64,000 nucleotides of DNA, from contig CP021424.1 in assembly GCA_002162095.1 (NCBI GenBank), positions 682,001 to 746,000 on the forward strand. Reading direction: 5' to 3'. This document shows, one piece after another, positions 1 through 64,000 of the stretch. The notes under the pieces were generated by a model that made no database searches, was not told where the DNA came from, and was given only the letters and a program-made list of their open reading frames with translations. Made by a program: the position numbers and the translations under genes. The stretch is from Armatimonadetes bacterium Uphvl-Ar2. Lineage in GTDB: Bacteria > Armatimonadota > Fimbriimonadia > Fimbriimonadales > Fimbriimonadaceae. Every line of letters starts with the position of its first letter. The first letter of the stretch is position 1.

Positions 1-1028
1 AGTTCCGTCCGGCCGATAACGGGGCCATCGTGTCTCGCACCGTTAAGTTGGATTACGTGGACGCCGTGGCCGTGGCCCAAGTGCTACGCGAACAGTGGAA
101 GGAAGAAGAGCTCAGCGTTTCCGTTGGCCCCTCGCACTGGACTCCGGAACTCATGGAAGCTTCCTCGGGCTCGGTGACTGGCATCAACGGCGCCGCCAAC
201 TCCCGTCCCCCGGCCAACGGTGGCGGCGCGGGGAATGGCCCGACCGGCGATCCGGCCTCCAAGGTCGTCGTTCTGCGCGGCAGCCAAACCGTGATCAATC
301 AGGCGCTCGAACTCGTGAAGACGATGGACTACGCTCGCCCGCAGGTGGTCATCAAGGTTCAGATTCTCGACATTAGCAACGATGCCCTGCAGAACCTTGG
401 CCTCAAGTGGGATTTCGGCAGCACGGGCTTCACCGAAAACACCCCGCCGGGCATCGGCGTGATGCCGTTCCAACGCCAGGGCTTCAACTTCCAAGCGCAG
501 ATTGCCGCCTTGATTGATAATGGCGCCGGCCGCGTGCTGGCTGAACCCAATGTAAGTGTGCTGGACGGACGACGAGGATTTGTCCTGATCGGCGACCGCC
601 TGCGCTACCCCGTGGCCACCGGCCTGGACGCCAACGGCCGCCCGATCTTTACGACCGAAGAGCAACCGGTGGGGATTTACCTGCAGGTGGCCCCCACCGT
701 TGCGGCGGACAACACCGTCTCGATGTCGATCTATCCGCAGGTCAGCGCGGTCACGGACTTCCTGGATGTGCCGAATGTGGGCCGCTTCCCGCAGATCAGC
801 ACCCGCGAAACCCAGTCGTCCATTTCGGTCAAATCGGGCCAGACGATTGTCATCGGCGGCCTCATTCAAGAGCAGGACATAAAGAAGTGGCAAGAGGTGC
901 CGGTGCTCAGCCGCATCCCCTTCTTTGGTGAGCTCTTCAAGTGGCGCAGCACTTCCAAGACAAGTTCGCAGGTGGTCATTAGCATCACACCGACCGTGGT
1001 CCGCCCCGAAGACAACCAACCCGAATGA
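1..1028 (+). CDS. Secretin (GspD/PilQ family), 3' part, 5' end outside window
   Basis: Outer-membrane secretin that would form the gated channel of a type II secretion or type IV filament machine. The frame is open from base 3 without a start, so the gene begins upstream; the GTG at 30 is internal. Visible parts: a ring-building N-domain piece near the start (SRTVKLDYVDA) and again around VVVLRGSQTVINQALELV, a Gly/Asn-rich linker between, and the C-terminal secretin domain with AEPNVSVLDGRRG, PVGIYLQVAPTV and the conserved SGQTIVIGGLI followed by VPVLSRIPFFGELF. It is followed after 15 bp by the ATPase gene, giving secretin-ATPase-platform-pseudopilin order. The family is certain; whether it serves secretion or a pilus is not decided by the sequence. 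Confidence 0.93.
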   Translation, partial: FRPADNGAIVSRTVKLDYVDAVAVAQVLREQWKEEELSVSVGPSHWTPELMEASSGSVTGINGAANSRPPANGGGAGNGPTGDPASKVVVLRGSQTVINQALELVKTMDYARPQVVIKVQILDISNDALQNLGLKWDFGSTGFTENTPPGIGVMPFQRQGFNFQAQIAALIDNGAGRVLAEPNVSVLDGRRGFVLIGDRLRYPVATGLDANGRPIFTTEEQPVGIYLQVAPTVAADNTVSMSIYPQVSAVTDFLDVPNVGRFPQISTRETQSSISVKSGQTIVIGGLIQEQDIKKWQEVPVLSRIPFFGELFKWRSTSKTSSQVVISITPTVVRPEDNQPE

Positions 1029-1043
1029 CCCCCGATCGACCCC

Positions 1044-2747
1044 ATGATTGCTGAACGAACGATACGAGATATTGTTATCGAAGAAGGCTTTGTCACCGCT
1101 GAGCGGTTGAACGAAGTCCTGGCCTCGCGCACCGACTCGACAGAGAATGTGGGCGACCTGCTTCAGCGCATGGGTCTCATCACCGAGAAGCAACATCTCC
1201 AGTGCGTGGCCCTGCAGGCGGGGATCCCCTTTGTGGACCTCTCCAAGCTCGAAATTGAGCAGGATGTTGCCCGCAGCATCTCGCACCAGCTCGCTGTCAA
1301 GCACCTCGCCATCCCCATCGAAAAGACGGAGTACGCCGCCTCGGTGGCAATGTTCAACCCGCTGGACGTCGCCTCCATCGACGAAATCCGGGTCCAACTG
1401 GGCGTGGACGTGGACCCGATGTTCGCGACCGAATCCGACGTACGCGAGGCCATCTTCCGGGCATTTGGAAGCTTTGATAGCCTCTCCGTGCTCGCTGGTG
1501 AATTCGCGAAGGGCGTTGAGATCTCGACCAGCGACGCCGGGGCCGAAGACGACCAAACCACCATCAGTCTTAATGAGCGGGAGGATGGCGCGCCCATCAT
1601 CCGCCTGGCCAACGCCCTGCTCGCCCGCGCCATTCGCGGCCACGCGAGTGACGTGCACGTGGAGCCCGGCCCGAACGACACGCGCGTGCGGTTCCGCGTG
1701 GACGGCATCCTCAGCGAAGTAATGACCATCCCCAAGGCCGTGCAACGCCCGTTTGTGTCGCGCCTCAAGGTCATCGCCGGGCTCGACATTGGCGAGCGCC
1801 GCATCCCGCAGGACGGTCGCTTCTCCGTCAGCCTGAGCGAAGGCAGTTACGATTTGCGTGTTTCCACGTACCCCACCGTCCACGGCGAGAAGGTCGTGCT
1901 CCGCGTGCTGGATAAATCCTCCTTGGCTGTGAACCTCACCACCCTGGGCATCCCGCCGCTTTCGCTGGATCGCATCCTCAAGCGGGTGGAGGAAAGTCAG
2001 GGACTGATCCTCGTCACCGGTCCGACGGGTTCGGGGAAATCCACCACTCTCTATTCAATTCTCAACCATTTAAATGATAACAGTCGGAACATCGTCACGA
2101 TCGAAGATCCGGTGGAATACCAACTGGAAGGCATTGCCCAGGCCAACGTGAATGTGGGCGCCGGGATGACCTTTGCCAATGGCCTGCGCGCCATTCTTCG
2201 CCAAGACCCGGACGTGATTCTGGTGGGGGAAAGCCGTGACCCCGAAACCGCCAAAACCGCGATTGAAGCTTCGCTGACGGGCCACCTTGTTCTCACCTCC
2301 CTTCACGCCAACGACTCGATGGCGGCGGTTGTCCGTTTGGTGGAAATGGGTGTCGAACCCTTCCTTGTAAGCAGCAGCGTGACACTGAGTGTGGCCCAGC
2401 GACTGATGCGCCGCACCTGCTCGCACTGCGCCAAGCCTTATCTGCCGGATTCGATCGTTCTGGAGTCGCTCGACTTGCCACTCAACCGCGAGTATATGAA
2501 AGGCGAAGGGTGCGAAAAGTGCGGCGGCACAGGCTACCGGGGCCGATGTGGGGTCTACGAGGTCGCTGACATCTCGCAGCGCATCCGCCAGATGATCTTT
2601 GTCGGCGAGAGCACCGATGCCATCCGCCGCGAGGCTGTGCGCGGAGGGATGAGAACTCTCCGTCAAGACGCCTTGACCAAGGTACTGGAAGGGATATCGA
2701 CGGTGGAGGAATTGCTCCGCGTCACCCCGAATGAAAGTCAAGAATGA
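1044..2747 (+). CDS. gspE: GspE/PilB-type secretion or pilus assembly ATPase
   Basis: Cytoplasmic hexameric ATPase that powers assembly of the pseudopilus or pilus. 567 residues, normal for the family. An N-terminal MshEN-like region (about residues 1-150) is followed by the ATPase core with Walker A GPTGSGKST at 326-334, a Walker B region DPDVILVGESRD (usually GEIRD) and the His box SLHANDS. A tetracysteine zinc site is present: CSHC near 460 and CEKC near 490. The ATG at 1044 starts 15 bp after the secretin stop, and the stop overlaps the next start by 4 bp (ATGA), indicating translational coupling. It is a paralogue of the second ATPase at 59958-61745. Confidence 0.95.
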   Translation: MIAERTIRDIVIEEGFVTAERLNEVLASRTDSTENVGDLLQRMGLITEKQHLQCVALQAGIPFVDLSKLEIEQDVARSISHQLAVKHLAIPIEKTEYAASVAMFNPLDVASIDEIRVQLGVDVDPMFATESDVREAIFRAFGSFDSLSVLAGEFAKGVEISTSDAGAEDDQTTISLNEREDGAPIIRLANALLARAIRGHASDVHVEPGPNDTRVRFRVDGILSEVMTIPKAVQRPFVSRLKVIAGLDIGERRIPQDGRFSVSLSEGSYDLRVSTYPTVHGEKVVLRVLDKSSLAVNLTTLGIPPLSLDRILKRVEESQGLILVTGPTGSGKSTTLYSILNHLNDNSRNIVTIEDPVEYQLEGIAQANVNVGAGMTFANGLRAILRQDPDVILVGESRDPETAKTAIEASLTGHLVLTSLHANDSMAAVVRLVEMGVEPFLVSSSVTLSVAQRLMRRTCSHCAKPYLPDSIVLESLDLPLNREYMKGEGCEKCGGTGYRGRCGVYEVADISQRIRQMIFVGESTDAIRREAVRGGMRTLRQDALTKVLEGISTVEELLRVTPNESQE

Positions 2748-3985
2748 GCGCCTACCGATTCAAGTACGTTTCACCGGATGGTGAAACGCATACCGGCCAG
2801 GTCCGCGCGGACAACATTGACCAAGCTACCGTTGAGCTTGCCCAACTCGGCCGCGTCATCAGTATCGTCCCGCTGCTGGAACAAGCGAACGACTTTGACG
2901 ATGAGGATGACGCTCCGGCTTCCTCGAACCCCCTTGCCAGCTTAAGAAAGAAGAAGACCAAAACCGAGGACGTCATCACCGTCCTGCGCAACTTGGGCGT
3001 GATGGCCGAATCCGGTGTCCCGCTCAAAGAAGCCCTGGAGACCGTTTCTCTCGAAGCCGGCACTCCGGACCTCACCGAAGCTCTCCGCGATATCAAGGAT
3101 CGCGTGATCGGCGGTTCGGCCCTGGGCGAAGCGATGCGCGAACACCCCAAGATGTTCGGCACCCTGGCCTGCAACATGATTGCCGTGGGCGAAGAAGGCG
3201 GCAACCTGGATAAAGCCCTCGGCTCTGCCGCCGAGCAAATGGAACGCTCCGCCGCCATGCGCGGCAAGGTCATCAATGCGCTGATTTATCCGGCCATTCT
3301 CACCGTCGTCTCGTTCCTCAGCGTGATTTCGCTAGTGGTGCTCGTGCTGCCGCAGTTCGTCGAGACGTTCAAGCAGATGGACATCGAGCCGCCCCTGATG
3401 ACGCGCATGCTGATGGCCTTCGGCAACCTGTTCCGCCTATATCCCTTGGTGACTTTCGGTGTCTCTATTGCCGTATTCGTGGGGGCCAAGATCGCCTGGG
3501 CCCGAGAAGATGTCCGCCGGGCGGTTCTCGTGTTTGCTTTGCGCATTCCTGTGGTGGGCGAGCTCATTTTCAAGGTCGCACTATCCCGCTCCATCCACAC
3601 GCTGGCCGCCCTCACCGGTGCCAACATTCGCTTGGTCGAGTCTTTGGAACACGCCGCCAATGTCTCCGGCTTGCCCAGCCTCGAAAACGCCTTCCTCACC
3701 GCGCAGGACGACCTGCAAAACGGTCAAACCCTGGGCGAATCCTTGGCTCGCACTGCCATCCTGCCCTCCACTCTGGTCCAGCTCATTTCCATCGGCGAAC
3801 GCACCGGCCGTTTGGCCCCGCTGCTCGACCGCGCGGCCCTGCAAATGGAGAACGACGCCGATGCCCGTCTGAAAGCCGTCGTCAGCCTCTTTGAACCCAT
3901 TCTCATCGTGGTGATGGGCGGTGTCATCGGGATGATCACCCTGTCGATCATCACCCCGCTCTTCAGCATCATGCAAAAGATCTAG
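2744..3985 (+). CDS. gspF: GspF/PilC inner-membrane platform protein
   Basis: Polytopic inner-membrane protein on which the ATPase acts to extrude pilin subunits. 413 residues. It opens with a short MSAYRFKYVSPDG domain, an acidic/lysine linker (about 50-70), then two copies of the T2SSF domain, each ending in hydrophobic helices (around 180-210 with FLSVISLVVLVLPQF, 225-250, and 385-405 with PILIVVMGGVIGMITL). The family motif ESGVPLKEALETVS and GEEGGNLDKAL in the first half are echoed by GANIRLVESLEHAA and GERTGRLAPLLDRAA in the second. The start overlaps the gspE stop by 4 bp. Confidence 0.95.
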   Translation: MSAYRFKYVSPDGETHTGQVRADNIDQATVELAQLGRVISIVPLLEQANDFDDEDDAPASSNPLASLRKKKTKTEDVITVLRNLGVMAESGVPLKEALETVSLEAGTPDLTEALRDIKDRVIGGSALGEAMREHPKMFGTLACNMIAVGEEGGNLDKALGSAAEQMERSAAMRGKVINALIYPAILTVVSFLSVISLVVLVLPQFVETFKQMDIEPPLMTRMLMAFGNLFRLYPLVTFGVSIAVFVGAKIAWAREDVRRAVLVFALRIPVVGELIFKVALSRSIHTLAALTGANIRLVESLEHAANVSGLPSLENAFLTAQDDLQNGQTLGESLARTAILPSTLVQLISIGERTGRLAPLLDRAALQMENDADARLKAVVSLFEPILIVVMGGVIGMITLSIITPLFSIMQKI

Positions 3986-4011
3986 ACGTTTAGGGGCATG
4001 GTCTAAGAAAC

Positions 4012-4470
4012 ATGAAGCCACTTGCCAATACAATAAATGTGACTCGGTCGCATCGCGCTGGCTTCTCTCTGGTGGAGATGATGGTGGTGGTCAGCATCAT
4101 CGGCATCCTCACGGCCATTGCTGTGCCTAAGTTCAACGATATTCAGCGGAAGAGTCGTGAATCCGCGCTACGCACCGATTTGCAGGTGTATCGCAGCGCC
4201 ATCTACGTCTTCTACAGCGACACCGGACTCTATCCGGCCACACTCAGTGACCTCGCCGCGCGCACGGCTCCGAGTACCGGCCTGAATGCCAATGGGGCGA
4301 CCCGCAGCTTGGTCGATACTTCCTGGCGTGGACCTTATGTGGAATCTGTGCGGTTCGACCCGGTGTCGGATCAACCGTTCCAATACTTCACGGCCGCCGG
4401 TTCGGTGGGAACCGTCAAGCCGTCTGCCCCGGGCAACGACTCGAACGGCACCCCCTTCAGCGATTATTAA
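4012..4470 (+). CDS. Type II/IV pseudopilin (GspG-like prepilin)
   Basis: Prepilin subunit of the upstream machine. 152 residues with a 17-residue basic leader, a prepilin cleavage site AG|FSLVE with Glu at +5, then an uninterrupted hydrophobic helix (MMVVVSIIGILTAIAVP). The C-terminal half has the GspG-like pattern of short N-acetyl-like spacer helix and a DTSWRGPYV segment, typical of the major pseudopilin. It is the only prepilin next to cluster 1 in the window. Its TAA stop overlaps the TAA of the convergent S41 protease gene by four bases, so the two transcripts must be convergent and overlapping. Confidence 0.9.
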   Translation: MKPLANTINVTRSHRAGFSLVEMMVVVSIIGILTAIAVPKFNDIQRKSRESALRTDLQVYRSAIYVFYSDTGLYPATLSDLAARTAPSTGLNANGATRSLVDTSWRGPYVESVRFDPVSDQPFQYFTAAGSVGTVKPSAPGNDSNGTPFSDY

Positions 4471-5519
4471 GCCCCGGCTTCGTTGAGCTTGGCGCGCACG
4501 GCCTTGAGGGCTGCCGCCCGCACGGGGTCATCGGATGAGGTCACTCGGCCCGCTTCCTTCACGTCCGGTTCCAGCGGTTGCTTCTCCAGTCGTCGCCCCT
4601 TGGTGGTGATGTAGTCACTCACCGGGTACTGCAACGAGAAACCGAGCGGCAATCGCGCGTTCACACTGGCCAGCACCGCACCGGCCGAGGGTGAACCGAC
4701 CAGAATCGCATCGGCGTTCTCCTTTAGTGCGGCGGCCGTAATCTCGCTGGCACTCGCCGAGCCGCGATCAATCATCACTGCAATGGGGCCCTTGAAAGGG
4801 TCAATCCCGCGCGGCCGGGTGCGTGCCCGCGAGGTCGTCCAGGTCGCCACGCGGCCCAAGTCAACCTCTTCGTTCGGGTGCGCCCGTTGCCAATCCGAGA
4901 CAATGCGGCGGCTGAGGAACACGCCGTACTCTGTGTTCGGTGGCAAGATCAGCGAAAGCAGGTGGTTGAGGTTGCTACTGGCCCCCCCGCCATTGCGTCG
5001 CAGGTCGAGGATCAAGCCCTTCGCATCTTCCTCGTGCGCCCCCTTCATCAGCTTTTCGATGTTTTCGCGGCTATAGCCATCGGAGAACGTCGGTACGCGA
5101 AGAACCGCAATCTCTCCGACAATCGTGAGCGTCTCACGGCGGGGCGGTGCCTCTTGCACTAGCAAGAGAACGTCATTGACGGAGGGCAAGCTCGGCGCGG
5201 AGGCCACGCGTCCACTGCCCGGAGACAACCGAATGTGGCTGATACCGTAGGTTCTCAGAAGGCGATTGAGGGTAGCGGTGAATGCCGCCGGAGTTGAGGA
5301 TCGCTCCACCATGTCGGATTCACGACGCACCAGTTCGGGCCAGGTTCCGAAGTCAATGTTCGGCACAAAGGCGCGCTCCACCAGCGTCTTGCCAATCGCG
5401 TCAATGACTTCCTTCTTCTGCGTCTGATTCAGCGTCGGCGCATCGGACTGGGCTTGGGCCAGCACCAGGCTGGCGGCAACAAAAAAGGCCGCCGTGCTTC
5501 TTAACCACTTCGCGTTCAT
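4467..5519 (-). CDS. Secreted S41-family peptidase-like protein, catalytic Lys absent
   Basis: Member of the C-terminal processing/tricorn peptidase family, probably exported: the first 24 residues form a signal peptide ending AQAQS. 350 residues. The TSPc fold is visible as LILDLRRNGGG (around 170-180) and the nucleophile motif DRGSASASEI, with Ser256 as the likely nucleophile. The Lys expected 25 residues later in CtpA/Prc enzymes (GxxTxGK) is Ala281 here (SPSAGA). A Ser-His pair (YGISHIRL, 94-95) resembles the Ser-His of tricorn-type S41B enzymes, so it may use a His-based site or be inactive. No PDZ domain is obvious. It lies 62 bp downstream of icd on the same strand. Confidence 0.82.
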   Translation of the reverse strand: MNAKWLRSTAAFFVAASLVLAQAQSDAPTLNQTQKKEVIDAIGKTLVERAFVPNIDFGTWPELVRRESDMVERSSTPAAFTATLNRLLRTYGISHIRLSPGSGRVASAPSLPSVNDVLLLVQEAPPRRETLTIVGEIAVLRVPTFSDGYSRENIEKLMKGAHEEDAKGLILDLRRNGGGASSNLNHLLSLILPPNTEYGVFLSRRIVSDWQRAHPNEEVDLGRVATWTTSRARTRPRGIDPFKGPIAVMIDRGSASASEITAAALKENADAILVGSPSAGAVLASVNARLPLGFSLQYPVSDYITTKGRRLEKQPLEPDVKEAGRVTSSDDPVRAAALKAVRAKLNEAGA

Positions 5520-5581
5520 TTTCTTCCTGGTTATACGAATGAGGAGCCGTCATCGACTCCTCACGTTCAATTCCAGGGAGT

Positions 5582-7030
5582 TTACTCGCCTTGGGCTTGA
5601 CTGTACGAAACGACGCCGTCGAACTTACACAGCTGTTCCGTCTTCACAAAGTCCACGCCGGCTTGCGAGAACTTCCCAAGCAGTTCCACCACATCCGCAC
5701 TGCTGATCGTGCCCTCGGTGGCCATGAATCGGCAGCGCCAGTGATCCACCACCGCCGTTTCGGGGAAGCCGTCCGGCCACACCAGCACTCCTCGATTAGT
5801 CACCAGCCGTAACTTGGCTTTGTCGGTAGAGAGTGCCGCGATCTTGTCGCCAAAGGCCTGCTTGTCCGTGCTGCGGTCGTGCACAAATACGTCGATCCCG
5901 ACCACTTCCTTCTTCCCGGCCGGTCGCCGTTGCAGGCGCGGCACCGGCGAGCAAACGTTGCGGTTCTTGTCGTATTCCACCGCCGCTAGAGTGGTGGGGC
6001 GCTGCCCAACCCGGGCCGCCACCGCATCACCGAACTCCTGGGTGCTCACTCGCTTTTGGCTCACGCCCTCACGGTAGATGTCCGGCGTGTGGATGCCATC
6101 TTCCAGCGTCTTCAGCCAGGCGTTGTGCACGGTCTCGGCCACTTCCGGCTGACCAATATGCACCAGCATCTGCACCGCGCCCAGCAGCAGGCCGCTCGGG
6201 TTGGCAATGCCCTGCCCGGCGATCATCGGCGCGCTGCCGTGAATCGCTTCGAACATCGCGCACGACTCGCCAATGTTGGCTGAGCCCCCCAGCCCCACCG
6301 AGCCCGTGATCTGAGCCGCAATGTCGCTGATGATGTCGCCGTAGAGGTTGCTCGTCACGATAACGTCGAAGATTTCCGGCGTATCCGCCAAGCGGGCCGA
6401 ACCGATGTCCACGATCCAGTGATCCTTCTCGATGTCCGGATACTCGGCGCCCACTTCATCAAAAATCTTGTGGAAGAGGCCGTCCGTCAGCTTCATGATG
6501 TTGTCCTTGCTGAAGCACGACACCTTCTTGCGGTTGTTGGCCTTCGCGTATTCAAAGGCGTAGCGGACGATCTTCTCGGTGCCCGGCTGGGTCACCAGCT
6601 TCAGGCTTTGGTAAGCCTCGTCGGTCTGCCGGTGTTCAATCCCGGCGTAGAGGTCTTCCTCGTTCTCCCGGACGATGACCACGTCCATCTTGGGGTGCTT
6701 GGTCTGGATGATCGGGTAGTAACTCACGCACGGGCGCACGTTGGCGTAAAGGCCAAGCGTCTTGCGCACCGTGACGTTAAGACTCTTAAAGCCGCCCCCC
6801 TGCGGGGTGGTGATGGGCGACTTCAAGAAAACCTTGGTGCGGCGGAGCGATTCCCAGCTGGAATCCGCAATACCGCTCGTCACGCCTTGGTTGTAAACCT
6901 TTTCGCCGATCTCAATGGTCTCGATCTCGATGGCGGCGTTGGCGGCCTTGAGGATCTTGAGCACCTCGGGCATGATTTCCGGGCCAATGCCATCGCCGAA
7001 CGCCACTGTAATCGGAACCTTTTGCTCCAT
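5582..7030 (-). CDS. icd: Isocitrate dehydrogenase (NADP-type, Thermus-like long form)
   Basis: TCA-cycle enzyme converting isocitrate to 2-oxoglutarate and CO2. 482 residues. The isopropylmalate/isocitrate dehydrogenase fold is clear: GDGIGPEI near the N-terminus, the substrate loop with SLNVTVRKTLGLYANVRP, IVRENEEDLYAG, the metal-binding VTSNLYGDIISD, and AIHGSAPMIAGQGIANP in the cofactor region. A C-terminal extension of about 140 residues beyond the core (from roughly VCSPVPRLQ) matches the long Thermus-type enzyme rather than the 416-residue E. coli type. The cofactor is inferred, not read directly. Confidence 0.93.
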   Translation of the reverse strand: MEQKVPITVAFGDGIGPEIMPEVLKILKAANAAIEIETIEIGEKVYNQGVTSGIADSSWESLRRTKVFLKSPITTPQGGGFKSLNVTVRKTLGLYANVRPCVSYYPIIQTKHPKMDVVIVRENEEDLYAGIEHRQTDEAYQSLKLVTQPGTEKIVRYAFEYAKANNRKKVSCFSKDNIMKLTDGLFHKIFDEVGAEYPDIEKDHWIVDIGSARLADTPEIFDVIVTSNLYGDIISDIAAQITGSVGLGGSANIGESCAMFEAIHGSAPMIAGQGIANPSGLLLGAVQMLVHIGQPEVAETVHNAWLKTLEDGIHTPDIYREGVSQKRVSTQEFGDAVAARVGQRPTTLAAVEYDKNRNVCSPVPRLQRRPAGKKEVVGIDVFVHDRSTDKQAFGDKIAALSTDKAKLRLVTNRGVLVWPDGFPETAVVDHWRCRFMATEGTISSADVVELLGKFSQAGVDFVKTEQLCKFDGVVSYSQAQGE

Positions 7031-7071
7031 GGCGTTAGCCTAGCCGATGACGGCCCGGAATTGGCAGAGAT

Positions 7072-7641
7072 TTAGGCTTTCAGCCGTTCCGCCATTTGCA
7101 AAAAGGCGGTGATGGCCCCATCACTCAGGGCTTTGGTTCGTTCGTTGGCCAGTTGCCCGTCGGGGCCGTAGGCGCTCAATCCGCCTCCCACACTCACCTG
7201 CTGCGGCACCGTGATCGCCATCACCTCGTTCAGCACCTCGCGCACCACGCGCAGGGCGCGCAGGCCACCGAGTCCACCCGGCGAGGCACCCGCCAGCATC
7301 ACCACCTTGCCCGCCCACACATTGGCCTGGCCGGTTTCCTGGTCGGTGCGGCTGGCCCAGTCAATCGCGTTCTTGAGCAAAGGGGTAATCGAAGCGTTGA
7401 ATTCAGGGCTCGTGATGACTACGGCGTCGGCCGCGAGGATTGCCGAGCGTAGCTGCAGCACTTCATCCGGCAGACCGCTTTCGGCTTCCAAGTCACCGTC
7501 GTAAAGCGGCAGCGGCACTTCCGAAAACTCGAAAGTCTCCGTTTGGTGGCCCCGGGATTGGATTTCCCCCAGCAGGTACTTCAACAAGTGGCGATTCAAG
7601 GATTCTCGCCGCGCACTGCCGGCCAGCCCAAGGATATGCAT
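7072..7641 (-). CDS. NADPH-dependent FMN reductase family protein
   Basis: Small cytoplasmic flavoprotein of the NADPH-dependent FMN reductase/chromate reductase/azoreductase superfamily. 189 residues with the flavodoxin-like fold: the N-terminal phosphate loop GSARRESLNRHLL, then SPEFNASITPLLKNAIDW, which contacts the flavin, and a GASPGGLGGLRAL loop. It sits 17 bp downstream of the metal P-type ATPase and may be co-transcribed with the efflux genes, suggesting a role in metal or redox stress, although the substrate cannot be told. Confidence 0.88.
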   Translation of the reverse strand: MHILGLAGSARRESLNRHLLKYLLGEIQSRGHQTETFEFSEVPLPLYDGDLEAESGLPDEVLQLRSAILAADAVVITSPEFNASITPLLKNAIDWASRTDQETGQANVWAGKVVMLAGASPGGLGGLRALRVVREVLNEVMAITVPQQVSVGGGLSAYGPDGQLANERTKALSDGAITAFLQMAERLKA

Positions 7642-7658
7642 GGTCGTATTCTACGGTC

Positions 7659-9584
7659 TCAAAGGCCGCGTGGTCCCGCCAGCAGTCGCAATCCGTTGAG
7701 GATCACGATCACGGTCGACCCTTCATGGCCAATCACCGCGATCGGCAGCATCATCTCGGCCCGTCCTGGCACCAGGGCACCCCACAACACGCTGTTGAGC
7801 GTCAGCAATCCGATGATCACCCCGGCGAACACCAAGTTGGCGCGGATGGTGCGGCGGGTAGCCGAACCCAGCGCCATCAGGTCCGAAATTCGCTCCACCT
7901 TGTCGTCCATCAGCACCACATCGGCGGCGTTCAGCGCGATGTCGCTCCCCAGGCCTCCCATGCCAATGCCCACGTGGGCGCGGGCCAGGCTAGGCGCATC
8001 GTTCACCCCGTCGCCGATGAAGGCCAAGGTCTGCCCCTTGGCAATCGAATCGGCAACCAGCTTCTCCTTGTCCTGCGGCAGCAAGCCGGCGTGGACTTCG
8101 TCTATGCCCACCTGGGCGGCCACGGCGTGGGCGGTGGCGGGCTGGTCGCCGGTCAGCATCGCGATGCGCTTGATGCCCCGCGCGCGAAGCTTGTCCAGGG
8201 CCTCCCGCACGCCGGGTTTGGGCTGGTCGGCCATCGTCAGGGCCGCCCACTGCTCACCGGAGTTCAGGATCGCAATCGTCTCGCCCCGCTCAGCAAACGC
8301 CTTGACATGCTCCTCAAACTCGGACGGCATGTCGTCAAAGAACCGTCGTTGACCAATCCGCACCACCGAGCCTTGCCACTGGGCTTCCACCCCTTTTCCG
8401 GGCACGACCCGCACGTTCTCCACGTTCGGCAGGGGCAATTCCCACTCGTTGGCCTTCTTCACAATGGCCGTGGCCAGGGGGTGCGTGCTGTGCTGTTCCA
8501 GCGCGGCCGCCAGGCCCAGCATCATGCGCGCGGCTTGGCTGGGGTCTTCGCCCGGATGCCAGCACCCCGCGTCGTCTTTGCACACGCCCGCCCCCACCAG
8601 CGCCGGGCCGCACACGCAAATCTCGGTGAGAGCAAACTTGCCCTCGGTGAGGGTGCCGGTCTTGTCGAGGAAAACGGTATCGATCTTGCCGAGCGTCTCG
8701 ATGAACTCCCCGCCCCGCACCAGCATGCCGCGCTGCGCCGCCCAGGCCAATGCCGAAAGCGTGGTGGCCGGGGTGCTGATGACCAACGCACACGGGCTGA
8801 GAGCCACCAGCAATGTGAGTGAAGCAAACAGCGCCGCCGGCGGAGCCTGCCCCACCGCCAACCGGATGCCCCAACTGAGGAGCGCCGCCCCCAAGACAAA
8901 GAAGGTGTAGCGCTGGCCAAACCACTGGCTGATGCGCTCCCCGCTGGCCTTGTTCTCCTGGGCATCGTTCACCAGGGCCACGACTTTTTCCAGCATCGTG
9001 GCCCCGCTCGCCGCCGTCACGCGGATCGTCACCGTGCCCTCGAGGTTCTGGGTGCCGGCCAAGAGCCGATCCCCTTCCCGCTTGTCCACGGGCCGAGCCT
9101 CGCCGGTCATGGCGCTTTCGTCCGCTTGCGTCACGCCTTCGACGATCTCGCCGTCCAGCGGCACGCCCTGGAAAGCCGGCACGCGCACCAAGTCGCCCAC
9201 CACAATCTCGCCGACGGGTACGCGGGTTTCGCCGTTGGCATCAATGCGAATGGCCTCGTCCGGCCGAAGCTTGATCAGCCCTTCAATCGCCGATTTGGTC
9301 CGCGCCATCGCAAACTCTTCCAGGGTGCCGGCCAAAGCAAAGAGGAAGAGCAAAACTGCCGCTTCGGTCGGGTGGCCCACAAAGATGGAGCCCGCCGCCG
9401 CCAGCAGCATGAGGATGTGGACGTCGAACTCCTTACGACGAAGTGAATCCCACCCTTCTTCCAGGGCGTGGACGGAGCCAAAGGCCACCGCCAGCCAAGA
9501 CGCCCACACGGGGCCTCCGAAAATCGCTACCGCCAGGCTCACACCGCAGAGCGAAGTGAGAACGGTATGGATGCGGCGATCCAT
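7659..9584 (-). CDS. P1B-4-type heavy-metal-transporting ATPase
   Basis: Inner-membrane ATPase exporting a divalent metal. 641 residues with no N-terminal metal-binding (HMA) domain. Motifs: actuator TGE (MTGEARP), phosphorylation DKTGTLTE near 305, the nucleotide-domain HP pair (THPLATAIV) and hinge GDGVNDAP. The membrane metal site has SPC in SPCALVISTP near 264 and HEGST near 622 in the last membrane segments. SPC plus HEG(S/G)T is the signature of the P1B-4 group (Co, Zn, Fe exporters). A Cys-rich insertion (CVCG...CKDDAGCWHPG, about 321-342) in the cytoplasmic domain is unusual and could bind metal. It begins 18 bp after the RND pump gene. Confidence 0.92.
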   Translation of the reverse strand: MDRRIHTVLTSLCGVSLAVAIFGGPVWASWLAVAFGSVHALEEGWDSLRRKEFDVHILMLLAAAGSIFVGHPTEAAVLLFLFALAGTLEEFAMARTKSAIEGLIKLRPDEAIRIDANGETRVPVGEIVVGDLVRVPAFQGVPLDGEIVEGVTQADESAMTGEARPVDKREGDRLLAGTQNLEGTVTIRVTAASGATMLEKVVALVNDAQENKASGERISQWFGQRYTFFVLGAALLSWGIRLAVGQAPPAALFASLTLLVALSPCALVISTPATTLSALAWAAQRGMLVRGGEFIETLGKIDTVFLDKTGTLTEGKFALTEICVCGPALVGAGVCKDDAGCWHPGEDPSQAARMMLGLAAALEQHSTHPLATAIVKKANEWELPLPNVENVRVVPGKGVEAQWQGSVVRIGQRRFFDDMPSEFEEHVKAFAERGETIAILNSGEQWAALTMADQPKPGVREALDKLRARGIKRIAMLTGDQPATAHAVAAQVGIDEVHAGLLPQDKEKLVADSIAKGQTLAFIGDGVNDAPSLARAHVGIGMGGLGSDIALNAADVVLMDDKVERISDLMALGSATRRTIRANLVFAGVIIGLLTLNSVLWGALVPGRAEMMLPIAVIGHEGSTVIVILNGLRLLAGPRGL

Positions 9585-9602
9585 ACCGTTCAGATTAGCC
9601 GA

Positions 9603-12600
9603 TTAGCTCGGCTCGGTCGGGGATGTTCCGGATTCGACCGCTTCGGCGGGCTTGCGCATGCGCCCGAAGACCTTGTAGAGGTCGTCGAAGATCGAATACG
9701 AACACGGAATAACGAGCAGGGTGAGGAACGTGGAGAGCAAAGTCCCCCCGATGATCGTGATCCCGATGGTTTCTCGGAACTCCGAACCCCGCCCAATCGC
9801 CAAGGCCACCGGCATCAGGCCGACCAGCAAGGCGATGGTGGTCATCATGATCGGGCGCAAGCGCGTCCGACCACTTTCCACTAGGGCGTCGTACCGAGGC
9901 AGACCCCGGTCGCGTAGCGTGTTGGTGTAGTCCACCAGCAAGATCGCGTTCTTACCGACCAGGCCGATCATCGCCACAATCCCGATCATCGCGATGATGT
10001 TCAGGGTCGTGTTCGTCAGCATCAGGGCCAGCAAGGCCCCCACCATGGCTTGCGGCTGCGCCAGCTGAATCACGAACGGATACAGCAGGTTGTTGTACAG
10101 CGCCGCCAGCACGAAGTAGACCAAGATCACCCCGAAGAAGATGGCCCCGAAGAGGTACCCCGTCTCCCGCTGCTGCGCGTCGGCCTGGCCCAGGGGCTTG
10201 TAGGTCACGTTCTCGGGCACCAGATTGTCTTCCATGAGGAGACGGTCAATCTCGGCCTGCACCGAGCCCGCCGCGTAGCCCGGCAAGAGATTTGCCGTCA
10301 CACGCACCTCCGGTTTGCGGTCCACGCGGTCGATCTTCGTCACGCTTTCGCCCACTTCAATTTCGCTGATCTCGCTCACGAAGATCGGGTTCCCGCGCAC
10401 GAAAGTTACGGGGACCTGCCCGAGCAAGGAGGGATCCGAGCGCTCGACTTGGTCCATCATCACCCGCACGTCGTACTCCAGGCCATTTTCGCGGAACTTC
10501 ACGTCCTCATTGCCTTCATACAGCGTGCGCAGGGCGCCCCCGAGTTGCTGGGTGGAGATGCCTTCCAGGCCCTGACGAGCCGGGTCGGGGATCACACGAA
10601 GCTCAGGTTTCCCGGGCTTCGAAGAAATATCCGGTTGCACCACGCCCTTGATCTTGCCGGAAGCCAGCAGGTCACGCACCTTGATCGCGGTAGACAGCGC
10701 TTCCTCGCGTTCATCGCTTTGGAAACTGAGCTGAACCGCATCCCCAAAGTCAAAGTTGCTCGAAACCGCCACTTTGACCGTCGCGCCCGGCACCTGGCCG
10801 ATGCGCTCCAGGAGTTGCGCGGCCACCGTCGTGTCCGGAGTATCGCGGAGGGGCTCGTAGTGCTTCGCCCACGGGAGCTTGTCTAGCAACGCCGACTTCT
10901 CCCACAGCACCACTTGCGTCCGCGCCACGTTCGGAGCCTGCGACCCCGCACCGAAACCGCCCGAGGCTGTCGAGCCCAGAGTGGTGTAAACGTAGTGGAT
11001 GTCTGGGTGGCCCATCAGGCGCTGCTCCACCTGGCGCACCGCTTCACTGGTGCGCTCCAGGCTGGCATCGGTCGCCATTTCAATGTCGATATTGATGCGG
11101 CCCACGTCGCTCGGCGGCAAGAACGCGAACTTAAACACGTCGTCACCGCCCTTGTAGTAGTAGCGGTAGCCATAGCCCGCCCCCGCCGCAATCGGGAAGA
11201 TCGCCGCAAAGAGCAGGGTCTTGCCCAGGATGCCCCAGGTGCCCCGGTAAGGCTCATCACCCTTCGCCTTCCGCACCCTGTTGCGAATGAGGTTGCCGAT
11301 AAAGATCAGCAGACCAAGGATGATGGTCGGCTGTGCAAGGCCCATGCCACGCTGAATCGCCTCCATCCAGTGCTTGCCCGGATCATCCGGCACCAGCACC
11401 GTGCTTCCGCCAATGAACGCAAACGTCGCGAATAGAGCCGCAAAGCCCCCGCCGAACACCGTCCAGCGGTGATCCAAAGACCACTTCAGCACATTGGCGT
11501 AGCGATCGGCAAAGCCGTGGAAGAACCGGTTGAATCCGCGCGCAAACGCCGTCTTCGGATGCTCCGGATCCTCCCCTTCCTTGAACCAGCGCGCGGCCAG
11601 CATCGGCGTGACCGTAAACGAGACGATGAGCGAGACCAACACACAAGTGGCGTAGGTCAGCGCCAACGGGCGATAGAACTGCCCCACAATGCCGCCCATA
11701 AAGGCGATGGGGAGGAACACGACCACGTCCGCCATCGTGATGGCGATGGCCGCCGTCCCGATTTCGTTGCGGCCATTGACGGCCGCATCAAACGGAGACT
11801 CACCCATCTGCAAGTGCCGATACGTGTTTTCGATGACGACGATGGCGTCATCCACCAACACCCCGACCGCGAGGCTCAGGGCCACCAGCGTCAGCGTGTT
11901 CAGCGTGAAGCCGAACAGCTTGACCATGATCAGCGCCGCGAAGATACAGATGGGAATGGCGATGGAGACGATGAGCGTGCCGCGCCAGTCGTGCAAGAAC
12001 ATGTAAGTTACGAGCATCACCAGCACGATCCCGAATGCGAGCGCGAACTGCAGGTCGAAGAGGCTCTCTTCGATCTGCCGCGAAACGTCCAGCGTTGGCA
12101 AGAACTCGATCCCGTACTTGGCCTCGATCTCGTCGAGCATCGAAACCTTCTTGCCCGGGAGCGGCTGACGGATGGCCTTACTGATTTCCACTGCCGTCCC
12201 CTCCTTAGCTTTCAGGATCGTAACGGCAACGGCTTCCTGACCATCCAGCCGGAAGTTGGTGCGCCGCTCGGCCACAGTATCCGAGACTGTCGCCACGTCG
12301 CCTAACTTGACCTGATTCGAAGTCCCCTCCGGGTTGGAGGGGTCCGAGATCCGCACGGCGAGCTTCGAGATGTCCTCCACCGTATCGGCCTCACCTAGGA
12401 CGCGCACGTTGAACTCGCGATCCCCGTTGGTCATTCGACCGCTGGGCACGTTGAGGCTCGCCGATTGCAGGGCACTCTGGATATCCAGCACGCCCACGCC
12501 GTAACGCATCATGTCTTCGATGCGCAGCCGCACCTGGATTTCGCGGATGTCGCCGCCGGCCACACCCACCGAACCCACGCCCGGCACCCGCGAGAACTCG

Positions 12601-13088
12601 TCCTTAAGCTGGTTATCAATGATGGAGCGCATCTCCACCGGGCTCAGGCGGTCGCTCTTGGCCACCAGTGTCAGCACCGGGTCGGTGCCGGTGTCCACCT
12701 TGCCCACCACGGGGTCTTCGGCGTCCGTTGGAAGGTCGCGCTTGATAAGGTCAAGCTGAGTCCTCACATCGTCGATGGTCTCGGGTACGGAAGTTCCGAT
12801 TTCGAGCTCAATCACGACGATTGACACCCCGTCTTGCGAAGTTCCGGTGATCTGCTGGACCCCCGAAATCCCGCTCACGGAGTCTTCAATGCGCCTCGTG
12901 ACCAAGTTGTTGATTTCGTCCGGACCCGCCCCCGGGTACACGGTGGAAACCGTGATGACCCCGAAGCTCACGTCGGGGTTGAGTTCCAAACGCGTGGATC
13001 GGTAGGCGATGAAGCCCATTAAGAAAATGGCCAGTATCGCCATCAGCACCACGACGGGGCGCTTAATGGATGTGATCGTTAAGCCCAC
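9603..13088 (-). CDS. RND-family efflux pump, inner-membrane transporter (HAE1 type)
   Basis: Proton-driven tripartite efflux transporter. 1161 residues, about 100 longer than AcrB-type pumps. The N-terminus IKRPVVVLMAILAIFLMG is the first membrane helix; the porter domain follows with PGAGPDEINNLVTRRIED. The proton-relay motif VGVLVDDAIVVIEN lies near 405-417, and the partner lysine in GLVGKNAILLVD near 1047. An insertion at roughly 545-645, between the first membrane half and the second porter domain, carries two or more extra hydrophobic stretches (PTIILGLLIFIGNLI and TLLFAAIFPIAAGAG) flanking a basic loop. The adaptor gene ends 6 bp upstream, so the two are an operon. Confidence 0.95.
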   Translation of the reverse strand: MGLTITSIKRPVVVLMAILAIFLMGFIAYRSTRLELNPDVSFGVITVSTVYPGAGPDEINNLVTRRIEDSVSGISGVQQITGTSQDGVSIVVIELEIGTSVPETIDDVRTQLDLIKRDLPTDAEDPVVGKVDTGTDPVLTLVAKSDRLSPVEMRSIIDNQLKDEFSRVPGVGSVGVAGGDIREIQVRLRIEDMMRYGVGVLDIQSALQSASLNVPSGRMTNGDREFNVRVLGEADTVEDISKLAVRISDPSNPEGTSNQVKLGDVATVSDTVAERRTNFRLDGQEAVAVTILKAKEGTAVEISKAIRQPLPGKKVSMLDEIEAKYGIEFLPTLDVSRQIEESLFDLQFALAFGIVLVMLVTYMFLHDWRGTLIVSIAIPICIFAALIMVKLFGFTLNTLTLVALSLAVGVLVDDAIVVIENTYRHLQMGESPFDAAVNGRNEIGTAAIAITMADVVVFLPIAFMGGIVGQFYRPLALTYATCVLVSLIVSFTVTPMLAARWFKEGEDPEHPKTAFARGFNRFFHGFADRYANVLKWSLDHRWTVFGGGFAALFATFAFIGGSTVLVPDDPGKHWMEAIQRGMGLAQPTIILGLLIFIGNLIRNRVRKAKGDEPYRGTWGILGKTLLFAAIFPIAAGAGYGYRYYYKGGDDVFKFAFLPPSDVGRINIDIEMATDASLERTSEAVRQVEQRLMGHPDIHYVYTTLGSTASGGFGAGSQAPNVARTQVVLWEKSALLDKLPWAKHYEPLRDTPDTTVAAQLLERIGQVPGATVKVAVSSNFDFGDAVQLSFQSDEREEALSTAIKVRDLLASGKIKGVVQPDISSKPGKPELRVIPDPARQGLEGISTQQLGGALRTLYEGNEDVKFRENGLEYDVRVMMDQVERSDPSLLGQVPVTFVRGNPIFVSEISEIEVGESVTKIDRVDRKPEVRVTANLLPGYAAGSVQAEIDRLLMEDNLVPENVTYKPLGQADAQQRETGYLFGAIFFGVILVYFVLAALYNNLLYPFVIQLAQPQAMVGALLALMLTNTTLNIIAMIGIVAMIGLVGKNAILLVDYTNTLRDRGLPRYDALVESGRTRLRPIMMTTIALLVGLMPVALAIGRGSEFRETIGITIIGGTLLSTFLTLLVIPCSYSIFDDLYKVFGRMRKPAEAVESGTSPTEPS

Positions 13089-13094
13089 GTCGGA

Positions 13095-14594
13095 TTACCC
13101 CTGGCTCGCCTCGGTGGCCGGCTTGGCTTCGCCTTCCGCTTCACCCGGAGTTTCCCTCTTCACCGGGTCGCCTGCACGCACCTTATTGCGGCCTCGGTCA
13201 ATCACGTCGACGTTGGCCGGCAGGCCACTGACCTGCACCCGTCCGGCTTCGCGGACGCCTAGGGTCACGTTCACGCGAGCGGCCTTGTCGCCCTCAATGA
13301 CGTAAACGTAGCGCTGCGTGCCTTCCGACATCACAACCGCTTCTGGCAATGACACCGCATCCTTCACCGAAGTCGCCGTGACTTCGCCGCGCCCGAACAT
13401 TCCTGGCTTCACGCTGTTCGGCGGGTTCTTCACTGCAACACGAATTCGGAAAATGCGTCCCACCTGGTCGGCTTGTGGCTCAATCGCTTCGACGATGCCT
13501 TCTAGTTCTAAGCCCCGGATGGCGTCCACACGGACGACCACCTTGGAACCCATCGGAATCTGCGCGAGTTGCAATTCCGGCACTTCGGCCTGGAACACCA
13601 AGCCGCCATCACCGATGATCTGCGCCACCGGGGTGCCCGGCCCGAGCATAGAGCCTACCGAAGCCGGAACACCCTGAACCTTGCCCGCGTAGGGGGCACG
13701 GATCGCTGTGTCATTTAAGGCCTTCCGAGCAATCCGCACGGATTCCTCAGCCGCCTGCAGGGCGGCACGGGCTGCATTGGCCTGGTCCTGCGGGATCAAG
13801 TCAAGCTCTTTCTGCGCGCGCTGAATGCGGACATTCTCTTGGGCGGCTTTCACCGCTTCTTCGGCCACGCGGATATCCTCCGGTCGGACGGCATCCCGCA
13901 CGATCTCCAACTGCTGTTGCGCCAATTCGTAGGCCGCCAGCGCGTTTTGGAATCCATTTTCGGCCCGCTCATAGTCCGCGCGGGCAATGGCCCCTTCGTT
14001 GTAAAGTCGCTCGGCCCGATCCCGGGCCGCCTTCGCCGTGTCCAGGTCGCTCTTGGTGCGTCGCAGATTGATTTCGGCTTGGTTGCGCTCTTCGCTGCGG
14101 GCACCCGCCTTGGCTTTGGCCAGTTGGGCTTGCGCTTGCGCCAGTTGGGCTTCGGCAGCGGCCAGCGCCGCACTGCTCACCTTGGGCGTGGCGGTCACGC
14201 TGCGCAGCGCCTGTTGTAGCTGGGCGCGCGCCGCATTGGCCTGGGCAACCGCTTGTTGTAGGCGGGCGGCGGCGTCCTCCGATTCCTGCACCGCAATCAC
14301 TTGCCCGGCCCGCACGGCACTGCCTTCGCGGACGAAAACCGACGTGAGGCGCCCCGGCCCGGAGGCCCCGATCGTCACCACGCGATTCGTGGCGAACTTG
14401 CCCGTCACCGCCACGATGTCGGTCATGTCCTTGCGTTCCGGCGTAATCGTCGTCACCACCGTCACCGGGTTCGAAATGATCGCTTCCGTCTTCTTCGCTT
14501 GCTCCTGCGCTTCCTGGTCGCGGCAACCAACCTGAGTCACCACCAACGCGAGGGCCGCCAGTCCGGCCCCTAGACCTCTTGTCCAAGTTTTCAT
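13095..14594 (-). CDS. RND efflux periplasmic adaptor (membrane fusion protein)
   Basis: Adaptor linking the RND pump to TolC. 499 residues. The first 24 residues form a signal sequence ending TQVGC, an imperfect lipobox, so it may be a lipoprotein. After it come the lipoyl half-motif (VTGKFATNRVVTIGASGPGRL, VFVREGSAVRAGQVIAVQ), a very long alpha-hairpin of Ala/Gln/Glu-rich coiled coil (about 110-280), the second lipoyl half (IRAPYAGKVQGVPASVGSM), and beta-barrel and membrane-proximal domains up to a Glu/Ala-rich tail. It shares a 4-bp ATGA overlap with tolC upstream and lies 6 bp before the pump gene. Confidence 0.93.
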   Translation of the reverse strand: MKTWTRGLGAGLAALALVVTQVGCRDQEAQEQAKKTEAIISNPVTVVTTITPERKDMTDIVAVTGKFATNRVVTIGASGPGRLTSVFVREGSAVRAGQVIAVQESEDAAARLQQAVAQANAARAQLQQALRSVTATPKVSSAALAAAEAQLAQAQAQLAKAKAGARSEERNQAEINLRRTKSDLDTAKAARDRAERLYNEGAIARADYERAENGFQNALAAYELAQQQLEIVRDAVRPEDIRVAEEAVKAAQENVRIQRAQKELDLIPQDQANAARAALQAAEESVRIARKALNDTAIRAPYAGKVQGVPASVGSMLGPGTPVAQIIGDGGLVFQAEVPELQLAQIPMGSKVVVRVDAIRGLELEGIVEAIEPQADQVGRIFRIRVAVKNPPNSVKPGMFGRGEVTATSVKDAVSLPEAVVMSEGTQRYVYVIEGDKAARVNVTLGVREAGRVQVSGLPANVDVIDRGRNKVRAGDPVKRETPGEAEGEAKPATEASQG

Positions 14595-16015
14595 GATTGA
14601 TTTCCGTTCGAGTTGGCATCAGCAATGGGTGCCGGGGCAGGAGGCTCAGCGGCCTCGGGGGCGAGTTTGTCGGTGCCAAGCGCTCGTTGCAACTCGGCCA
14701 GGGAGAGTCGATCCGCAAAGCGGGCATCGGCCACGGCCGCGGCGGCCGCGCGTTCATCGTTAATGCTCACCAGCACATCCAGCAATGGCCCCGCGCCTTC
14801 GTCGTAGCGGAGGTTGGCTAGGCGCAGGGCTTCCCGGGCTAGTTTCAGGCTGTTCTCGGCGAGAACCAAGGATGCGCGGGCACTATTGAGGTTCGTCAGC
14901 GCGGCCCGCACTTGCAGCACAATGTCGAGCGAAAGCTGCTCCTTCGAGATCTCCGCATCCACCGTATTGGCGCGGGCGGCATCGCGATTGGCGCGGCTAC
15001 TGCCACTGTCATAGAGCGGGATGCTGAGGTTGATCAGCGCGAGCGTGCTCTTGCTGTCAGAGCTTCCCTCCGTCCCCACGACATAGGTTTGCTGCGCGCT
15101 CAGGGCGAGCGTCGGCGCGTAGAGCGTTTTCGCTTGATCCTCGAGAGCCAAGTAAGCCTGAATTTGAGCAGACGTCGCACCCAATTCCGGCCGCTCGGTC
15201 AAGGCGCGTTGCACAAGCGCGGAGTCCTCCGCCAAGTCTCCGGGCAGCGGCGCAGGAGCTTCTAGTTGGAAGTTAATGTCTCCGTCCGTCGCCATTAGGT
15301 TCAGTAGAGATCGCTTCGAAAGCTCGAGAGCTTGCTGCGCATCAAGAAGGTTTCGCTCGGCTTGCACCAGAGCGTTCTCAAGCCGCAAAACGTCGAATTG
15401 AGGCACCGCGCCCGCGTCAAAGGCGGCCTTGGTCTTCTCAAGTCGCGCGACTATGCCATTGCGCACTGCCGTCTGAATCTCGACGAACTCCTGGGCGCGC
15501 AGGGCTTGCAGAAACGCGCTGCGCACATCGCCGCGCACGCCATTGGCCGCCACAGCTTCGCCGACCTTGGATGCCTCAACAAACCAGTCGGTCGCCCGAA
15601 TGCCAGCCCGAATGCGGCCACTGATGTCAAAAACTTTGCTCGCGCTCACCACCAATTGATTGAAGGTGTTCACGCGGCTACCACCGCCCGTTTCGCCGGT
15701 GCCGCCATCCTGGCGTGTGCCCCCAGTGGTGCCCCCGGTGGTGCCACCAAATGATCCTCCAACCGTGGTCGATCCGGCCGTGCCATCAAACCAGCCGTAG
15801 CTGCCGGAAAAAGAAGCACTAACGCCCAGGGCCGCCTCGGCGGCTCGGCTTTGCGCTTCGGCCCGGGCTGTCGCCTGTTGCGCGCGCCGCACGGTAAATC
15901 CTTCGGTCAGAGCCACGGTCACCGCTTCGTCCATCGTCAGCACGCCGTCATCCAGCGGACCCGCCGGGGCGGCTTGGCTCATCGCCACCGCCAAGCCCAT
16001 GGCAATCCAGTTCAT
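14591..16015 (-). CDS. TolC-family outer-membrane efflux protein
   Basis: Outer-membrane channel of the tripartite pump. 474 residues. A signal peptide (MNWIAMGLAVAMSQAAPAG) is followed by two repeated OEP halves; VSASKVFDISGRIRAGIRATDW and the second-half ALINLSIPLYDSGSSRANRDAARA are the typical beta-to-helix turns, each followed by Ala/Leu/Glu-rich helices with the family pattern NLRYDEGAGPLLDVL. A Gly/Thr-rich insert near 80-110 occurs in the first extracellular region. It starts in a 4-bp overlap with the AbrB-like gene stop. Confidence 0.92.
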   Translation of the reverse strand: MNWIAMGLAVAMSQAAPAGPLDDGVLTMDEAVTVALTEGFTVRRAQQATARAEAQSRAAEAALGVSASFSGSYGWFDGTAGSTTVGGSFGGTTGGTTGGTRQDGGTGETGGGSRVNTFNQLVVSASKVFDISGRIRAGIRATDWFVEASKVGEAVAANGVRGDVRSAFLQALRAQEFVEIQTAVRNGIVARLEKTKAAFDAGAVPQFDVLRLENALVQAERNLLDAQQALELSKRSLLNLMATDGDINFQLEAPAPLPGDLAEDSALVQRALTERPELGATSAQIQAYLALEDQAKTLYAPTLALSAQQTYVVGTEGSSDSKSTLALINLSIPLYDSGSSRANRDAARANTVDAEISKEQLSLDIVLQVRAALTNLNSARASLVLAENSLKLAREALRLANLRYDEGAGPLLDVLVSINDERAAAAAVADARFADRLSLAELQRALGTDKLAPEAAEPPAPAPIADANSNGNQS

Positions 16016-16278
16016 GGAGTCTCCTCCCCGGCTTCCTCATCCTGCTGGACTTTCATCGCCTGCTCAATCATCGCGCTGAGATAGCCCACCACCTGCTGCA
16101 AGGCGTTCACCTTGGCGACCATCAGGCCATCGACCTTGGGGTCCTTGCAAATGATCAACTTGTCGCCGGGCTGAATGTCTAGCATCTGTCGGGCTTCGGC
16201 CGGGATCACGATCTGGCCGCGTTCCCCCACCCGTACGGTGCCGTAAAAGCACGAATCCATCCACTGCTGCGGATCCAT
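16012..16278 (-). CDS. AbrB/MazE/SpoVT-type DNA-binding regulator
   Basis: Small transcription regulator, 88 residues. The swapped-hairpin AbrB domain spans about 12-55: GTVRVGERGQIVIPAEARQMLDIQPGDKLIICKDP is the standard pattern of this fold. The C-terminal tail (QQVVGYLSAMIEQAMK) looks like an amphipathic helix for oligomerisation. It is the first gene of the efflux operon and overlaps tolC by 4 bp, so it probably regulates its own operon (inference). Repeated GTATGA motifs lie just upstream. There is no strong ribosome site at 16278 and a start at 16260 is possible. Confidence 0.85.
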   Translation of the reverse strand: MDPQQWMDSCFYGTVRVGERGQIVIPAEARQMLDIQPGDKLIICKDPKVDGLMVAKVNALQQVVGYLSAMIEQAMKVQQDEEAGEETP

Positions 16279-16286
16279 ACTCTAAA

Positions 16287-16303
16287 TCATACTTTTCATA
16301 CAT
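16287..16303 (-). promoter_or_regulatory. Direct repeat upstream of AbrB-efflux operon, possible operator/-10
   Basis: On the minus strand two copies of GTATGA(A/T) lie about 9 bp apart just before the AbrB-like start codon. The nearer copy, TATGAT, could also be a -10 box, with TTGTGG 15 bp upstream as a poor -35. Spaced repeats at a promoter next to a gene for an AbrB-fold regulator fit autoregulation. This is inference from position only. Confidence 0.35.
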
Positions 16304-16374
16304 TGACCACAAGTAGGCCCTTGCGCAATACTGCGCCGGAGTCCGCATAGTCTCCGGAATCTCACGTCTCGCAC

Positions 16375-16402
16375 AAAAAAAACCCCTGGCCGAAGCCAGA
16401 GG
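16375..16402 (-). terminator. Rho-independent terminator after rpsR
   Basis: On the minus strand an 8-bp stem CCTCTGGC/GCCAGGGG closes a TTCG tetraloop and runs straight into eight T residues. It begins 27 bp after the rpsR stop. A textbook intrinsic terminator; it also separates rpsR from the efflux operon that follows on the same strand. Confidence 0.93.
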
Positions 16403-16428
16403 CTTTCTTAGTGAATCGAAACCGGAGT

Positions 16429-16797
16429 TCAGACCTTGGGCGGGCGCGGAGCGCGCGGCTCGTCCTTCAGGTCCACCACCACGAACGGCAGAAGAGCCAT
16501 TTCGCGGGCACGCTTCACGGCCTGGGCCACCATGCGCTGCTGGCGGGCGGTGTTGCCGGTGGAGCGGCTGGGAAGAATCTTGCCGTGCTCGTTCAGGAAG
16601 CGGCGCAACATGGCCACGTCCTTGTAGTCCACCACATCAATCTTGTTGGCGGTGAGGAAGCTCACCTTGCGGCGGCGGCGCAGGCGCGCACGGGCTTCAC
16701 CCGGTCGCCCTTCCGACATGTCAAGGCCGCCTTGATCGGCAGCGGGGTCGGCGGCATCATAGGCCGTCGGATTGTTCAGCGTCTTGTCTTCGCTCAT
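16429..16797 (-). CDS. rpsR: 30S ribosomal protein S18
   Basis: Small-subunit ribosomal protein that pairs with S6 on the platform. 122 residues from the ATG at 16797, which has GAGG just upstream; a longer reading frame to 16863 includes the probable promoter and is not used. The conserved core is [39 protein letters not shown] and [20 protein letters not shown]. An N-terminal extension of about 40 acidic residues precedes the core and is longer than in most S18 proteins. It stands alone here; rpsF, ssb and rplI, its usual neighbours, are not adjacent. Confidence 0.95.
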
Positions 16798-16822
16798 GGA
16801 ACCTCGCCCTCGTGGGATTGAG

Positions 16823-16831
16823 ATGATATCA
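16823..16831 (-). promoter_or_regulatory. Candidate extended -10 promoter of rpsR
   Basis: The minus strand reads TGATATCAT, an extended -10 (TGn plus TATCAT), about 26 bp before the rpsR start. No convincing -35 is seen, which extended -10 promoters can lack. Confidence 0.4.
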
Positions 16832-17041
16832 CACTTGGCCGGTCGGCCCCCGGACCCCACCAAGGCCCCGTCCCTCTCAAGGTTACGGGCAATCCCCGTA
16901 GCCTTGCCCGCGTAAGCATGACGGACTTTGCCCTATCCGGGCTCACCCTGGTAGTTTCGCCACCACTCAGCAAACCCCAACCGGGGAACACCTCTCATGT
17001 CGGACACCGCCCGGTTCGACAACAAAACAAGCCAAGACCCA

Positions 17042-17086
17042 GGGGTGGTCCGATCTTCGCCGGTCGGCCACCCCCTTTCCTTTTTC
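17042..17086. terminator. Possible terminator hairpin beyond the clostripain-like gene
   Basis: GGGGTGG and CCACCCC form a 7-bp stem extended by CCGA/TCGG with one bulge. On the plus strand it is followed by CTTTCCTTTTT; on the minus strand, where the clostripain-like gene ends just upstream, the T-rich stretch is weaker and further away. It may act in both directions. The rest of the 295-bp gap between rpsR and 17093 shows no gene. Confidence 0.4.
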
Positions 17087-17092
17087 TGGCCG

Positions 17093-18937
17093 CTATGGCG
17101 CGACGGCCAGCCACTCGTTCCAGCGGGTATCCGCCGCCCATTTGAGGCGTTCGTAATCCGGCCGGAGGCTGGGGTACAGGTCCTTGCCCATGAAGTCAAT
17201 CGCCACGCCTCGGCTCCCGGCACTCTGGTTGTTGTGGCCCTCATGGATGATCGCGTTGTTGGCCGCCGTGATGACATCGGTCGCCGCCGCCTTCACCGGG
17301 GCCGGAGTGCCGGCTTCCGCGTTCAGGCGCGTGCAGATGTCAATCAAGTCGCGGTACACCCGCGTCGAATTCGGACTGTAAGCCTGCGCGTTGGCCCGGA
17401 TCAACGGCACGATGGTCTGGAGGTTCGCTTCCTGCGCAATCAGGTTTGCGGCCAGGATGTCCACCGCCGTCGCCAGCGCCGGCAGGCGACTCGTGTCTAT
17501 CACACTCTGGGTGATCTTGCGGGTCGCATAGGGCGGGTTGTTCACCATTGCCTCCACAAAGCCGAGCGTCAGGTCCGCCGTAAGTGCGTCCGGATTGTCT
17601 CGGAATCCATCAAACACCGCATCGTAGGGGTAGCCATCCGCCGGCGGGCTCTCCTCGCTGCCCACCACGTAGAGGGCGCGGTTGCGGGCTTCGTAGGCCA
17701 CTTCCACCATCTGCATCAGGCTCGCGTCCCAGGCCAGGATGTCGAATACGTTGGAACCCAGTGCTTCGTCAATCTCCCACGTCTGGATGCTGGTGCCGTA
17801 TTCGTCGTCGTAGCTAAAGCCGCGCGTACCGCCTTCCTCCAGGTTGCTGCGCTTCCAGCCGTTGCCGTGGTTCCACACCACGAGGCAGTAGCGGTCGGCC
17901 GGATAGTTAGCCTTGCCCCAGGTGATGAAGTCGTTGAGGGTTTGCGGGTCGCCCATGTCGAGCGGCTGGCCGAGGCCGTTCACCATGTTGTTCTGCACGA
18001 GTTCACTGGCAATGTTGCCCGTGGTGTCGTACTTCACCAGGTACCGGCGCACGCCGTCGAAGCTCGAACTCGGGAATTGGTCGCGCGACTGCTTCCACTG
18101 CACCACAAAGCGGACGTCGGGGTTGTTCGCCACCCGCTCCATCTGGTTCACGTTGAGGTCGCTGGCCTGGAAGAGGTCATTGGCGGCATTGATGTAGACA
18201 AGTACGGTCCACTTGGAACGAGTGATGACGAGATCCTCGATCGTCACGCCCACCGAACCGTTCAACGGCCCTTCCGCCCAGGTAGAGGTGATGTTGGCGG
18301 TGCCCGCATTGACGCCCGTGACGACGCCCGCCGCGCTCACCGTGGCCGTGCCGGTGGCCGAACTCGCAAAGGAGATCGAACCCGGCGTGACAAAGCGCGC
18401 CGAGCCATCGACCGACCAAACCGTCGAAATCACGCGCCGCACGGCTTGCTCCTTCAGGGTCAAGCTGGTGGGGTTCAGGCTTACGGCCTGCGGAGTGGTG
18501 CCAAAAGACGTGTTAGCGTTCACTGTGTTCGAGCCCGTGCCGCAGAAGTCCAGCACCTGGCTGGTGGTGCCAAGTTCCGTGCCCGTGCCGCCCTCCGCCG
18601 CATAGAGGCGTGCCCGGAGTTCATAGACCCCCGGCGTTAGGCTACTGGCGATGATTTGGCCCGTGGACTGGCTGGCTCGGTCCAGGCTTTCTGTGCGGAT
18701 CACTTGGCCGTTGGCATCCAGCAGTTGCACGACCTGGCTGGCCGCCGAGGGCGATGTGCCCCACGTCGTCCGATAGTTGAGGGTACCGGCCGGGGTGCCC
18801 GCTGGGCAGATGTCACCCAGTTGGCGCGTCCCCCCGCCCGTCGATCCGCCTGTGGTGACGCCACCGCCCCCACCGCCGCAGCCCGCCAAGAAGGTGGCTA
18901 GGCCCACCGCTACCATGATCCAGCCCGAAACTCGCAT
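17093..18937 (-). CDS. Clostripain-like (C11) lipoprotein with catalytic Cys replaced by Ser
   Basis: Predicted surface lipoprotein: start at 18937 gives a signal peptide with lipobox LAGC (Cys20), then a Gly-rich linker. 614 residues. A bacterial Ig-like (BIG2-type) domain lies at about 145-235 (SLNPTSLTLKEQ...GVVTGVNAGTANIT). The clostripain domain begins with KWTVLVYINAANDL (near 243) and keeps the catalytic His in WNHGNG (His357). The position of the nucleophile, DACLM in the family, reads DASLM with AGC coding Ser406. The protein is probably a non-cleaving binder or has a changed mechanism. A longer frame to 19252 overlaps the divergent GGDEF gene and is rejected. Confidence 0.85.
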   Translation of the reverse strand: MRVSGWIMVAVGLATFLAGCGGGGGGVTTGGSTGGGTRQLGDICPAGTPAGTLNYRTTWGTSPSAASQVVQLLDANGQVIRTESLDRASQSTGQIIASSLTPGVYELRARLYAAEGGTGTELGTTSQVLDFCGTGSNTVNANTSFGTTPQAVSLNPTSLTLKEQAVRRVISTVWSVDGSARFVTPGSISFASSATGTATVSAAGVVTGVNAGTANITSTWAEGPLNGSVGVTIEDLVITRSKWTVLVYINAANDLFQASDLNVNQMERVANNPDVRFVVQWKQSRDQFPSSSFDGVRRYLVKYDTTGNIASELVQNNMVNGLGQPLDMGDPQTLNDFITWGKANYPADRYCLVVWNHGNGWKRSNLEEGGTRGFSYDDEYGTSIQTWEIDEALGSNVFDILAWDASLMQMVEVAYEARNRALYVVGSEESPPADGYPYDAVFDGFRDNPDALTADLTLGFVEAMVNNPPYATRKITQSVIDTSRLPALATAVDILAANLIAQEANLQTIVPLIRANAQAYSPNSTRVYRDLIDICTRLNAEAGTPAPVKAAATDVITAANNAIIHEGHNNQSAGSRGVAIDFMGKDLYPSLRPDYERLKWAADTRWNEWLAVAP

Positions 18938-19024
18938 TTTCAAGAGGTTGACGCATTTCCCTCGGTCTTCGTTCTCAGTTGGCCTCTTGCTGGACCCGAA
19001 ATGAACCGAAAACTTATGTAACGA

Positions 19025-20905
19025 GTGCCCGACGCCCCCCTCCCCCATGAACTGAAGACGGCACTGCTGGGTGCCGGCCTCTTGGTTCACGAAAACGATT
19101 GGTCTGACTATGGCCAAGGTTTTCCTCTTGAACTGGAAATTCCGAACGGGCGTTCCTTGTCCCTCAGTCTCGACTGGGCGGCACTGTTCTCGCGGTTTGA
19201 CGAAGGTCAGATTGGCGGGGCGGTCATAAAGGACACCGGCGAAGTCACGCAATCCTGGGGGTTAGCCCGCCGCGTGCCGGTGCTGGCCAAGGGGCAGAAC
19301 ATTTTTGAGAGCCCGGTTGGGCTCTTGGCCGAATCGGTTTTCCGGGGCTTCCCTTCGCACTTGCTCCTCAATGGCGTGCGCCTGCTGGGCGCGGGCCTGC
19401 CCGCCCACGACCCCACCCACCTGCTGGTGCTGGTGGTGGAAGCCGCCGAGGAGTACGACGCCTGGCGAAAGGCCAGCCTGAGCGAGCGCAAGGCCGACGC
19501 CCTCAAGCGCATTGGCAAGGCGCTGAACATGAATCAAACCCAGCAGTCGCTGGCCGTGGCCGCCACGCACTCCATCGCTTCCGCGGCTGAGCTCGCCGCC
19601 GTGATGCTGTGGACGTACAACGAGGAGCAGAACGCCCTGGAACTAGCCGCCAACGTGGGCGCCAATCGCCAGGGGCTGCAGTTCTTTGGTCATCTCCCCT
19701 TGGGCGAACACCCCAAGTGCTTGGCCGACCTGGTGGCGACCGAGCGCAAGCCCATTGTGCTGGCCCAAGCCGAAGATTCTCCGCTCACCGCCGAAATCGA
19801 AGCCAAGATTTGCTACTTGCCCCCCGGGGGCATCGTGGTGCACCCGCTCATCGTGGGGGACAACCTCCTGGGCGTGATTGAGTACGTCGGCCGCGCCGAC
19901 GACACCGCCTTTACCGACACGGTGGACCTCTACCAGACCATCAGCGAGCACCTGGCGCTGGCCCTGCACAGTGCCCACCTCTTTGAGGCGACGGAGCGCC
20001 TGGCCCGGCACGACCCCCTCACCGGGATTGCCAACCACCGCGCCATGCAAGATTTCCTGGCCGCCAAGGTGACCGAAAGCAACCGCAACAAGTCTCCCCT
20101 AGGCGTGCTGATGATTGACGTGGACCACTTCCGCAAGTTCAACGAGGAAGAGGGGCACGACGCGGGGGACGAAGTGCTGCGCCTGGTGGCCCGCACCCTC
20201 CGCGACCAGGTGCGCACCTACGACCTGGCCGCCCGCTACGGCGGGGAGGAGTTCACCGTCATCCTGCCCGATCTGGACCAGCGCCGCACCGAAGAAGCCG
20301 CCGATCGCCTCCGCGACGCCATTAGCAAGCTGCAATACGTGAACGCCGCGGGTCAAACCCGCCAAATCACGGCTAGCTTTGGCGTCGCCAACTACCCGGC
20401 CAATGGCAACACGCCCAGCCTGGTGCTGAAGGCTGCGGACCTGGCGCTCTACGAAGCCAAGCGCAACGGCCGCAACTGCGTGGCCACCGCCACCCAGGCG
20501 CTGCCCAAGCCGCCCGAACTGCGCCCGTTCGATTTGTCTCCGCTCAAGGGCCTGGTGCCCGCCGAAGCCCTGGCCGAATGCGCCCGCGAACTGGAAACCT
20601 ACCGCCGTGACCTCGTGGCCCTCAAGCTGCTTGAGGTCTGCGGCACGGATGGGATTGATGCCCTGGCCCGCGCATTTACTTTGATGCTTCTGTTGCCGGA
20701 GAAAACGCCGGAGTGGGCGCTCGATCTGCCCCACGATTGGTCGGTGGCGCTCAACTTGGCGCGGGCTTTGGTGCACGCCGGACCGAGCAGCCGGGACTAC
20801 CTTCGGGCCGGTGCCACCGTCTGGAACTACCGCCAAGGCTCGGAATCTGGGTTCTTGGACCCAGAATTCCTGTCGATCCTGGCCTCGCAGCCCGAAGCGG
20901 CTTGA
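19025..20905 (+). CDS. GAF-GGDEF diguanylate cyclase
   Basis: Makes cyclic di-GMP from GTP, a signal that commonly controls pili and adhesion. 626 residues from a GTG start, the first start after an in-frame stop. An unassigned N-terminal region (1-165) is followed by a GAF-like sensor domain (about 168-325, with VHPLIVGDNLLGVIEYVGR), a GGDEF domain (about 332-495) with DPLTGIANHRAM, intact active-site GGEEF at 406-410 and the inhibitory I-site RTYD five residues before it (397-400). A C-terminal region of about 125 residues is unassigned. No membrane segment is seen, so it is probably cytoplasmic. Confidence 0.93.
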   Translation: MPDAPLPHELKTALLGAGLLVHENDWSDYGQGFPLELEIPNGRSLSLSLDWAALFSRFDEGQIGGAVIKDTGEVTQSWGLARRVPVLAKGQNIFESPVGLLAESVFRGFPSHLLLNGVRLLGAGLPAHDPTHLLVLVVEAAEEYDAWRKASLSERKADALKRIGKALNMNQTQQSLAVAATHSIASAAELAAVMLWTYNEEQNALELAANVGANRQGLQFFGHLPLGEHPKCLADLVATERKPIVLAQAEDSPLTAEIEAKICYLPPGGIVVHPLIVGDNLLGVIEYVGRADDTAFTDTVDLYQTISEHLALALHSAHLFEATERLARHDPLTGIANHRAMQDFLAAKVTESNRNKSPLGVLMIDVDHFRKFNEEEGHDAGDEVLRLVARTLRDQVRTYDLAARYGGEEFTVILPDLDQRRTEEAADRLRDAISKLQYVNAAGQTRQITASFGVANYPANGNTPSLVLKAADLALYEAKRNGRNCVATATQALPKPPELRPFDLSPLKGLVPAEALAECARELETYRRDLVALKLLEVCGTDGIDALARAFTLMLLLPEKTPEWALDLPHDWSVALNLARALVHAGPSSRDYLRAGATVWNYRQGSESGFLDPEFLSILASQPEAA

Positions 20906-20931
20906 GGACCACCAACGAATTGAGGCATAAT
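20902..20931 (+). promoter_or_regulatory. Promoter of rplU-rpmA
   Basis: TTGAGG at 20902-20907 and CATAAT at 20926-20931 are separated by 18 bp, close to the sigma-70 consensus, and precede rplU by 33 bp. The -35 overlaps the end of the cyclase gene. A strong ribosome site GGAGGT lies at 20951. Confidence 0.6.
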
Positions 20932-20964
20932 CTCGATTCGCCCCACCGTTGGAGGTGTTTGCGT

Positions 20965-21279
20965 ATGTATGCGATTGTGAAGACCGGCGGAAAGCAGTTC
21001 AAGGCCGCCAAGGACGAAGTGCTCCAAGTTGAAAAGTTGGAAGGCGAGCCGGGCACGAAGATTGAACTCGACGAAGTTTTGATGCTGAACAACGACGGCA
21101 AAGTGACCATCGGGAGCCCGTTTGTGAAGGGCGCCCGCGTGAAGGCCACGATCATCCGTCAGGGCAAGGCCAAGAAGATCGAAGCTTTCAACTACAAGCC
21201 GAAGAAGAACGTGCGCAAGCACTGGGGCCACCGCCAACCGGTGACCTTCCTTCGCGTTGACGAGGTCGTGGCCAAGTAA
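20965..21279 (+). CDS. rplU: 50S ribosomal protein L21
   Basis: Large-subunit ribosomal protein binding 23S rRNA. 104 residues, the usual size. The start MYAIVKTGGKQFK at 20965 has GGAGGT 8 bp upstream; the reading frame open from 20713 is the end of the cyclase region in another frame and is not coding. Conserved parts include KLEGEPGTKIELDEVLM, GSPFVKGARVKATI and the C-terminal RKHWGHRQPVTFLRV. It is followed by rpmA, the standard pairing. Confidence 0.98.
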   Translation: MYAIVKTGGKQFKAAKDEVLQVEKLEGEPGTKIELDEVLMLNNDGKVTIGSPFVKGARVKATIIRQGKAKKIEAFNYKPKKNVRKHWGHRQPVTFLRVDEVVAK

Positions 21280-21304
21280 GCCCGATCCCAGAGGTAATTG
21301 AGAA

Positions 21305-21565
21305 ATGGCACATAAGAAGGGTCAAGGTTCATCCAAGAACGGTCGCGATAGCAATTCCCAGCGCCTCGGCGTGAAGCGCTACGCGGGCGAAATCGTCAAG
21401 GCTGGCAGCATCATCGTTCGCCAGCGCGGCACCAAGTTCTACGCCGGCGCCGGCGTGGGCATGGGCAACGACCACACCCTGTACGCCATGGTTGGCGGCC
21501 AGGTGAAGTTCGAAACGCGACGCAACCGCAAGTGGGTGTGCGTGTACGAACACCAGACCGCGTAA
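21305..21565 (+). CDS. rpmA: 50S ribosomal protein L27
   Basis: Large-subunit ribosomal protein near the peptidyl-transferase centre. 86 residues beginning [20 protein letters not shown] with no cleavable N-terminal extension of the Firmicutes kind. Conserved [24 protein letters not shown] and [10 protein letters not shown]. It lies 25 bp after rplU and ends before a strong terminator. obg, often next in this operon, does not follow here. Confidence 0.98.
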
Positions 21566-21587
21566 CGGTTCCAATCGCAATCTGAGT

Positions 21588-21626
21588 CGCCCCTCGTCCC
21601 GCCGGACGAGGGGCGATTTTCGTTTT
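21588..21626 (+). terminator. Rho-independent terminator of rplU-rpmA
   Basis: A perfect 12-bp stem CGCCCCTCGTCC/GGACGAGGGGCG with a 4-base CGCC loop, followed by ATTTTCGTTTT. It lies 22 bp after the rpmA stop. Confidence 0.92.
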
Positions 21627-21643
21627 GGGTTCTTTGGTTGGTC

Positions 21644-22615
21644 TTAAACCAGACCCGCGCGCAGCAGATCCTTCAGCACCAGCAGCCCAATCGGGCGCTC
21701 GTGATACACCACCGGCATCTCGCCGATCTTGCGCGGATGGTTCTGGAACACTTCCAGCGCCTCGAACGCCAGCATGTCCTGCTCAATGGTGCTGGGCGAG
21801 GGAGACATCGCATCTTTCGTCGCCGCGGTTCGGGCATCCTTCCCGCTCAGAAAGAAGCGGCGCAGGTCGCCATCACTCACAAACCCGGTCAGGCGTCCGG
21901 CTTGGTCCACCACGCACGCCCCGCCAGAGCCCGCGCGCGTAATTACGCCCATCGCCTCCAGCAGCGGCGTGGTCTCGCCCACAATCGCTAGGTCGTCGCC
22001 GGTGCGCATGGTGTCGGCCACTCGCAAGGTCAGGCGGCGGCCCAGCGCCCCCGCCGGGTGGAACTTGGCAAAGTCTTCGGGTCGGAAGTTCCGCGCCTCC
22101 ATCACCGCCACTGCCAGGGCGTCACTCACCGCCAGCATGGCCGTGGTGCTGGTGGTCGGGGCCAGGTTGTGCGGGCAAACTTCGCGCTCCACGTTCACGT
22201 CCAACACCAGGTCGGCGAGGTGCGCCGCTGAGCTCTGTCTCCGCCCGGTCATCGTAATCACCCGCGCCCCGATCTGCCGAAACGATGGAAACAGCCGCAC
22301 GAGTTCATCGGTTTCGCCGCTGTAGGTGTAAACCAGCACCAGATCCTGCGCCGTCACCATCCCCAGGTCGCCGTGCACGGCCTCGGCGGCGTGCATAAAG
22401 ACGCTCGGCGTGCCCGTGCTGCTCAAGGTCGCGCTGGCCTTGGCCGCAATGTGGCCGCTCTTGCCCACCCCGCACGTCACCACCCGACCCTTGCACTCGT
22501 GCATCCAGGTCACCGCCTGGGCAAAGGCGTCGTCCAGTCGGTCGGCCAGGGCCGTCAGGGCGCCGGCTTCGTCCCGCAGCACCTGCTGCAGGCGGGTCAG
22601 GTGGTCGGTACTCAC
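21644..22615 (-). CDS. kdsD: Arabinose-5-phosphate isomerase (KdsD/KpsF/GutQ family)
   Basis: Interconverts ribulose-5-phosphate and arabinose-5-phosphate, the first step towards the LPS sugar Kdo, in the cytoplasm. 323 residues from the GTG at 22615, which overlaps the rocF stop as GTGA; a longer frame to 22675 is unlikely. An N-terminal SIS domain (about 35-165) carries TCGVGKSGHIAAKASATLSS, FMHAAEAVHGDLG and YSGETDE; two CBS domains follow (about 195-323). Its presence supports a Kdo-type outer membrane. Confidence 0.92.
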   Translation of the reverse strand: MSTDHLTRLQQVLRDEAGALTALADRLDDAFAQAVTWMHECKGRVVTCGVGKSGHIAAKASATLSSTGTPSVFMHAAEAVHGDLGMVTAQDLVLVYTYSGETDELVRLFPSFRQIGARVITMTGRRQSSAAHLADLVLDVNVEREVCPHNLAPTTSTTAMLAVSDALAVAVMEARNFRPEDFAKFHPAGALGRRLTLRVADTMRTGDDLAIVGETTPLLEAMGVITRAGSGGACVVDQAGRLTGFVSDGDLRRFFLSGKDARTAATKDAMSPSPSTIEQDMLAFEALEVFQNHPRKIGEMPVVYHERPIGLLVLKDLLRAGLV

Positions 22616-23598
22616 GGCGCGGCGTCTCCCTTGTACTGATGCAGCACCGTGCGGCCAAACAGGCTGCAGGCCCACTCCACGGCCACGGCGGCGGTTTCGT
22701 TGTTCATGTCGGCCAGGGGGTTCACTTCCACCAAATCCAGACCGACCAAACGATAGGGATTGCCGCTGCTGTCAAACTGGCGGCAGAACCGTTCCGCCAC
22801 CAGGTGCCCTTCGCGGTAGGTCAGCCCGCCGCGCACCGCCGTCCCCGTGCCCGGGGCGTAGATCGGGTCCAGTGCGTCCACGTCAAAGCTCAGCCACACG
22901 TTCTTCACGTTACGGGCCGAGAGCCAGGCTTCGAGCTCATCCATCACATTGCCGATGCTCTTGTCGTCAATCTCTTGCATCGTAATGGCCCGCGCCTGCG
23001 GGATGTTCATCAGGTTGGCGGCTTCGCCCGGGTCCACATCGCGTAGGCCGATCCAGGCCACGGCTTTCGGCGTGTACGCGGGCATCACAGTGGTGAGAAT
23101 CTGTTGCCACACAATATCGAGGTCGGCGCGACGGGCATCAGGGATGTGCGGGTTCGGGGCGTCGTCCACCATGCGCAGGGCCGCGGCCAGGGGCATGCCG
23201 TGCAGGTTGCCGCTCGGGCTGGTGGCGGGGGTGTTGAGGTCCATGTGGGCGTCAATCCACACCACGGCCAGGTCGCCTTCGGTGGCGCGCAGAGCCCCCG
23301 CCAGTGACCCCATGCTGAGGCTGTGGTCCCCGCCCATCATCAGGGGGATGTGACCGGCGCGGATGCTAGCTTCCACCCGCGGGGCCAAGGCCTGGTAGGC
23401 GCGGATGGCCAGTTGGGCGGTTTCGGCCCATCCCGGCAGCGGGTGCGTGTCCAGCGGAATCGTGTCGCCGCTATCCATCACCTCGTCCAGGCGGGCGAGG
23501 GCCTCCGGCATGCCCGCCATGCGCAGGGCGGCGGGGCCCAGCCGGCTACCCGTGCGGCGGCCGCAACCATCAAAGGGTGAGCCAATCAGCTCAATCAT
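22612..23598 (-). CDS. rocF: Arginase
   Basis: Mn-dependent ureohydrolase, probably hydrolysing arginine to ornithine and urea. 328 residues. All three signatures are present: GGDHSLSMGS, DAHMDLNTPATSPSGNLHGMPL-type segment (read in two parts: DAHMDLNTP and SPSGNLHGMPL) and SFDVDALDP; the SGNLHG loop favours arginase over agmatinase. Translationally coupled to kdsD by a 4-bp overlap, although the two have no obvious shared pathway. Confidence 0.92.
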   Translation of the reverse strand: MIELIGSPFDGCGRRTGSRLGPAALRMAGMPEALARLDEVMDSGDTIPLDTHPLPGWAETAQLAIRAYQALAPRVEASIRAGHIPLMMGGDHSLSMGSLAGALRATEGDLAVVWIDAHMDLNTPATSPSGNLHGMPLAAALRMVDDAPNPHIPDARRADLDIVWQQILTTVMPAYTPKAVAWIGLRDVDPGEAANLMNIPQARAITMQEIDDKSIGNVMDELEAWLSARNVKNVWLSFDVDALDPIYAPGTGTAVRGGLTYREGHLVAERFCRQFDSSGNPYRLVGLDLVEVNPLADMNNETAAVAVEWACSLFGRTVLHQYKGDAAP

Positions 23599-23657
23599 GC
23601 CCTTGATCTTACTACCGGGCCCGAATCCAGAACCGGGAGGCTCGGTAACCTCGCCCC

Positions 23658-24221
23658 ATGAGTTCGCGCGTCGGGGTCTTGGCCATCCAGGGAGACTACG
23701 CCTGCCACATGCAAGTCTTTGCCGGGCTGGGGGCCGAAGTGAACGAAGTGCGCACTCCGGAAGACCTCGCCCAGGTGGACCGCTTGGTGATCCCCGGCGG
23801 TGAGAGCTCCACCGTGGGCAAGCTGCTGGAGCGCTACGGCACCGGGGCGGCCATCCGTGAACGGGCGGCGGCGGGCATGCCGATTTGGGGCACCTGCATG
23901 GGCATGATCATGCTGGCCAAGCGCATTGAGAACCGCACCCAGTACGCGCTGGAACTCCTTGACATCACCGTGCGGCGCAACGCCTTTGGCGCGCAGGTGC
24001 ACAGCTTCGAAACCGAGGTGCCCATCGCCGGCTGGGAAGAGCCCCTCACCGCCGTCTTCATCCGCGCGCCCATCGTCACCGAGATTGGCGCAAACGTTGA
24101 GGTGCTGGCCCGCTACGAAGACAAGATCGTGGCCGTGCGCGAGGGCAAGCTCCTGGGCACCAGTTTCCACCCGGAGCTCACCGACGACACGCGTTTGGCC
24201 GCTGAGTTTCTGACCTACTAA
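23658..24221 (+). CDS. pdxT: Pyridoxal 5'-phosphate synthase glutaminase subunit
   Basis: Glutaminase that feeds ammonia to PdxS for vitamin B6 synthesis. 187 residues. Class I glutamine amidotransferase fold with VGVLAIQGDY, PGGESSTVGKLL, catalytic Cys in GTCMGMI and the His-Glu pair in SFHPEL near the C-terminus. The RNAFGAQVHSFE segment is specific to PdxT. pdxS is not adjacent in this window, whereas it usually is in operon with pdxT. Confidence 0.95.
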   Translation: MSSRVGVLAIQGDYACHMQVFAGLGAEVNEVRTPEDLAQVDRLVIPGGESSTVGKLLERYGTGAAIRERAAAGMPIWGTCMGMIMLAKRIENRTQYALELLDITVRRNAFGAQVHSFETEVPIAGWEEPLTAVFIRAPIVTEIGANVEVLARYEDKIVAVREGKLLGTSFHPELTDDTRLAAEFLTY

Positions 24222-24230
24222 CCTCGCTCC

Positions 24231-24271
24231 GCAAAAAGAAAAAGCCCGGCTCCGTGGGGGCGGAAACCGGG
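24231..24271 (-). terminator. Probable terminator of the ribD operon
   Basis: Read on the minus strand, CCCGG and CCGGG with inner TCCG/CGGA form an interrupted hairpin followed by CTTTTTCTTTTT. It lies about 95 bp beyond the ribD stop. On the plus strand it follows pdxT by 24 bp but has no T-run in that direction. The 144-bp gap between pdxT and ribD holds no gene. Confidence 0.6.
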
Positions 24272-24365
24272 TGTTATGGGGAGGAATGAAGCACTAGAAT
24301 GACAATCTTAGGACGCAACCTCGCCCCGCCATGTTCCAAGAAATCCTCAGAATTCTGAAAAATTC

Positions 24366-25343
24366 TTAGCGGCGTCGATAGATGCGCTCTTCGTCCGGCC
24401 CGTGAGTGCGGGTTTCGTCCGGTTCGCCCAGGTTCGGGTCCGCGCTCCCGTGCCACGGGATGCCCTCGCCCCACTCGGTCGGCGCCACAAACTGGTGCAA
24501 TTCATCCCACGCTCCCGCGCGCAGAAACTCACCCAGAGTGAAGGCCCCGCCCTCTACCAGCAGACTGGTCACGCCCTGCGCCCAGAGATGCGCCAGCACT
24601 CCGGCCACACCACCCCGCACTTCCTCGCGCAGCCACATCACCTCGCCCGGCGACTGAAACACCTTTTCACTCCCGCTGAGCAAAGATTGAGGGTCTAGGA
24701 CAATTTTGGTCACGGGCCGCCCCAGGCCCGGCAACCGGGCATCCAGGCGCGGATCATCCGCCCGCACCGTCCCCACGCCCACCAGCACCGCGCCCATCTG
24801 CGCGCGGAGAGCGTGGGCCGCCAGGCGCGCCGCCTCGCCCGTGATCCACTTGCTCGTGCCATCCAGCCGGGCCAGGTAGCCGTCCTGGGTGGTCGCCACC
24901 TTCAGTATCACGTAAGGGCATTGCCGCCGGGCCGCCGTCAGCCACACCCGGTTGACGGCTTCGGCCTCGGGCAAAGAGATCTGGTCCACCAAAACCCCCG
25001 CCGCTCGCAATGCTTCGGCTCCGCCCTGCGCTCTGGGGTTCGGGTCGGGCACGGCGTAAACCACCCGCGCCACTCCTGCATTGAGCAGGGCCATGCTGCA
25101 CGGCGGCGTGCGCCCATGGTGGTGGCAAGGCTCTAGCGTGACGTAAGCAGTGCCCCCCTGCGCCCGCTCACCGGCGGCCGCCAATGCCACGACTTCCGCG
25201 TGCGGTCCGCCCGCAAAGGCGTGGAACCCCTCACCCACCACCTCATTGCCGCGCAAAATCACGCAGCCCACGTGGGGGTTGGGCGCGGGGTAGCCCCCGG
25301 CCGCCAATTCGCATGCCCGCCGCAGGGCTTCAAGGTCCTTCAT
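24366..25343 (-). CDS. ribD: Bifunctional riboflavin biosynthesis deaminase/reductase RibD
   Basis: Second and third steps of riboflavin synthesis: deamination of the pyrimidine and reduction of the ribosyl side chain. 325 residues. N-terminal deaminase (1-140) with zinc ligands in GGPHAEVVAL and TLEPCHHHGRTPPC; C-terminal reductase (about 145-310) with YVILKVATTQDGYLA, TGEAAR, VGVGTVRADDPRL and VEGGAFTLGEFL. The C-terminal 25 residues are Glu/Asp/Arg-rich. Other rib genes are not nearby. It overlaps the preceding small gene by 4 bp. Confidence 0.94.
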   Translation of the reverse strand: MKDLEALRRACELAAGGYPAPNPHVGCVILRGNEVVGEGFHAFAGGPHAEVVALAAAGERAQGGTAYVTLEPCHHHGRTPPCSMALLNAGVARVVYAVPDPNPRAQGGAEALRAAGVLVDQISLPEAEAVNRVWLTAARRQCPYVILKVATTQDGYLARLDGTSKWITGEAARLAAHALRAQMGAVLVGVGTVRADDPRLDARLPGLGRPVTKIVLDPQSLLSGSEKVFQSPGEVMWLREEVRGGVAGVLAHLWAQGVTSLLVEGGAFTLGEFLRAGAWDELHQFVAPTEWGEGIPWHGSADPNLGEPDETRTHGPDEERIYRRR

Positions 25344-25645
25344 TCGCTTCGGTTCGCCCGGTTCTGGTGGTCCTTCAGCGAACCTTCAATCAGATTCTTC
25401 AGCGCCTCGCGCTCCCCTTCGATGAACTCCACCCGGGCCTGCCGCGCAATGAGCATGGCGCCCCACGCCGCGCCCAGCCACACCATGGCCGTGAGGCTGA
25501 AGCCCACCAGCAGGCGCTGGCCATACTGCGCTTTCACTCGGGCCGGTGCATTCTGCGGGGGGACGTCGCGGAACTGCAACGCCAACAAAAGCAACCCGGC
25601 CAGGCCGGTGACCACCAAGGCCGTTACGATGACTTTGAGCCGCAT
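25340..25645 (-). CDS. Small two-helix membrane protein of unknown function
   Basis: 101 residues, not recognised. It has two hydrophobic segments, about 5-25 (VIVTALVVTGLAGLLLLALQF) and 46-67 (LLVGFSLTAMVWLGAAWGAML), separated by a basic loop, then a charged C-terminal helix of about 30 residues. It overlaps rpe by 22 bp at its start and ribD by 4 bp at its end, so it is locked into the operon. A membrane anchor or assembly role is possible but nothing shows it. Confidence 0.75.
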   Translation of the reverse strand: MRLKVIVTALVVTGLAGLLLLALQFRDVPPQNAPARVKAQYGQRLLVGFSLTAMVWLGAAWGAMLIARQARVEFIEGEREALKNLIEGSLKDHQNRANRSE

Positions 25646-26274
25646 GCGTTCCTTAACCTCGCCACGCCTTCGGCGATACTCGGGGCCCGCATCAAGTAGC
25701 TCCCGGTAACAAAGGCGGTGGCCCCGGCCGCCGCGAGCTCCACAATCGTCTCGTGGTCCACGCCGCCGTCCACATGGATTTCTACGTCCGGTCGCCAGGC
25801 CCGAATTTGCGCGATCTTCTCCAAAGTGCTACGAATGAGCGATTGACCGCCCCAGCCCGGGTTCACCGTCATCACCAGCACCGCATCCGCCAGGTCCAGC
25901 AACGGATAGATCGCCTCGGCGGGAGTGCCGGGGTTCAGCGCAATGCTCGCCTCCAGCCCCCGCGACTTCAGCTCCTGCATTAACCGGTGGCTATGGACGG
26001 TGGCCTCCACGTGGAACGCAATGCGCTCGCACCCGGCCTTGTGAAAGGCCTCAAAGTGCAGCTCCGGCGTGTGCGTCATCAGATGGACATCAAACGGAAG
26101 CGTGCCTTCGCTTCGCAACGAACGCACCAGGTCCGCCCCGAACGTGATCGGCGGTACAAACTGGCCGTCCATCACGTCAAAGTGGATTCCGTCCACACCC
26201 GCCGCCACCATCGCGCGCACCGCCGGCCGGAACTCGGCCGGATCGCAAGAAAGGATGCTGGGCGTGATACGCAT
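25624..26274 (-). CDS. rpe: Ribulose-phosphate 3-epimerase
   Basis: Pentose phosphate enzyme interconverting ribulose-5-phosphate and xylulose-5-phosphate. 216 residues, TIM barrel. Conserved PSILSCD near the start, the metal/catalytic GIHFDVMDGQFVP, DVHLMT, VMTVNPGWGGQ and IHVDGGVDHET, then the phosphate loop GATAFVTGSYL. It starts 5 bp after the pseudokinase gene stop. Together with kdsD nearby it touches the ribulose-5-phosphate pool. Confidence 0.96.
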   Translation of the reverse strand: MRITPSILSCDPAEFRPAVRAMVAAGVDGIHFDVMDGQFVPPITFGADLVRSLRSEGTLPFDVHLMTHTPELHFEAFHKAGCERIAFHVEATVHSHRLMQELKSRGLEASIALNPGTPAEAIYPLLDLADAVLVMTVNPGWGGQSLIRSTLEKIAQIRAWRPDVEIHVDGGVDHETIVELAAAGATAFVTGSYLMRAPSIAEGVARLRNACGSKSS

Positions 26275-26279
26275 GGCGG

Positions 26280-28070
26280 TTAGCGACTCCTGGGCGTCGC
26301 GTCACTCGCCGTCTTAGTCTGCTGCGCCACAAACTCGCCGTTGTAGAACACGCGGAACGTCGCTTCGTTACCCACGCCCTCCGCCGTCACCGTGATGTTA
26401 TCGCCGGGCGCGTGCTCCTTCTCGTAGACCATGCGCGTGCGCTGCTCGTCGGTCAGTTCCACGCGTACCAGCACCTTCTCGGTGAACTCCGTACTCAGTT
26501 GGAACTTGGCGGTGTATTGGTAGCGCTGGGACATCGAGTTATTGGAGACCCGACGATCGCCCGCACTCAGCGTGACCACGACGCGGGTATCGCGGCGCAC
26601 CTTCTTCCCTTGCTCGGGCACCATCGAGACGATCATGCCTTCGGCCAGGTCCTTGCTCCGCATGCGGTTCGGGGATTCTTCCAACGTCAGTTCCAGGGCG
26701 TCCATCATGCTCCGGGCTTCGGCCATCGTCCGGCCCCGCAGGTCCGGCAGTTCCACCACGTTGCCCCCGGCGCTGAGCACCACCCCTACCGTGGAGTTTT
26801 CGCGGGCATTCTTCTTGCCCGCGTTCGGGTCGGACTTAATGACACTGCCGCGAGGCTGGGTGTCGCTCACTTCGTTCCGCACCACGGCCATATTCAGCTT
26901 CGCCTTCTTGAGGGCAGCTTCGGCCTCGGTGCGCGACATCCCGACGATGTTCGGCACGTCTACCAGCGGCGGCTTTTGCGAGTTGAAGAACAACCATCCG
27001 CCCACGGCGGCGAAGGCCGCAATGGTGCAGAGCAGAACCAGGGCGGTGAGACAAGCCGGGGCGCGATCGGGATCTTTCACTCGCTTCGTCTTCACTTTAG
27101 CCGGAGCGGGCTCGCCGGTTGCCTTCCCGGTGTCCGTCGATCGCTTGGTTTGCGGGTTCGCGACATTCAGCGAGGGGGCGACGGCCGGGGCCTCGTCCGC
27201 ATCCCGGCTGACGGTGGGGCGGATTGGCCACATCAGCGGCCGGCCAAACCGAAGGGCATCGCTCAGGCTCTTGAGGTCCTGCTGAAGTTCGTTCACGTCG
27301 CGGTAGCGATCGCTGGGGGTGCGACTGAGGCACTGCTTCACCAGTTCTTCAAGCGCCGTGGGCACGGAGCTATTCAGTTGGCGGACCGGTACCCAGTCCC
27401 CTGCCGCTTGCTTAGCCGCAATACTCGTGGAGGTATCGCCCGGGAACGGCAACCGGCCCGTGAGCATTTGGTAAATCAGAACGCCCAGCGCGTAGATGTC
27501 CGTGCGGACGCTGGGCGAGGAATCCGTTTGCAGTTCCGGCGCCATGAAGGGGGCCATGGTGCGGTACACCGCCCGGCCGATCCGCTCGCTAGCGCCGTAG
27601 GCTTCCCAAAACCCGCCCATCACGAGCTTCACTTGTTCCTGGGGAGTGCAAATGACATTGCGCGCTGAGAGGTCGCCGTGCACCAACCCTGACTGGTGCA
27701 GAGCCAACAGGCCATCGCAAATGCCGATGGCGATCTCCAGCGCCACCGAAACACTGAAAGACGACAAGCGGCGCAGCCGATCCTCCAGCGTTACGCCGGG
27801 GGTGTGCTCGCACACCAGGAATGCGGGGACCTCATCCCGATTCCAGCTGTAGATCCGCTCGATGGACGGGCTGAGGACGCCCAGTTGCTTATCCATCACC
27901 ACGCGAACCGCGCCCAGGAACTCCGTCTCGAGATCTAAGCCCGTGCGAATCGCCCGGACGGTGACTTCCCGGTTGGCCACGCGGTCCAGCGCCTTGTAGG
28001 TCTCAAAGACCGGCCCTTCATCCCCTTCTTGCAGCAGCTCGTAGCGCCCGCCGAGCACCGAACCAATCAT
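26280..28070 (-). CDS. PASTA-domain Ser/Thr kinase homologue, probable pseudokinase
   Basis: 596 residues: kinase fold (about 8-275), Pro/Ala/Lys linker, one membrane helix (about 341-362), then two PASTA domains outside the membrane (about 368-434 and 438-505) and a C-terminal beta-rich region. PASTA domains in PknB/PrkC kinases bind peptidoglycan pieces. The kinase fold keeps VHGDLSARNV (Asp133, Asn138), an APE motif (MAPEL) and the Asp-Ile-Tyr-Ala-Leu-Gly helix. It lacks the ATP-binding Lys (VTVRAI, Arg39), the Gly-loop pattern, and DFG, which reads MGG (151-153). It probably signals without phosphate transfer, though this is inference. It overlaps the 80-residue gene by 4 bp. Confidence 0.88.
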   Translation of the reverse strand: MIGSVLGGRYELLQEGDEGPVFETYKALDRVANREVTVRAIRTGLDLETEFLGAVRVVMDKQLGVLSPSIERIYSWNRDEVPAFLVCEHTPGVTLEDRLRRLSSFSVSVALEIAIGICDGLLALHQSGLVHGDLSARNVICTPQEQVKLVMGGFWEAYGASERIGRAVYRTMAPFMAPELQTDSSPSVRTDIYALGVLIYQMLTGRLPFPGDTSTSIAAKQAAGDWVPVRQLNSSVPTALEELVKQCLSRTPSDRYRDVNELQQDLKSLSDALRFGRPLMWPIRPTVSRDADEAPAVAPSLNVANPQTKRSTDTGKATGEPAPAKVKTKRVKDPDRAPACLTALVLLCTIAAFAAVGGWLFFNSQKPPLVDVPNIVGMSRTEAEAALKKAKLNMAVVRNEVSDTQPRGSVIKSDPNAGKKNARENSTVGVVLSAGGNVVELPDLRGRTMAEARSMMDALELTLEESPNRMRSKDLAEGMIVSMVPEQGKKVRRDTRVVVTLSAGDRRVSNNSMSQRYQYTAKFQLSTEFTEKVLVRVELTDEQRTRMVYEKEHAPGDNITVTAEGVGNEATFRVFYNGEFVAQQTKTASDATPRSR

Positions 28071-28309
28071 GCCGAGCTTGACTCCTCATCGACGGGAGTG
28101 GATTCGGGATCGGACGAGGGCGATTTGGCGAAGCCTAGCGCGACGCCGGCCACCAAGAGAAGCAGCGCAAGACTGCGGATGGCGGGGACATCAATCTGCA
28201 CGGCGTATTGCGCCGCCGTCCCATTAAAGAAATGGTACTGACTGGCGGCATAGCCCAACCCCAAGATCAGGGTCAACAAGATGACGTATCCGAATCGCAG
28301 GCGTTCCAT
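28067..28309 (-). CDS. Small two-helix membrane protein of unknown function
   Basis: 80 residues, not recognised. Hydrophobic segments at about 6-24 (FGYVILLTLILGLGYAAS) and 44-60 (IRSLALLLLVAGVALGF), then a Ser/Pro/Asp/Glu tail. Its start abuts the aroB stop and its stop overlaps the pseudokinase start by 4 bp. The close coupling to the pseudokinase makes it a candidate membrane partner (inference). Confidence 0.75.
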   Translation of the reverse strand: MERLRFGYVILLTLILGLGYAASQYHFFNGTAAQYAVQIDVPAIRSLALLLLVAGVALGFAKSPSSDPESTPVDEESSSA

Positions 28310-29334
28310 CAGGGTTGCAGGGCTTTGCGAACGTCGTCAGCGGCGACGTCGGTGTGCAGTTTACACGCCCCGTAACCATGCAACAGAGCCAAGGCGAGGT
28401 GAGTGCCCTCGGCCTTTTTATCTTTGCGCATAAAGGGCAGCAAGTCCTCGAGGGAGAGGCCCGCCGGGAGGGCGGTGGGGAGGCCGTGGGCATGGCACAT
28501 AGTGCGCAGATCATCCACTGCGTTGGGGGTGATGAGCCCGAGACGCGCGCTGAGTTGGGCTTCGGCCACCATTCCGATGCTCACGGCTTCGCCGTGGACA
28601 TATTCCGCGTAGTTCGTCACGGCTTCCAGGGCGTGCCCAATGGTGTGCCCGAAGTTGAGCGTGGCGCGGATGCCGAGACGTTCGAATTCATCCGCTTCGA
28701 CGACTTGCGCCTTGATGGCGATGCTGCTTTGGATGATCTCGGGCAGGCGTGGGTCTTGAGCGTTAAGGACGGGGGTGCGGAGGGTTTCGATCAGCTCGGG
28801 GCTGGCGATCCAGGCCGCTTTGATGACTTCGGCCATTCCGGCTCTCAGTTCCCTTTCGGGAAGAGTGGTGAGGGCATCGAAGGGCACGATGACGCTTTGC
28901 GGCGGCCAGAAGGCTCCGGCCAGGTTCTTGCCAGCGGCGAGGTCCACCCCGACTTTGCCGCCCACGCTGCTGTCCACCATGGCGAGCAGGCTGGTGGGCA
29001 CCTGGACGAGGGGAATGCCCCGCATATAGCTGGCCGCCACGAACCCCGCCAGATCGCCCGTGACCCCTCCGCCTACAGCGACCAGAGTATGCGAGCGGAG
29101 CGCCCCGAGTTGGGCCAGTTGCTCGTGCAATTGGCCGGCCATCACCCAGATTTTGCTGGCTTCGCCGGCGGGGAAAGTGAGGCGGGGCAAAGCTTGAAGG
29201 TTCTCGGGGAGCAAGCGCTCTACATTGGAATCGGTGATGAGGATCGCCTTCTCGGGGAGGGACGACGCGACGTCGGCCCATTGCCCCCACGCGACTTGGT
29301 ATTCACCGGCGTGGTGCCTTACGGTGAGGGCCAT
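28309..29334 (-). CDS. aroB: 3-dehydroquinate synthase
   Basis: Second step of the shikimate pathway, NAD- and metal-dependent. About 341 residues from the ATG at 29334, chosen because GGAGG lies 7 bp upstream; the frame runs on to 29400 but that part overlaps the aroK end. Conserved VAVGGGVTGDLAGFVAASYMRG, QVPTSLLAMVDSSVGGKVGVDL, KNLAGAFWPP and the metal-ligand segment ATLNFGHTIGHALE. It begins inside the end of aroK, the usual aroK-aroB pair. Confidence 0.95.
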   Translation of the reverse strand: MALTVRHHAGEYQVAWGQWADVASSLPEKAILITDSNVERLLPENLQALPRLTFPAGEASKIWVMAGQLHEQLAQLGALRSHTLVAVGGGVTGDLAGFVAASYMRGIPLVQVPTSLLAMVDSSVGGKVGVDLAAGKNLAGAFWPPQSVIVPFDALTTLPERELRAGMAEVIKAAWIASPELIETLRTPVLNAQDPRLPEIIQSSIAIKAQVVEADEFERLGIRATLNFGHTIGHALEAVTNYAEYVHGEAVSIGMVAEAQLSARLGLITPNAVDDLRTMCHAHGLPTALPAGLSLEDLLPFMRKDKKAEGTHLALALLHGYGACKLHTDVAADDVRKALQP

Positions 29335-29830
29335 GCGCATGCCTCCATTACGTGCTTCGCCACCTGTTCGGGCTCTTCCTCCGTCACATCCACAATGCAA
29401 TCAGCCTGAGAGTACAGCGGGGTCCGGGCGTCAAGGATCGCTTTCACGCGGTCTTGCCAGTCATCGTGGGCCAGGAGCGGCCTTCGCATCCGACCTCGCT
29501 CGAGCCGGGGGCCAGGACTTCGAGACTTGCGCGTAGCCACACCACTTTGCCGCGCCGCCGCATCTCGGTCCAGTTGTCCTCTCTCAGAACCACACCACCG
29601 CCGGTGGCAATGACGCAAGCGTCGTCGGGGAGTTGTCGGAGTTCGTTGGCTTCGTGGTCTCGGAAGGTTTGCTCACCGAGCCGCTCGAACAGCCAGGGCA
29701 CGCTGTGCCCCAGGTTGCGGGCAATCACCCGGTCGAGGTCATGAAAAGGGACCTCGGCCAGATCGGCAATGGTGCGTCCGATGGTGGATTTGCCACTGCC
29801 CATCATTCCAACAAGAATCAGGGATTGCAT
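29319..29830 (-). pseudogene. aroK: Shikimate kinase, interrupted by a -1 frameshift
   Basis: Phosphorylates shikimate before chorismate synthesis. Frame one starts at 29830 with MQSLILVGMMGSGKSTIG (Walker A), has DLDRVIARNLGHSV, the shikimate-binding ATGGGVVLRE and VVWLRASLEVLAP, then loses homology. The missing C-terminal half, RRPLLAHDDWQDRVKAIL to the end, lies in another frame to 29319. Adding one base to the run of five at 29507-29511 restores CTG GCC CCC CGG and a full-length protein of about 170 residues. It may be an assembly error, since this gene is normally essential, or a real mutation. Frame one alone ends at 29444. Confidence 0.85.
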
Positions 29831-29833
29831 GGA

Positions 29834-29873
29834 TAAAAGGAAACGGCCTCCGGGATACCCCCAGAGACCGTTT
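29834..29873 (-). terminator. Terminator after pilQ
   Basis: On the minus strand AAACGGTCTC pairs with GGAGGCCGTTT over about ten base pairs, with a GGGGG/CCC-containing loop, followed by TTTCCTTTTAT. It sits between the pilQ stop and the aroK start, so the T-tract ends only a few bases before aroK. Confidence 0.75.
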
Positions 29874-29894
29874 GGATCAGTGACCGAGGCGGGA

Positions 29895-31490
29895 CTACGG
29901 TCCGCCGAGGCCGTTCTCATCGGCCGCCACGATCTTGGGCGTGACGAAGATGATGAGCTCTTGCGTGTTGTAGGACTTGTTTTGACCGCGGAACAGGCGT
30001 CCGATGATCGGCAAGTCGCTCAGCAGCGGGATGCGGCTGGTGGAGACACGGTCTTGCTTACGGGTGAGGCCACCCAGAGCAATCGTTTCGCCATCCTTCA
30101 CCGTGGTCACCACGGCCAGACCTTGGTTGAGGAGGTCGGGGATTTCCGTTCCATCCGGGCTTCGGCGGATTTCACCGAATTCCGACACCTGCGGGGTGAG
30201 GTACATGGTGATGGTGCCGTCGCCGTTCACGCGGGGCTTCACGTTAATGAAGGTGCTCGACGTGATCGGAATCGGGTTGAACGTGGTGGTGATCCCACCG
30301 GGGCCGTTCGATGTGGTCGCCGAGAAAATCGTCGTTTGGACCTGACTGAACAGGAACGCCGGTTGGTTTTCCAGCGTGCGGACGATCGGGGCGCTCACAA
30401 CGCGACCGTTACCTTCGGAGAGGAAGGTGCGGAGGCGAGTAGCCACGTTGCCTGTGCTGTAGTTGATGAACACCGGGTCGCTGGTTCGAGCGAACGAACC
30501 GGGACGGTTACCGGCGAAGATCGTGCCACGGGTGTAGAGCCAGTCGATACCGAGCGAGGTTTCCAGCGAGCGGGAAGTCGTCACGAATTCGAGCTTGATC
30601 AGAACCTGGCGCGGGGCCACGTCCAATCGCTCAATGACGCCACGGAGTTCGCTGATCGCATCGGCCGTACCGAAAACGAGGAGGCTGTTGGTCGCCGGGT
30701 CCCACACGACGCGGTCGATGCCTTCCGGCACGAGACCGGTTCCGCCTTCGAGACCGAGGTCGAAGTTACCGCCGCCGCCTTGGCCACCCTGGCCGCCGCC
30801 GCCACCGAAGTTGCCGCCGCCACCTTGGCCGCCGCCGCCACCGCCGCCACCCGGGATACCCTGGTTAGCGCCTTCCGTCGGAAGGGAGATGGCATCGCGG
30901 CCGTTGTAAACTGGTTGACCGACACCGACGATGGAGTCAGGCTTCGGAGGAACCGACATCCCCTGGTTAGCGAACCCGAGAATCTGGTTCCCGAAGTTGA
31001 ACATGTCGTCCCAGTCGCTGTTGCGGAAATTGGGAACGGACCGATCGCCCTTAGCTCGCGAGAGCATATAGAGCAAGTAATCGGCTCCCATGTGATTGGC
31101 CGCAATGCGCTCAATCACGACCGGTCGCTTCAGGATCGGCGAGAGGTCGGGGGTAACGGTCGTGCCACCGGATTGCGCCGGGGCCGAGCCCGGACGCAGG
31201 ATCCACACGCCGCCTTCGTCTTGGACCGCATAGGCACCCGCCGCTTCCGCGATGTACTTGATCGCTTGTTCGGCCGTCGTGTCCTTGAGGGTCAGGGAGA
31301 TTCGTCCGTAGGCATCCGACGGGCGAATGACGAAGTTCATTCCGGTCTGCTCACCCAGGGCGCGGACCGCCGCCTCCAGGGATGCATCCTGGAGAACGAC
31401 GTCCACCTTACGGGAGAGCTGACCTTGGGCGAGAAGTGACGCCGCAAGAGTCACGGCAGCCAACGCTGTGCAAAGGAATCGCATGTTCAT
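29895..31490 (-). CDS. pilQ: PilQ-like secretin of the type IV pilus
   Basis: Outer-membrane pore for the pilus fibre. 531 residues with a signal peptide (about 1-21). An STN/N0 domain (about 27-100, KVDVVLQDASLEAAVRALGEQTG), an unassigned region, a Gly/Gln/Asn-rich segment (about 214-243), an N-domain (about 250-300, DPATNSLLVFGTADAISELRGVIERLD), and the secretin domain (about 340-520) with RVVSAPIVRTLENQPA, INVKPRVNGDGTI and DGETIALGGLTR...IPLLSDLPIIGRLF. It is last in the pilM-N-O-P run and followed by a terminator. Confidence 0.92.
   Translation of the reverse strand: MNMRFLCTALAAVTLAASLLAQGQLSRKVDVVLQDASLEAAVRALGEQTGMNFVIRPSDAYGRISLTLKDTTAEQAIKYIAEAAGAYAVQDEGGVWILRPGSAPAQSGGTTVTPDLSPILKRPVVIERIAANHMGADYLLYMLSRAKGDRSVPNFRNSDWDDMFNFGNQILGFANQGMSVPPKPDSIVGVGQPVYNGRDAISLPTEGANQGIPGGGGGGGGQGGGGNFGGGGGQGGQGGGGNFDLGLEGGTGLVPEGIDRVVWDPATNSLLVFGTADAISELRGVIERLDVAPRQVLIKLEFVTTSRSLETSLGIDWLYTRGTIFAGNRPGSFARTSDPVFINYSTGNVATRLRTFLSEGNGRVVSAPIVRTLENQPAFLFSQVQTTIFSATTSNGPGGITTTFNPIPITSSTFINVKPRVNGDGTITMYLTPQVSEFGEIRRSPDGTEIPDLLNQGLAVVTTVKDGETIALGGLTRKQDRVSTSRIPLLSDLPIIGRLFRGQNKSYNTQELIIFVTPKIVAADENGLGGP
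30769..30862. repeat. GCC/CCG-rich low-complexity tract in pilQ
   Basis: Imperfect GCC/CCA triplet repeats that encode runs of Gly with single Gln, Asn and Phe on the minus strand. It is coding low complexity between two secretin subdomains, not a mobile repeat. Confidence 0.7.
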
Positions 31491-31522
31491 GAAAGGGTCG
31501 TTAGTTGTCGATTTTTAAGGGT

Positions 31523-32215
31523 TTAGCGTGCACCGCGGCCACCACCGCCACCGCCGCCGCCGAAGCCGCCGCCGCCGCCACCAAAGCCGCCGCCGCCGCC
31601 GCCGCCGCCGAAGCCGCCGCCGCCGCCGAAGCCGCCGCCACCGCCGCCGAAGCCACCGCCGCCGCCACCAAAGCCGCCGCCACCGCCGCCAAAGCCGCCG
31701 CCACCGCCCATACCACCGCTAACAATCGTGCTGTTCTCGGGTTGGGCACTGGCCAAGTTCGGCAGACTGTCGGCGCCCAGAAGGACGGCCAGCAGGGCCG
31801 GGTCAATGCTGTTGAGCGGAATGCGCGCCCATGTCGTGCCGCTGGCTTGCGGTACGTCCGGTACGTCCGGCAGGCCGGGGAGAGCTTCATCGCGCTTCGG
31901 CGTGATGTAGTAGATCCCGCCTTCTCGGCGCCACGTCGCATTCACCTGGTCCAGGATGGCGCGCAGAACCGTCTCGAACGGACGATCCTTCACGCTGAGC
32001 TGGATGAGGCCTTGCACGGCCGGGTCAATGCTGTAGTCAGCGCCAACCATTCGGAACAGAACCCGAATTGCTTCGCGGACATCCGCATCTTGAAGTTCGA
32101 GGCTCGAGACGTTCTTGTTCGCCATATCATCTTGGCGAGCATGAGCCAGACCCGGTGCGGACACCAACGCCAAGCTCAGTGACATCACGAGCATGCTGCT
32201 TACGATTCGCTTCAT
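31523..32215 (-). CDS. STN-domain secreted protein with Gly-Phe repeat tail
   Basis: 230 residues from MKRIVSSML at 32215, with AAGGGAA-type ribosome site upstream; a longer frame to 32293 is not needed. Signal peptide to about residue 30 (LAHARQ), then an STN/N0-like domain (about 38-110: LELQDADVREAIRVLFRMVGADYSIDP...ILDQVNATWRREGGIYYITPKR), which resembles a free secretin N0 domain. The last 65 residues are a tract of GGGGGF-like repeats ending RGAR. Between pilP and pilQ, it probably works in the periplasmic secretin complex (inference). No named family recognised. Confidence 0.82.
   Translation of the reverse strand: MKRIVSSMLVMSLSLALVSAPGLAHARQDDMANKNVSSLELQDADVREAIRVLFRMVGADYSIDPAVQGLIQLSVKDRPFETVLRAILDQVNATWRREGGIYYITPKRDEALPGLPDVPDVPQASGTTWARIPLNSIDPALLAVLLGADSLPNLASAQPENSTIVSGGMGGGGGFGGGGGGFGGGGGGFGGGGGGFGGGGGFGGGGGGGGFGGGGGGFGGGGGGGGRGAR
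31536..31712. repeat. GGGGGF-encoding microsatellite-like tract
   Basis: About 180 bp of near-perfect GCC/CCG/AAG triplets; on the minus strand it encodes about 11 units of four to eight Gly plus Phe. Such tracts can change length by slippage. Confidence 0.8.
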
Positions 32216-32292
32216 GTTCTTGTTCCCTTTTCGATAGTCAGAAACTTTCGCTTCTTTGTTTATAACGCCTACGTTACCCGACGAGTTACGCA

Positions 32293-33018
32293 TTATTCCT
32301 GCCCCTGCAAGCTACCGGCACCACTCGAAGTGCCAGCGCCGCGTCCACCACCAGCTGCACCCGCACCGGGTCGGCCACCGCCGCCGCCTTGGGCACCACC
32401 GCCGCCGCCACGGTTGAATCCATCACCAAGCGAAATCACTTCTACTTGGTCGGACCCCACGCGTTGCACGGTCACTTCGGTTTCCGTAAACCGGATCACT
32501 TGCCACGTTTCTTCTCCAATCTGGAACGTGGTGCCCGGGCGCAGGTCAACGAAGACCGGTCCGCGAGCCGTGTTGATCTCGGCCAGAGCCACGACCCCGT
32601 TCTGAGCCAGAAGGATTCCGGCGAGGCGCCATTGCGGCACCGGCACACGGGCCGGGGGCGGCGCTTCGGATTCTTCTTCCGGCAGTTCGAAGTATTGGCC
32701 AAATCCGCCTCCTTCGCTTAGAAGCCGCTCAACCATTTGATCGCGGTCAAACGTGCGTTCCGAGGCCAACAAGGCGAAAACGTCAGATCGGTTCGGATAG
32801 TACTTGGTGAGGCTGTCTTCCTTCACCTTTGCGGCCGTTTCCGGACCGGGGTTGGTCACCGGGAGGCCAGCACCCGCCACGATGGCAGGCTTCTCCGGTT
32901 CCGCCGGGGTTCGCGGGATCACCGCTTCTGCCATCGGAATCGGGGCACAACCGGCCATCGCCAAGGCGACACCAAGGGCCAGAAGAGCAAAGGGTTGGTT
33001 CCGTTTCATCGTCTTCAC
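32293..33018 (-). CDS. pilP: PilP-like pilus alignment lipoprotein
   Basis: Inner-membrane lipoprotein thought to connect PilN/PilO to the secretin. 241 residues with a lipobox ALAMAGC near residue 25. A charged, flexible region follows, then a PilP-like beta domain (about 128-195: WRLAGILLAQNGVVALAEI, GPVFVDLRPGTTFQIGEETW, EVTVQRVGSDQVEV). The last 45 residues are Gly/Ala-rich (GGGGGAQGGGGGRPGAGAA...). Assignment rests on the domain and on gene order M-N-O-P-Q; sequence identity to known PilP is not visible at a glance. The start abuts the PilO stop. Confidence 0.78.
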   Translation of the reverse strand: MKTMKRNQPFALLALGVALAMAGCAPIPMAEAVIPRTPAEPEKPAIVAGAGLPVTNPGPETAAKVKEDSLTKYYPNRSDVFALLASERTFDRDQMVERLLSEGGGFGQYFELPEEESEAPPPARVPVPQWRLAGILLAQNGVVALAEINTARGPVFVDLRPGTTFQIGEETWQVIRFTETEVTVQRVGSDQVEVISLGDGFNRGGGGGAQGGGGGRPGAGAAGGGRGAGTSSGAGSLQGQE

Positions 33019-33849
33019 TTATCCACTCACCGAGCTAATACCAGGTCGTTGGCGAGGAGCACCCGCTCCACCCGGAGCGGCACCACCTGCCGGAGCCGCA
33101 CCGCCGCCCGGAACCAGTCCACCAGCACCCGCCGCCGGCTGGGCACCGCTCTGCACCGGCACGCCAATGTTGCCTTCCGGCACCACCGGGGCCACTTCCG
33201 AGCCTCGGATGTAGCCGACCACCACCAGGTTGTACGTCGCCGTCAGGTTCGGCGAGGTGCCGCTGATCGTCAGGCCGTCCGTCGTCGCCAGGTAGTTGCG
33301 CATGGTGGACCAACTGCGAATGTTTTCGCGAATCTGGGTCATGTTGCCGCGCACCGTCACCGGGCCCATTTCGTAAATCACCACCGGGAACTTGATCGCC
33401 GGGTAGTTAAAGTAGTCCGAGAGGATCGCATTGGCATCCATCGGCGGCTCCGAAATCTTCGGACCCGTGATGACGGTCACGCCGCCACGCTTCACTTGCT
33501 GGTTCACCTGGCTTTGCAGGCGGTTGGCAAAGATCGGCGCGTGCACGGTCAGCGTCCAGCGGTTTACGGCCAGGCTAATGCCTCCGTCGTCCAAGTTACC
33601 CGGAGGGGTCTTGGTTTCCACCACGGACTGCCACTCGTTGCCGATGCGCTTAACTTCGTCAATCGCCGCTTGGCGTCGCTCCGCCGCGCGGTTCATCTGG
33701 TTCGCTTCGGCTTGCAACGCGTCACCGTAGGCCACCCAGTTCTGGGCCGACTGCATCTTCGGTTGAAATTCCTTAAAGAAGGCAAAGCTCAATGCGGCGA
33801 TCGCTACGGCGAGCCCCACAATCGGCCAAACCCATGCGCTTAGTTTCAT
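33019..33849 (-). CDS. pilO: PilO-like pilus alignment protein
   Basis: Bitopic inner-membrane protein of the pilus alignment subcomplex. 276 residues: one N-terminal membrane helix (about 8-26, VWPIVGLAVAIAALSFAFF), a coiled coil (about 30-75), then a periplasmic alpha/beta domain (about 85-215) with YNLVVVGYIRGS near its end. The C-terminal 55 residues are a Pro/Gly/Ala-rich tail. Called mainly from topology and position between PilN and PilP. Confidence 0.75.
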   Translation of the reverse strand: MKLSAWVWPIVGLAVAIAALSFAFFKEFQPKMQSAQNWVAYGDALQAEANQMNRAAERRQAAIDEVKRIGNEWQSVVETKTPPGNLDDGGISLAVNRWTLTVHAPIFANRLQSQVNQQVKRGGVTVITGPKISEPPMDANAILSDYFNYPAIKFPVVIYEMGPVTVRGNMTQIRENIRSWSTMRNYLATTDGLTISGTSPNLTATYNLVVVGYIRGSEVAPVVPEGNIGVPVQSGAQPAAGAGGLVPGGGAAPAGGAAPGGAGAPRQRPGISSVSG

Positions 33850-33865
33850 GCGTTTCTAATCCTCC

Positions 33866-34807
33866 TTAGAGGTCCCCCGGGTTGTCAGCAATCTGTCCGC
33901 TAGCTCCCTGCGGCGTACCCGGACCACCAATCGGTGTTCCCGGCCCACCCACCGGCGGGGCACCCGGCCCCGGAGCCACACCACGTCCGCCCGGCGCAGG
34001 GGCAGCACCACCCGGCGCGGCCGCAGCCGGCGCCTGACCACCGGCCACCAGGGTGGCACGGGCATCGGGAGCCTGCATGTTGCGAGCAATCGTGATCGTA
34101 AACGTCGTCAGAGACCAGTCCGGCATGGCACCGCGCGGATCATCCGTTCCGGAACCGAAGCCACCCACGTTTTGGAAGCCAGTTCGTCGTTCATCCTGCG
34201 CTTCTTGCAGGTGCGCTTGGAAGTGCTCCCACGGATCGCTGGGGTGGGTTTCCTCACCTGGCAAAAGCCGAGTCCCCACTTGGTCAATTTCGGTCAGAGC
34301 CGGCACGATCTTATCGACGCTCACATAGCCCGACCGGGTTACATTGATCGCATCGGGGATGCGAAGGAGCGCCATCGGCATCATGCTGTATTCGCTCTTG
34401 GAGCGCAGCACACCCGTGAGCGTGACCACCGAAGTCGTTTCGTTTACCGCCGCTGCCGTGTAGTTCGTTACACGGAAGAAGTTCGGCACGTAAGACAGCA
34501 CTTCGTCAGCCAGCCGCACATGCTTGGGGTTGTGTTCCAGCATGGCGTTGGCCAGCTTGAGATTCCGGTCAATGTCCGTGGCACTTTCAATAACCGTGTC
34601 CGCCTCATTCGAAATCGCCACCGCCTTTTGGTAGGGCGCTTCCAGCGCAAGGGCGCGTTCTTGCGCCTTGGCCAGCTGCCCACGGGCGTGGGAGATCATG
34701 AGGACGGATGCGGCAATGGCCCCCAGGGCGATCACAGCACCCATTGCGATGAGCAACGGGCGTAGATTCCCTCGAGAAGCCTCGGCCGGAAGCAAATTCA
34801 GTTTCAT
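33866..34807 (-). CDS. pilN: PilN-like pilus alignment protein
   Basis: Bitopic inner-membrane protein whose short cytoplasmic N-terminus binds PilM. 313 residues. It begins MKLNLLPAEASRG, close to the conserved INLLP motif of PilN, then a membrane helix (about 19-41), coiled coil (about 42-80) and a ferredoxin-like periplasmic region. The last 60 residues form a Pro/Gly/Ala tail with repeats such as GGPGTP. It is longer than PilN in model species (about 200). Confidence 0.85.
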   Translation of the reverse strand: MKLNLLPAEASRGNLRPLLIAMGAVIALGAIAASVLMISHARGQLAKAQERALALEAPYQKAVAISNEADTVIESATDIDRNLKLANAMLEHNPKHVRLADEVLSYVPNFFRVTNYTAAAVNETTSVVTLTGVLRSKSEYSMMPMALLRIPDAINVTRSGYVSVDKIVPALTEIDQVGTRLLPGEETHPSDPWEHFQAHLQEAQDERRTGFQNVGGFGSGTDDPRGAMPDWSLTTFTITIARNMQAPDARATLVAGGQAPAAAAPGGAAPAPGGRGVAPGPGAPPVGGPGTPIGGPGTPQGASGQIADNPGDL

Positions 34808-34825
34808 TCGTCTGTCCTGTACCTA

Positions 34826-36016
34826 TTAGAAGAAGATGTGGAGGGCGTTCCCGACCGCCACCGAAAAGTCAGCTTGCATGGATTCGGCCATGTTGCCGTC
34901 CATCGTCTTGGCCTGGACGTTGATGCCGCGCAGGCTTTCCAGCATCTGCACGTTCAACCCCATCGCCGAGCCCAAGAACGGAGCGAGGCCACGAAGCTTG
35001 GAGCCACCACCCGTGAGGAACAGGCGATCCACATCGCCGCCCTTACCTCGGTGGTAGTCCACGGATCGTCGAATTTCTGCCACCAGTTCGTCCAGGGCCG
35101 GGGCCATGGCTTGGTAGACCCGCATGTCGCCGCCGCCCGTGCTGGCGGCCGGTACCGGGGCCACTTCTTCCGTCGGTTCCGGCGCGGCCGGGGCCGCATC
35201 TTCGGCGAACGGGTTGTAGGCCGCCATCGTGGCGCCCGCATCGAACGGATTGTAGGCCGGGGCCGCCGGACCGCTCGGGATTTCTCCCTGCTCGATCTTC
35301 AGGCGTTCGGCTTCGTCCATCGAAACCCCGAGTCGCTCGGAGATTTCGCGCGTAAACATCTCGCCGCCCATGGGTACTTGGCGCGGCATCATCAGTTGGC
35401 CGTCCTTGTAAATGTTGATGGCCGTGGTGCGGTGGCCGATCTCGACCACACAAATGCTTTGTCCGTTGATGTCGCCGGCGTAGGCCGTGCTGAGCACGCG
35501 CGCAATGGCGAGCGGCTCCACATCGAGGGCCACCGGCTTCTTGCCGGCCTTCTTGATCACACCCACGGCGTTCTCAATGGCGGAGCGCGGGCTGATCGCC
35601 ATCACCACGTCCAGGTTCTGAGAGGCGGCATCGGTGGCCGGGTAGGCCTTGAAATCTTGCTCCACGTCGCTTTCGCTAAACGGGATGTTGCGCTGCACTT
35701 CCCAATCCATGTGCTGGCGGAGTTCAGTTTCGTTCATCCGGGGCACTTCGAGCGTGCGCACCAGGATGCTTTGCTGGCCAGCCAGGCTCAGGATGGATTC
35801 GGCAATGCCCACACCGCTTTCGGCACAAGCTTGGCGCACCGCCGCGCCGACATTTTCGGGGTCGAGAATTCCGGTCTGGTCCACCGTATTCATCGGAGTG
35901 GGAATGATGCCGAGAGCCGTGATCGCCGGTCGACCACCCTGAGATCGGATCTCCGCCACTTTTATGGTGTGGCTGCCCACGTCGATTCCTACGACGCTTG
36001 AGTAACGTTTCGCCAT
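34826..36016 (-). CDS. pilM: PilM, actin-like pilus assembly ATPase-fold protein
   Basis: Cytoplasmic FtsA/actin-like protein that binds PilN. 396 residues from MAKRYSSVVGIDVGSHTIK; an upstream ATG at 36067 lies inside the probable promoter. Conserved GIDVGSHTIKVAEI, VPRMNETELRQHMDWEVQRNIPF, DVVMAISPRSAIE, VVEIGHRTTAINIY and LFLTGGGSKLRGL. An insertion at about 247-297, rich in Pro/Ala/Glu, carries two AYNPF(D/A) repeats and is not seen in typical PilM of about 350 residues. It opens the pilM-N-O-P-STN-Q transcript. Confidence 0.93.
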   Translation of the reverse strand: MAKRYSSVVGIDVGSHTIKVAEIRSQGGRPAITALGIIPTPMNTVDQTGILDPENVGAAVRQACAESGVGIAESILSLAGQQSILVRTLEVPRMNETELRQHMDWEVQRNIPFSESDVEQDFKAYPATDAASQNLDVVMAISPRSAIENAVGVIKKAGKKPVALDVEPLAIARVLSTAYAGDINGQSICVVEIGHRTTAINIYKDGQLMMPRQVPMGGEMFTREISERLGVSMDEAERLKIEQGEIPSGPAAPAYNPFDAGATMAAYNPFAEDAAPAAPEPTEEVAPVPAASTGGGDMRVYQAMAPALDELVAEIRRSVDYHRGKGGDVDRLFLTGGGSKLRGLAPFLGSAMGLNVQMLESLRGINVQAKTMDGNMAESMQADFSVAVGNALHIFF

Positions 36017-36051
36017 GAGACTTTCGTTCGCCCGCTCTTGCGCGACATTGA

Positions 36052-36081
36052 ATCTTGGCACAGCCATTCTGCTAGTGTCAA
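36052..36081 (-). promoter_or_regulatory. Promoter of pilM operon
   Basis: On the minus strand a perfect TTGACA (36076-36081) lies 18 bp from CAAGAT (36052-36057), 36 bp before the pilM start at 36016. The preceding gene ends in a terminator at 36132-36163, so a new promoter is expected here. Confidence 0.6.
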
Positions 36082-36124
36082 CTGAACTTGACCGGAATGT
36101 CTGACACCCGCGTTTTTGCTAGGT

Positions 36125-36163
36125 CCAAAATAAAGGCGCTGAGAGCATCGCTCTCAGCGCCTT
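36125..36163 (-). terminator. Terminator after the 2299-residue protein gene
   Basis: A near-perfect 15-bp hairpin (AAAGGCGCTGAGAGC and its complement, 3-base loop) begins 20 bp after the stop, followed on the minus strand by TTTATTTT. It divides the giant-protein transcript from pilM. Confidence 0.9.
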
Positions 36164-36182
36164 TGATGCGGATTCGACCCGT

Positions 36183-39100
36183 TTAGTTACCCGGAACTAA
36201 GGGGGCGTACCGCGGACCGTACGTTTGGATGTAAATGTCCGGAGTTCCGGCTCGGGTGCTGGCCCACGCCATCCAGATCAGGTTCGGACGCCCTTGACCG
36301 GCCACCCCGAAGTTATCGAGGCCGAGCGAAAGCGCACTTTCACCCAAGGCTTGGTCAATCGGCACCGCCGTTTCATCCATTTCCAGCAGCGGTTCCACCA
36401 CCAGGTCCACCGTGATGTTGGCCGCCAGCACGTTGCCGGTAGCGTCCACGCCTCGGTAGGTCACCTGCACGGTTTGGCCTTCGGCGCCACCCATCATGTA
36501 GATCTTTCCGGCGGAAGGATCGAGCTGATGGAATCGCTCACCGAACGGCACCGCACCCGGGAAGTTGACCTGCACGAACAGCGGCGTGCCATCCGGCGCG
36601 GTCGCAATGTCCGTGGGCAGCTTCACACCCGGTCGCAGGGTGAAGGTGTACGGTCGGGTTGTGCCCGTGCCGTCGTTGCTGGTGCGGGTCACGCCCAGGG
36701 TGGTGCGGTCCATGCGCAGGGCATCCCCCGGCACGGCTTGGGTTCCACCAGGCTGTCGCCAGTAGGTCAGTTCCGCCGTGCGGTTGCGCTGCGGGTTAAG
36801 CGGGAACACCTGATAGGACGGCGAACGAGAGTCGTGCACCGAAGCCACCGAGCGGTAGTTCGCGCCGTTGATCGCATTCACACGCACCAGGGTCGGGCGG
36901 TACTGAACGAACAGAGCCATGTTGCTCGGGATCGTCGCACCGCTGAAGGTGACGCTGCCCGCACGGGTGTCGATCAGGACTTCCCCGCCCAGGACGGTGT
37001 CCGCCTTCACCAGGCCGGTTTCCCGGTCGCCCGTGTAGTCGCCCGCCGGATCCAGGATGGATACGAACGCGCCGGTGTTATCGCGGCGGAAGATGTCAAT
37101 CCGTCCGCCATTCGTCGGCGTGATCGCGCCTCGGTCCAGGCTCCAAAGGATGCCCGGCGCCCAGAACTTGCCGCTGTTGCGGTCCAGCGTGATGCGCTCA
37201 ACACGAGTGCTGAACGGTCGGAAGCCGCCTCGGAAGTCGGGCAGGCCGCCGCCACGGGTGGCAATCTGGCCGAAGTACACGTCCGAGTTCTGGCGACCAC
37301 GCACCACGCCCGTCACCGCCACTTCGTGCCGCAAGGCGCCTTGCACCACTCGGGTGGTCACCGCAGGTGCCCCGATCTGGCTGAAGACGTCTTGCAACTC
37401 GACGCGCGACGGCGGCGTCATCACCGCCCCATTGAGGACGGAGAAGTTCAGCGCCGCGCCGTTGTTGCTGGAGGTCATGTAATAGACCACCGTGGTGCCA
37501 GCGGCAATGACGATGCTGGGCCGCGACTTGTCGGTCTGCGGATCATCCGGCACCGTCGCCGAGTTCACCGTGCTTAGGCCCGTGCCGTTGCGTTCCATCG
37601 TATCCACGACAATCCAGCTGCCGTTGCGGGTGTTGCCCGCCCCGTCCGTGAACTGACCGCGACCTCGGTAGGCCAGCGGGATGCGGTTCGTAATCGTGCC
37701 CGAAGACGGGAACGCCGCCGCATCAAACGTGGCCGTCGGTACGTTGAGCGTGAAGCCCGTCGGCACCGGCAACACCGTGGTGACCGGAGCCACCGGGATC
37801 GCCACGCCCGTGCTGTCTTGCATGAACGAAGGCACCGCCAGGAAGTCCATGAAATCGCGCATCGGCGATTCCGAGTAGCCCGGATAGTTCGTCGCGCCCG
37901 GCGTGGTGTTGGCCACATAGATGCGAGAGGTATCCGCCACCGTGAGGTTGGCCGGGTTCACCGGACCCGGCGTGTAGGCCGGGTTGTTGCCCACGTCCTT
38001 GCGGTTCGACGCCCACGCCAGGAACACCGATCCATCGAGGAATCGAGTGACCGACGGGTGGGTGTTGGTCCACTGGAAGTTTGGCGCGGTGTTGAACAAG
38101 CGCTCCACAATCGTCGAGCCCTTGGTCGTGGCCGTGTTCGTCACCCGAGCTTCGCGCACCGTAAAGGAGAACGTAAAGCCCGGTTGGGAGAAGACTTCCG
38201 TGGACGCCATCACCGGCAGCGTGAGACCGCTCACCGGGTCAGCGATGTTGTTGGTCACGTCGTCTTCGAACACGAACATCTTGCGCGTGTATTGACCCGA
38301 AGGCGCCCCGAACGGCACGGCGGTGGAGACCTGAGCATCAATGCTCGGAATCGTCGCCGGGTTATAGAGCACGCCTTGCGTGGCCCGCAGGAACGGGTTG
38401 GCCCGGCGGATCGGGTTCATGCTCAGGCGCGTCGGCCCCGGATCACCCGGGCGCGGCTTTTGCAGGATGACGCGGCCGAGGGTATCCGAGCCTGCATCCG
38501 TCACCGGGATGAGCCGCGAGGGCGCATACCGAGGATCGAGCGTGCTGATGACCATGGTCGCGGCATCGAACCAGCCCATGTCTTGCAGGTTGGTGCCGAA
38601 CATTTCCACCGGGCGCGGACCTGCCGCATCGGTGAACATCTTGGCCACGCGCAGGTTCAGCAAGTTGACGTTGCCTTCGTTGACCACGCCCACGGCTTCG
38701 TACTGGTCGTGCGAGGCAAAGCCACCCAGCGGCGCCAACGGGTTCTGGTTGAACTCGTTGTTCCACGGCGTGAAGCCGGTGCCGACCGCCCACGGGTAGT
38801 TGTTCGCCGCCACGGCTCCATTCTTGAAGCCCGAGCCGGTCGGAATCGCGCCGAGGTCCACCGTCGGGGTCGCCATCGCCACGCGTTGGTCCACCGCCAC
38901 GTTCAACTGCAAGAAGAAGTTGCGGAAGGACTGGGCCGTCGGAGAGAAGCCCGTGCGGTTGCCGTTATCCACGAAGACTACGTGGTCGCCCCGGTAACCA
39001 ACCGCCGCCGGCGGCTGGTAGTTGGGGACATCCAAGAACAGGTCGAACTCAGTCGGCGCAAGGGTGCGCGTTAGGGTCGTGTTGGTGTTGTAGTCGGTGG

Positions 39101-42100
39101 ACCGGTAGGCCGTGAAGTTCGGTGCCGTGTAAGCAGGCGGACTCAACGTCACGCCGTTGCCAAACAGCGGGTTTTCGGTCTCCCCGTTGATCTCCTTCGC
39201 TGCGGCCAGGTTGTCCCGGCGGATATCCGGGTAGTCCAGGCTTCGGTTCGGGTTCGAGACCGGGTAGTCCTCCATATTGAGGTAGTTGACACCGGCGTTG
39301 GCCGTCAGCGGGCGGAAAACGCCACCCGTGGGCGAGCCATCGTTGCGCCAGCGCGTATCGTCCGGCGCCATCTTGACGCCGCCGAGGCCGCGCGTGGGGC
39401 CGAACAGCAAGGTCAAGAGGCTGCGGTCCGTGGCGATGAGCTCACCCAGGCCCCGCGTCCCGTGCCCAACCACGTCGCCCTTGGCATTCTTGGCCGGGCC
39501 GACCGCGCCAAGCGGCGCGAGCGGCTGGAGGTCAGACGCCGTACCGGTCGGGAACTGGTCGGTGCCGCGCGTACCGTTGCGGGTCACGAGCGGTTGGGTC
39601 ACGTCGGTGCTGAGACCCGCGCTGAACTGCACGCCGAACGCATTGTTCAACGTGGCAATCGCCAGCGGGTTTGCCACGATGTAATCGTAGGTCGGGTCGA
39701 CCGGCAAGGGTGCCAGCTTCGGTAGCGCGACTTCCGGACCGGAGCCCGCCGAGTTGCCCGTAAACACCGCCCGCGCTCGCAAGAAGTTCTTGCCCGAGAC
39801 CACGCTTAGGCCCCCTGTGGGCAGGAGCGGAATTTGCTCCAGCACGATCCGGTCGGTCCCGGCGTTATAGACGCCCGGCACGATCTGGCGAATGGCCAGG
39901 CCCCGTTGGTTATTGACGTTGGCATTGCCCTGGTGGCGCAGTTGCACCGTGTAGGGTTGGCCACCCAGCACCGGGAGCTGGTCAATCATGACGTGCAGGG
40001 TTTCCCCGAACTCGAACGTGCGGCGCGTGACGTTCGCCTTGACCGCGTCCACTTGCGCTTGCGTTAGAGTGCCGGCTTCGTAAGCCTGCTGCAGAGTTTC
40101 AAAGTCTTGCGGCGTAATCAGGTTGAAGTTGCCGGGCTGAATCGCATCGCGCAGATTCTCGAAGTCCGGGTCATTCTCACTGATGTCCTGGTTCGCCGGG
40201 GGAATCCCGCCGCGCAGGCCGAAGATGTTGAAGTCATCGATCGAGTTGAACGCATAAAGGAAGCCCGATTCGTCGTTGGCGTACATCCACGACTGCGGGT
40301 CGCCGGTCTGCCAGCCCCCCGCCGCTAGGCCCGCATTCATCGTGCCCGTGAGCGTGGTGGAGGTCACCGAACGGTTGCCTTGGCGGTTGACGCTGCCATC
40401 GCACAGCAGGCCGACAATCCGGCCCGTGCTCAGCGGCACCATCACCTTGGGCACGTCGTTTTGCAGCGAACCCAGGTTGTTGAAGACCGTGCCGTAGAGG
40501 AACGTCATGTTCCCGCCTCCGGCGGCCGCCAGTTCGAACGTGCGGAACAACGTGTTGCCCGTGGCCGGATCAAGGGCCGCGAACTGACCAGACTGGTCCA
40601 TCACGTACAAGACGTCTTGGCCGACAAATGCGCCGCCCGGACCCGTGATCTGCGAACCCGGCACAAAGAGCGGGCTCACCTTGCCGAAGGCACCGAAGTC
40701 CACGGTGGTGCCGGCAGTGGTGTTGGTCACCGACCACAGCTCCGCCCCCGTGTTCATATCCAGGGCCGTCACGCGGCCGAAGGCCAGATCACCGGCTCCC
40801 TGGCCTCGGGCCGAGGTCACGTAGATGCGGCCGTTGGCCAGATCCACGACTGGCGCCGATTCGATCGGACCATAGGGCGTAGCGGCCAGAGCCGGTTGCC
40901 TCCAAATGGCCGTGGTCGTGCGAGTAAGGGTGTCTCCGTCTGCATCCAGCGCGTAAATGCGACCTTCCGGTGTCGGGACAATGACGAGGTCACCGATGCC
41001 GGCGTTGGCAATGGCCACGGAACCGAATTGCTGACCCGGAGCCACCGGGAGGCCCGGTTGATGGTTTAGCGTCGGGTTCGTCGGGTCGTAGTCATTTGGC
41101 CACGTCCAGCGGCGCGTGGTGGAGCCATCGCCCCGCCCCGCCATATCCAGCGAATAGACCTTACCGTTGCGCGCCGTGATGTAGAGCACATCTTCTCCTG
41201 CGATGTTGGCCACGGCCGGCGAACTCGCATCAAAGCCCACCGGGGCTTCGGCAATGCGGTCCGGACCATCTTGGGTCACGTTATCGTTGGGGTCACCCGC
41301 CGGGATTTCGCGCGGGTACGTCCAGTAGGTCTGCGGCGCGTTGCCGGTGTTGACTTCCCCGTGCGCGTCAATCGCGGCAATGGTGCCGTTTTCGCGCGCC
41401 ACGATCAGCACGTCGCGGTTCACCAGGCCCGGAGCCCGGACTTGCGTGAAGCGAGCCAGCGAAGTGCTGGTGATACTGAGGTCGGACTGCGTGACGAAGC
41501 GCACCGCGTCGGCCACCACAAAGCGGCCCACGTCGCCTGTCGACGAGTTCATGATCTGCACGTTCAGCGGCTGCGTGAGTTGGCTGTCGTAGCCCAGCGC
41601 CCCCGGCGAAGGCAGGCGCACCCATCCCGAGGCGGCGGTCTGGTCGATCTGAACAGTATCAATGAGGGTTGCGCCTCGATAGATCTCGATGTTTACGTTG
41701 CGCGCGAGAGGGCTCAGCGACACCGGCGGGATGAAGATATCCACCTGGTAAGTCGCAGGGCGCAGGGTCGGGAAGTAAGCCACGCGGCCCAGGGTGCCCG
41801 GACCGGTCGCCACGGGAGAAATCTGCGCGTTGACGCCGTAGAAGCCCGTCAGCACGCCCGGACCCGCCGGCGCGAACTGCGGCGAAGCCGTGGCTCCCCC
41901 GTTCAGGTCATCCACGACCACTCGCTGGTCGCCGCGCCGAATACCGACGTTCGCCGGAATCGGGCCGCTCGCATAAGCGCTGAGGTCATTGGCGTAGCGC
42001 TGCCGTTCCGTGGTGCTCGAATCGGCAGGGCGCTGCACCGGCCACGACCAAGCAATGCTGGGTTCGCCGAAGTTGCCCGGCAGGTCCACGCGTTCGCTGT

Positions 42101-43082
42101 CGTAGGTGTAGCTCGTCACCACACCCATGTTGTAGGTTCGGTTGAGCGCGCCAAGGAAGGATTCTTCGATGCGGCTGGCAAAAACGCGTCGCGGGTATTG
42201 CAAAGCGCCACCCAGCGGGTTCGCTTGAACTTCGTGCACCACCGGTTGGGCGACGTAGCGCCCGGCCAGAGGACCAGCTCCGCTCAGCGAAGCCTCGTCG
42301 GCGTAAACCAGCTGTTGGCCCGGCTGCGCATTCGGATCGCGGAATCCGCCATCCGGTCGGCGCGGGGTGGTGTTGTAAAGCGTGAGAGTGAGCGTGGTTC
42401 CGGTGGGAACAAACACCACACTGGTGTCGGCCCCGCCATTCCCCAGGCGCACCGAACCGTTGAAGAGGTCGGCGTCCACCACATCGGTGACGGCGCCACC
42501 CACGGCCCCGGTCACCCGGTAGACGTAATACTTTTGCGGGAACCACAGGTTCAGCGGCGCGCCGCCGCCCAGGTCGGTCGGACCGACGGGCAGGTTTACG
42601 CGGAGTTCGTACTCTTGGCCAGCGGTGAGGCCGGTGAAGTTCCAGGTGTAAGTCGAGGTCGCCCCGGCGGTCGGGTCGGTGTTGCTTGTCGCGGCCTGCG
42701 TGGTGGCGTAACGATACGCCGGACCAGTGCCAATGACGGCGAAGCTCGCGCGCACCAGGGTGGTGGGCAACGGTTGGTTCCAGTTCGCCAGCGGCACCCC
42801 GGCCGCTCCTGCTTCATCGTTATCGATGGAGATGCGGCTGAGGTCAGCCGGATCCCACCAACGGAGGAAGCCGCGGCCGAAGTCATTGTAAACCTGGCTC
42901 GAAGTGGCCCCCGGCGTGCTGGGAGCCAAGCTCGGCAACCCTGAGCGACCCGACGTGCTCATCAGGCCTTGATAGTCCTGAGGCACGGCAAGGCCCGTCA
43001 GGGCGAGAAGGGCCAATCCGGCCCCCCAACGCGTCCACTTCTTCTTCCAATCGTTCATCGAGAACTCACTTTTTGATGCCAT
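36183..43082 (-). CDS. Giant secreted propeller protein (2299 residues), candidate pilus-tip adhesin
   Basis: Not recognised as a named family. A signal peptide lies near residues 16-36 (GAGLALLALTGLAVPQD). Residues about 440-535 resemble a golvesin-type carbohydrate-binding-like domain (DTVQIDQTAASGWVRLP, then GRFVVADAVRFV). About 540-900 shows PQQ/WD-type propeller repeats (DVLIVARENGTIAAIDAHG, DVLYITARNGKVYSLDMAG, DLVIVPTPEGRIYALDADG, GRIYVTSARG, DVLYVMDQSGQFAALDPATG). The rest is beta-rich, Asn/Thr/Gly-rich, with few Cys; the end reads WASTRAGTPDIYIQTYGPRY, like a TolB/propeller strand. It overlaps the upstream gene by 1 bp and follows the minor-pilin-like genes, the position of PilY1 in known clusters. 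Confidence 0.85.
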   Translation of the reverse strand: MASKSEFSMNDWKKKWTRWGAGLALLALTGLAVPQDYQGLMSTSGRSGLPSLAPSTPGATSSQVYNDFGRGFLRWWDPADLSRISIDNDEAGAAGVPLANWNQPLPTTLVRASFAVIGTGPAYRYATTQAATSNTDPTAGATSTYTWNFTGLTAGQEYELRVNLPVGPTDLGGGAPLNLWFPQKYYVYRVTGAVGGAVTDVVDADLFNGSVRLGNGGADTSVVFVPTGTTLTLTLYNTTPRRPDGGFRDPNAQPGQQLVYADEASLSGAGPLAGRYVAQPVVHEVQANPLGGALQYPRRVFASRIEESFLGALNRTYNMGVVTSYTYDSERVDLPGNFGEPSIAWSWPVQRPADSSTTERQRYANDLSAYASGPIPANVGIRRGDQRVVVDDLNGGATASPQFAPAGPGVLTGFYGVNAQISPVATGPGTLGRVAYFPTLRPATYQVDIFIPPVSLSPLARNVNIEIYRGATLIDTVQIDQTAASGWVRLPSPGALGYDSQLTQPLNVQIMNSSTGDVGRFVVADAVRFVTQSDLSITSTSLARFTQVRAPGLVNRDVLIVARENGTIAAIDAHGEVNTGNAPQTYWTYPREIPAGDPNDNVTQDGPDRIAEAPVGFDASSPAVANIAGEDVLYITARNGKVYSLDMAGRGDGSTTRRWTWPNDYDPTNPTLNHQPGLPVAPGQQFGSVAIANAGIGDLVIVPTPEGRIYALDADGDTLTRTTTAIWRQPALAATPYGPIESAPVVDLANGRIYVTSARGQGAGDLAFGRVTALDMNTGAELWSVTNTTAGTTVDFGAFGKVSPLFVPGSQITGPGGAFVGQDVLYVMDQSGQFAALDPATGNTLFRTFELAAAGGGNMTFLYGTVFNNLGSLQNDVPKVMVPLSTGRIVGLLCDGSVNRQGNRSVTSTTLTGTMNAGLAAGGWQTGDPQSWMYANDESGFLYAFNSIDDFNIFGLRGGIPPANQDISENDPDFENLRDAIQPGNFNLITPQDFETLQQAYEAGTLTQAQVDAVKANVTRRTFEFGETLHVMIDQLPVLGGQPYTVQLRHQGNANVNNQRGLAIRQIVPGVYNAGTDRIVLEQIPLLPTGGLSVVSGKNFLRARAVFTGNSAGSGPEVALPKLAPLPVDPTYDYIVANPLAIATLNNAFGVQFSAGLSTDVTQPLVTRNGTRGTDQFPTGTASDLQPLAPLGAVGPAKNAKGDVVGHGTRGLGELIATDRSLLTLLFGPTRGLGGVKMAPDDTRWRNDGSPTGGVFRPLTANAGVNYLNMEDYPVSNPNRSLDYPDIRRDNLAAAKEINGETENPLFGNGVTLSPPAYTAPNFTAYRSTDYNTNTTLTRTLAPTEFDLFLDVPNYQPPAAVGYRGDHVVFVDNGNRTGFSPTAQSFRNFFLQLNVAVDQRVAMATPTVDLGAIPTGSGFKNGAVAANNYPWAVGTGFTPWNNEFNQNPLAPLGGFASHDQYEAVGVVNEGNVNLLNLRVAKMFTDAAGPRPVEMFGTNLQDMGWFDAATMVISTLDPRYAPSRLIPVTDAGSDTLGRVILQKPRPGDPGPTRLSMNPIRRANPFLRATQGVLYNPATIPSIDAQVSTAVPFGAPSGQYTRKMFVFEDDVTNNIADPVSGLTLPVMASTEVFSQPGFTFSFTVREARVTNTATTKGSTIVERLFNTAPNFQWTNTHPSVTRFLDGSVFLAWASNRKDVGNNPAYTPGPVNPANLTVADTSRIYVANTTPGATNYPGYSESPMRDFMDFLAVPSFMQDSTGVAIPVAPVTTVLPVPTGFTLNVPTATFDAAAFPSSGTITNRIPLAYRGRGQFTDGAGNTRNGSWIVVDTMERNGTGLSTVNSATVPDDPQTDKSRPSIVIAAGTTVVYYMTSSNNGAALNFSVLNGAVMTPPSRVELQDVFSQIGAPAVTTRVVQGALRHEVAVTGVVRGRQNSDVYFGQIATRGGGLPDFRGGFRPFSTRVERITLDRNSGKFWAPGILWSLDRGAITPTNGGRIDIFRRDNTGAFVSILDPAGDYTGDRETGLVKADTVLGGEVLIDTRAGSVTFSGATIPSNMALFVQYRPTLVRVNAINGANYRSVASVHDSRSPSYQVFPLNPQRNRTAELTYWRQPGGTQAVPGDALRMDRTTLGVTRTSNDGTGTTRPYTFTLRPGVKLPTDIATAPDGTPLFVQVNFPGAVPFGERFHQLDPSAGKIYMMGGAEGQTVQVTYRGVDATGNVLAANITVDLVVEPLLEMDETAVPIDQALGESALSLGLDNFGVAGQGRPNLIWMAWASTRAGTPDIYIQTYGPRYAPLVPGN

Positions 43083-46000
43083 CAGTCGGTCTCCGCGAAC
43101 ACGGGGTTCGAGATGCCGCGAATGCCCTGCACCGGGGGCAGTTCGAACTTGACGCTTAGCGAACTGAAGCCAAGGTTATAACGAGCCAGGCTGAAGCCCG
43201 GAGTGTTCGGCGCGGAGGCAAAGGTGCCATCCACCACCACGACTTCGCCGTTGTAGAGGGCGCCCGTGCGGCTGCTACCGGCATAGCCGTTCACAATCAG
43301 CACGTCGCCACTATCCATGCGGCGGGCGTACATCGGTCGGAACTGCTGCGGGTTGCTGCCCAGTTGGCCGGTGTTGACGTTGCCAATCACGGCTGGCTTT
43401 TCCGCCCCATCACGCGGCCGACGCATGCCAATAAAGGCATCGTTCGGCAGCATCCAGCGCACCGCCCAGTTGTCCGGCGTGCCCACCGGGTCCGGTTGGG
43501 CAATTTCGTAAACGCCCGTGGCGTCGGTCAGCATCACGGCCAGTTGGTCGTTGCCGCCGACCGTAACATAGCGCAGGGTGACGGACGTGAGGCCCGCCAT
43601 CTTCTTACGGCCCGCCGGGATCGGTGCCGGAGGCGTGTTGAAGTTCCACGTATTCGGGGCGCCCGTGGGGCCGAGGTACGTGTTGGCTTCAATCTGCGGC
43701 ATCGCGAAGTCACTGATGACCACTGTGTTGGTGCCGTCATAGACCACCACGCCGCCGTTGCCACTGTTGGTATCCGTGGCTTGGAACGTCGCATCGAGAC
43801 CGAAGCCCGCGCGGCCGGGTTCCACCAGGCCGAAGCCCAGCGCCACCACGACGCGCCGGTTCACCCCGGTGCCCCGGGTCACCCGGCCAATCGAGTTATA
43901 GGCAAAGCGCTTGCTGCTCAGCTCTTCCGGCGTGTGCCAGTAGAGTACACCGAGGGCGCGCTGCACGCCTTCCGGCGAGTTGTACTGCACCACCTCGCCA
44001 ATGCGACCCGTGACCGGATCCTGAGCGTAGCGGTCCACCAGTTCGACGGCGCGGTTGTTGCCCGTGTCGGCGATCAGGTAGTGCACCCAGCGCTCGCGCG
44101 GCTGCGGATTGCTGAACGGGTTGTTCGCCGCATCCACCGATTGCTCAAAGGTCACCACGTCGCGCGGCGTGCGCAGGTCCACGGTTTGCGTGGCCACGTA
44201 GCCGTCCGGAATGTAGTTCTGGTCCACCAACATGCGGCGGATGGTGCGGACTTCGCGGCCCGAGGCGTCCATGCGGACGACGCGGTTGTTGCCGGAGTCG
44301 GCCACCAACGTCGAGCCGTCACCAAGCGGGTAGGCGCGCCACGGATCGCTCAGCGGCACTTCGCGGCCCGCATTGCCAATCGGTTGCTGCGAACCCGTGT
44401 TCAGGGTCGTCAGGGTCGCCCACAGCGGGTTGCCCACGCCGTCAAAGCGGCCCACGCGGCCTCGGTCCGCCACCGTAAAGTCGGCGCGGCGGAAGGCGAA
44501 GAGCCCGTTGGTCGAGGTCACGCCCAGCGTGCCGTTACCGGCGGCCAAGCCCACCACATTCGTGTCGGGCAGAGCGGCTTGCAAGAGGCGCACACGCAGG
44601 TCATCAAAGCTCTGAATGCCTTGCGTTTGCGGCCAGCGGATGGCTTCGGCTTGTTCCAGCGCCCCCGTGGGGTTCAGCGCCGAAAGCTGAGTCATCCACG
44701 GCTTGCGCGGATAGGTCGCCGGGAAAGAAGAGTCTTCCGCCGAGCGGAGGAAGCGGTCGTTACTGGCCACCGCGCCATCAAAGGCGAAGAGGAGGCCATT
44801 TTCCACCAGCGGGAAGCTGAATCCCGCCGTGAGCAGGCCCGGCAGAACGCTCGCGCCGCCCACGTAGACGGTTTGACCCGCCAGGACCGGACCGGTTTCC
44901 GCACGCAGACCGTTCATCACCGAGTACCAGCGGAGCGGGCTAAAGCGACCCGCCGCCAGACCGGTGACGTAACCCGCCGCCGAATCATCGCCCAAAGCTT
45001 CCGGCTCAATCACCGTTTCTTGGCTACCGTTGACCACCAGGGTCACCGGCAGGCTCGAAGAGATCGAATCCAGGATGCGTCCGGCGCGCACATTCATCGC
45101 CGATTCCAGCGTGATGCGCGTCGTGCCATCACTTTGGCGTTGCGACGTGAACTGCCCTCCGGCAATCACGCTCGAAACTTCGGGGATCGCCTTGTTGGTG
45201 CTGCGCGAAATGTCTTGCTGGCGCAGGGTGAGCTGCGCGTTGTTGGGCAAGGCACTCGTGATCGTGAACTCCAGCGGACCCGGATCGGCTTCCAGCGCCA
45301 CCAAGATGGTGCAGGCCGCATCGGAGCCCGGGCCGAAGATGGTCTTCGTTCCGCGCGCGGTGATAAACACCGTGTCGCCCTTCACCACCGGGTTCCCTAC
45401 CAGGTTCATGCGCCGCATGGGCCGCTGGAGGAACGGGATGATGTTGAGGAGCCCTTCGTAGTCCACAAACGTGGCCGGGAAGTTGACCGTCGTGCCGCCA
45501 TTGACCGTGTACGAGTGGAAGTCGTACATATCCCAGCGGTAGACGAGGCGGAAATCACCGCGACCGACTTCCTTCAGGTTGAAGAAAGTGCCGCCGGTGG
45601 TTCCGGCCGCCGCCGAGGTGTTCACCAGGACGTTGCCGGCCGCCGTAAGCACCGGGGCACCCAGCACGCGTCGCGTGTTGGAGGCATCGTCCGGGAATTC
45701 GAGGTTGCCGCGCACGAAGCTGTCGGCCGGGACGCCCCCAAAGGCACCCGCCTGACCCCAGTCCACGGTGTAGTCAATGCGCCAACCGATGTCGTCCGCC
45801 GGGTTGCCCGGGGTGGACGTACCATCGAGGTCCAGTGCAAACGGGTTGAGACCCGTGAGACCGACTCGCAGTTCACCATTTGCGCCCTGGGTGACCGTCC
45901 CGTTCAGATACTGGGCCATGCCCGCATCCGAGAACGTGGAGCCATCCGGGAACAGCATGGTGACCTTGAGGCCGAGTTCCGAAGCCGGAAGGGCCGAAGA

Positions 46001-46186
46001 TCGGATGACCACCGGCAGCCCTTGCAGGCTGGCGCGGGTGGAGAGGCTGATGAACGGCCCCAGCACGCGGCGCTGTACCGGCGGTTCGCTGCGGGCACCC
46101 AGCCAGATGCTGGTCATGCCCGCCGGCGTCGGCACACCGAAGTTGTTCGGCTTGGTACTGACATAAACCACCCGGTCCAAGCCCCC
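43082..46186 (-). CDS. C-terminal part of frameshifted ~1580-residue secreted propeller protein
   Basis: Frame continuing the protein begun at 47822 after a second apparent one-base loss at 46182-46186 (five G on the coding strand where six restore SSGGLDRVVYVSTKPN). An open frame extends to 46267 but the first 27 residues (MADHGRAAPEAAG...) are out-of-frame noise. About 1035 residues, beta-rich. NHL-like repeats are visible in the middle: YPLGDGSTLVADSGNNRVVRMDASGREV and HYLIADTGNNRAVELVDRY. No enzyme motif is seen. Its stop overlaps the start of the 2299-residue gene. Probably extracellular. Confidence 0.8.
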   Translation of the reverse strand, partial: GGLDRVVYVSTKPNNFGVPTPAGMTSIWLGARSEPPVQRRVLGPFISLSTRASLQGLPVVIRSSALPASELGLKVTMLFPDGSTFSDAGMAQYLNGTVTQGANGELRVGLTGLNPFALDLDGTSTPGNPADDIGWRIDYTVDWGQAGAFGGVPADSFVRGNLEFPDDASNTRRVLGAPVLTAAGNVLVNTSAAAGTTGGTFFNLKEVGRGDFRLVYRWDMYDFHSYTVNGGTTVNFPATFVDYEGLLNIIPFLQRPMRRMNLVGNPVVKGDTVFITARGTKTIFGPGSDAACTILVALEADPGPLEFTITSALPNNAQLTLRQQDISRSTNKAIPEVSSVIAGGQFTSQRQSDGTTRITLESAMNVRAGRILDSISSSLPVTLVVNGSQETVIEPEALGDDSAAGYVTGLAAGRFSPLRWYSVMNGLRAETGPVLAGQTVYVGGASVLPGLLTAGFSFPLVENGLLFAFDGAVASNDRFLRSAEDSSFPATYPRKPWMTQLSALNPTGALEQAEAIRWPQTQGIQSFDDLRVRLLQAALPDTNVVGLAAGNGTLGVTSTNGLFAFRRADFTVADRGRVGRFDGVGNPLWATLTTLNTGSQQPIGNAGREVPLSDPWRAYPLGDGSTLVADSGNNRVVRMDASGREVRTIRRMLVDQNYIPDGYVATQTVDLRTPRDVVTFEQSVDAANNPFSNPQPRERWVHYLIADTGNNRAVELVDRYAQDPVTGRIGEVVQYNSPEGVQRALGVLYWHTPEELSSKRFAYNSIGRVTRGTGVNRRVVVALGFGLVEPGRAGFGLDATFQATDTNSGNGGVVVYDGTNTVVISDFAMPQIEANTYLGPTGAPNTWNFNTPPAPIPAGRKKMAGLTSVTLRYVTVGGNDQLAVMLTDATGVYEIAQPDPVGTPDNWAVRWMLPNDAFIGMRRPRDGAEKPAVIGNVNTGQLGSNPQQFRPMYARRMDSGDVLIVNGYAGSSRTGALYNGEVVVVDGTFASAPNTPGFSLARYNLGFSSLSVKFELPPVQGIRGISNPVFAETD

Positions 46187-46719
46187 GAGGAGTCTTGAAT
46201 CGGGATGTAGCCCAGCGTCGGGCTCGCACCCGGCTGCTTCAGGCGCGGCGCGGCCGTGATCTGCCACGGGTTGCCGATGTTGATGCCGGTGGCCGTGTTC
46301 AGGTCAATCAGCCACACGCGGCCGGTTTGGTCGCTGGCGCGGGTGTCGGCCACCGCCACGAGGTTCTCGTGCACGGTCGGCGCGTAAGGCCCGTCCGGGT
46401 CGGCCAGGCTGGGCGTGGGCGGAGCCACGTTCGCCAGCAGGTCACCGGTGGTGAGGTCGTAAACCCGGACTTGACCATTGGCCAGAGTCACCCATACTTG
46501 CCAACTCGCCACGTTGCCGAGGCTGTTGATCAGGGTGGTGGCCCCGTTTTCGATGATCGTAGCCGGGGAGGTTTGCCCCAGACCCACCACTTCCCACACC
46601 AGGTCGCCCTGGGCGTTCAGCGGATCTTCGATGCCATCGTCATCGTTCCCGTCGCGATTGAGGTCGCGGCCGGTTTGCGAGTCGAAAACTTGGAGGCCGC
46701 CATTGTTGGTGGTCACCAT
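46187..46719 (-). CDS. Middle part of frameshifted ~1580-residue secreted propeller protein
   Basis: About 177 residues in a third frame, beginning at MVTTNNGGLQVFD. It carries propeller-type strands (NNGGLQVFDSQTG, NGQVRVYDLTTGDLL, GRVWLIDLNTATG) and a Ca-loop-like DLNRDGNDDDG. Without correction the frame runs on 24 codons of nonsense to 46114. Both edges coincide with runs of five G on the coding strand, so the natural protein probably reads straight through from 47822. Confidence 0.75.
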
Positions 46720-47822
46720 GTAGCCCCCGCAATCGAAGGCGGGTTGGCATTGGTGAAGCCGCCCGGGAACGGTTCCGTAAACTTGCGAAGGAGCGGCGCA
46801 CTGATATTCACCGCGCTGGCCCCCGTGTTGCGGCTGCCGCCCCGGCTGCCGTTAAAGTCGCTATTCAGCGCCACCACGTTCAGCGCGAACTTGATCGCAC
46901 CTCGGTAGCCCGCATCTTGCACCGCGCCAAAGCTGTTGTAGCGCCAGTTATTGAAGTCCACGGCCCCCGTGGCTGGATTGCGGCCCCGGTTGAGGGTCGC
47001 CGTGATGCTTCCGGTCGTGACGACCATGGCGCCTTGGCCCAGGCGGGCCACTGAGATGGTGGAACCGTTATTGAAGCCTGCCACCGCCAAGAAGCGTGCG
47101 CTATTGGCCACGTGTCCGGCGTAGAGCAAGTCTTGTAGAGCGATCGGCGCCACGGGCGTGGAAGCCAGCAGGGTCGAGCTCGTCATCGCCGCGAGATCCG
47201 TATTGTTCAGGCGATTCGGCGAGCTGAGGAGCGGGTGGTTGAAGTCCGCCCCGAACGGCCCGACGGACGGGTTCAGTTCGAAGCCGTAGGGATAGCCGCT
47301 CACCGGGTCCGGCTGGCTCGTATCAAAGTTGTCGATCCAGAGGGTGCCCCCTTGGTCAATGTAGTTGCGCAGGCGCTCGCGCTCGCGGCCCGAAACCGCG
47401 TAGCCTTGGCGCGGGCTCATCACCAGAATGTCGAACTGGCTGAGCGCCTCGTCCGAGACGCTGGAGAGCGGCACTTCCCAGTAAGGCGCGTTGTTCTTGG
47501 CCATCTGGGTGCCCGCCGCCGGCGTCGCCGGGTCAATCAGCGACCAGCGCGCGGCATCCGAAGCGGAAAGCGTGGTGCGGCCCAGCGGATTGACAAAGCT
47601 CCAGCCCGCCGGCTTGGTGCTGGCATCGTTGTCTAGAATCCAGAACAGGTTCGGCGAACCGTGGTAGACCGGACCTCCCAGCCCGCCCAGGCGGTGGTTG
47701 TCAATGAGCAACGTCCCCGCACGAATGGGCGTGGTCCGCCGGTCGTAACTGACCGGCTGACCGAACGCTACCAGGCTGACGGCCAGGATGGCCGTGCTAG
47801 ACACCAATCGATTCCATTGCAT
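46713..47822 (-). CDS. N-terminal part of frameshifted ~1580-residue secreted protein
   Basis: 369 residues up to an apparent frameshift in the run of five at 46724-46728; adding one G changes SIAGATW-stop to SIAGGYMVTTNN and joins the next part. Signal peptide at 1-22 (LAVSLVAFGQPVSY). The segment FDILVMSPRQGYAVSGRERERLRNYIDQGGTLWIDNFD resembles the DUF4159/glutaminase-like fold found in some secreted proteins, where a hydrolase or sugar-binding role is unproven. The start codon overlaps the stop of the PilX-like gene by one base (TAATG), so translation is coupled. Confidence 0.82.
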   Translation of the reverse strand: MQWNRLVSSTAILAVSLVAFGQPVSYDRRTTPIRAGTLLIDNHRLGGLGGPVYHGSPNLFWILDNDASTKPAGWSFVNPLGRTTLSASDAARWSLIDPATPAAGTQMAKNNAPYWEVPLSSVSDEALSQFDILVMSPRQGYAVSGRERERLRNYIDQGGTLWIDNFDTSQPDPVSGYPYGFELNPSVGPFGADFNHPLLSSPNRLNNTDLAAMTSSTLLASTPVAPIALQDLLYAGHVANSARFLAVAGFNNGSTISVARLGQGAMVVTTGSITATLNRGRNPATGAVDFNNWRYNSFGAVQDAGYRGAIKFALNVVALNSDFNGSRGGSRNTGASAVNISAPLLRKFTEPFPGGFTNANPPSIAGATW

Positions 47823-50800
47823 TAGGGGTTCACCTCACCGAAGTACATGAGAGTTGGACTGACCGGCAGGCGCGGCATCGGCGGCAACGGTTGTCCGTTT
47901 TCGTTGACCCGCAAGGGGCCCCCGCCACTTGGCCACGGCCCAAGACCGGGTCGTAATTCACTGAGAAGTTGGGGACGGTCAGCCAGCCCGGTTGCGCACC
48001 GGATTCGTTGACCCACGCCGCCGGGATCTGCAGACCGCTCGAGCCGATTTGGCCCGGGATCCAGCCCCACTTGGCCTTCCACTTGATCTGGTCGCTCATC
48101 GGCGCCGGCATGTTCTCGCTCAGGCTGCCGCGAATGCTGACCCGCACGGCCACCGGCTCGCCGTAGAACGGCGTGGTCGGATCGACCCCGAAGGTGCGCC
48201 AGCGGTTCTCGTTGCGCTCGTCGTTGGTGGCGCCCAGCGTCTGCCAGTTGGCAAACGTATCGGCGGAGTTGCCATTGAACGAATCGCCCGGAATGACATA
48301 GAACGAACCTTCTTCGGCGTAGAGCGCCGCTTCGATGCGGATGTCATGCGGGGTGATGACCGTGCGGCCGTTCACCAGATTCTTGTTGGGCGTACCGCCC
48401 GGGCCGTTCAAGCGGAATCGCAGGAACGTCGGGTCGTTGACGGCCAGTTGCAGGTCGCCACCGGGGTTCCCCGCGGTGCTTTCCAGCAGGCGCGTGGCCA
48501 GGTTGTAGCCCGCCCAGGAGCCGCCCGGCTGGTACAGCGGGGTGCGCAGCACTTCGTAGCGCGGGAAGGCGTTACGGGCCGGGTCCGTGTGACCGTGCAT
48601 CGGGATGTTCGCCGCCGGGGCAAAGAACGGGGTCGCGCCGTTGTGCGTGAACACGTTCGGGCCAAACGTCAGCGTGGTCGGGAAGAGCATGCTACGCCAG
48701 CTACCACCGGCAGTCGAAGCGAACGGCTGGGCCGCGAAGTCCATGGCGAAGAAGGCCGGACCGTTGTCATCCGCCGCCGTCGGCGTCAGAAGCCAGTTGC
48801 CGTAGTTGGTGCCGGAACCCGCATCCGCGTAAGTTTCGGCGTAGGTGCGCCAGGTCGCCGGGTTGTTTGGGTTCGCGCTGGGGTCCAGCAGGAACTCGGA
48901 TTCCATCGTCGCCGTTTCGTTGGCACCCACCACGAGTTCGTAGGGGTTCGGGGTTTCCGGAAGCGGGCTCGCGCTCTTGGCGGACACCGTTTCACCCGGG
49001 GCCGGGCCAAAGAACATCGTCGTGTTCACGGCAATGTGGTCGCGGGCCATCAAGGCAATCGCCGAGCGGCTCGGACGCTGCAGGGTCGTGCCGTTTTCTT
49101 GCACCACACCCTTGGTCACGCTGCCTTCAATGTAGATGGTGCCATCGGCCACCACGGAGAGCTGATGATCCGTGGGAATGACGCCCCGCACCCGCACGTC
49201 GCCTTCAAAGAAGAGGACGCCATCAAACGGCTGGCCGTTGTTGCGGAAGTCCGTATCGGAGAGCGAAGCGGCCGGCAGGGACACCAGCGCGGCGTGCTGA
49301 ATGCTGTTCAGGATGAACGGACGGAAGACGCCACTGCCCACCGGGTACTCCACGGACCGAACGCGGAAGCGCGCGATCGAGGAACCCGTGCTACCACCGT
49401 TGGCGTTTCGCCACACCGGGCTGGCACTGCGGTTGTCCCGGATGATTTCAAAGCCATCTGGGCGCAAGCGCAGGTACGGAGCGATGGGCACGTAGAACGG
49501 CCCCATCCAACCCTTGCTTTCCGCTCGGTTGGGGTTCAGCCAGTCGCTGGGCAGGTTGCGCACCGCACCGAAGTCGGAGCGATTGTCATCCGAGATGTTG
49601 CCGCGTTCCGGCGAATCGACATAGATGTTGCGGCCAAGACCGAAGCGACCGATGTTGCGCCCGTTGACGAACGCCCCGCTGCTGCGGGTCATGGTCACGT
49701 AGCGGGTTTGGCCCGTTTGCGGGTCCACGCGCAGCGTGGTCGGGGGTTCCTTACGGCCAATGGCGCGCGGGAAGCCTTCGCTGTCCGGGGTCGTGAACGC
49801 GTCACGAACAATCGAACCGACCGTCGAGAAGTTGATCGACCGGCTATCCAGCTGGTTCGCACCGATGGCCACCGGGGTCGCGGCCGTGTTCACGGCATTC
49901 CAGGTCGGCGTCCACTGGTCGCCACCGCGATCGTAGCTGTAGCGCGTAACCAGGAATGAAGCTAGGCTATTGGCGGGGCGAATCTCGCCCGCCACGGCCC
50001 AGCGCTCACCGAGGCCCGAGTTGAGAATGAGTCGGTTCTGGCCAAAGATGGTCAGGTCCGCGTTGCTCCACAGGGAGCCACCACCCGGCACGTTCGCCCA
50101 GCCGGAGCTGGCACCCGGCACTGCACCGGGAGCGCCCACGCCGTAGGTGCTGAAGTTGGTTTGCGGGTTGCCACCGCCGTCGTAACCGACGAGCTGCCCA
50201 CCGTACTCGACGTTGAGGCCCACTTGGTCTATGACCGGCGCGGCCCCGTTGTTGCTGGCGAGGGGGAAGCCGATTTCGGCGGCCCGGCTCACGTTAAACT
50301 TGTTGGTGATGTAGCGCGCGTGTTCCAGCAGGCCGATGCTCGCAAAAGCCATCAGCTTCTTGGTGTCGGCAAAGCCCACATCAATCGCCTTCAGGCGACC
50401 AAGCGCGGCATCGCGAGCGGTCACGGAGGCGTAGTTTTGAATCTGGATCGACTCGCTCAGCGCGCGGCTGGGGTCAATGCGTCCGTTCGTCGTGATGCTG
50501 CCGGGGCGACCCACGGTTTCGATCACAATCATGTTTTGCGCCAGGCCCGGTTCGCGCAGCAGACCCGTCGGATTGCCCACCGCACCGAAGTCACCCGGAG
50601 CGTAACGCACACGGACGAGCACACGGCCCTTTTCGTAAAACACGCGGCTATAGGCACCCAGGCCATCGGGGCCACCGTTGTCGGCCATCGTGGCGCTCCA
50701 GGGGATCGCCGTGGCCGGGCGCAGGTAGAGCGCGTCGGGGTCGCGGGTGTCATCCCCCGTCACGCTCGGCGGGGTCAGGGCCGGACGCCAGTCGGCGCCC

Positions 50801-51021
50801 AGTTCGCTGTTCAGCAGTTGCGTGTGCGCCAGGCGCGCCCCGGCTTCCGCCAGGTCCGTACCGACGGTGCGCTGCGCGGCGCGACCCGCTTCGGTGATAT
50901 TCCGCGAAACGATTCCCGCGAAGGCGGTCCCCAGGATCAAAAGAATCCCGAGAATGATCACCGCAATGACAAGGGTCTGCCCTTGTTCGCGGCTCGGATG
51001 GATTGTCCGTTTGGAGTTCAT
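47822..51021 (-). CDS. Giant PilX/GspK-like minor pilin-type protein (frameshifted near 3' end)
   Basis: About 1066 residues, against 150-350 for PilX or GspK. The N-terminus is pilin-like without the usual Glu at +5: REQG|QTLVIAVIILGILLILGTAFAG, as in GspK/PilX, followed by a helix (NITEAGRAAQRTVGTDLAEAG). The remainder is beta-rich and Asn/Pro/Gly-rich. Start taken as ATG 51021 (AAGGGA upstream); a GTG at 51039 overlapping the previous stop is possible. The frame leaves homology at 47919-47923, where five G instead of six put the last 30 residues (GGPLRVNENGQPLP...FGEVNP) in another frame ending at 47822. Confidence 0.82.
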
Positions 51022-51035
51022 GTCCCTTGTTCGTC

Positions 51036-53258
51036 TCACCGGATGAAGTTGCGCACGTCCGACGTGCCCTTGAGCGTAATGCTTTGCGGTTCGGGGTTAT
51101 TCGACTGCGGGTAGTTGCGGATCGTCAAAACGAATTCCATCACTTCCGAGCTGTCGTAATCCACGGCCACGATGTCGTTAGGCTCCGTAAATTGGAAGCG
51201 GTAGCTGACCGAGATGTTCCCGGCGGGGATCGGCTCGTTCTTGTTCGAGTTCAACTCGAGGTAGCCCGCGCGGTAGGCCGCTTGGAGGAGGACCTGACGG
51301 ACATCCGTAGCGACGTAGTTACTCGGGTTGTAGAACGTGGCGGCTTCGGCGGGCGTGATCACACCCAGGGCCACCCAATCCGGCTCACGCTGGTGAACGT
51401 AGTTGATGATGTACTGGTTCGGACCCACGGGACGCTGAGTCACGCGGGTGTAGCGCACCGGCCGACCGTAGGTCGTGCCCGGGCGTTGGTCCGGACCAAT
51501 CACGATTTCGCTACCCGGCACGATCGCCGCGCGGCCAAAGCCGAGCGTCGGGTGCAGCGGGCCGACCGTGCCGTCCAGCATGGTGGCCAGACGAAGGTCG
51601 AGGAAGCGCTTCGCATAGTCTTCACGGGGCAGGCCGGGGAGGCCCAGCGTGTTCCACTGGTTCCACAGCACGTTAAAGCGCGTGTTGATTTGGCCGCCGG
51701 TGGCGTCCCAAGTGCCGCCGAACACTTCCGTATCCGGGGTGAGGGCCGCGCCCGTGGGGCCGAACGGCATGTTGCTGTTAAACGGCGTCGGCACACCGGC
51801 GGTGATGTCGCCCATTTCGCGCACGTCGAAGCTTGCGGTCACTCGGCCGCCGCGCGGATCTGGGGCTACCGGAATGAAGTCGCGCACGATGGCGGCATTA
51901 CCGAGCCAACCACTGCGGCCATTGGCGGCCGCCACGGCTCGGCTGAAGGCGTAAGGCACGCCGCTGCCAGCATCACGCAGGTACTGCGTCACGTCGAAGA
52001 CTTCGACGCCGCCCGCTTCGTTGGTCACAGTGGGGTCAATCCAGTACATGCTGGTGTTATCACCCACGCGCGGCCGACCGATCAGGTACGGCTGGTTCGC
52101 GCCGAGGCCACTGCTGGCCCAACCGTTCTTCACATCACCCGCCAGGCGTTGGCCGGGGCCGCGCCCGTAGGCGGCGGGTTCCAGGCTCGGCAGGATGCGG
52201 AGGAACAGGTTGCTCCAGGCGCCGTAATCAGTGCGGAACACGTCCGGGCCCACCTTGTCGGCGTTAAAGGTTTCTTCACCCGTACGCACAGCCAGTTGGC
52301 CCGCGGCGGGTTCGTTGCTGATGCGCGTCGGTTGGAACCGAACCAGCGGCACGAGTTGCGGCACGTTGCCGTTGTAGGCCACCGTGCGTCGAGCCCGGTC
52401 GTACACCGGCATGATCATGTCGAAGCGGCTGACTTCCGTCACCACTTGGGCGCGGCTCAGCCAGTTGCGCACCATCTGGTCCTTGTTCGGCACGCCGGGG
52501 GAATCCCAACCCGGGACCGGACCACCATAGGTGCCCGGCAGGGTGCCATCGGGCACAAAGAAATTCAGGTCATCCAGCAGCGGGCCGCGCGTGGTGGGGT
52601 CCGTGTCGTTGTCCTGGTCAAAGAAGAGGTCGGCGTCCACCACATAGCGCGTGGTGGCGGCATCCCATTCGTACACCGGCACTTCGGCGCGGAGGAGCAC
52701 GAACAGGTTGTCGCGGCCACCGGCTCGCTGCATCAGCAGGCCGTCGTAGGGGTTGTTGTACGTCGCAAACGGATCGCGCAGACCCACGAAGTAGCGCACC
52801 AGGGTCTGGCCGCCCGCCGCCGGGAAGTTGGGGTCACCCTTGGGGGCGCGTAGCGTGGGGTCCGCCTTGCCCGTGTCGGGGTCAATGTAGGCTCGGTTGC
52901 CACCGGGGCCGGTCACAAACGCAGCGGGGTCGCCCTCGGCCGGCTTGTAGAAATCGAGCTTGACGCCTTCCAGGCGCACCAGTTCGGGAGCCCCGTTTTG
53001 GCCCGGCACCACCACGTTCAGAGCCCCGCCGTCGCCATTGTTGTCCCGCACGTCAGTGGCGTTGCCCACTTCGCGTTCGAGACGCGCAATCAGCGTTCGC
53101 GCCCGGCTCTGACCGTCGGTGAAGGCCTGGGCCGCCCGCGTGAACTGGAAGCCCTGGATAACCGGAACGAAGATGATGGTGAGAAGGATGGCCGTGATGG
53201 CCATCACCGTGATCAGCTCAATGAGCGTAAAGGCTTTCTTTCGATTCATGCGAATCAT
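51036..53258 (-). CDS. Giant PilW/GspJ-like prepilin protein
   Basis: 740 residues from MIRMNRKK at 53258, which overlaps the previous stop by 4 bp. Prepilin leader RKKA|FTLIELITVMAITAILLTIIFVPV with Glu +5; the -1 residue is Ala rather than Gly. QTLRERLEREV-like segment (SRARTLIARLEREVGNATDVRD) after the helix is typical of PilW/GspJ. The long C-terminal domain is beta-rich, with D/N-rich loops such as DNNGDGGALN and DQDNDTDP. Usual PilW proteins are near 250-350 residues. Confidence 0.85.
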   Translation of the reverse strand: MIRMNRKKAFTLIELITVMAITAILLTIIFVPVIQGFQFTRAAQAFTDGQSRARTLIARLEREVGNATDVRDNNGDGGALNVVVPGQNGAPELVRLEGVKLDFYKPAEGDPAAFVTGPGGNRAYIDPDTGKADPTLRAPKGDPNFPAAGGQTLVRYFVGLRDPFATYNNPYDGLLMQRAGGRDNLFVLLRAEVPVYEWDAATTRYVVDADLFFDQDNDTDPTTRGPLLDDLNFFVPDGTLPGTYGGPVPGWDSPGVPNKDQMVRNWLSRAQVVTEVSRFDMIMPVYDRARRTVAYNGNVPQLVPLVRFQPTRISNEPAAGQLAVRTGEETFNADKVGPDVFRTDYGAWSNLFLRILPSLEPAAYGRGPGQRLAGDVKNGWASSGLGANQPYLIGRPRVGDNTSMYWIDPTVTNEAGGVEVFDVTQYLRDAGSGVPYAFSRAVAAANGRSGWLGNAAIVRDFIPVAPDPRGGRVTASFDVREMGDITAGVPTPFNSNMPFGPTGAALTPDTEVFGGTWDATGGQINTRFNVLWNQWNTLGLPGLPREDYAKRFLDLRLATMLDGTVGPLHPTLGFGRAAIVPGSEIVIGPDQRPGTTYGRPVRYTRVTQRPVGPNQYIINYVHQREPDWVALGVITPAEAATFYNPSNYVATDVRQVLLQAAYRAGYLELNSNKNEPIPAGNISVSYRFQFTEPNDIVAVDYDSSEVMEFVLTIRNYPQSNNPEPQSITLKGTSDVRNFIR

Positions 53259-55333
53259 CGTTCCGTCCCTCGCACCGCAAAGCTCTGGGTTTCCGTGCGG
53301 CGGTAAGACCGCTGCCATTCCTCGAGCCGTGCGTAGTTTGTCGGTCCATCAGAGACGAGGCGGAAGAACGTCGGGTTCCACAGCACGCGGACCTTCATCG
53401 AGGCCCCGCGAATGCCGCGCACCGCATAGCCTTGGCTGAAGTCGAACACGCTTCCGGCCGGGGCCTTGTCGCGGATATCAGCGTAGGCCAGGTTCAGGCC
53501 CGGCTCGATCGCGGTGATCTGGAACTCTTGTCCCTTCAGCACCTGCGCGCCCGTTCCGGTGTTGAACCACACTTCGTCAATGATCACTTGCTGCCCCAGG
53601 TCGGAGGGCGGGAAGTAGATGCGGAAATTGTTGCCGACGCCGTTGGTGCCGCCGATGAAGGCTTCACCCGGTGCGAGGCCGTTGGCGTTGAATCCGTAAA
53701 CCGGTCGGTAGTAGGCCGCCGCCTTGAAGGGCTGCACGCTCCACGCGCCTTGGCCACGGTATAGAGCCCGCACGTTGCGGCCGCTGATGTCATCCACCAG
53801 CACCGGGGCGGTCCACGGCGTGGCGTTGTTGCCCGTCGGGTAGCAGATGTAGGCGCTCAGGTCCGGGTTCGTGTTGTCCACGTCACGGAACTCGATGTAG
53901 CCGTTGGTCTTGTCCACCGAGTAGGCGCTGTCCGGTGACTGCGGGAAGCCCGGGGCGTTCGGATTGTTATTCTCGTTGCCCAGGATCACGCCACCCGTTT
54001 CGACATCGAACAGGATGAAGTCTTGCGAGCCCACCGTGCCCGTCACGTCCGGCGTGCTCAGGCCCAAGCCGGCGAAGTTGCGGCCATCCGGCTCTGTGCC
54101 GCTGCGCGGCATGATGCCGTTGATGACCAGCTTTCGGGCCACCGAACCTTGCGTCGGCACGCGGAATTCGTCGCGGATGAGACGCCAGTCGTACACCGTG
54201 TAGTCGGTGCGGGCGAACAGCGGGGCTCGTCCGGCGCGGCTCGGCACCGTGGTCGAGGCCGCCTGCGGGTTGATGAGGATCTGACCCGTGCTCGGGCTGA
54301 GAACCTTGAACTGGTACGGATCGCCGCTGAACGGAGTCGCCACGTTCAGGCGCTCGAACTGGCGCTGCACGCGCACGCTCCACCAGTCGGTGTCGCGGTA
54401 GTTGGCGGGCACGTAGTTCGTGTTGCCGTTGATGTCGGGTTGACCGACGAGTTGCGGCAGGCTGATTACCCAGTAGTTGGTGGCCGTGCTTTCGTCCGTG
54501 CCGATGCGTGCAAACGGGGGCGGCGCGAGCGGATCCAGCGTGATCGGGATGATCACTTCGTACTGGCCGGTTTGCACGCCGTCGTCGTAGTTGAACGAGA
54601 ACGTGACACGGTAACTGACGCGCTGTGCCGGGGCGATCCAAATCTGGTCTTCGCCGACAAAGTTTTCGTCGTCCGTGTTGTTCGCGTCCACAAAGTAGAA
54701 CTCGTAGTCGCGGGTGCGGCCCGGGCTCGGGAAGCCGCGGCTGCGGTCGCCCCAGTTGCGCTGGTAGTCGTTGCCGTAGACCGTGAACACGCCCGCGCTG
54801 CCGTCATCGTAGATCGGCGCGAAGCGCAGCGTCATCAGGCTGCCAAAGTCCAGCCCCGGCACGCCGTTGTTGAGTCGTCGCGGACCCGGTACCGGCTGCC
54901 CCTCGCCGATAACGCGGTTGTAGAGGTTCGACCCACTCACCAGTGCCCAGTTCCCAATCGGATTGCCGTTGATGAGCACGTTGCCGTTTGCATCAATGTC
55001 GCCGCCCGCCACGCCTTGGTCCGGCATGAGGTTGGTCGTCAATCGGTTGGGATTGACCGTGATGACCACGCCGCCGACCGTGTAGTTGTAGGTCACGGGG
55101 ACGATCATCTCGGGCAAGTAACCCGATTGGCCTTGGATGCGCTCAAGTTCGGCGCGCGCCAAGTTTTCCGCCTGGGTAATGGCCCGCGTGCGCTGAATGA
55201 CATTCAAGCCAAGCGGGAAAATCTGGACCATCGCCAGGACGCCAATCAAGAAGATGACGATGACCACAAGCAGCTCAATCAAAGAGGAGCCTTTGCGGTG
55301 GCGGATGGGTTGGGTGCTCTTTAATAGGGGCAT
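53255..55333 (-). CDS. Giant PilV/GspI-like prepilin protein
   Basis: 692 residues. Prepilin site RKG|SSLIELLVVIVIFLIGVLAMVQIFPLGL with Glu +5 and the PilV/GspI-like sequence after the helix (AITQAENLARAELERIQGQSGYLPEM). PilV in model species is near 180 residues. The large C-terminal part is beta-rich and contains a Ca-loop-like DIDANGNVLING. It starts 53 bp after the smaller prepilin gene and ends in an overlap with the PilW-like gene. Confidence 0.85.
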   Translation of the reverse strand: MPLLKSTQPIRHRKGSSLIELLVVIVIFLIGVLAMVQIFPLGLNVIQRTRAITQAENLARAELERIQGQSGYLPEMIVPVTYNYTVGGVVITVNPNRLTTNLMPDQGVAGGDIDANGNVLINGNPIGNWALVSGSNLYNRVIGEGQPVPGPRRLNNGVPGLDFGSLMTLRFAPIYDDGSAGVFTVYGNDYQRNWGDRSRGFPSPGRTRDYEFYFVDANNTDDENFVGEDQIWIAPAQRVSYRVTFSFNYDDGVQTGQYEVIIPITLDPLAPPPFARIGTDESTATNYWVISLPQLVGQPDINGNTNYVPANYRDTDWWSVRVQRQFERLNVATPFSGDPYQFKVLSPSTGQILINPQAASTTVPSRAGRAPLFARTDYTVYDWRLIRDEFRVPTQGSVARKLVINGIMPRSGTEPDGRNFAGLGLSTPDVTGTVGSQDFILFDVETGGVILGNENNNPNAPGFPQSPDSAYSVDKTNGYIEFRDVDNTNPDLSAYICYPTGNNATPWTAPVLVDDISGRNVRALYRGQGAWSVQPFKAAAYYRPVYGFNANGLAPGEAFIGGTNGVGNNFRIYFPPSDLGQQVIIDEVWFNTGTGAQVLKGQEFQITAIEPGLNLAYADIRDKAPAGSVFDFSQGYAVRGIRGASMKVRVLWNPTFFRLVSDGPTNYARLEEWQRSYRRTETQSFAVRGTER

Positions 55334-55386
55334 AGCAATCCGAAGTCGGTAAAGAGAGGAGAGGGCCAGGGGCGCGGGATGCCGAT

Positions 55387-56229
55387 TTACGGCATCACGC
55401 GCCAGGAGCGCTCATGAAGGAGTTTGGAGTCGTAGGGTCGCGCCGAGCCGCCCAGGAACAAGACGATGTCTTGCTTGCCAGCGGCCGGGTTGCCCCCGGT
55501 GTATTCGCGGTAGCCCGTGTTCCAGGTGATCACGGTGCTTTCCGGCGGTTCGGCGTAGCCAAGCTGGCGCGGATCGTCGTCCGGGCTGCCCGAGGCGAGG
55601 CCAAACTGCGACCAGAACAGCGTGTAGCGGAGCTCGGTGCGCGTCGCGCCACCCGCTCGGATTTCGCTCACGTCGTAGCCGCTAATGCGATAGAAGTTGG
55701 CGACGCCCACGGCGCACGGGGCGATGCCCCCACCGATGCAGACGTTGCCATCCGCCGGGCCGTAGGCTTGGCGCGCACCGGCCACGTCATCCAGACCCGA
55801 GATCACACCGTCACCGTTGTTGTCGGTGAGAGCGGCCGTGCCTACGGGTCGCGGGTCGCGCGGCGGGTAGCTCGCTTGCGTGGTCGCGGTCGGAGCGTTG
55901 CGGTTCCAGCTCGGAACGAACGTATCCAGCGACCCCACGCGCTTGGAATAAAGGAAACTCTTGAGTTCATTGGCCGGAATCACGTTGCCGGCATTCGGGC
56001 CGCTGGTGTAGAGCGTCACGTAGCCCAGCAGTTGGGGCGGGTAGGCCCCTTGGTCCACGCGATAAAGTTGCAACGCGCTCCGGAGCGAATTCATATCGCT
56101 AAAGTCTCCATTGCGAGCGGCAGCTGCCTTTGACCGGGCGAAGACCGGAAAGATAATGGCCGACAGCAAAGCAATGATCGCAATAACGGTCAGCAGTTCA
56201 ATCAGCGTAAAGCCGCGACGAGTTTTCAT
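55387..56229 (-). CDS. Prepilin (FimU/GspH or major pilin-like), 280 residues
   Basis: Prepilin with leader KTRRG|FTLIELLTVIAIIALLSAIIFPVFA and Glu +5. Start at ATG 56229 because GGAGG lies 8 bp upstream; an ATG at 56235 is too close to it. After the helix comes NSLRSALQLYRVDQGAYPP, the GspG/type IV pilin signature segment, then an EF-hand-like loop DNNGDGVISGLDD (about 145-160) and a beta-rich end with paired Cys in NVCIGGGIAPC. It may be the main fibre subunit of this locus, since no classical 150-residue major pilin is present, or a minor initiator; sequence does not decide. Confidence 0.85.
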   Translation of the reverse strand: MKTRRGFTLIELLTVIAIIALLSAIIFPVFARSKAAAARNGDFSDMNSLRSALQLYRVDQGAYPPQLLGYVTLYTSGPNAGNVIPANELKSFLYSKRVGSLDTFVPSWNRNAPTATTQASYPPRDPRPVGTAALTDNNGDGVISGLDDVAGARQAYGPADGNVCIGGGIAPCAVGVANFYRISGYDVSEIRAGGATRTELRYTLFWSQFGLASGSPDDDPRQLGYAEPPESTVITWNTGYREYTGGNPAAGKQDIVLFLGGSARPYDSKLLHERSWRVMP

Positions 56230-56283
56230 GTACATGTCCTCCCGGGACAGGCGTATGACGTCAGGAGCCCGACCCGGGTTCCG

Positions 56284-57330
56284 TCAGCCTTTCGTCACTG
56301 ATCGTAAATAGCCCAGGATCAGCGCTTCTAGCGTCGGCCAGAAGAGCATGGCGCCCAGGGCTCCTACGGCCAAATGAGGACCGAACGGAATCATCGTCAA
56401 TTCTACTTGGTTCTCCTCCTCATCCACCGCTTCAATCGCATATGGATTTTCCTTGAACCACCATTCGTAGACCTTCGGCCAGATCAGACCCACGATGTCC
56501 ATCAGCAAAACGTAGCCGATGCCGCACTGAATGAGCGACCCGATGCTCTCGGGCTCGTAATCTTCTTCCTCTTCCTCGGGGGCTTCTTCGACCTTCGGCT
56601 TGCGCTTCTCCATCATCACGCGCAGCCACAGCGCCAGGATGCCAATCACGGCCCCCGAGATCACCGCGAGGCCAAAACTGGTCATCGCCATCATGGGGAA
56701 CAGCACCGCCCCGATGCCCCGCGCCATCTTGATATCCCCGTGGCCCATGGCGTCTTTGCGGAATAGAATCCGGCCGAGGAACGCAATGCCCCACAGCACG
56801 CCAATGCCCGTGAGGGCGCCGGCCACGGCGCTGGGGATGCCCCACGTCCAGGCTTCGGGCCGGTTTTGGGCGATGAGCGCCCCGTTGTAGCCAATGCCGA
56901 TGACGAACATCGCTGCATTGACTTCATCCGGGATGATGTAGTGGGCGATGTCAGTGAAAATGGCCGCCACCAGGGCCGCCGAAAACAGGGCGTACGCCAC
57001 GAACTTGGTGGGGTCTTCGCCGATGCAGAGGTTTTGGTACCACAGCGCCCCCCACAGGGTGCCGGTGACCAGCTCGACAAACATGTAGCGCGGGGCAATG
57101 GGCGCGCGGCAGTGGCGGCATTTGCCACCCTGGAACGCCCAGCTAAAAATAGGAATCAGGTCCGCCGGGCCGAGTTGGTGCTTGCACCGAGGGCAGAAGC
57201 TGTGCTTGGGTTCGGCGATGCTGAGGCCCCGGGGGAGCCGGTACACCACCACATTGAGAAAGCTGCCGATGGCGGCCCCAATAAAGAATCCGACAATGGT
57301 CGTCCAGACCGGAAAGAGCCCCTTATCCAT
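56284..57330 (-). CDS. pilD: Prepilin peptidase/N-methyltransferase
   Basis: Aspartyl protease in the inner membrane that cleaves prepilin leaders and methylates the new N-terminus. 348 residues from MDKGLFPVW. GSFLNVVVYRLPRG and the zinc tetracysteine CPRC...CRHC mark the methyltransferase part; catalytic Asp residues are in FTDIAHYIIPDE and the GxGD motif GHGDIKMARGIG. After the fourth or fifth helix a cytoplasmic acidic insertion (EKRKPKVEEAPEEEEEDYEPE) and further helices make it longer than PilD of about 290. Serves both pilin-like sets in the window (inference). Confidence 0.94.
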   Translation of the reverse strand: MDKGLFPVWTTIVGFFIGAAIGSFLNVVVYRLPRGLSIAEPKHSFCPRCKHQLGPADLIPIFSWAFQGGKCRHCRAPIAPRYMFVELVTGTLWGALWYQNLCIGEDPTKFVAYALFSAALVAAIFTDIAHYIIPDEVNAAMFVIGIGYNGALIAQNRPEAWTWGIPSAVAGALTGIGVLWGIAFLGRILFRKDAMGHGDIKMARGIGAVLFPMMAMTSFGLAVISGAVIGILALWLRVMMEKRKPKVEEAPEEEEEDYEPESIGSLIQCGIGYVLLMDIVGLIWPKVYEWWFKENPYAIEAVDEEENQVELTMIPFGPHLAVGALGAMLFWPTLEALILGYLRSVTKG

Positions 57331-57356
57331 GGGTATCGCCCGGGAGAATACCGAAT

Positions 57357-57394
57357 CAAAGCAAACGGGGCGACTCCGCAATTGGAATCGCCCC
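57357..57394 (-). terminator. Possible weak terminator after pilC
   Basis: GGGGCGA and TCGCCCC form a 7-bp stem with an inner TCC/GGA pair, 25 bp after the pilC stop; the following bases on the minus strand (GTTTGCTTTGATT) are only moderately T-rich. It may reduce read-through to pilD. Confidence 0.5.
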
Positions 57395-57418
57395 GCAAGG
57401 ATCGGCCGAAGGCCGTTC

Positions 57419-58651
57419 TTAGGTTTCGCCGGCCCCCGAGCTGAGGGATTCGATAACCTTAACCATCGGCATCATCATCGCGATGACGATGAAGCCTACG
57501 ACGAAGCCGAGGAAGACGATGAGAATCGGTTCCAACGCAGCCGTCAGGGAGGCCAGGGTCGCTTCCACTTCCGCTTCGTAGAAGTCGGCGATCTTTTGGA
57601 GCATGAAGTCCAGCGAACCGGATTCTTCTCCGACCCCAATCATGTGCACGACCATCGGCGGGAAGAGGCGCGAGTCCTCGAGAGGCTCACCAATGCGTTC
57701 CCCTTCACGAATCTTCGCACGGGCATCCAGCACCGCGTCGGCCATCACCGAGTTGCCCACAACCCCGGAAACCGTTTCCATCGCTTGCAGGATGGGGACG
57801 CCCGAGGTGAGCAGGGTGCCCATGGTGCGGCTAAAGCGCGCCATGCAGACCTTGTGATGGAGCGGGCCAAAGACCGGAATCAAGAGCTTCATGCGGTCGG
57901 CCGCCCGGCGCCCAAAGCGGGTGCTGGTGAACAGCTTCCACGCAATCCACACCGTGACCACCGTGATGATCATGATGTGCCAGTTCTTTTGGAAGTTGGC
58001 CGAGAGGTCGATGAGGAACTTGGTGGCCGCGGGGAAGTCTTCGTCCTTCAGGCCGATGTCTTTAAACAGAGCGGCAAACTGCGGGACAACCCAAACGACG
58101 AGGAAGATCACGATGCCGATGGCGGCGATCATAACCAGGACCGGATAGGTCATGGCCGACTTCACCTTTCGGCGCAGGGCCACGTCGGCTTCCAAGAAGG
58201 CGGCGAGACGCTGCAGGGATTCTTCCAAAACCCCACCAATTTCCCCGGCGCGGATCAAACCGATAAACAGGTTATCAAACGTGCGCGGGTGGCGCTTCAT
58301 GGAGTTCGAAAGGCTTTCGCCGGACTCTACGCGCTCGCCGAGGTCCAACAGGATCTTCTTGAGCTTGGGGTCCTTGGTTTGCCGCGAAAGCACGTCCAGA
58401 CAACGCACAAGGGACACACCAGCGTCCACCATCGTGGAGAACTGGCGGCAGAACACGGCGAGCAGACCGCGTTTGACCTTACCGAAGTTCTTTTTCTTCG
58501 ATTTGCCGGCCTTCTTGATCATCGTGACTTCGATGACTTCGAGGCCTTGCTCGGCAAACCGCTGCCTTAGACTCTGTTCGTCCTCGGCTTCGGCCGTACC
58601 CTTTTGCACGCCCCCATTGGGGTCGCGGAAGGAGTAGCTGTAGACAGGCAT
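57419..58651 (-). CDS. pilC: PilC/GspF pilus platform protein
   Basis: Inner-membrane platform for the pilus motor. 410 residues, two T2SSF domains. MPVYSYSFRDPNGGVQKG start, then DAGVSLVRCLDVL, GEIGGVLEESLQRLAAFLEADVALRRKVKSAMTYPVLVMIAAIGIVIFL in the first half and SGVPILQAMETVSGVVGN, GEESGSLDFMLQKIADFYEAEVEATL in the second, ending in the helix ILIVFLGFVVGFIVIAMMMPM. It is a paralogue of the gene at 2744-3985 and better matches canonical PilC. Confidence 0.95.
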   Translation of the reverse strand: MPVYSYSFRDPNGGVQKGTAEAEDEQSLRQRFAEQGLEVIEVTMIKKAGKSKKKNFGKVKRGLLAVFCRQFSTMVDAGVSLVRCLDVLSRQTKDPKLKKILLDLGERVESGESLSNSMKRHPRTFDNLFIGLIRAGEIGGVLEESLQRLAAFLEADVALRRKVKSAMTYPVLVMIAAIGIVIFLVVWVVPQFAALFKDIGLKDEDFPAATKFLIDLSANFQKNWHIMIITVVTVWIAWKLFTSTRFGRRAADRMKLLIPVFGPLHHKVCMARFSRTMGTLLTSGVPILQAMETVSGVVGNSVMADAVLDARAKIREGERIGEPLEDSRLFPPMVVHMIGVGEESGSLDFMLQKIADFYEAEVEATLASLTAALEPILIVFLGFVVGFIVIAMMMPMVKVIESLSSGAGET

Positions 58652-58667
58652 AGTGGTTTAGGTTCCT

Positions 58668-59882
58668 TTAGCGTCGCTGGGGACCCGTCGCCGGGCCTCC
58701 AAGGTTGATCATCTTCTTCAGTTCCTCGATGTTCTGGCAGCGCATCATGGCCTCTTCCAGCATGATGATCCCCTTCATGTAGAGGTCACGCAGGCATTGG
58801 TCCATGCTCATCATGCCGTGAGCCGCCGAGGTCTGAATCATGGACGGAATCTGGTGCGTTTTGTTCTCACGAATCAGGTTACGAATGGCCGGGGTGGCCA
58901 CCATGATTTCGTTGGCCGGGACACGCCCTGGGCCGCTTGCACGCGGGAGCAGCTGTTGGGCCGCAATCGCCACGATGTTGTTGGAGAGCTGAACGCGGAT
59001 CTGCTCCTGCTGTCCTGGCGGGAACACGTCGATCATACGGTCAATGGATTCGGCCGCGTTGTTGGTGTGCAGCGTGGCAAACACCAAGTGACCGGTTTCC
59101 GCCGCGGTGATGGCGAGACCGATCGTTTCGGTATCGCGCATTTCACCGACCAGCAGCACGTCCGGGTCTTCGCGAAGACACGCGCGGAGCGCGTTGCTAA
59201 AGCTCTTGGTGTCCGTCCCCAGTTCGCGCTGGTTGATGATGGACTGCTTGTGCGTGTGCAGGTATTCGATCGGGTCTTCGATCGTGATGATGTGCACGGC
59301 ACGGTTGACGTTGATGAAGTTGATCATCGCCGCCAGCGAGGTGGATTTCCCGGAACCCGTCGGACCGGTGACCAGGATGAGGCCGCGCGGGCGTTCGGTC
59401 AGTTGCTCCAGGATCGGCGGGAGGTTCAGTTCGCGGGCCGTCGGAATGCGGCTGGAGATCAAACGGAAAGCGGCAGCCACAGCCCCTCGGTCGCGATACA
59501 GGTTCACACGGAACCGGGCGCGGCGCGGGAGAGCGTACGAAAAGTCCAGTTCGTAGGTCTGCTCAAAGCGGGTGACCTGGTCGTCGGAGAGGATTTCGTA
59601 CAGCATCCGCTGGGTTTGCTGCGGCGAGAACTTCTCGTAGTTCAATCGCTTGAGCGCACCGTCTTCGCGGATCACCGGCTCGGAGTCCACACAGATGTGC
59701 AGGTCCGAACAGTTCCGGTCCACCACCGTATTAAGGAGCTCATCAATGTGCAGGTCCTCAAGGGTTTTGGGTTGGCCCACCGAACCCGCCGCCATCGGGG
59801 GCGCTTCAGTCGGAGCCTGTCCCGTCGGATTCACTACGGAAGGCGGGATGCTGGATACGGGGGGAACGTTCGGTTCGCTCAT
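58668..59882 (-). CDS. pilT: Twitching motility/retraction ATPase PilT
   Basis: Hexameric ATPase that retracts pili. 404 residues, with a Pro/Ala-rich N-terminal extension of about 40. LHIDELLNTVVDRNCSDLHI is the PAS-like start; Walker A GPTGSGKST near 173-181; HIITIEDPIEYLH, DPDVLLVGEMRD, AAETGHLVFATLHTNNA; and the PilT-specific C-terminal AIRNLIRENKTHQI. Presence of PilT means the second cluster makes a retractile type IV pilus rather than a pure secretion machine. Confidence 0.96.
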   Translation of the reverse strand: MSEPNVPPVSSIPPSVVNPTGQAPTEAPPMAAGSVGQPKTLEDLHIDELLNTVVDRNCSDLHICVDSEPVIREDGALKRLNYEKFSPQQTQRMLYEILSDDQVTRFEQTYELDFSYALPRRARFRVNLYRDRGAVAAAFRLISSRIPTARELNLPPILEQLTERPRGLILVTGPTGSGKSTSLAAMINFINVNRAVHIITIEDPIEYLHTHKQSIINQRELGTDTKSFSNALRACLREDPDVLLVGEMRDTETIGLAITAAETGHLVFATLHTNNAAESIDRMIDVFPPGQQEQIRVQLSNNIVAIAAQQLLPRASGPGRVPANEIMVATPAIRNLIRENKTHQIPSMIQTSAAHGMMSMDQCLRDLYMKGIIMLEEAMMRCQNIEELKKMINLGGPATGPQRR

Positions 59883-59915
59883 TTTTCGATTGGTCTTTGA
59901 GAGTGTAGAGTTGGG

Positions 59916-59941
59916 GAGCCCCAGAAAAGTTCCCGGGGCTC
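59916..59941. other. Hairpin between pilB and pilT
   Basis: GAGCCCC/GGGGCTC form a perfect 7-bp stem in the 75-bp gap, without a T-run on either side. It could stabilise or process the mRNA, altering the ratio of pilB to pilT, but that is inference. Confidence 0.35.
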
Positions 59942-59957
59942 GGAATTCGATTGTGGC

Positions 59958-61745
59958 TTAGAAGCCGGCGGTGAAGACCACGCGCATGACTTCTTCCGGG
60001 TCGGTCTGGCCCATAAGAACCTTCGCAAGTCCGTCCTCACGCAGTTCCTTCATGCCTGCCGCCTTGGCTGCCATCTTCAAGTCGTTGACCGGGGCGCGGC
60101 GAGTCACCAGTTCGGCAATTTCCGCGTTCATCACCATCAGTTCGTGCAAACCGTTTCGACCCTTATAACCGGTCATGCGGTTGTCCTCGTGCGGGATGCC
60201 TCGGTAGAGCGTGATCATCTCGTCCGGATCTTCGAACTGGAAGCCGAAGCGGCGCAGGTCGATCGCCGGAACCTCGTAAGGCTCCTTATGGTTGGGGTCG
60301 ATACGTCGTCCGAGACGTTGCGCCAACACGCCGATGACCGTAGCTGAGATCAGGTACGGCTCCACGCCCATGTCCACCAAACGAATCGTGGCCGAAGGCG
60401 CGTCGTTGGTGTGCAGCGTGGAAAGCACCAAGTGCCCCGTAAGCGAGGCTTCAATGGCGATTTCGGCCGTTTCAAGGTCACGCATTTCCCCGACCATGAT
60501 GATGTCAGGGTCTTGACGGAGGAAGGCGCGGAGGGCGGTGGCGAAGGTCAGACCGGCCTTCTTGTTCACCTGCACCTGGGCGAGACCGTTGAGCTGGTAC
60601 TCGACCGGGTCTTCAACCGTGATGATGTTCACGCCCACCGTGTTCAGCTTGTTAAGCACTGAATACTGCGTGGTCGTCTTCCCGGAACCCGTCGGACCCG
60701 TACAAAGGAACATCCCGTTCGGCTGGGAAATTAGTTCGTCAATCAGCGCCTGGTTCTCAGGGGTGAAGCCGAGCTTGCTCAGGCCGACCATGGCGTTGCC
60801 CTTGTCGAGAATACGCATAACGCACTTCTCACCAAAGGGAGTCGGAATCGTCGAAACGCGCAGGTCATATTCCTGACCCTGGGTGCGGACTTCGATACGA
60901 CCGTCCTGCGGAACCCGCCGTTCGGCGATGTTCATTTCCGCCATGATCTTGAGGCGGCTCAGGAGCGGCGCCTGCAGGTTCTTGGGAACCGTCATGGCTT
61001 CCATCAGCACGCCGTCAATACGGTAGCGGATGCGGACGCTCTTTTGTTGCGGCTCGACGTGGATGTCCGAGGCGCGGTCGTTAATACCTTGTTGGATCAG
61101 AGCGTTGGCCAACTTGATGATGGGGGCCTGATCGGCCATATCCTCATCGCCTTCGGTCTCGTTTGTCGCCGCCTTGTCCGTGTCACGCTGGACCTGCGCT
61201 TGGGCCATCAGGGCGCGGAAGTCAGCACGACCGCCCACATTGCCAGTGGCAGCCGCCGCCGAGACCGCCGCCGTGGCGCTTCCCCCATCATCGCTGGTGG
61301 CCACGCCGCTGCTGCTGGCGTAGTTCTTGCGGATGGCATCCTCAATCGCCGCCGGGAGGGCGATGGCCGGGCGCACGCGGCAACCCGAAGCCAGTTGAAT
61401 CTGGTCGATGGCCTCCAGGTTGTTGGGGTTCTCCATGGCCACCCACAGGGTCATCCCGTCCTTCTTGACCGGAATGGCGTTGTGGAGCTTCACGAGCCGC
61501 TCGGGAACGATGTTCACCGCGCTGCTTTCAATCGAAAATCGGTCGAGGTCAACGAAGAGGTGACCCTGCTCTTGGGCGCGTGCTTCCATGATCTCACGCT
61601 CGCCCACCATTCCCAGATCCCGCAGGATGATGGAAATGTCCTTGCCGGTCTGCGCCTGAACCTTCGACGCCTCCTCAAGTTGTTCTTGCTTCAAGTACCC
61701 CTTTTGCATCAGGTACTCGGTCATTGGGACTCGTTGCAATGCCAT
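59958..61745 (-). CDS. pilB: PilB pilus extension ATPase lacking the zinc tetracysteine
   Basis: Extension motor of the pilus. 595 residues. N-terminal MshEN-like domain (about 1-130), an Ala/Gly-rich linker (about 145-205), then the ATPase core with Walker A GPTGSGKTT near 347-355, DPDIIMVGEMRDLETAE and STLHTNDA. The CxxC...CxxC zinc site usual near the C-terminus (present in the paralogue at 1044) is missing: the region reads RIDPNHKEPYEVPAIDLRR and later GYKGRNGLHEL. A ribosome site AAGGAAGGA lies upstream. First gene of the large pilus locus. Confidence 0.95.
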   Translation of the reverse strand: MALQRVPMTEYLMQKGYLKQEQLEEASKVQAQTGKDISIILRDLGMVGEREIMEARAQEQGHLFVDLDRFSIESSAVNIVPERLVKLHNAIPVKKDGMTLWVAMENPNNLEAIDQIQLASGCRVRPAIALPAAIEDAIRKNYASSSGVATSDDGGSATAAVSAAAATGNVGGRADFRALMAQAQVQRDTDKAATNETEGDEDMADQAPIIKLANALIQQGINDRASDIHVEPQQKSVRIRYRIDGVLMEAMTVPKNLQAPLLSRLKIMAEMNIAERRVPQDGRIEVRTQGQEYDLRVSTIPTPFGEKCVMRILDKGNAMVGLSKLGFTPENQALIDELISQPNGMFLCTGPTGSGKTTTQYSVLNKLNTVGVNIITVEDPVEYQLNGLAQVQVNKKAGLTFATALRAFLRQDPDIIMVGEMRDLETAEIAIEASLTGHLVLSTLHTNDAPSATIRLVDMGVEPYLISATVIGVLAQRLGRRIDPNHKEPYEVPAIDLRRFGFQFEDPDEMITLYRGIPHEDNRMTGYKGRNGLHELMVMNAEIAELVTRRAPVNDLKMAAKAAGMKELREDGLAKVLMGQTDPEEVMRVVFTAGF

Positions 61746-61771
61746 TCGGCCGTTCCTTCCTTAGCGTGTCA

Positions 61772-61817
61772 GGCCGCCTTCCCCAAGGCGATGGCCGGTC
61801 ACGCGAACCCTATTCTA
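61772..61817 (-). promoter_or_regulatory. pilB leader: candidate -10 and 5' hairpin
   Basis: On the minus strand TAGAAT (61812-61817) resembles a -10 box, and the leader contains a hairpin built from GGCC...GGCC outside GCCTT/AAGGC (61772-61796) before the AAGGAAGGA ribosome site. No clear -35 is seen. The 215-bp divergent gap to argS holds no gene. Confidence 0.3.
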
Positions 61818-61960
61818 GACCCAAACGTCCCGAGAAGTCGCGCCTCAGCCAGGATTTTTTACCGGTTTTCCCCGCCCAGGTCACGGTTTCACTCGTTCAA
61901 TTCTCCCGAAGCCGACCTGACCCGGCGCGAACTGAGCGGGTCGGGTATCCCTGAACCGCC

Positions 61961-63913
61961 GTGATTCGCTCGCTCATCAACCGCTCCCTTCAGGGTCATT
62001 TGCAAGCTCTGATTCAAGCGGGCCAGCTTCCTGATGCCGCGTACCCGCCCATCCAGTGCGAGGCGCCGAAGCAACCGGACCACGGCGACCTCGCAGTGCC
62101 TTTTGCCTTGGGGGCGGCGCGCTTTGCCGGCATGAACCCGCGTGCGCTGGCCGAACTCCTGGTCGAGCGCCTGCGCCAAAACCCGCTCATCGCTTCGGTG
62201 GAGATTGCCGGGCCGGGGTTTGTCAACCTTCGCCTCTCGCCCACCGCCTACCAGCAAGCCCTGAACGCCGTTTTGAACTCCGCTGGCCAGAGCGTGCTGC
62301 GTGACGCCGCGCACTTCGGTCGCCCCTCGTGTGAGCGACCCGAGCGCATCAACGTCGAGTTTGTGAGCGTGAACCCGAACGGCCCGATCACCATCGGGAG
62401 CGGGCGCGGGGCGGCCTATGGTTCCGCCCTGTGCAACGTGCTGCAAGCCGCCGGCCACACGGTCCACCGCGAGTACTACATCAACGACGGCGTGAACAGC
62501 GAGCAGATGCGCCAGTTCGCCCTCAGCGTCCGCGCGCTCAAGCTGGGCACCGAGTTCCCGGAGAAGGGCTACAAAGGCGATTACGTGCAGGCCGTGGCCG
62601 ACCAGATCGAACCCCAAGGCGACCCCGACGTGATCTGGTGGCAACAGGAAGCCCAGGCCCTGATGCTGCAGCGCCAGCGCCGCGATCTGGAAACCTTCGG
62701 CGTGGCCTTCGACACCTGGTTTAGCGAGCAAACGCTCCACGATTCGGGCCGCGTGCGGGCCTGCATTGACGAACTGGAAGCCAAGGGCATCGCCGATCGC
62801 CAGCCCGTCCGCCGCTCCCTCAAGCTCGGCAAGAAGAGCGTGATCGAAGATGTGATCGTCGAAGATCAGCCGGTGGACGAAGATGACGCCGCCGGCAGCG
62901 AGCCGACCGTGTGGCTGCGTTCCACCAAGCTGGGGGACGACAAGGACCGCGTGCTCCGCCGCAAGGATGGCCGCCTCACTTACATCGCCGGTGACGTGGC
63001 GTACCACGATGACAAGTTCAACCGCCCGGCCAACGCCGACCGCCTCATCACGGTGCTTGGCCCGGACCACCACGGGTTCATTGGTCGCCTCAATGCCGTC
63101 GTGGCGGCCATGCAAATGCCGCGCGTGGCCGCGAATGCCGAAGGCGAACCCCTAAGCGAGATTGATGCCAAGCGGTACACCAGCCCGGCCGAGCGCGACG
63201 CCTGCCAAGCCGCGGCCCAGGATGCCGAAAGCAAGCTGCTGGTGCAGATTTATCAGCTCGTGCGCTTTATGAAGGACGGCCAGCCCGCCCCCATGCGCAA
63301 GCGCGACGGCAACATCTACGCCATCAGCGACCTCATCGAGGAGATCGGCGCGCAGGCCGCCCCGCAGGCCGACCGCGAAGAGCAGGTTCGCATTGGGCGC
63401 GACGTGGCGCGGTTCTTCTACCTGATGCGCCACCACGACACCACGTTCGACTTTGACCTCGACCTGGCCGCCCGCCAGAGCGACGAGAACCCGGTGTTCT
63501 ATGTGCAATACGCCCACGCGCGCATCGAGCAGGTGCTTCGCCGCGCCCGCGAGGAAGCCAGCTCCCTCTACCCGGACAGCAACGCCGTAAACGGAGGTCT
63601 GACAGCCGCTGCCCGCGACCTGCACGAGCGGGAAAAACAGCTTCTGCTGCAAGTGTGCGCGCTGCCGGACGAAGTGGCCCTGGCCGCCGAAGACGGGGCG
63701 GTGAACCGCCTGACGAACTACGCGATGGAACTCGCCCGGGCGTACCACGGGTTCTATGACACCTGCCGGGTGATCGACACCGACGCCCCCGAGGTCTCGC
63801 AACAGCGTTTGGCCCTGTGCGTGGCGGCCCGGACGGCCCTGCAAGGCGTGCTGGAGTTGCTAGGCGTAAGTGCCCCGCTCCGAATGGATCGGCCCGCCGC
63901 GCCGTCGGAATGA
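61961..63913 (+). CDS. argS: Arginyl-tRNA synthetase with degenerate HIGH motif
   Basis: Charges tRNA-Arg in the cytoplasm. 650 residues from a GTG start; an in-frame stop three codons upstream rules out a longer protein. The Arg-tRNA synthetase additional domain N (about 8-110) is followed by the class I core. The HIGH motif region NPNGPITIGSGRGAAYG has Thr144 and Ser147 where His is usual; the second motif is MRKRDGN (445-451) in place of MSKRxGN. The rest (VLGPDHHGF, YAHARIEQV, the C-terminal anticodon-binding helix domain with DALTxYAMELARAYHGFYDTCRV-like sequence) is normal. Likely functional because essential. Confidence 0.9.
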   Translation: MIRSLINRSLQGHLQALIQAGQLPDAAYPPIQCEAPKQPDHGDLAVPFALGAARFAGMNPRALAELLVERLRQNPLIASVEIAGPGFVNLRLSPTAYQQALNAVLNSAGQSVLRDAAHFGRPSCERPERINVEFVSVNPNGPITIGSGRGAAYGSALCNVLQAAGHTVHREYYINDGVNSEQMRQFALSVRALKLGTEFPEKGYKGDYVQAVADQIEPQGDPDVIWWQQEAQALMLQRQRRDLETFGVAFDTWFSEQTLHDSGRVRACIDELEAKGIADRQPVRRSLKLGKKSVIEDVIVEDQPVDEDDAAGSEPTVWLRSTKLGDDKDRVLRRKDGRLTYIAGDVAYHDDKFNRPANADRLITVLGPDHHGFIGRLNAVVAAMQMPRVAANAEGEPLSEIDAKRYTSPAERDACQAAAQDAESKLLVQIYQLVRFMKDGQPAPMRKRDGNIYAISDLIEEIGAQAAPQADREEQVRIGRDVARFFYLMRHHDTTFDFDLDLAARQSDENPVFYVQYAHARIEQVLRRAREEASSLYPDSNAVNGGLTAAARDLHEREKQLLLQVCALPDEVALAAEDGAVNRLTNYAMELARAYHGFYDTCRVIDTDAPEVSQQRLALCVAARTALQGVLELLGVSAPLRMDRPAAPSE

Positions 63914-63920
63914 CAGCACC

Positions 63921-64000
63921 ATGCACTTCGACCGCCGCCATCTAGAAGCCGGCCCGATGCGGATCGTGGCGGTCCACCCGCACTGGCGGCCCCACGACCT
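63921..64000 (+). CDS. Start of an unidentified gene, cut by the window end
   Basis: From the ATG at 63921 the frame stays open to the end of the window (26 codons: MHFDRRHLEAGPMRIVAVHPH...). It begins 8 bp after argS, fitting an operon. Too short to recognise; a start at the internal Met (MRIVAVHPHW) is also possible. Confidence 0.4.
   Translation, partial: MHFDRRHLEAGPMRIVAVHPHWRPHD

Follow-up and report, generated by a model that had tools for sequence, protein, structure and literature searches.

PASTA kinases are known as sensors of the cell wall that phosphorylate. Binding of muropeptides has been described for them (PMC4632501). Bacterial pseudokinases are listed in seven families in a 2025 review, namely ActPs1-3, GLW, CP1, DYD and DLHK, and in the available part of this review the word 'PASTA' occurs once, displayed in the reference list (PMC12599244). 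The window analysed here (the whole 64-kb stretch of DNA) lies in a genome consisting of a single contig of 2.63 Mb (G000) and encodes a protein of 596 amino acids with an ATG start (26280..28070, minus strand, as are all window features below), which was described from the ORF listing, Pfam, an alignment to StkP and an AlphaFold2 model. A sequence-only reading had assigned it the architecture of a PknB-type kinase, with a kinase fold, one transmembrane helix and two PASTA domains. This architecture was borne out by Pfam (Pkinase at 93 bits and two PASTA matches, all exceeding the cut-off), by AlphaFold2 (mean pLDDT 89.9, alignment of 61 rows) and by fold search, in which PknA/PknB were the nearest solved folds of the kinase domain (Z 31-35, rmsd 1.7-3.0 Å). 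The kinase-fold domain comprises residues 9-271 (27258..28046; Pfam and fold search) and the AlphaFold2 model places the single transmembrane helix at residues 339-364 (26979..27056). PASTA domain 1 (26772..26963) was found by Pfam and by the PASTA search of the genome, and PASTA domain 2 (26565..26756) by the latter. The AlphaFold2 model also contains a C-terminal beta-sandwich at residues 516-587 (26310..26525) that the earlier reading had overlooked.

The protein is thus like PknB, PrkC and StkP in its full-length domain order, its fold, the transmembrane helix, the PASTA domains and the C-terminal beta domain. It differs from them in the loss of catalytic residues (Arg39, HGD, MGG) and in its match to the NCBIfam model NF033483 (PknB_PASTA_kin), which spans residues 2-559 of 596, including part of the beta-sandwich, but scores 298 bits against a curated cut-off of 450. 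The canonical PASTA kinases of the phylum are located in an FHA-RodA-PBP locus, whereas the pseudokinase has an aroB-rpe locus.

Likeness to the described pseudokinases is partial, as far as the available text of the review goes (PMC12599244). ActPs3/MviN is likewise a bacterial membrane pseudokinase with a tie to the cell wall, and its pseudokinase domain in Mycobacterium tuberculosis forms a dimer and does not bind ATP; however, MviN spans the membrane several times, belongs to peptidoglycan synthesis, has no PASTA and has lost the HRD Asp, which is kept here. ActPs2 and DYD share the change of the beta3 Lys to Arg, and DYD also lacks the alphaC Glu (here Val58). In ActPs2, however, the HRD Asp has become Asn, whereas Asp is present in 34 of 36 proteins of family f1, and DYD carries a DYD motif where this protein has MGG; no DYD was seen in families f1, f2 and f5. 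Neither family is credited with a PASTA domain in that text. EssB/YukC is a single-transmembrane pseudokinase that acts as a scaffold, but it is part of type VII secretion, lacks PASTA and has all three motifs degraded. The protein fits none of the published pseudokinase families checked, with ActPs2 and DYD set apart by their descriptions in the available part of PMC12599244. A literature search found no PASTA pseudokinase, a weak negative as subscription papers were mostly outside its reach.

Lost, retained and newly constrained residues

Alignment to StkP agreed with the earlier reading that the VAIK Lys is replaced by Arg39 (27954..27956) and the DFG motif by Met151-Gly152-Gly153 (27612..27620), that the G-loop is non-canonical, and that Asp133 and Asn138 are retained. 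Further losses had been overlooked: the HRD Arg is Gly, which gives an HGD motif at residues 131-133 (27672..27680), the alphaC Glu is Val58, the catalytic-loop Lys is Ser135 and the P+1 Ser/Thr is Met172. In all, the 596-aa protein has lost six residues or motifs with a catalytic or regulatory role. By the general criterion for pseudokinases, the VAIK Lys and the DFG Asp are gone while the HRD Asp stays as Asp133; the fold-maintaining residues Glu179, Asp191, Gly196 and Arg255 are also retained. HGD catalytic loops occur in active Bud32, RIO and aminoglycoside kinases, and the rule that HGD means a dead kinase was therefore rejected.

Relatives were sought within Armatimonadota, treating the top match in each genome as the orthologue, a choice backed by synteny at most loci. 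A match was present in 60 of the 61 genomes searched, G000 counted. The DFG Asp, the alphaC Glu and the P+1 Ser/Thr are each absent from all 36 proteins of family f1, which includes the window's protein, and present in all 16 canonical PASTA kinases of the phylum. The beta3 Lys, likewise found in 16/16 canonical kinases, is Arg in 33 of the f1 proteins, Lys in two and Gly in one; all 36 have Gly for the HRD Arg. Asn138 is retained in 26/36, Asp133 almost throughout. In one genome (L058, G032:C287) the orthologue lies in an open frame of ~1219 aa, twice as long as normal, in which the kinase and PASTA domains gave separate matches.

That the substitutions are assembly errors in an active PASTA kinase, or mark a recent pseudogene, is an explanation to which we give almost no credence. 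No point in its support was found. A separate assembly, 94% identical (L004/L033), carries identical substitutions, and together with orthologues in dozens of genera this excludes sequencing error; open frames and purifying selection further argue against a pseudogene. One scan of genome contigs gave a single match only. Among named records the closest is 'Chthonomonas sp. UBA2785' (NCBI: Armatimonadota), whose NCBI class may differ from the family codes used here. In the one genome pair compared, G000 and the 94%-identical relative, dN/dS was ~0.035 for the kinase domain (where dS was high, 1.39), 0.033 for PASTA and 0.171 for aroB. The lost residues are thus shared by orthologues, and the pseudokinase reading is strongly supported by these shared losses, by purifying selection and by new conserved residues in the activation segment.

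The latter include a WxxY motif (27597..27608), with Trp155 in 43/43 and Tyr158 in 40/43 proteins of f1 and f5; Trp155 is absent from the canonical PASTA kinases of the phylum. Arg98, Pro174, Ala177 and Arg274-Phe275-Gly276, the last being a new constraint of the pseudokinase clade after the kinase domain (27243..27251), are also conserved in f1 and f5, whereas canonical kinases do not conserve them. At 27 residues, the activation segment is of normal length. AlphaFold2 predicts an ordered helix at residues 162-175 (27546..27587), with Met172 at the P+1 Ser/Thr position, at high pLDDT, whereas residues 157-171 of the canonical control L071 are predicted as disordered (pLDDT <50); this contrast is suggestive, since the alignments had 61 and 22 rows, respectively. 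The new, invariant Trp155, together with the helix predicted where the activation loop would otherwise be flexible, suggests that the module is frozen and non-catalytic. Of the published PknB dimer contacts Arg10, Leu33 and Asp76, f1 retains the Arg and does not conserve the other two, so no claim of dimerisation is made.

The locus and its history in the phylum

With few exceptions the genes in f1 and f5 follow the order aroK-aroB-small TM-pseudokinase-rpe-small TM2-ribD, and the linkage of aroB, rpe and ribD reaches many further families. Directly upstream lies a gene for a small two-TM membrane protein of 80 aa (28067..28309), which overlaps the pseudokinase gene by 4 nt and aroB (28309..29400; start codon uncertain) by 1 nt. 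The overlap noted earlier from the sequence is real, a 4-nt ATGA, and the tie is stronger than the sequence alone could show, as in most members of the clade, across the phylum, a two-helix ORF occupies the same position. When these loci were scanned for hydrophobicity, most had an ORF with one or two TM-like stretches between aroB and the gene; similarity in its sequence is detectable within f1 but seldom in f5, and in all other cases it is recognized only by position and topology. Most canonical kinase genes had no ORF of this kind upstream in the same scan, although L080 had one with two stretches. Downstream, rpe (ribulose-phosphate 3-epimerase, 25624..26274) is a conserved neighbour, and between rpe and ribD lies a second small two-helix protein of 101 aa (25340..25645), conserved in f1 and most of f5. 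The latter overlaps the 3' end of rpe and no NCBIfam match was found for it. By eye, the region 29895-33018 near aroK holds secretin-like and long glycine-rich ORFs (GGGGFGGGGG repeats), perhaps related to a type IV pilus secretin.

In a tree built by a quick method with the main motif columns left out, all HGD-type proteins form one clade (SH-aLRT 98) and the canonical PASTA kinases fall outside. Of the 24 proteins in the other families of the clade, 21 retain the Lys and 17 the DFG Asp. Family f2 retains the Lys (13/13) and has lost the DFG Asp (13/13); f5 has Arg39 and DFG in 7/7, with Asn138 replaced in 7/7. The minimum number of changes on the tree is two for the HRD Arg, five for Lys39, six for the DFG Asp, two for Trp155 and 12 for Asn138, counts that by themselves carry no direction. 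Read most simply, loss of the HRD Arg came first; the Lys and the DFG Asp followed, separately and several times, since most relatives outside the order retain both. Since active kinases with HGD exist, basal members of the clade that have kept Lys, Asp133, Asn138 and DFG could be active; judged by their residues, this may hold for the 18 rows with Lys, Asp133 and DFG Asp and a non-Arg HRD position. The label 'pseudokinase' is firm only for f1, followed by f2 and f5. The phylum holds a graded series, from canonical proteins through HGD forms with Lys and DFG and forms lacking one motif to those lacking both, along which the path from kinase to pseudokinase can be traced.

The canonical kinase L071 comes after FHA, FtsW/RodA and PBP genes, and RodA and PBP adjoin the canonical kinases L148 and L149. 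Genome G245 has both kinds, a canonical FHA-RodA-PBP-linked kinase (L148) and an aroB-linked HGA-type protein (L077), which favours a duplication with later loss of the canonical copy and makes a simple relocation of one PASTA kinase less likely. G247 combines a canonical kinase by RodA/PBP (L149) with a divergent one (L093), for which aroB linkage was not seen. PASTA is present in 278/291 genomes of the phylum and in 192/194 of the high-quality ones. Tentatively, and with some doubt, we propose that the unit of two-TM protein and PASTA pseudokinase replaced phosphorylation by a PASTA kinase as the order-wide wall-sensing system, after a duplicated kinase had lost catalysis stepwise and the canonical copy had gone with the FHA-RodA-PBP cluster.

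Possible mode of action and rival explanations

The explanation we favour, with moderate confidence, is a vertically inherited wall-facing receptor whose dead kinase domain serves as a scaffold or allosteric module. The PASTA repeats and the C-terminal beta-sandwich would face the cell wall, and the one transmembrane helix would connect this ectodomain to a cytoplasmic kinase fold without canonical phosphotransfer. Wall ligands on PASTA may shift how the receptor is oriented or assembled jointly with the two-TM protein. The frozen kinase fold could offer a surface for docking or allostery; possible targets are the one canonical Hanks kinase of G000 and the PP2C/FHA proteins of this genome, or a factor of wall synthesis. 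The two-TM protein would be the first candidate partner, which gives the proposal a concrete name to start from. Since in a whole order of little-studied Armatimonadota the sole PASTA protein, as seen in G000, is a dead kinase that is strongly selected all the same, and lies beside a tiny membrane protein, the wall sensor probably signals via binding of partners and not by phosphorylation. The scaffold role suggested earlier is plausible. If the sole PASTA protein of a lineage is indeed a conserved dead kinase, the sensing and scaffolding roles of this family would be separable from phosphorylation.

Counting against this explanation, Asp133 (34/36 in f1) and often Asn138 (26/36) are retained, which pure scaffolding would not need, and according to the available text of the review the beta3-Arg kinases KSR1 and EphB6 can still bind ATP (PMC12599244). 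Nucleotide might thus still be bound, with ATP as a structural switch or with non-canonical catalysis by Arg39 and Asp133 without the DFG metal site. ActPs2 and DYD, which also have the beta3 Arg, have been modelled with ATP (PMC12599244, available part), but here the DFG Asp, the alphaC Glu, the catalytic-loop Lys and the P+1 Ser/Thr are all lost, Asn138 changes repeatedly on the tree and the activation segment is a predicted ordered helix, so that we regard nucleotide binding as rather unlikely. The kinase domain could also be a relic that anchors the PASTA ectodomain in the membrane, with a wholly extracellular function, and overproduced PASTA domains alone can indeed affect growth (PMC4632501). 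This seems highly improbable, as the kinase domain is constrained like PASTA (dN/dS 0.035 and 0.033), has gained invariant residues and is more conserved within f1 (mean identity 0.41 against 0.37 for PASTA).

The earlier reading left it to be seen whether G000 has an active paralogue. It has no active PASTA paralogue: the pseudokinase gives the only PASTA matches in this genome, and the sole other Pkinase match (G000:C1:433823-434635) is a canonical kinase without PASTA, with Lys, HRD and DFG intact. A narrower form of the receptor explanation pairs the pseudokinase, as the wall-sensing member, with this kinase, and a similar second match is present in nearly all genomes of the order. The two genes are, however, unlinked in the genome, and the joint presence of so common a type of kinase carries little weight; we consider such a pair unlikely. 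Neither of the two FtsW/RodA matches of G000 is near a kinase match. The genome has one PP2C and six FHA matches; FHA protein(s) and the PP2C phosphatase are adjacent at L114:6156-7857, beside a cyclophilin gene and with no kinase match alongside. A link of the pseudokinase to this pair was rejected because of that neighbourhood, which is not near the pseudokinase. Elsewhere in the phylum, the NF033483 search detected a cluster of many kinase-domain matches in one genome of family f42 (G258:C13:135482-158075).
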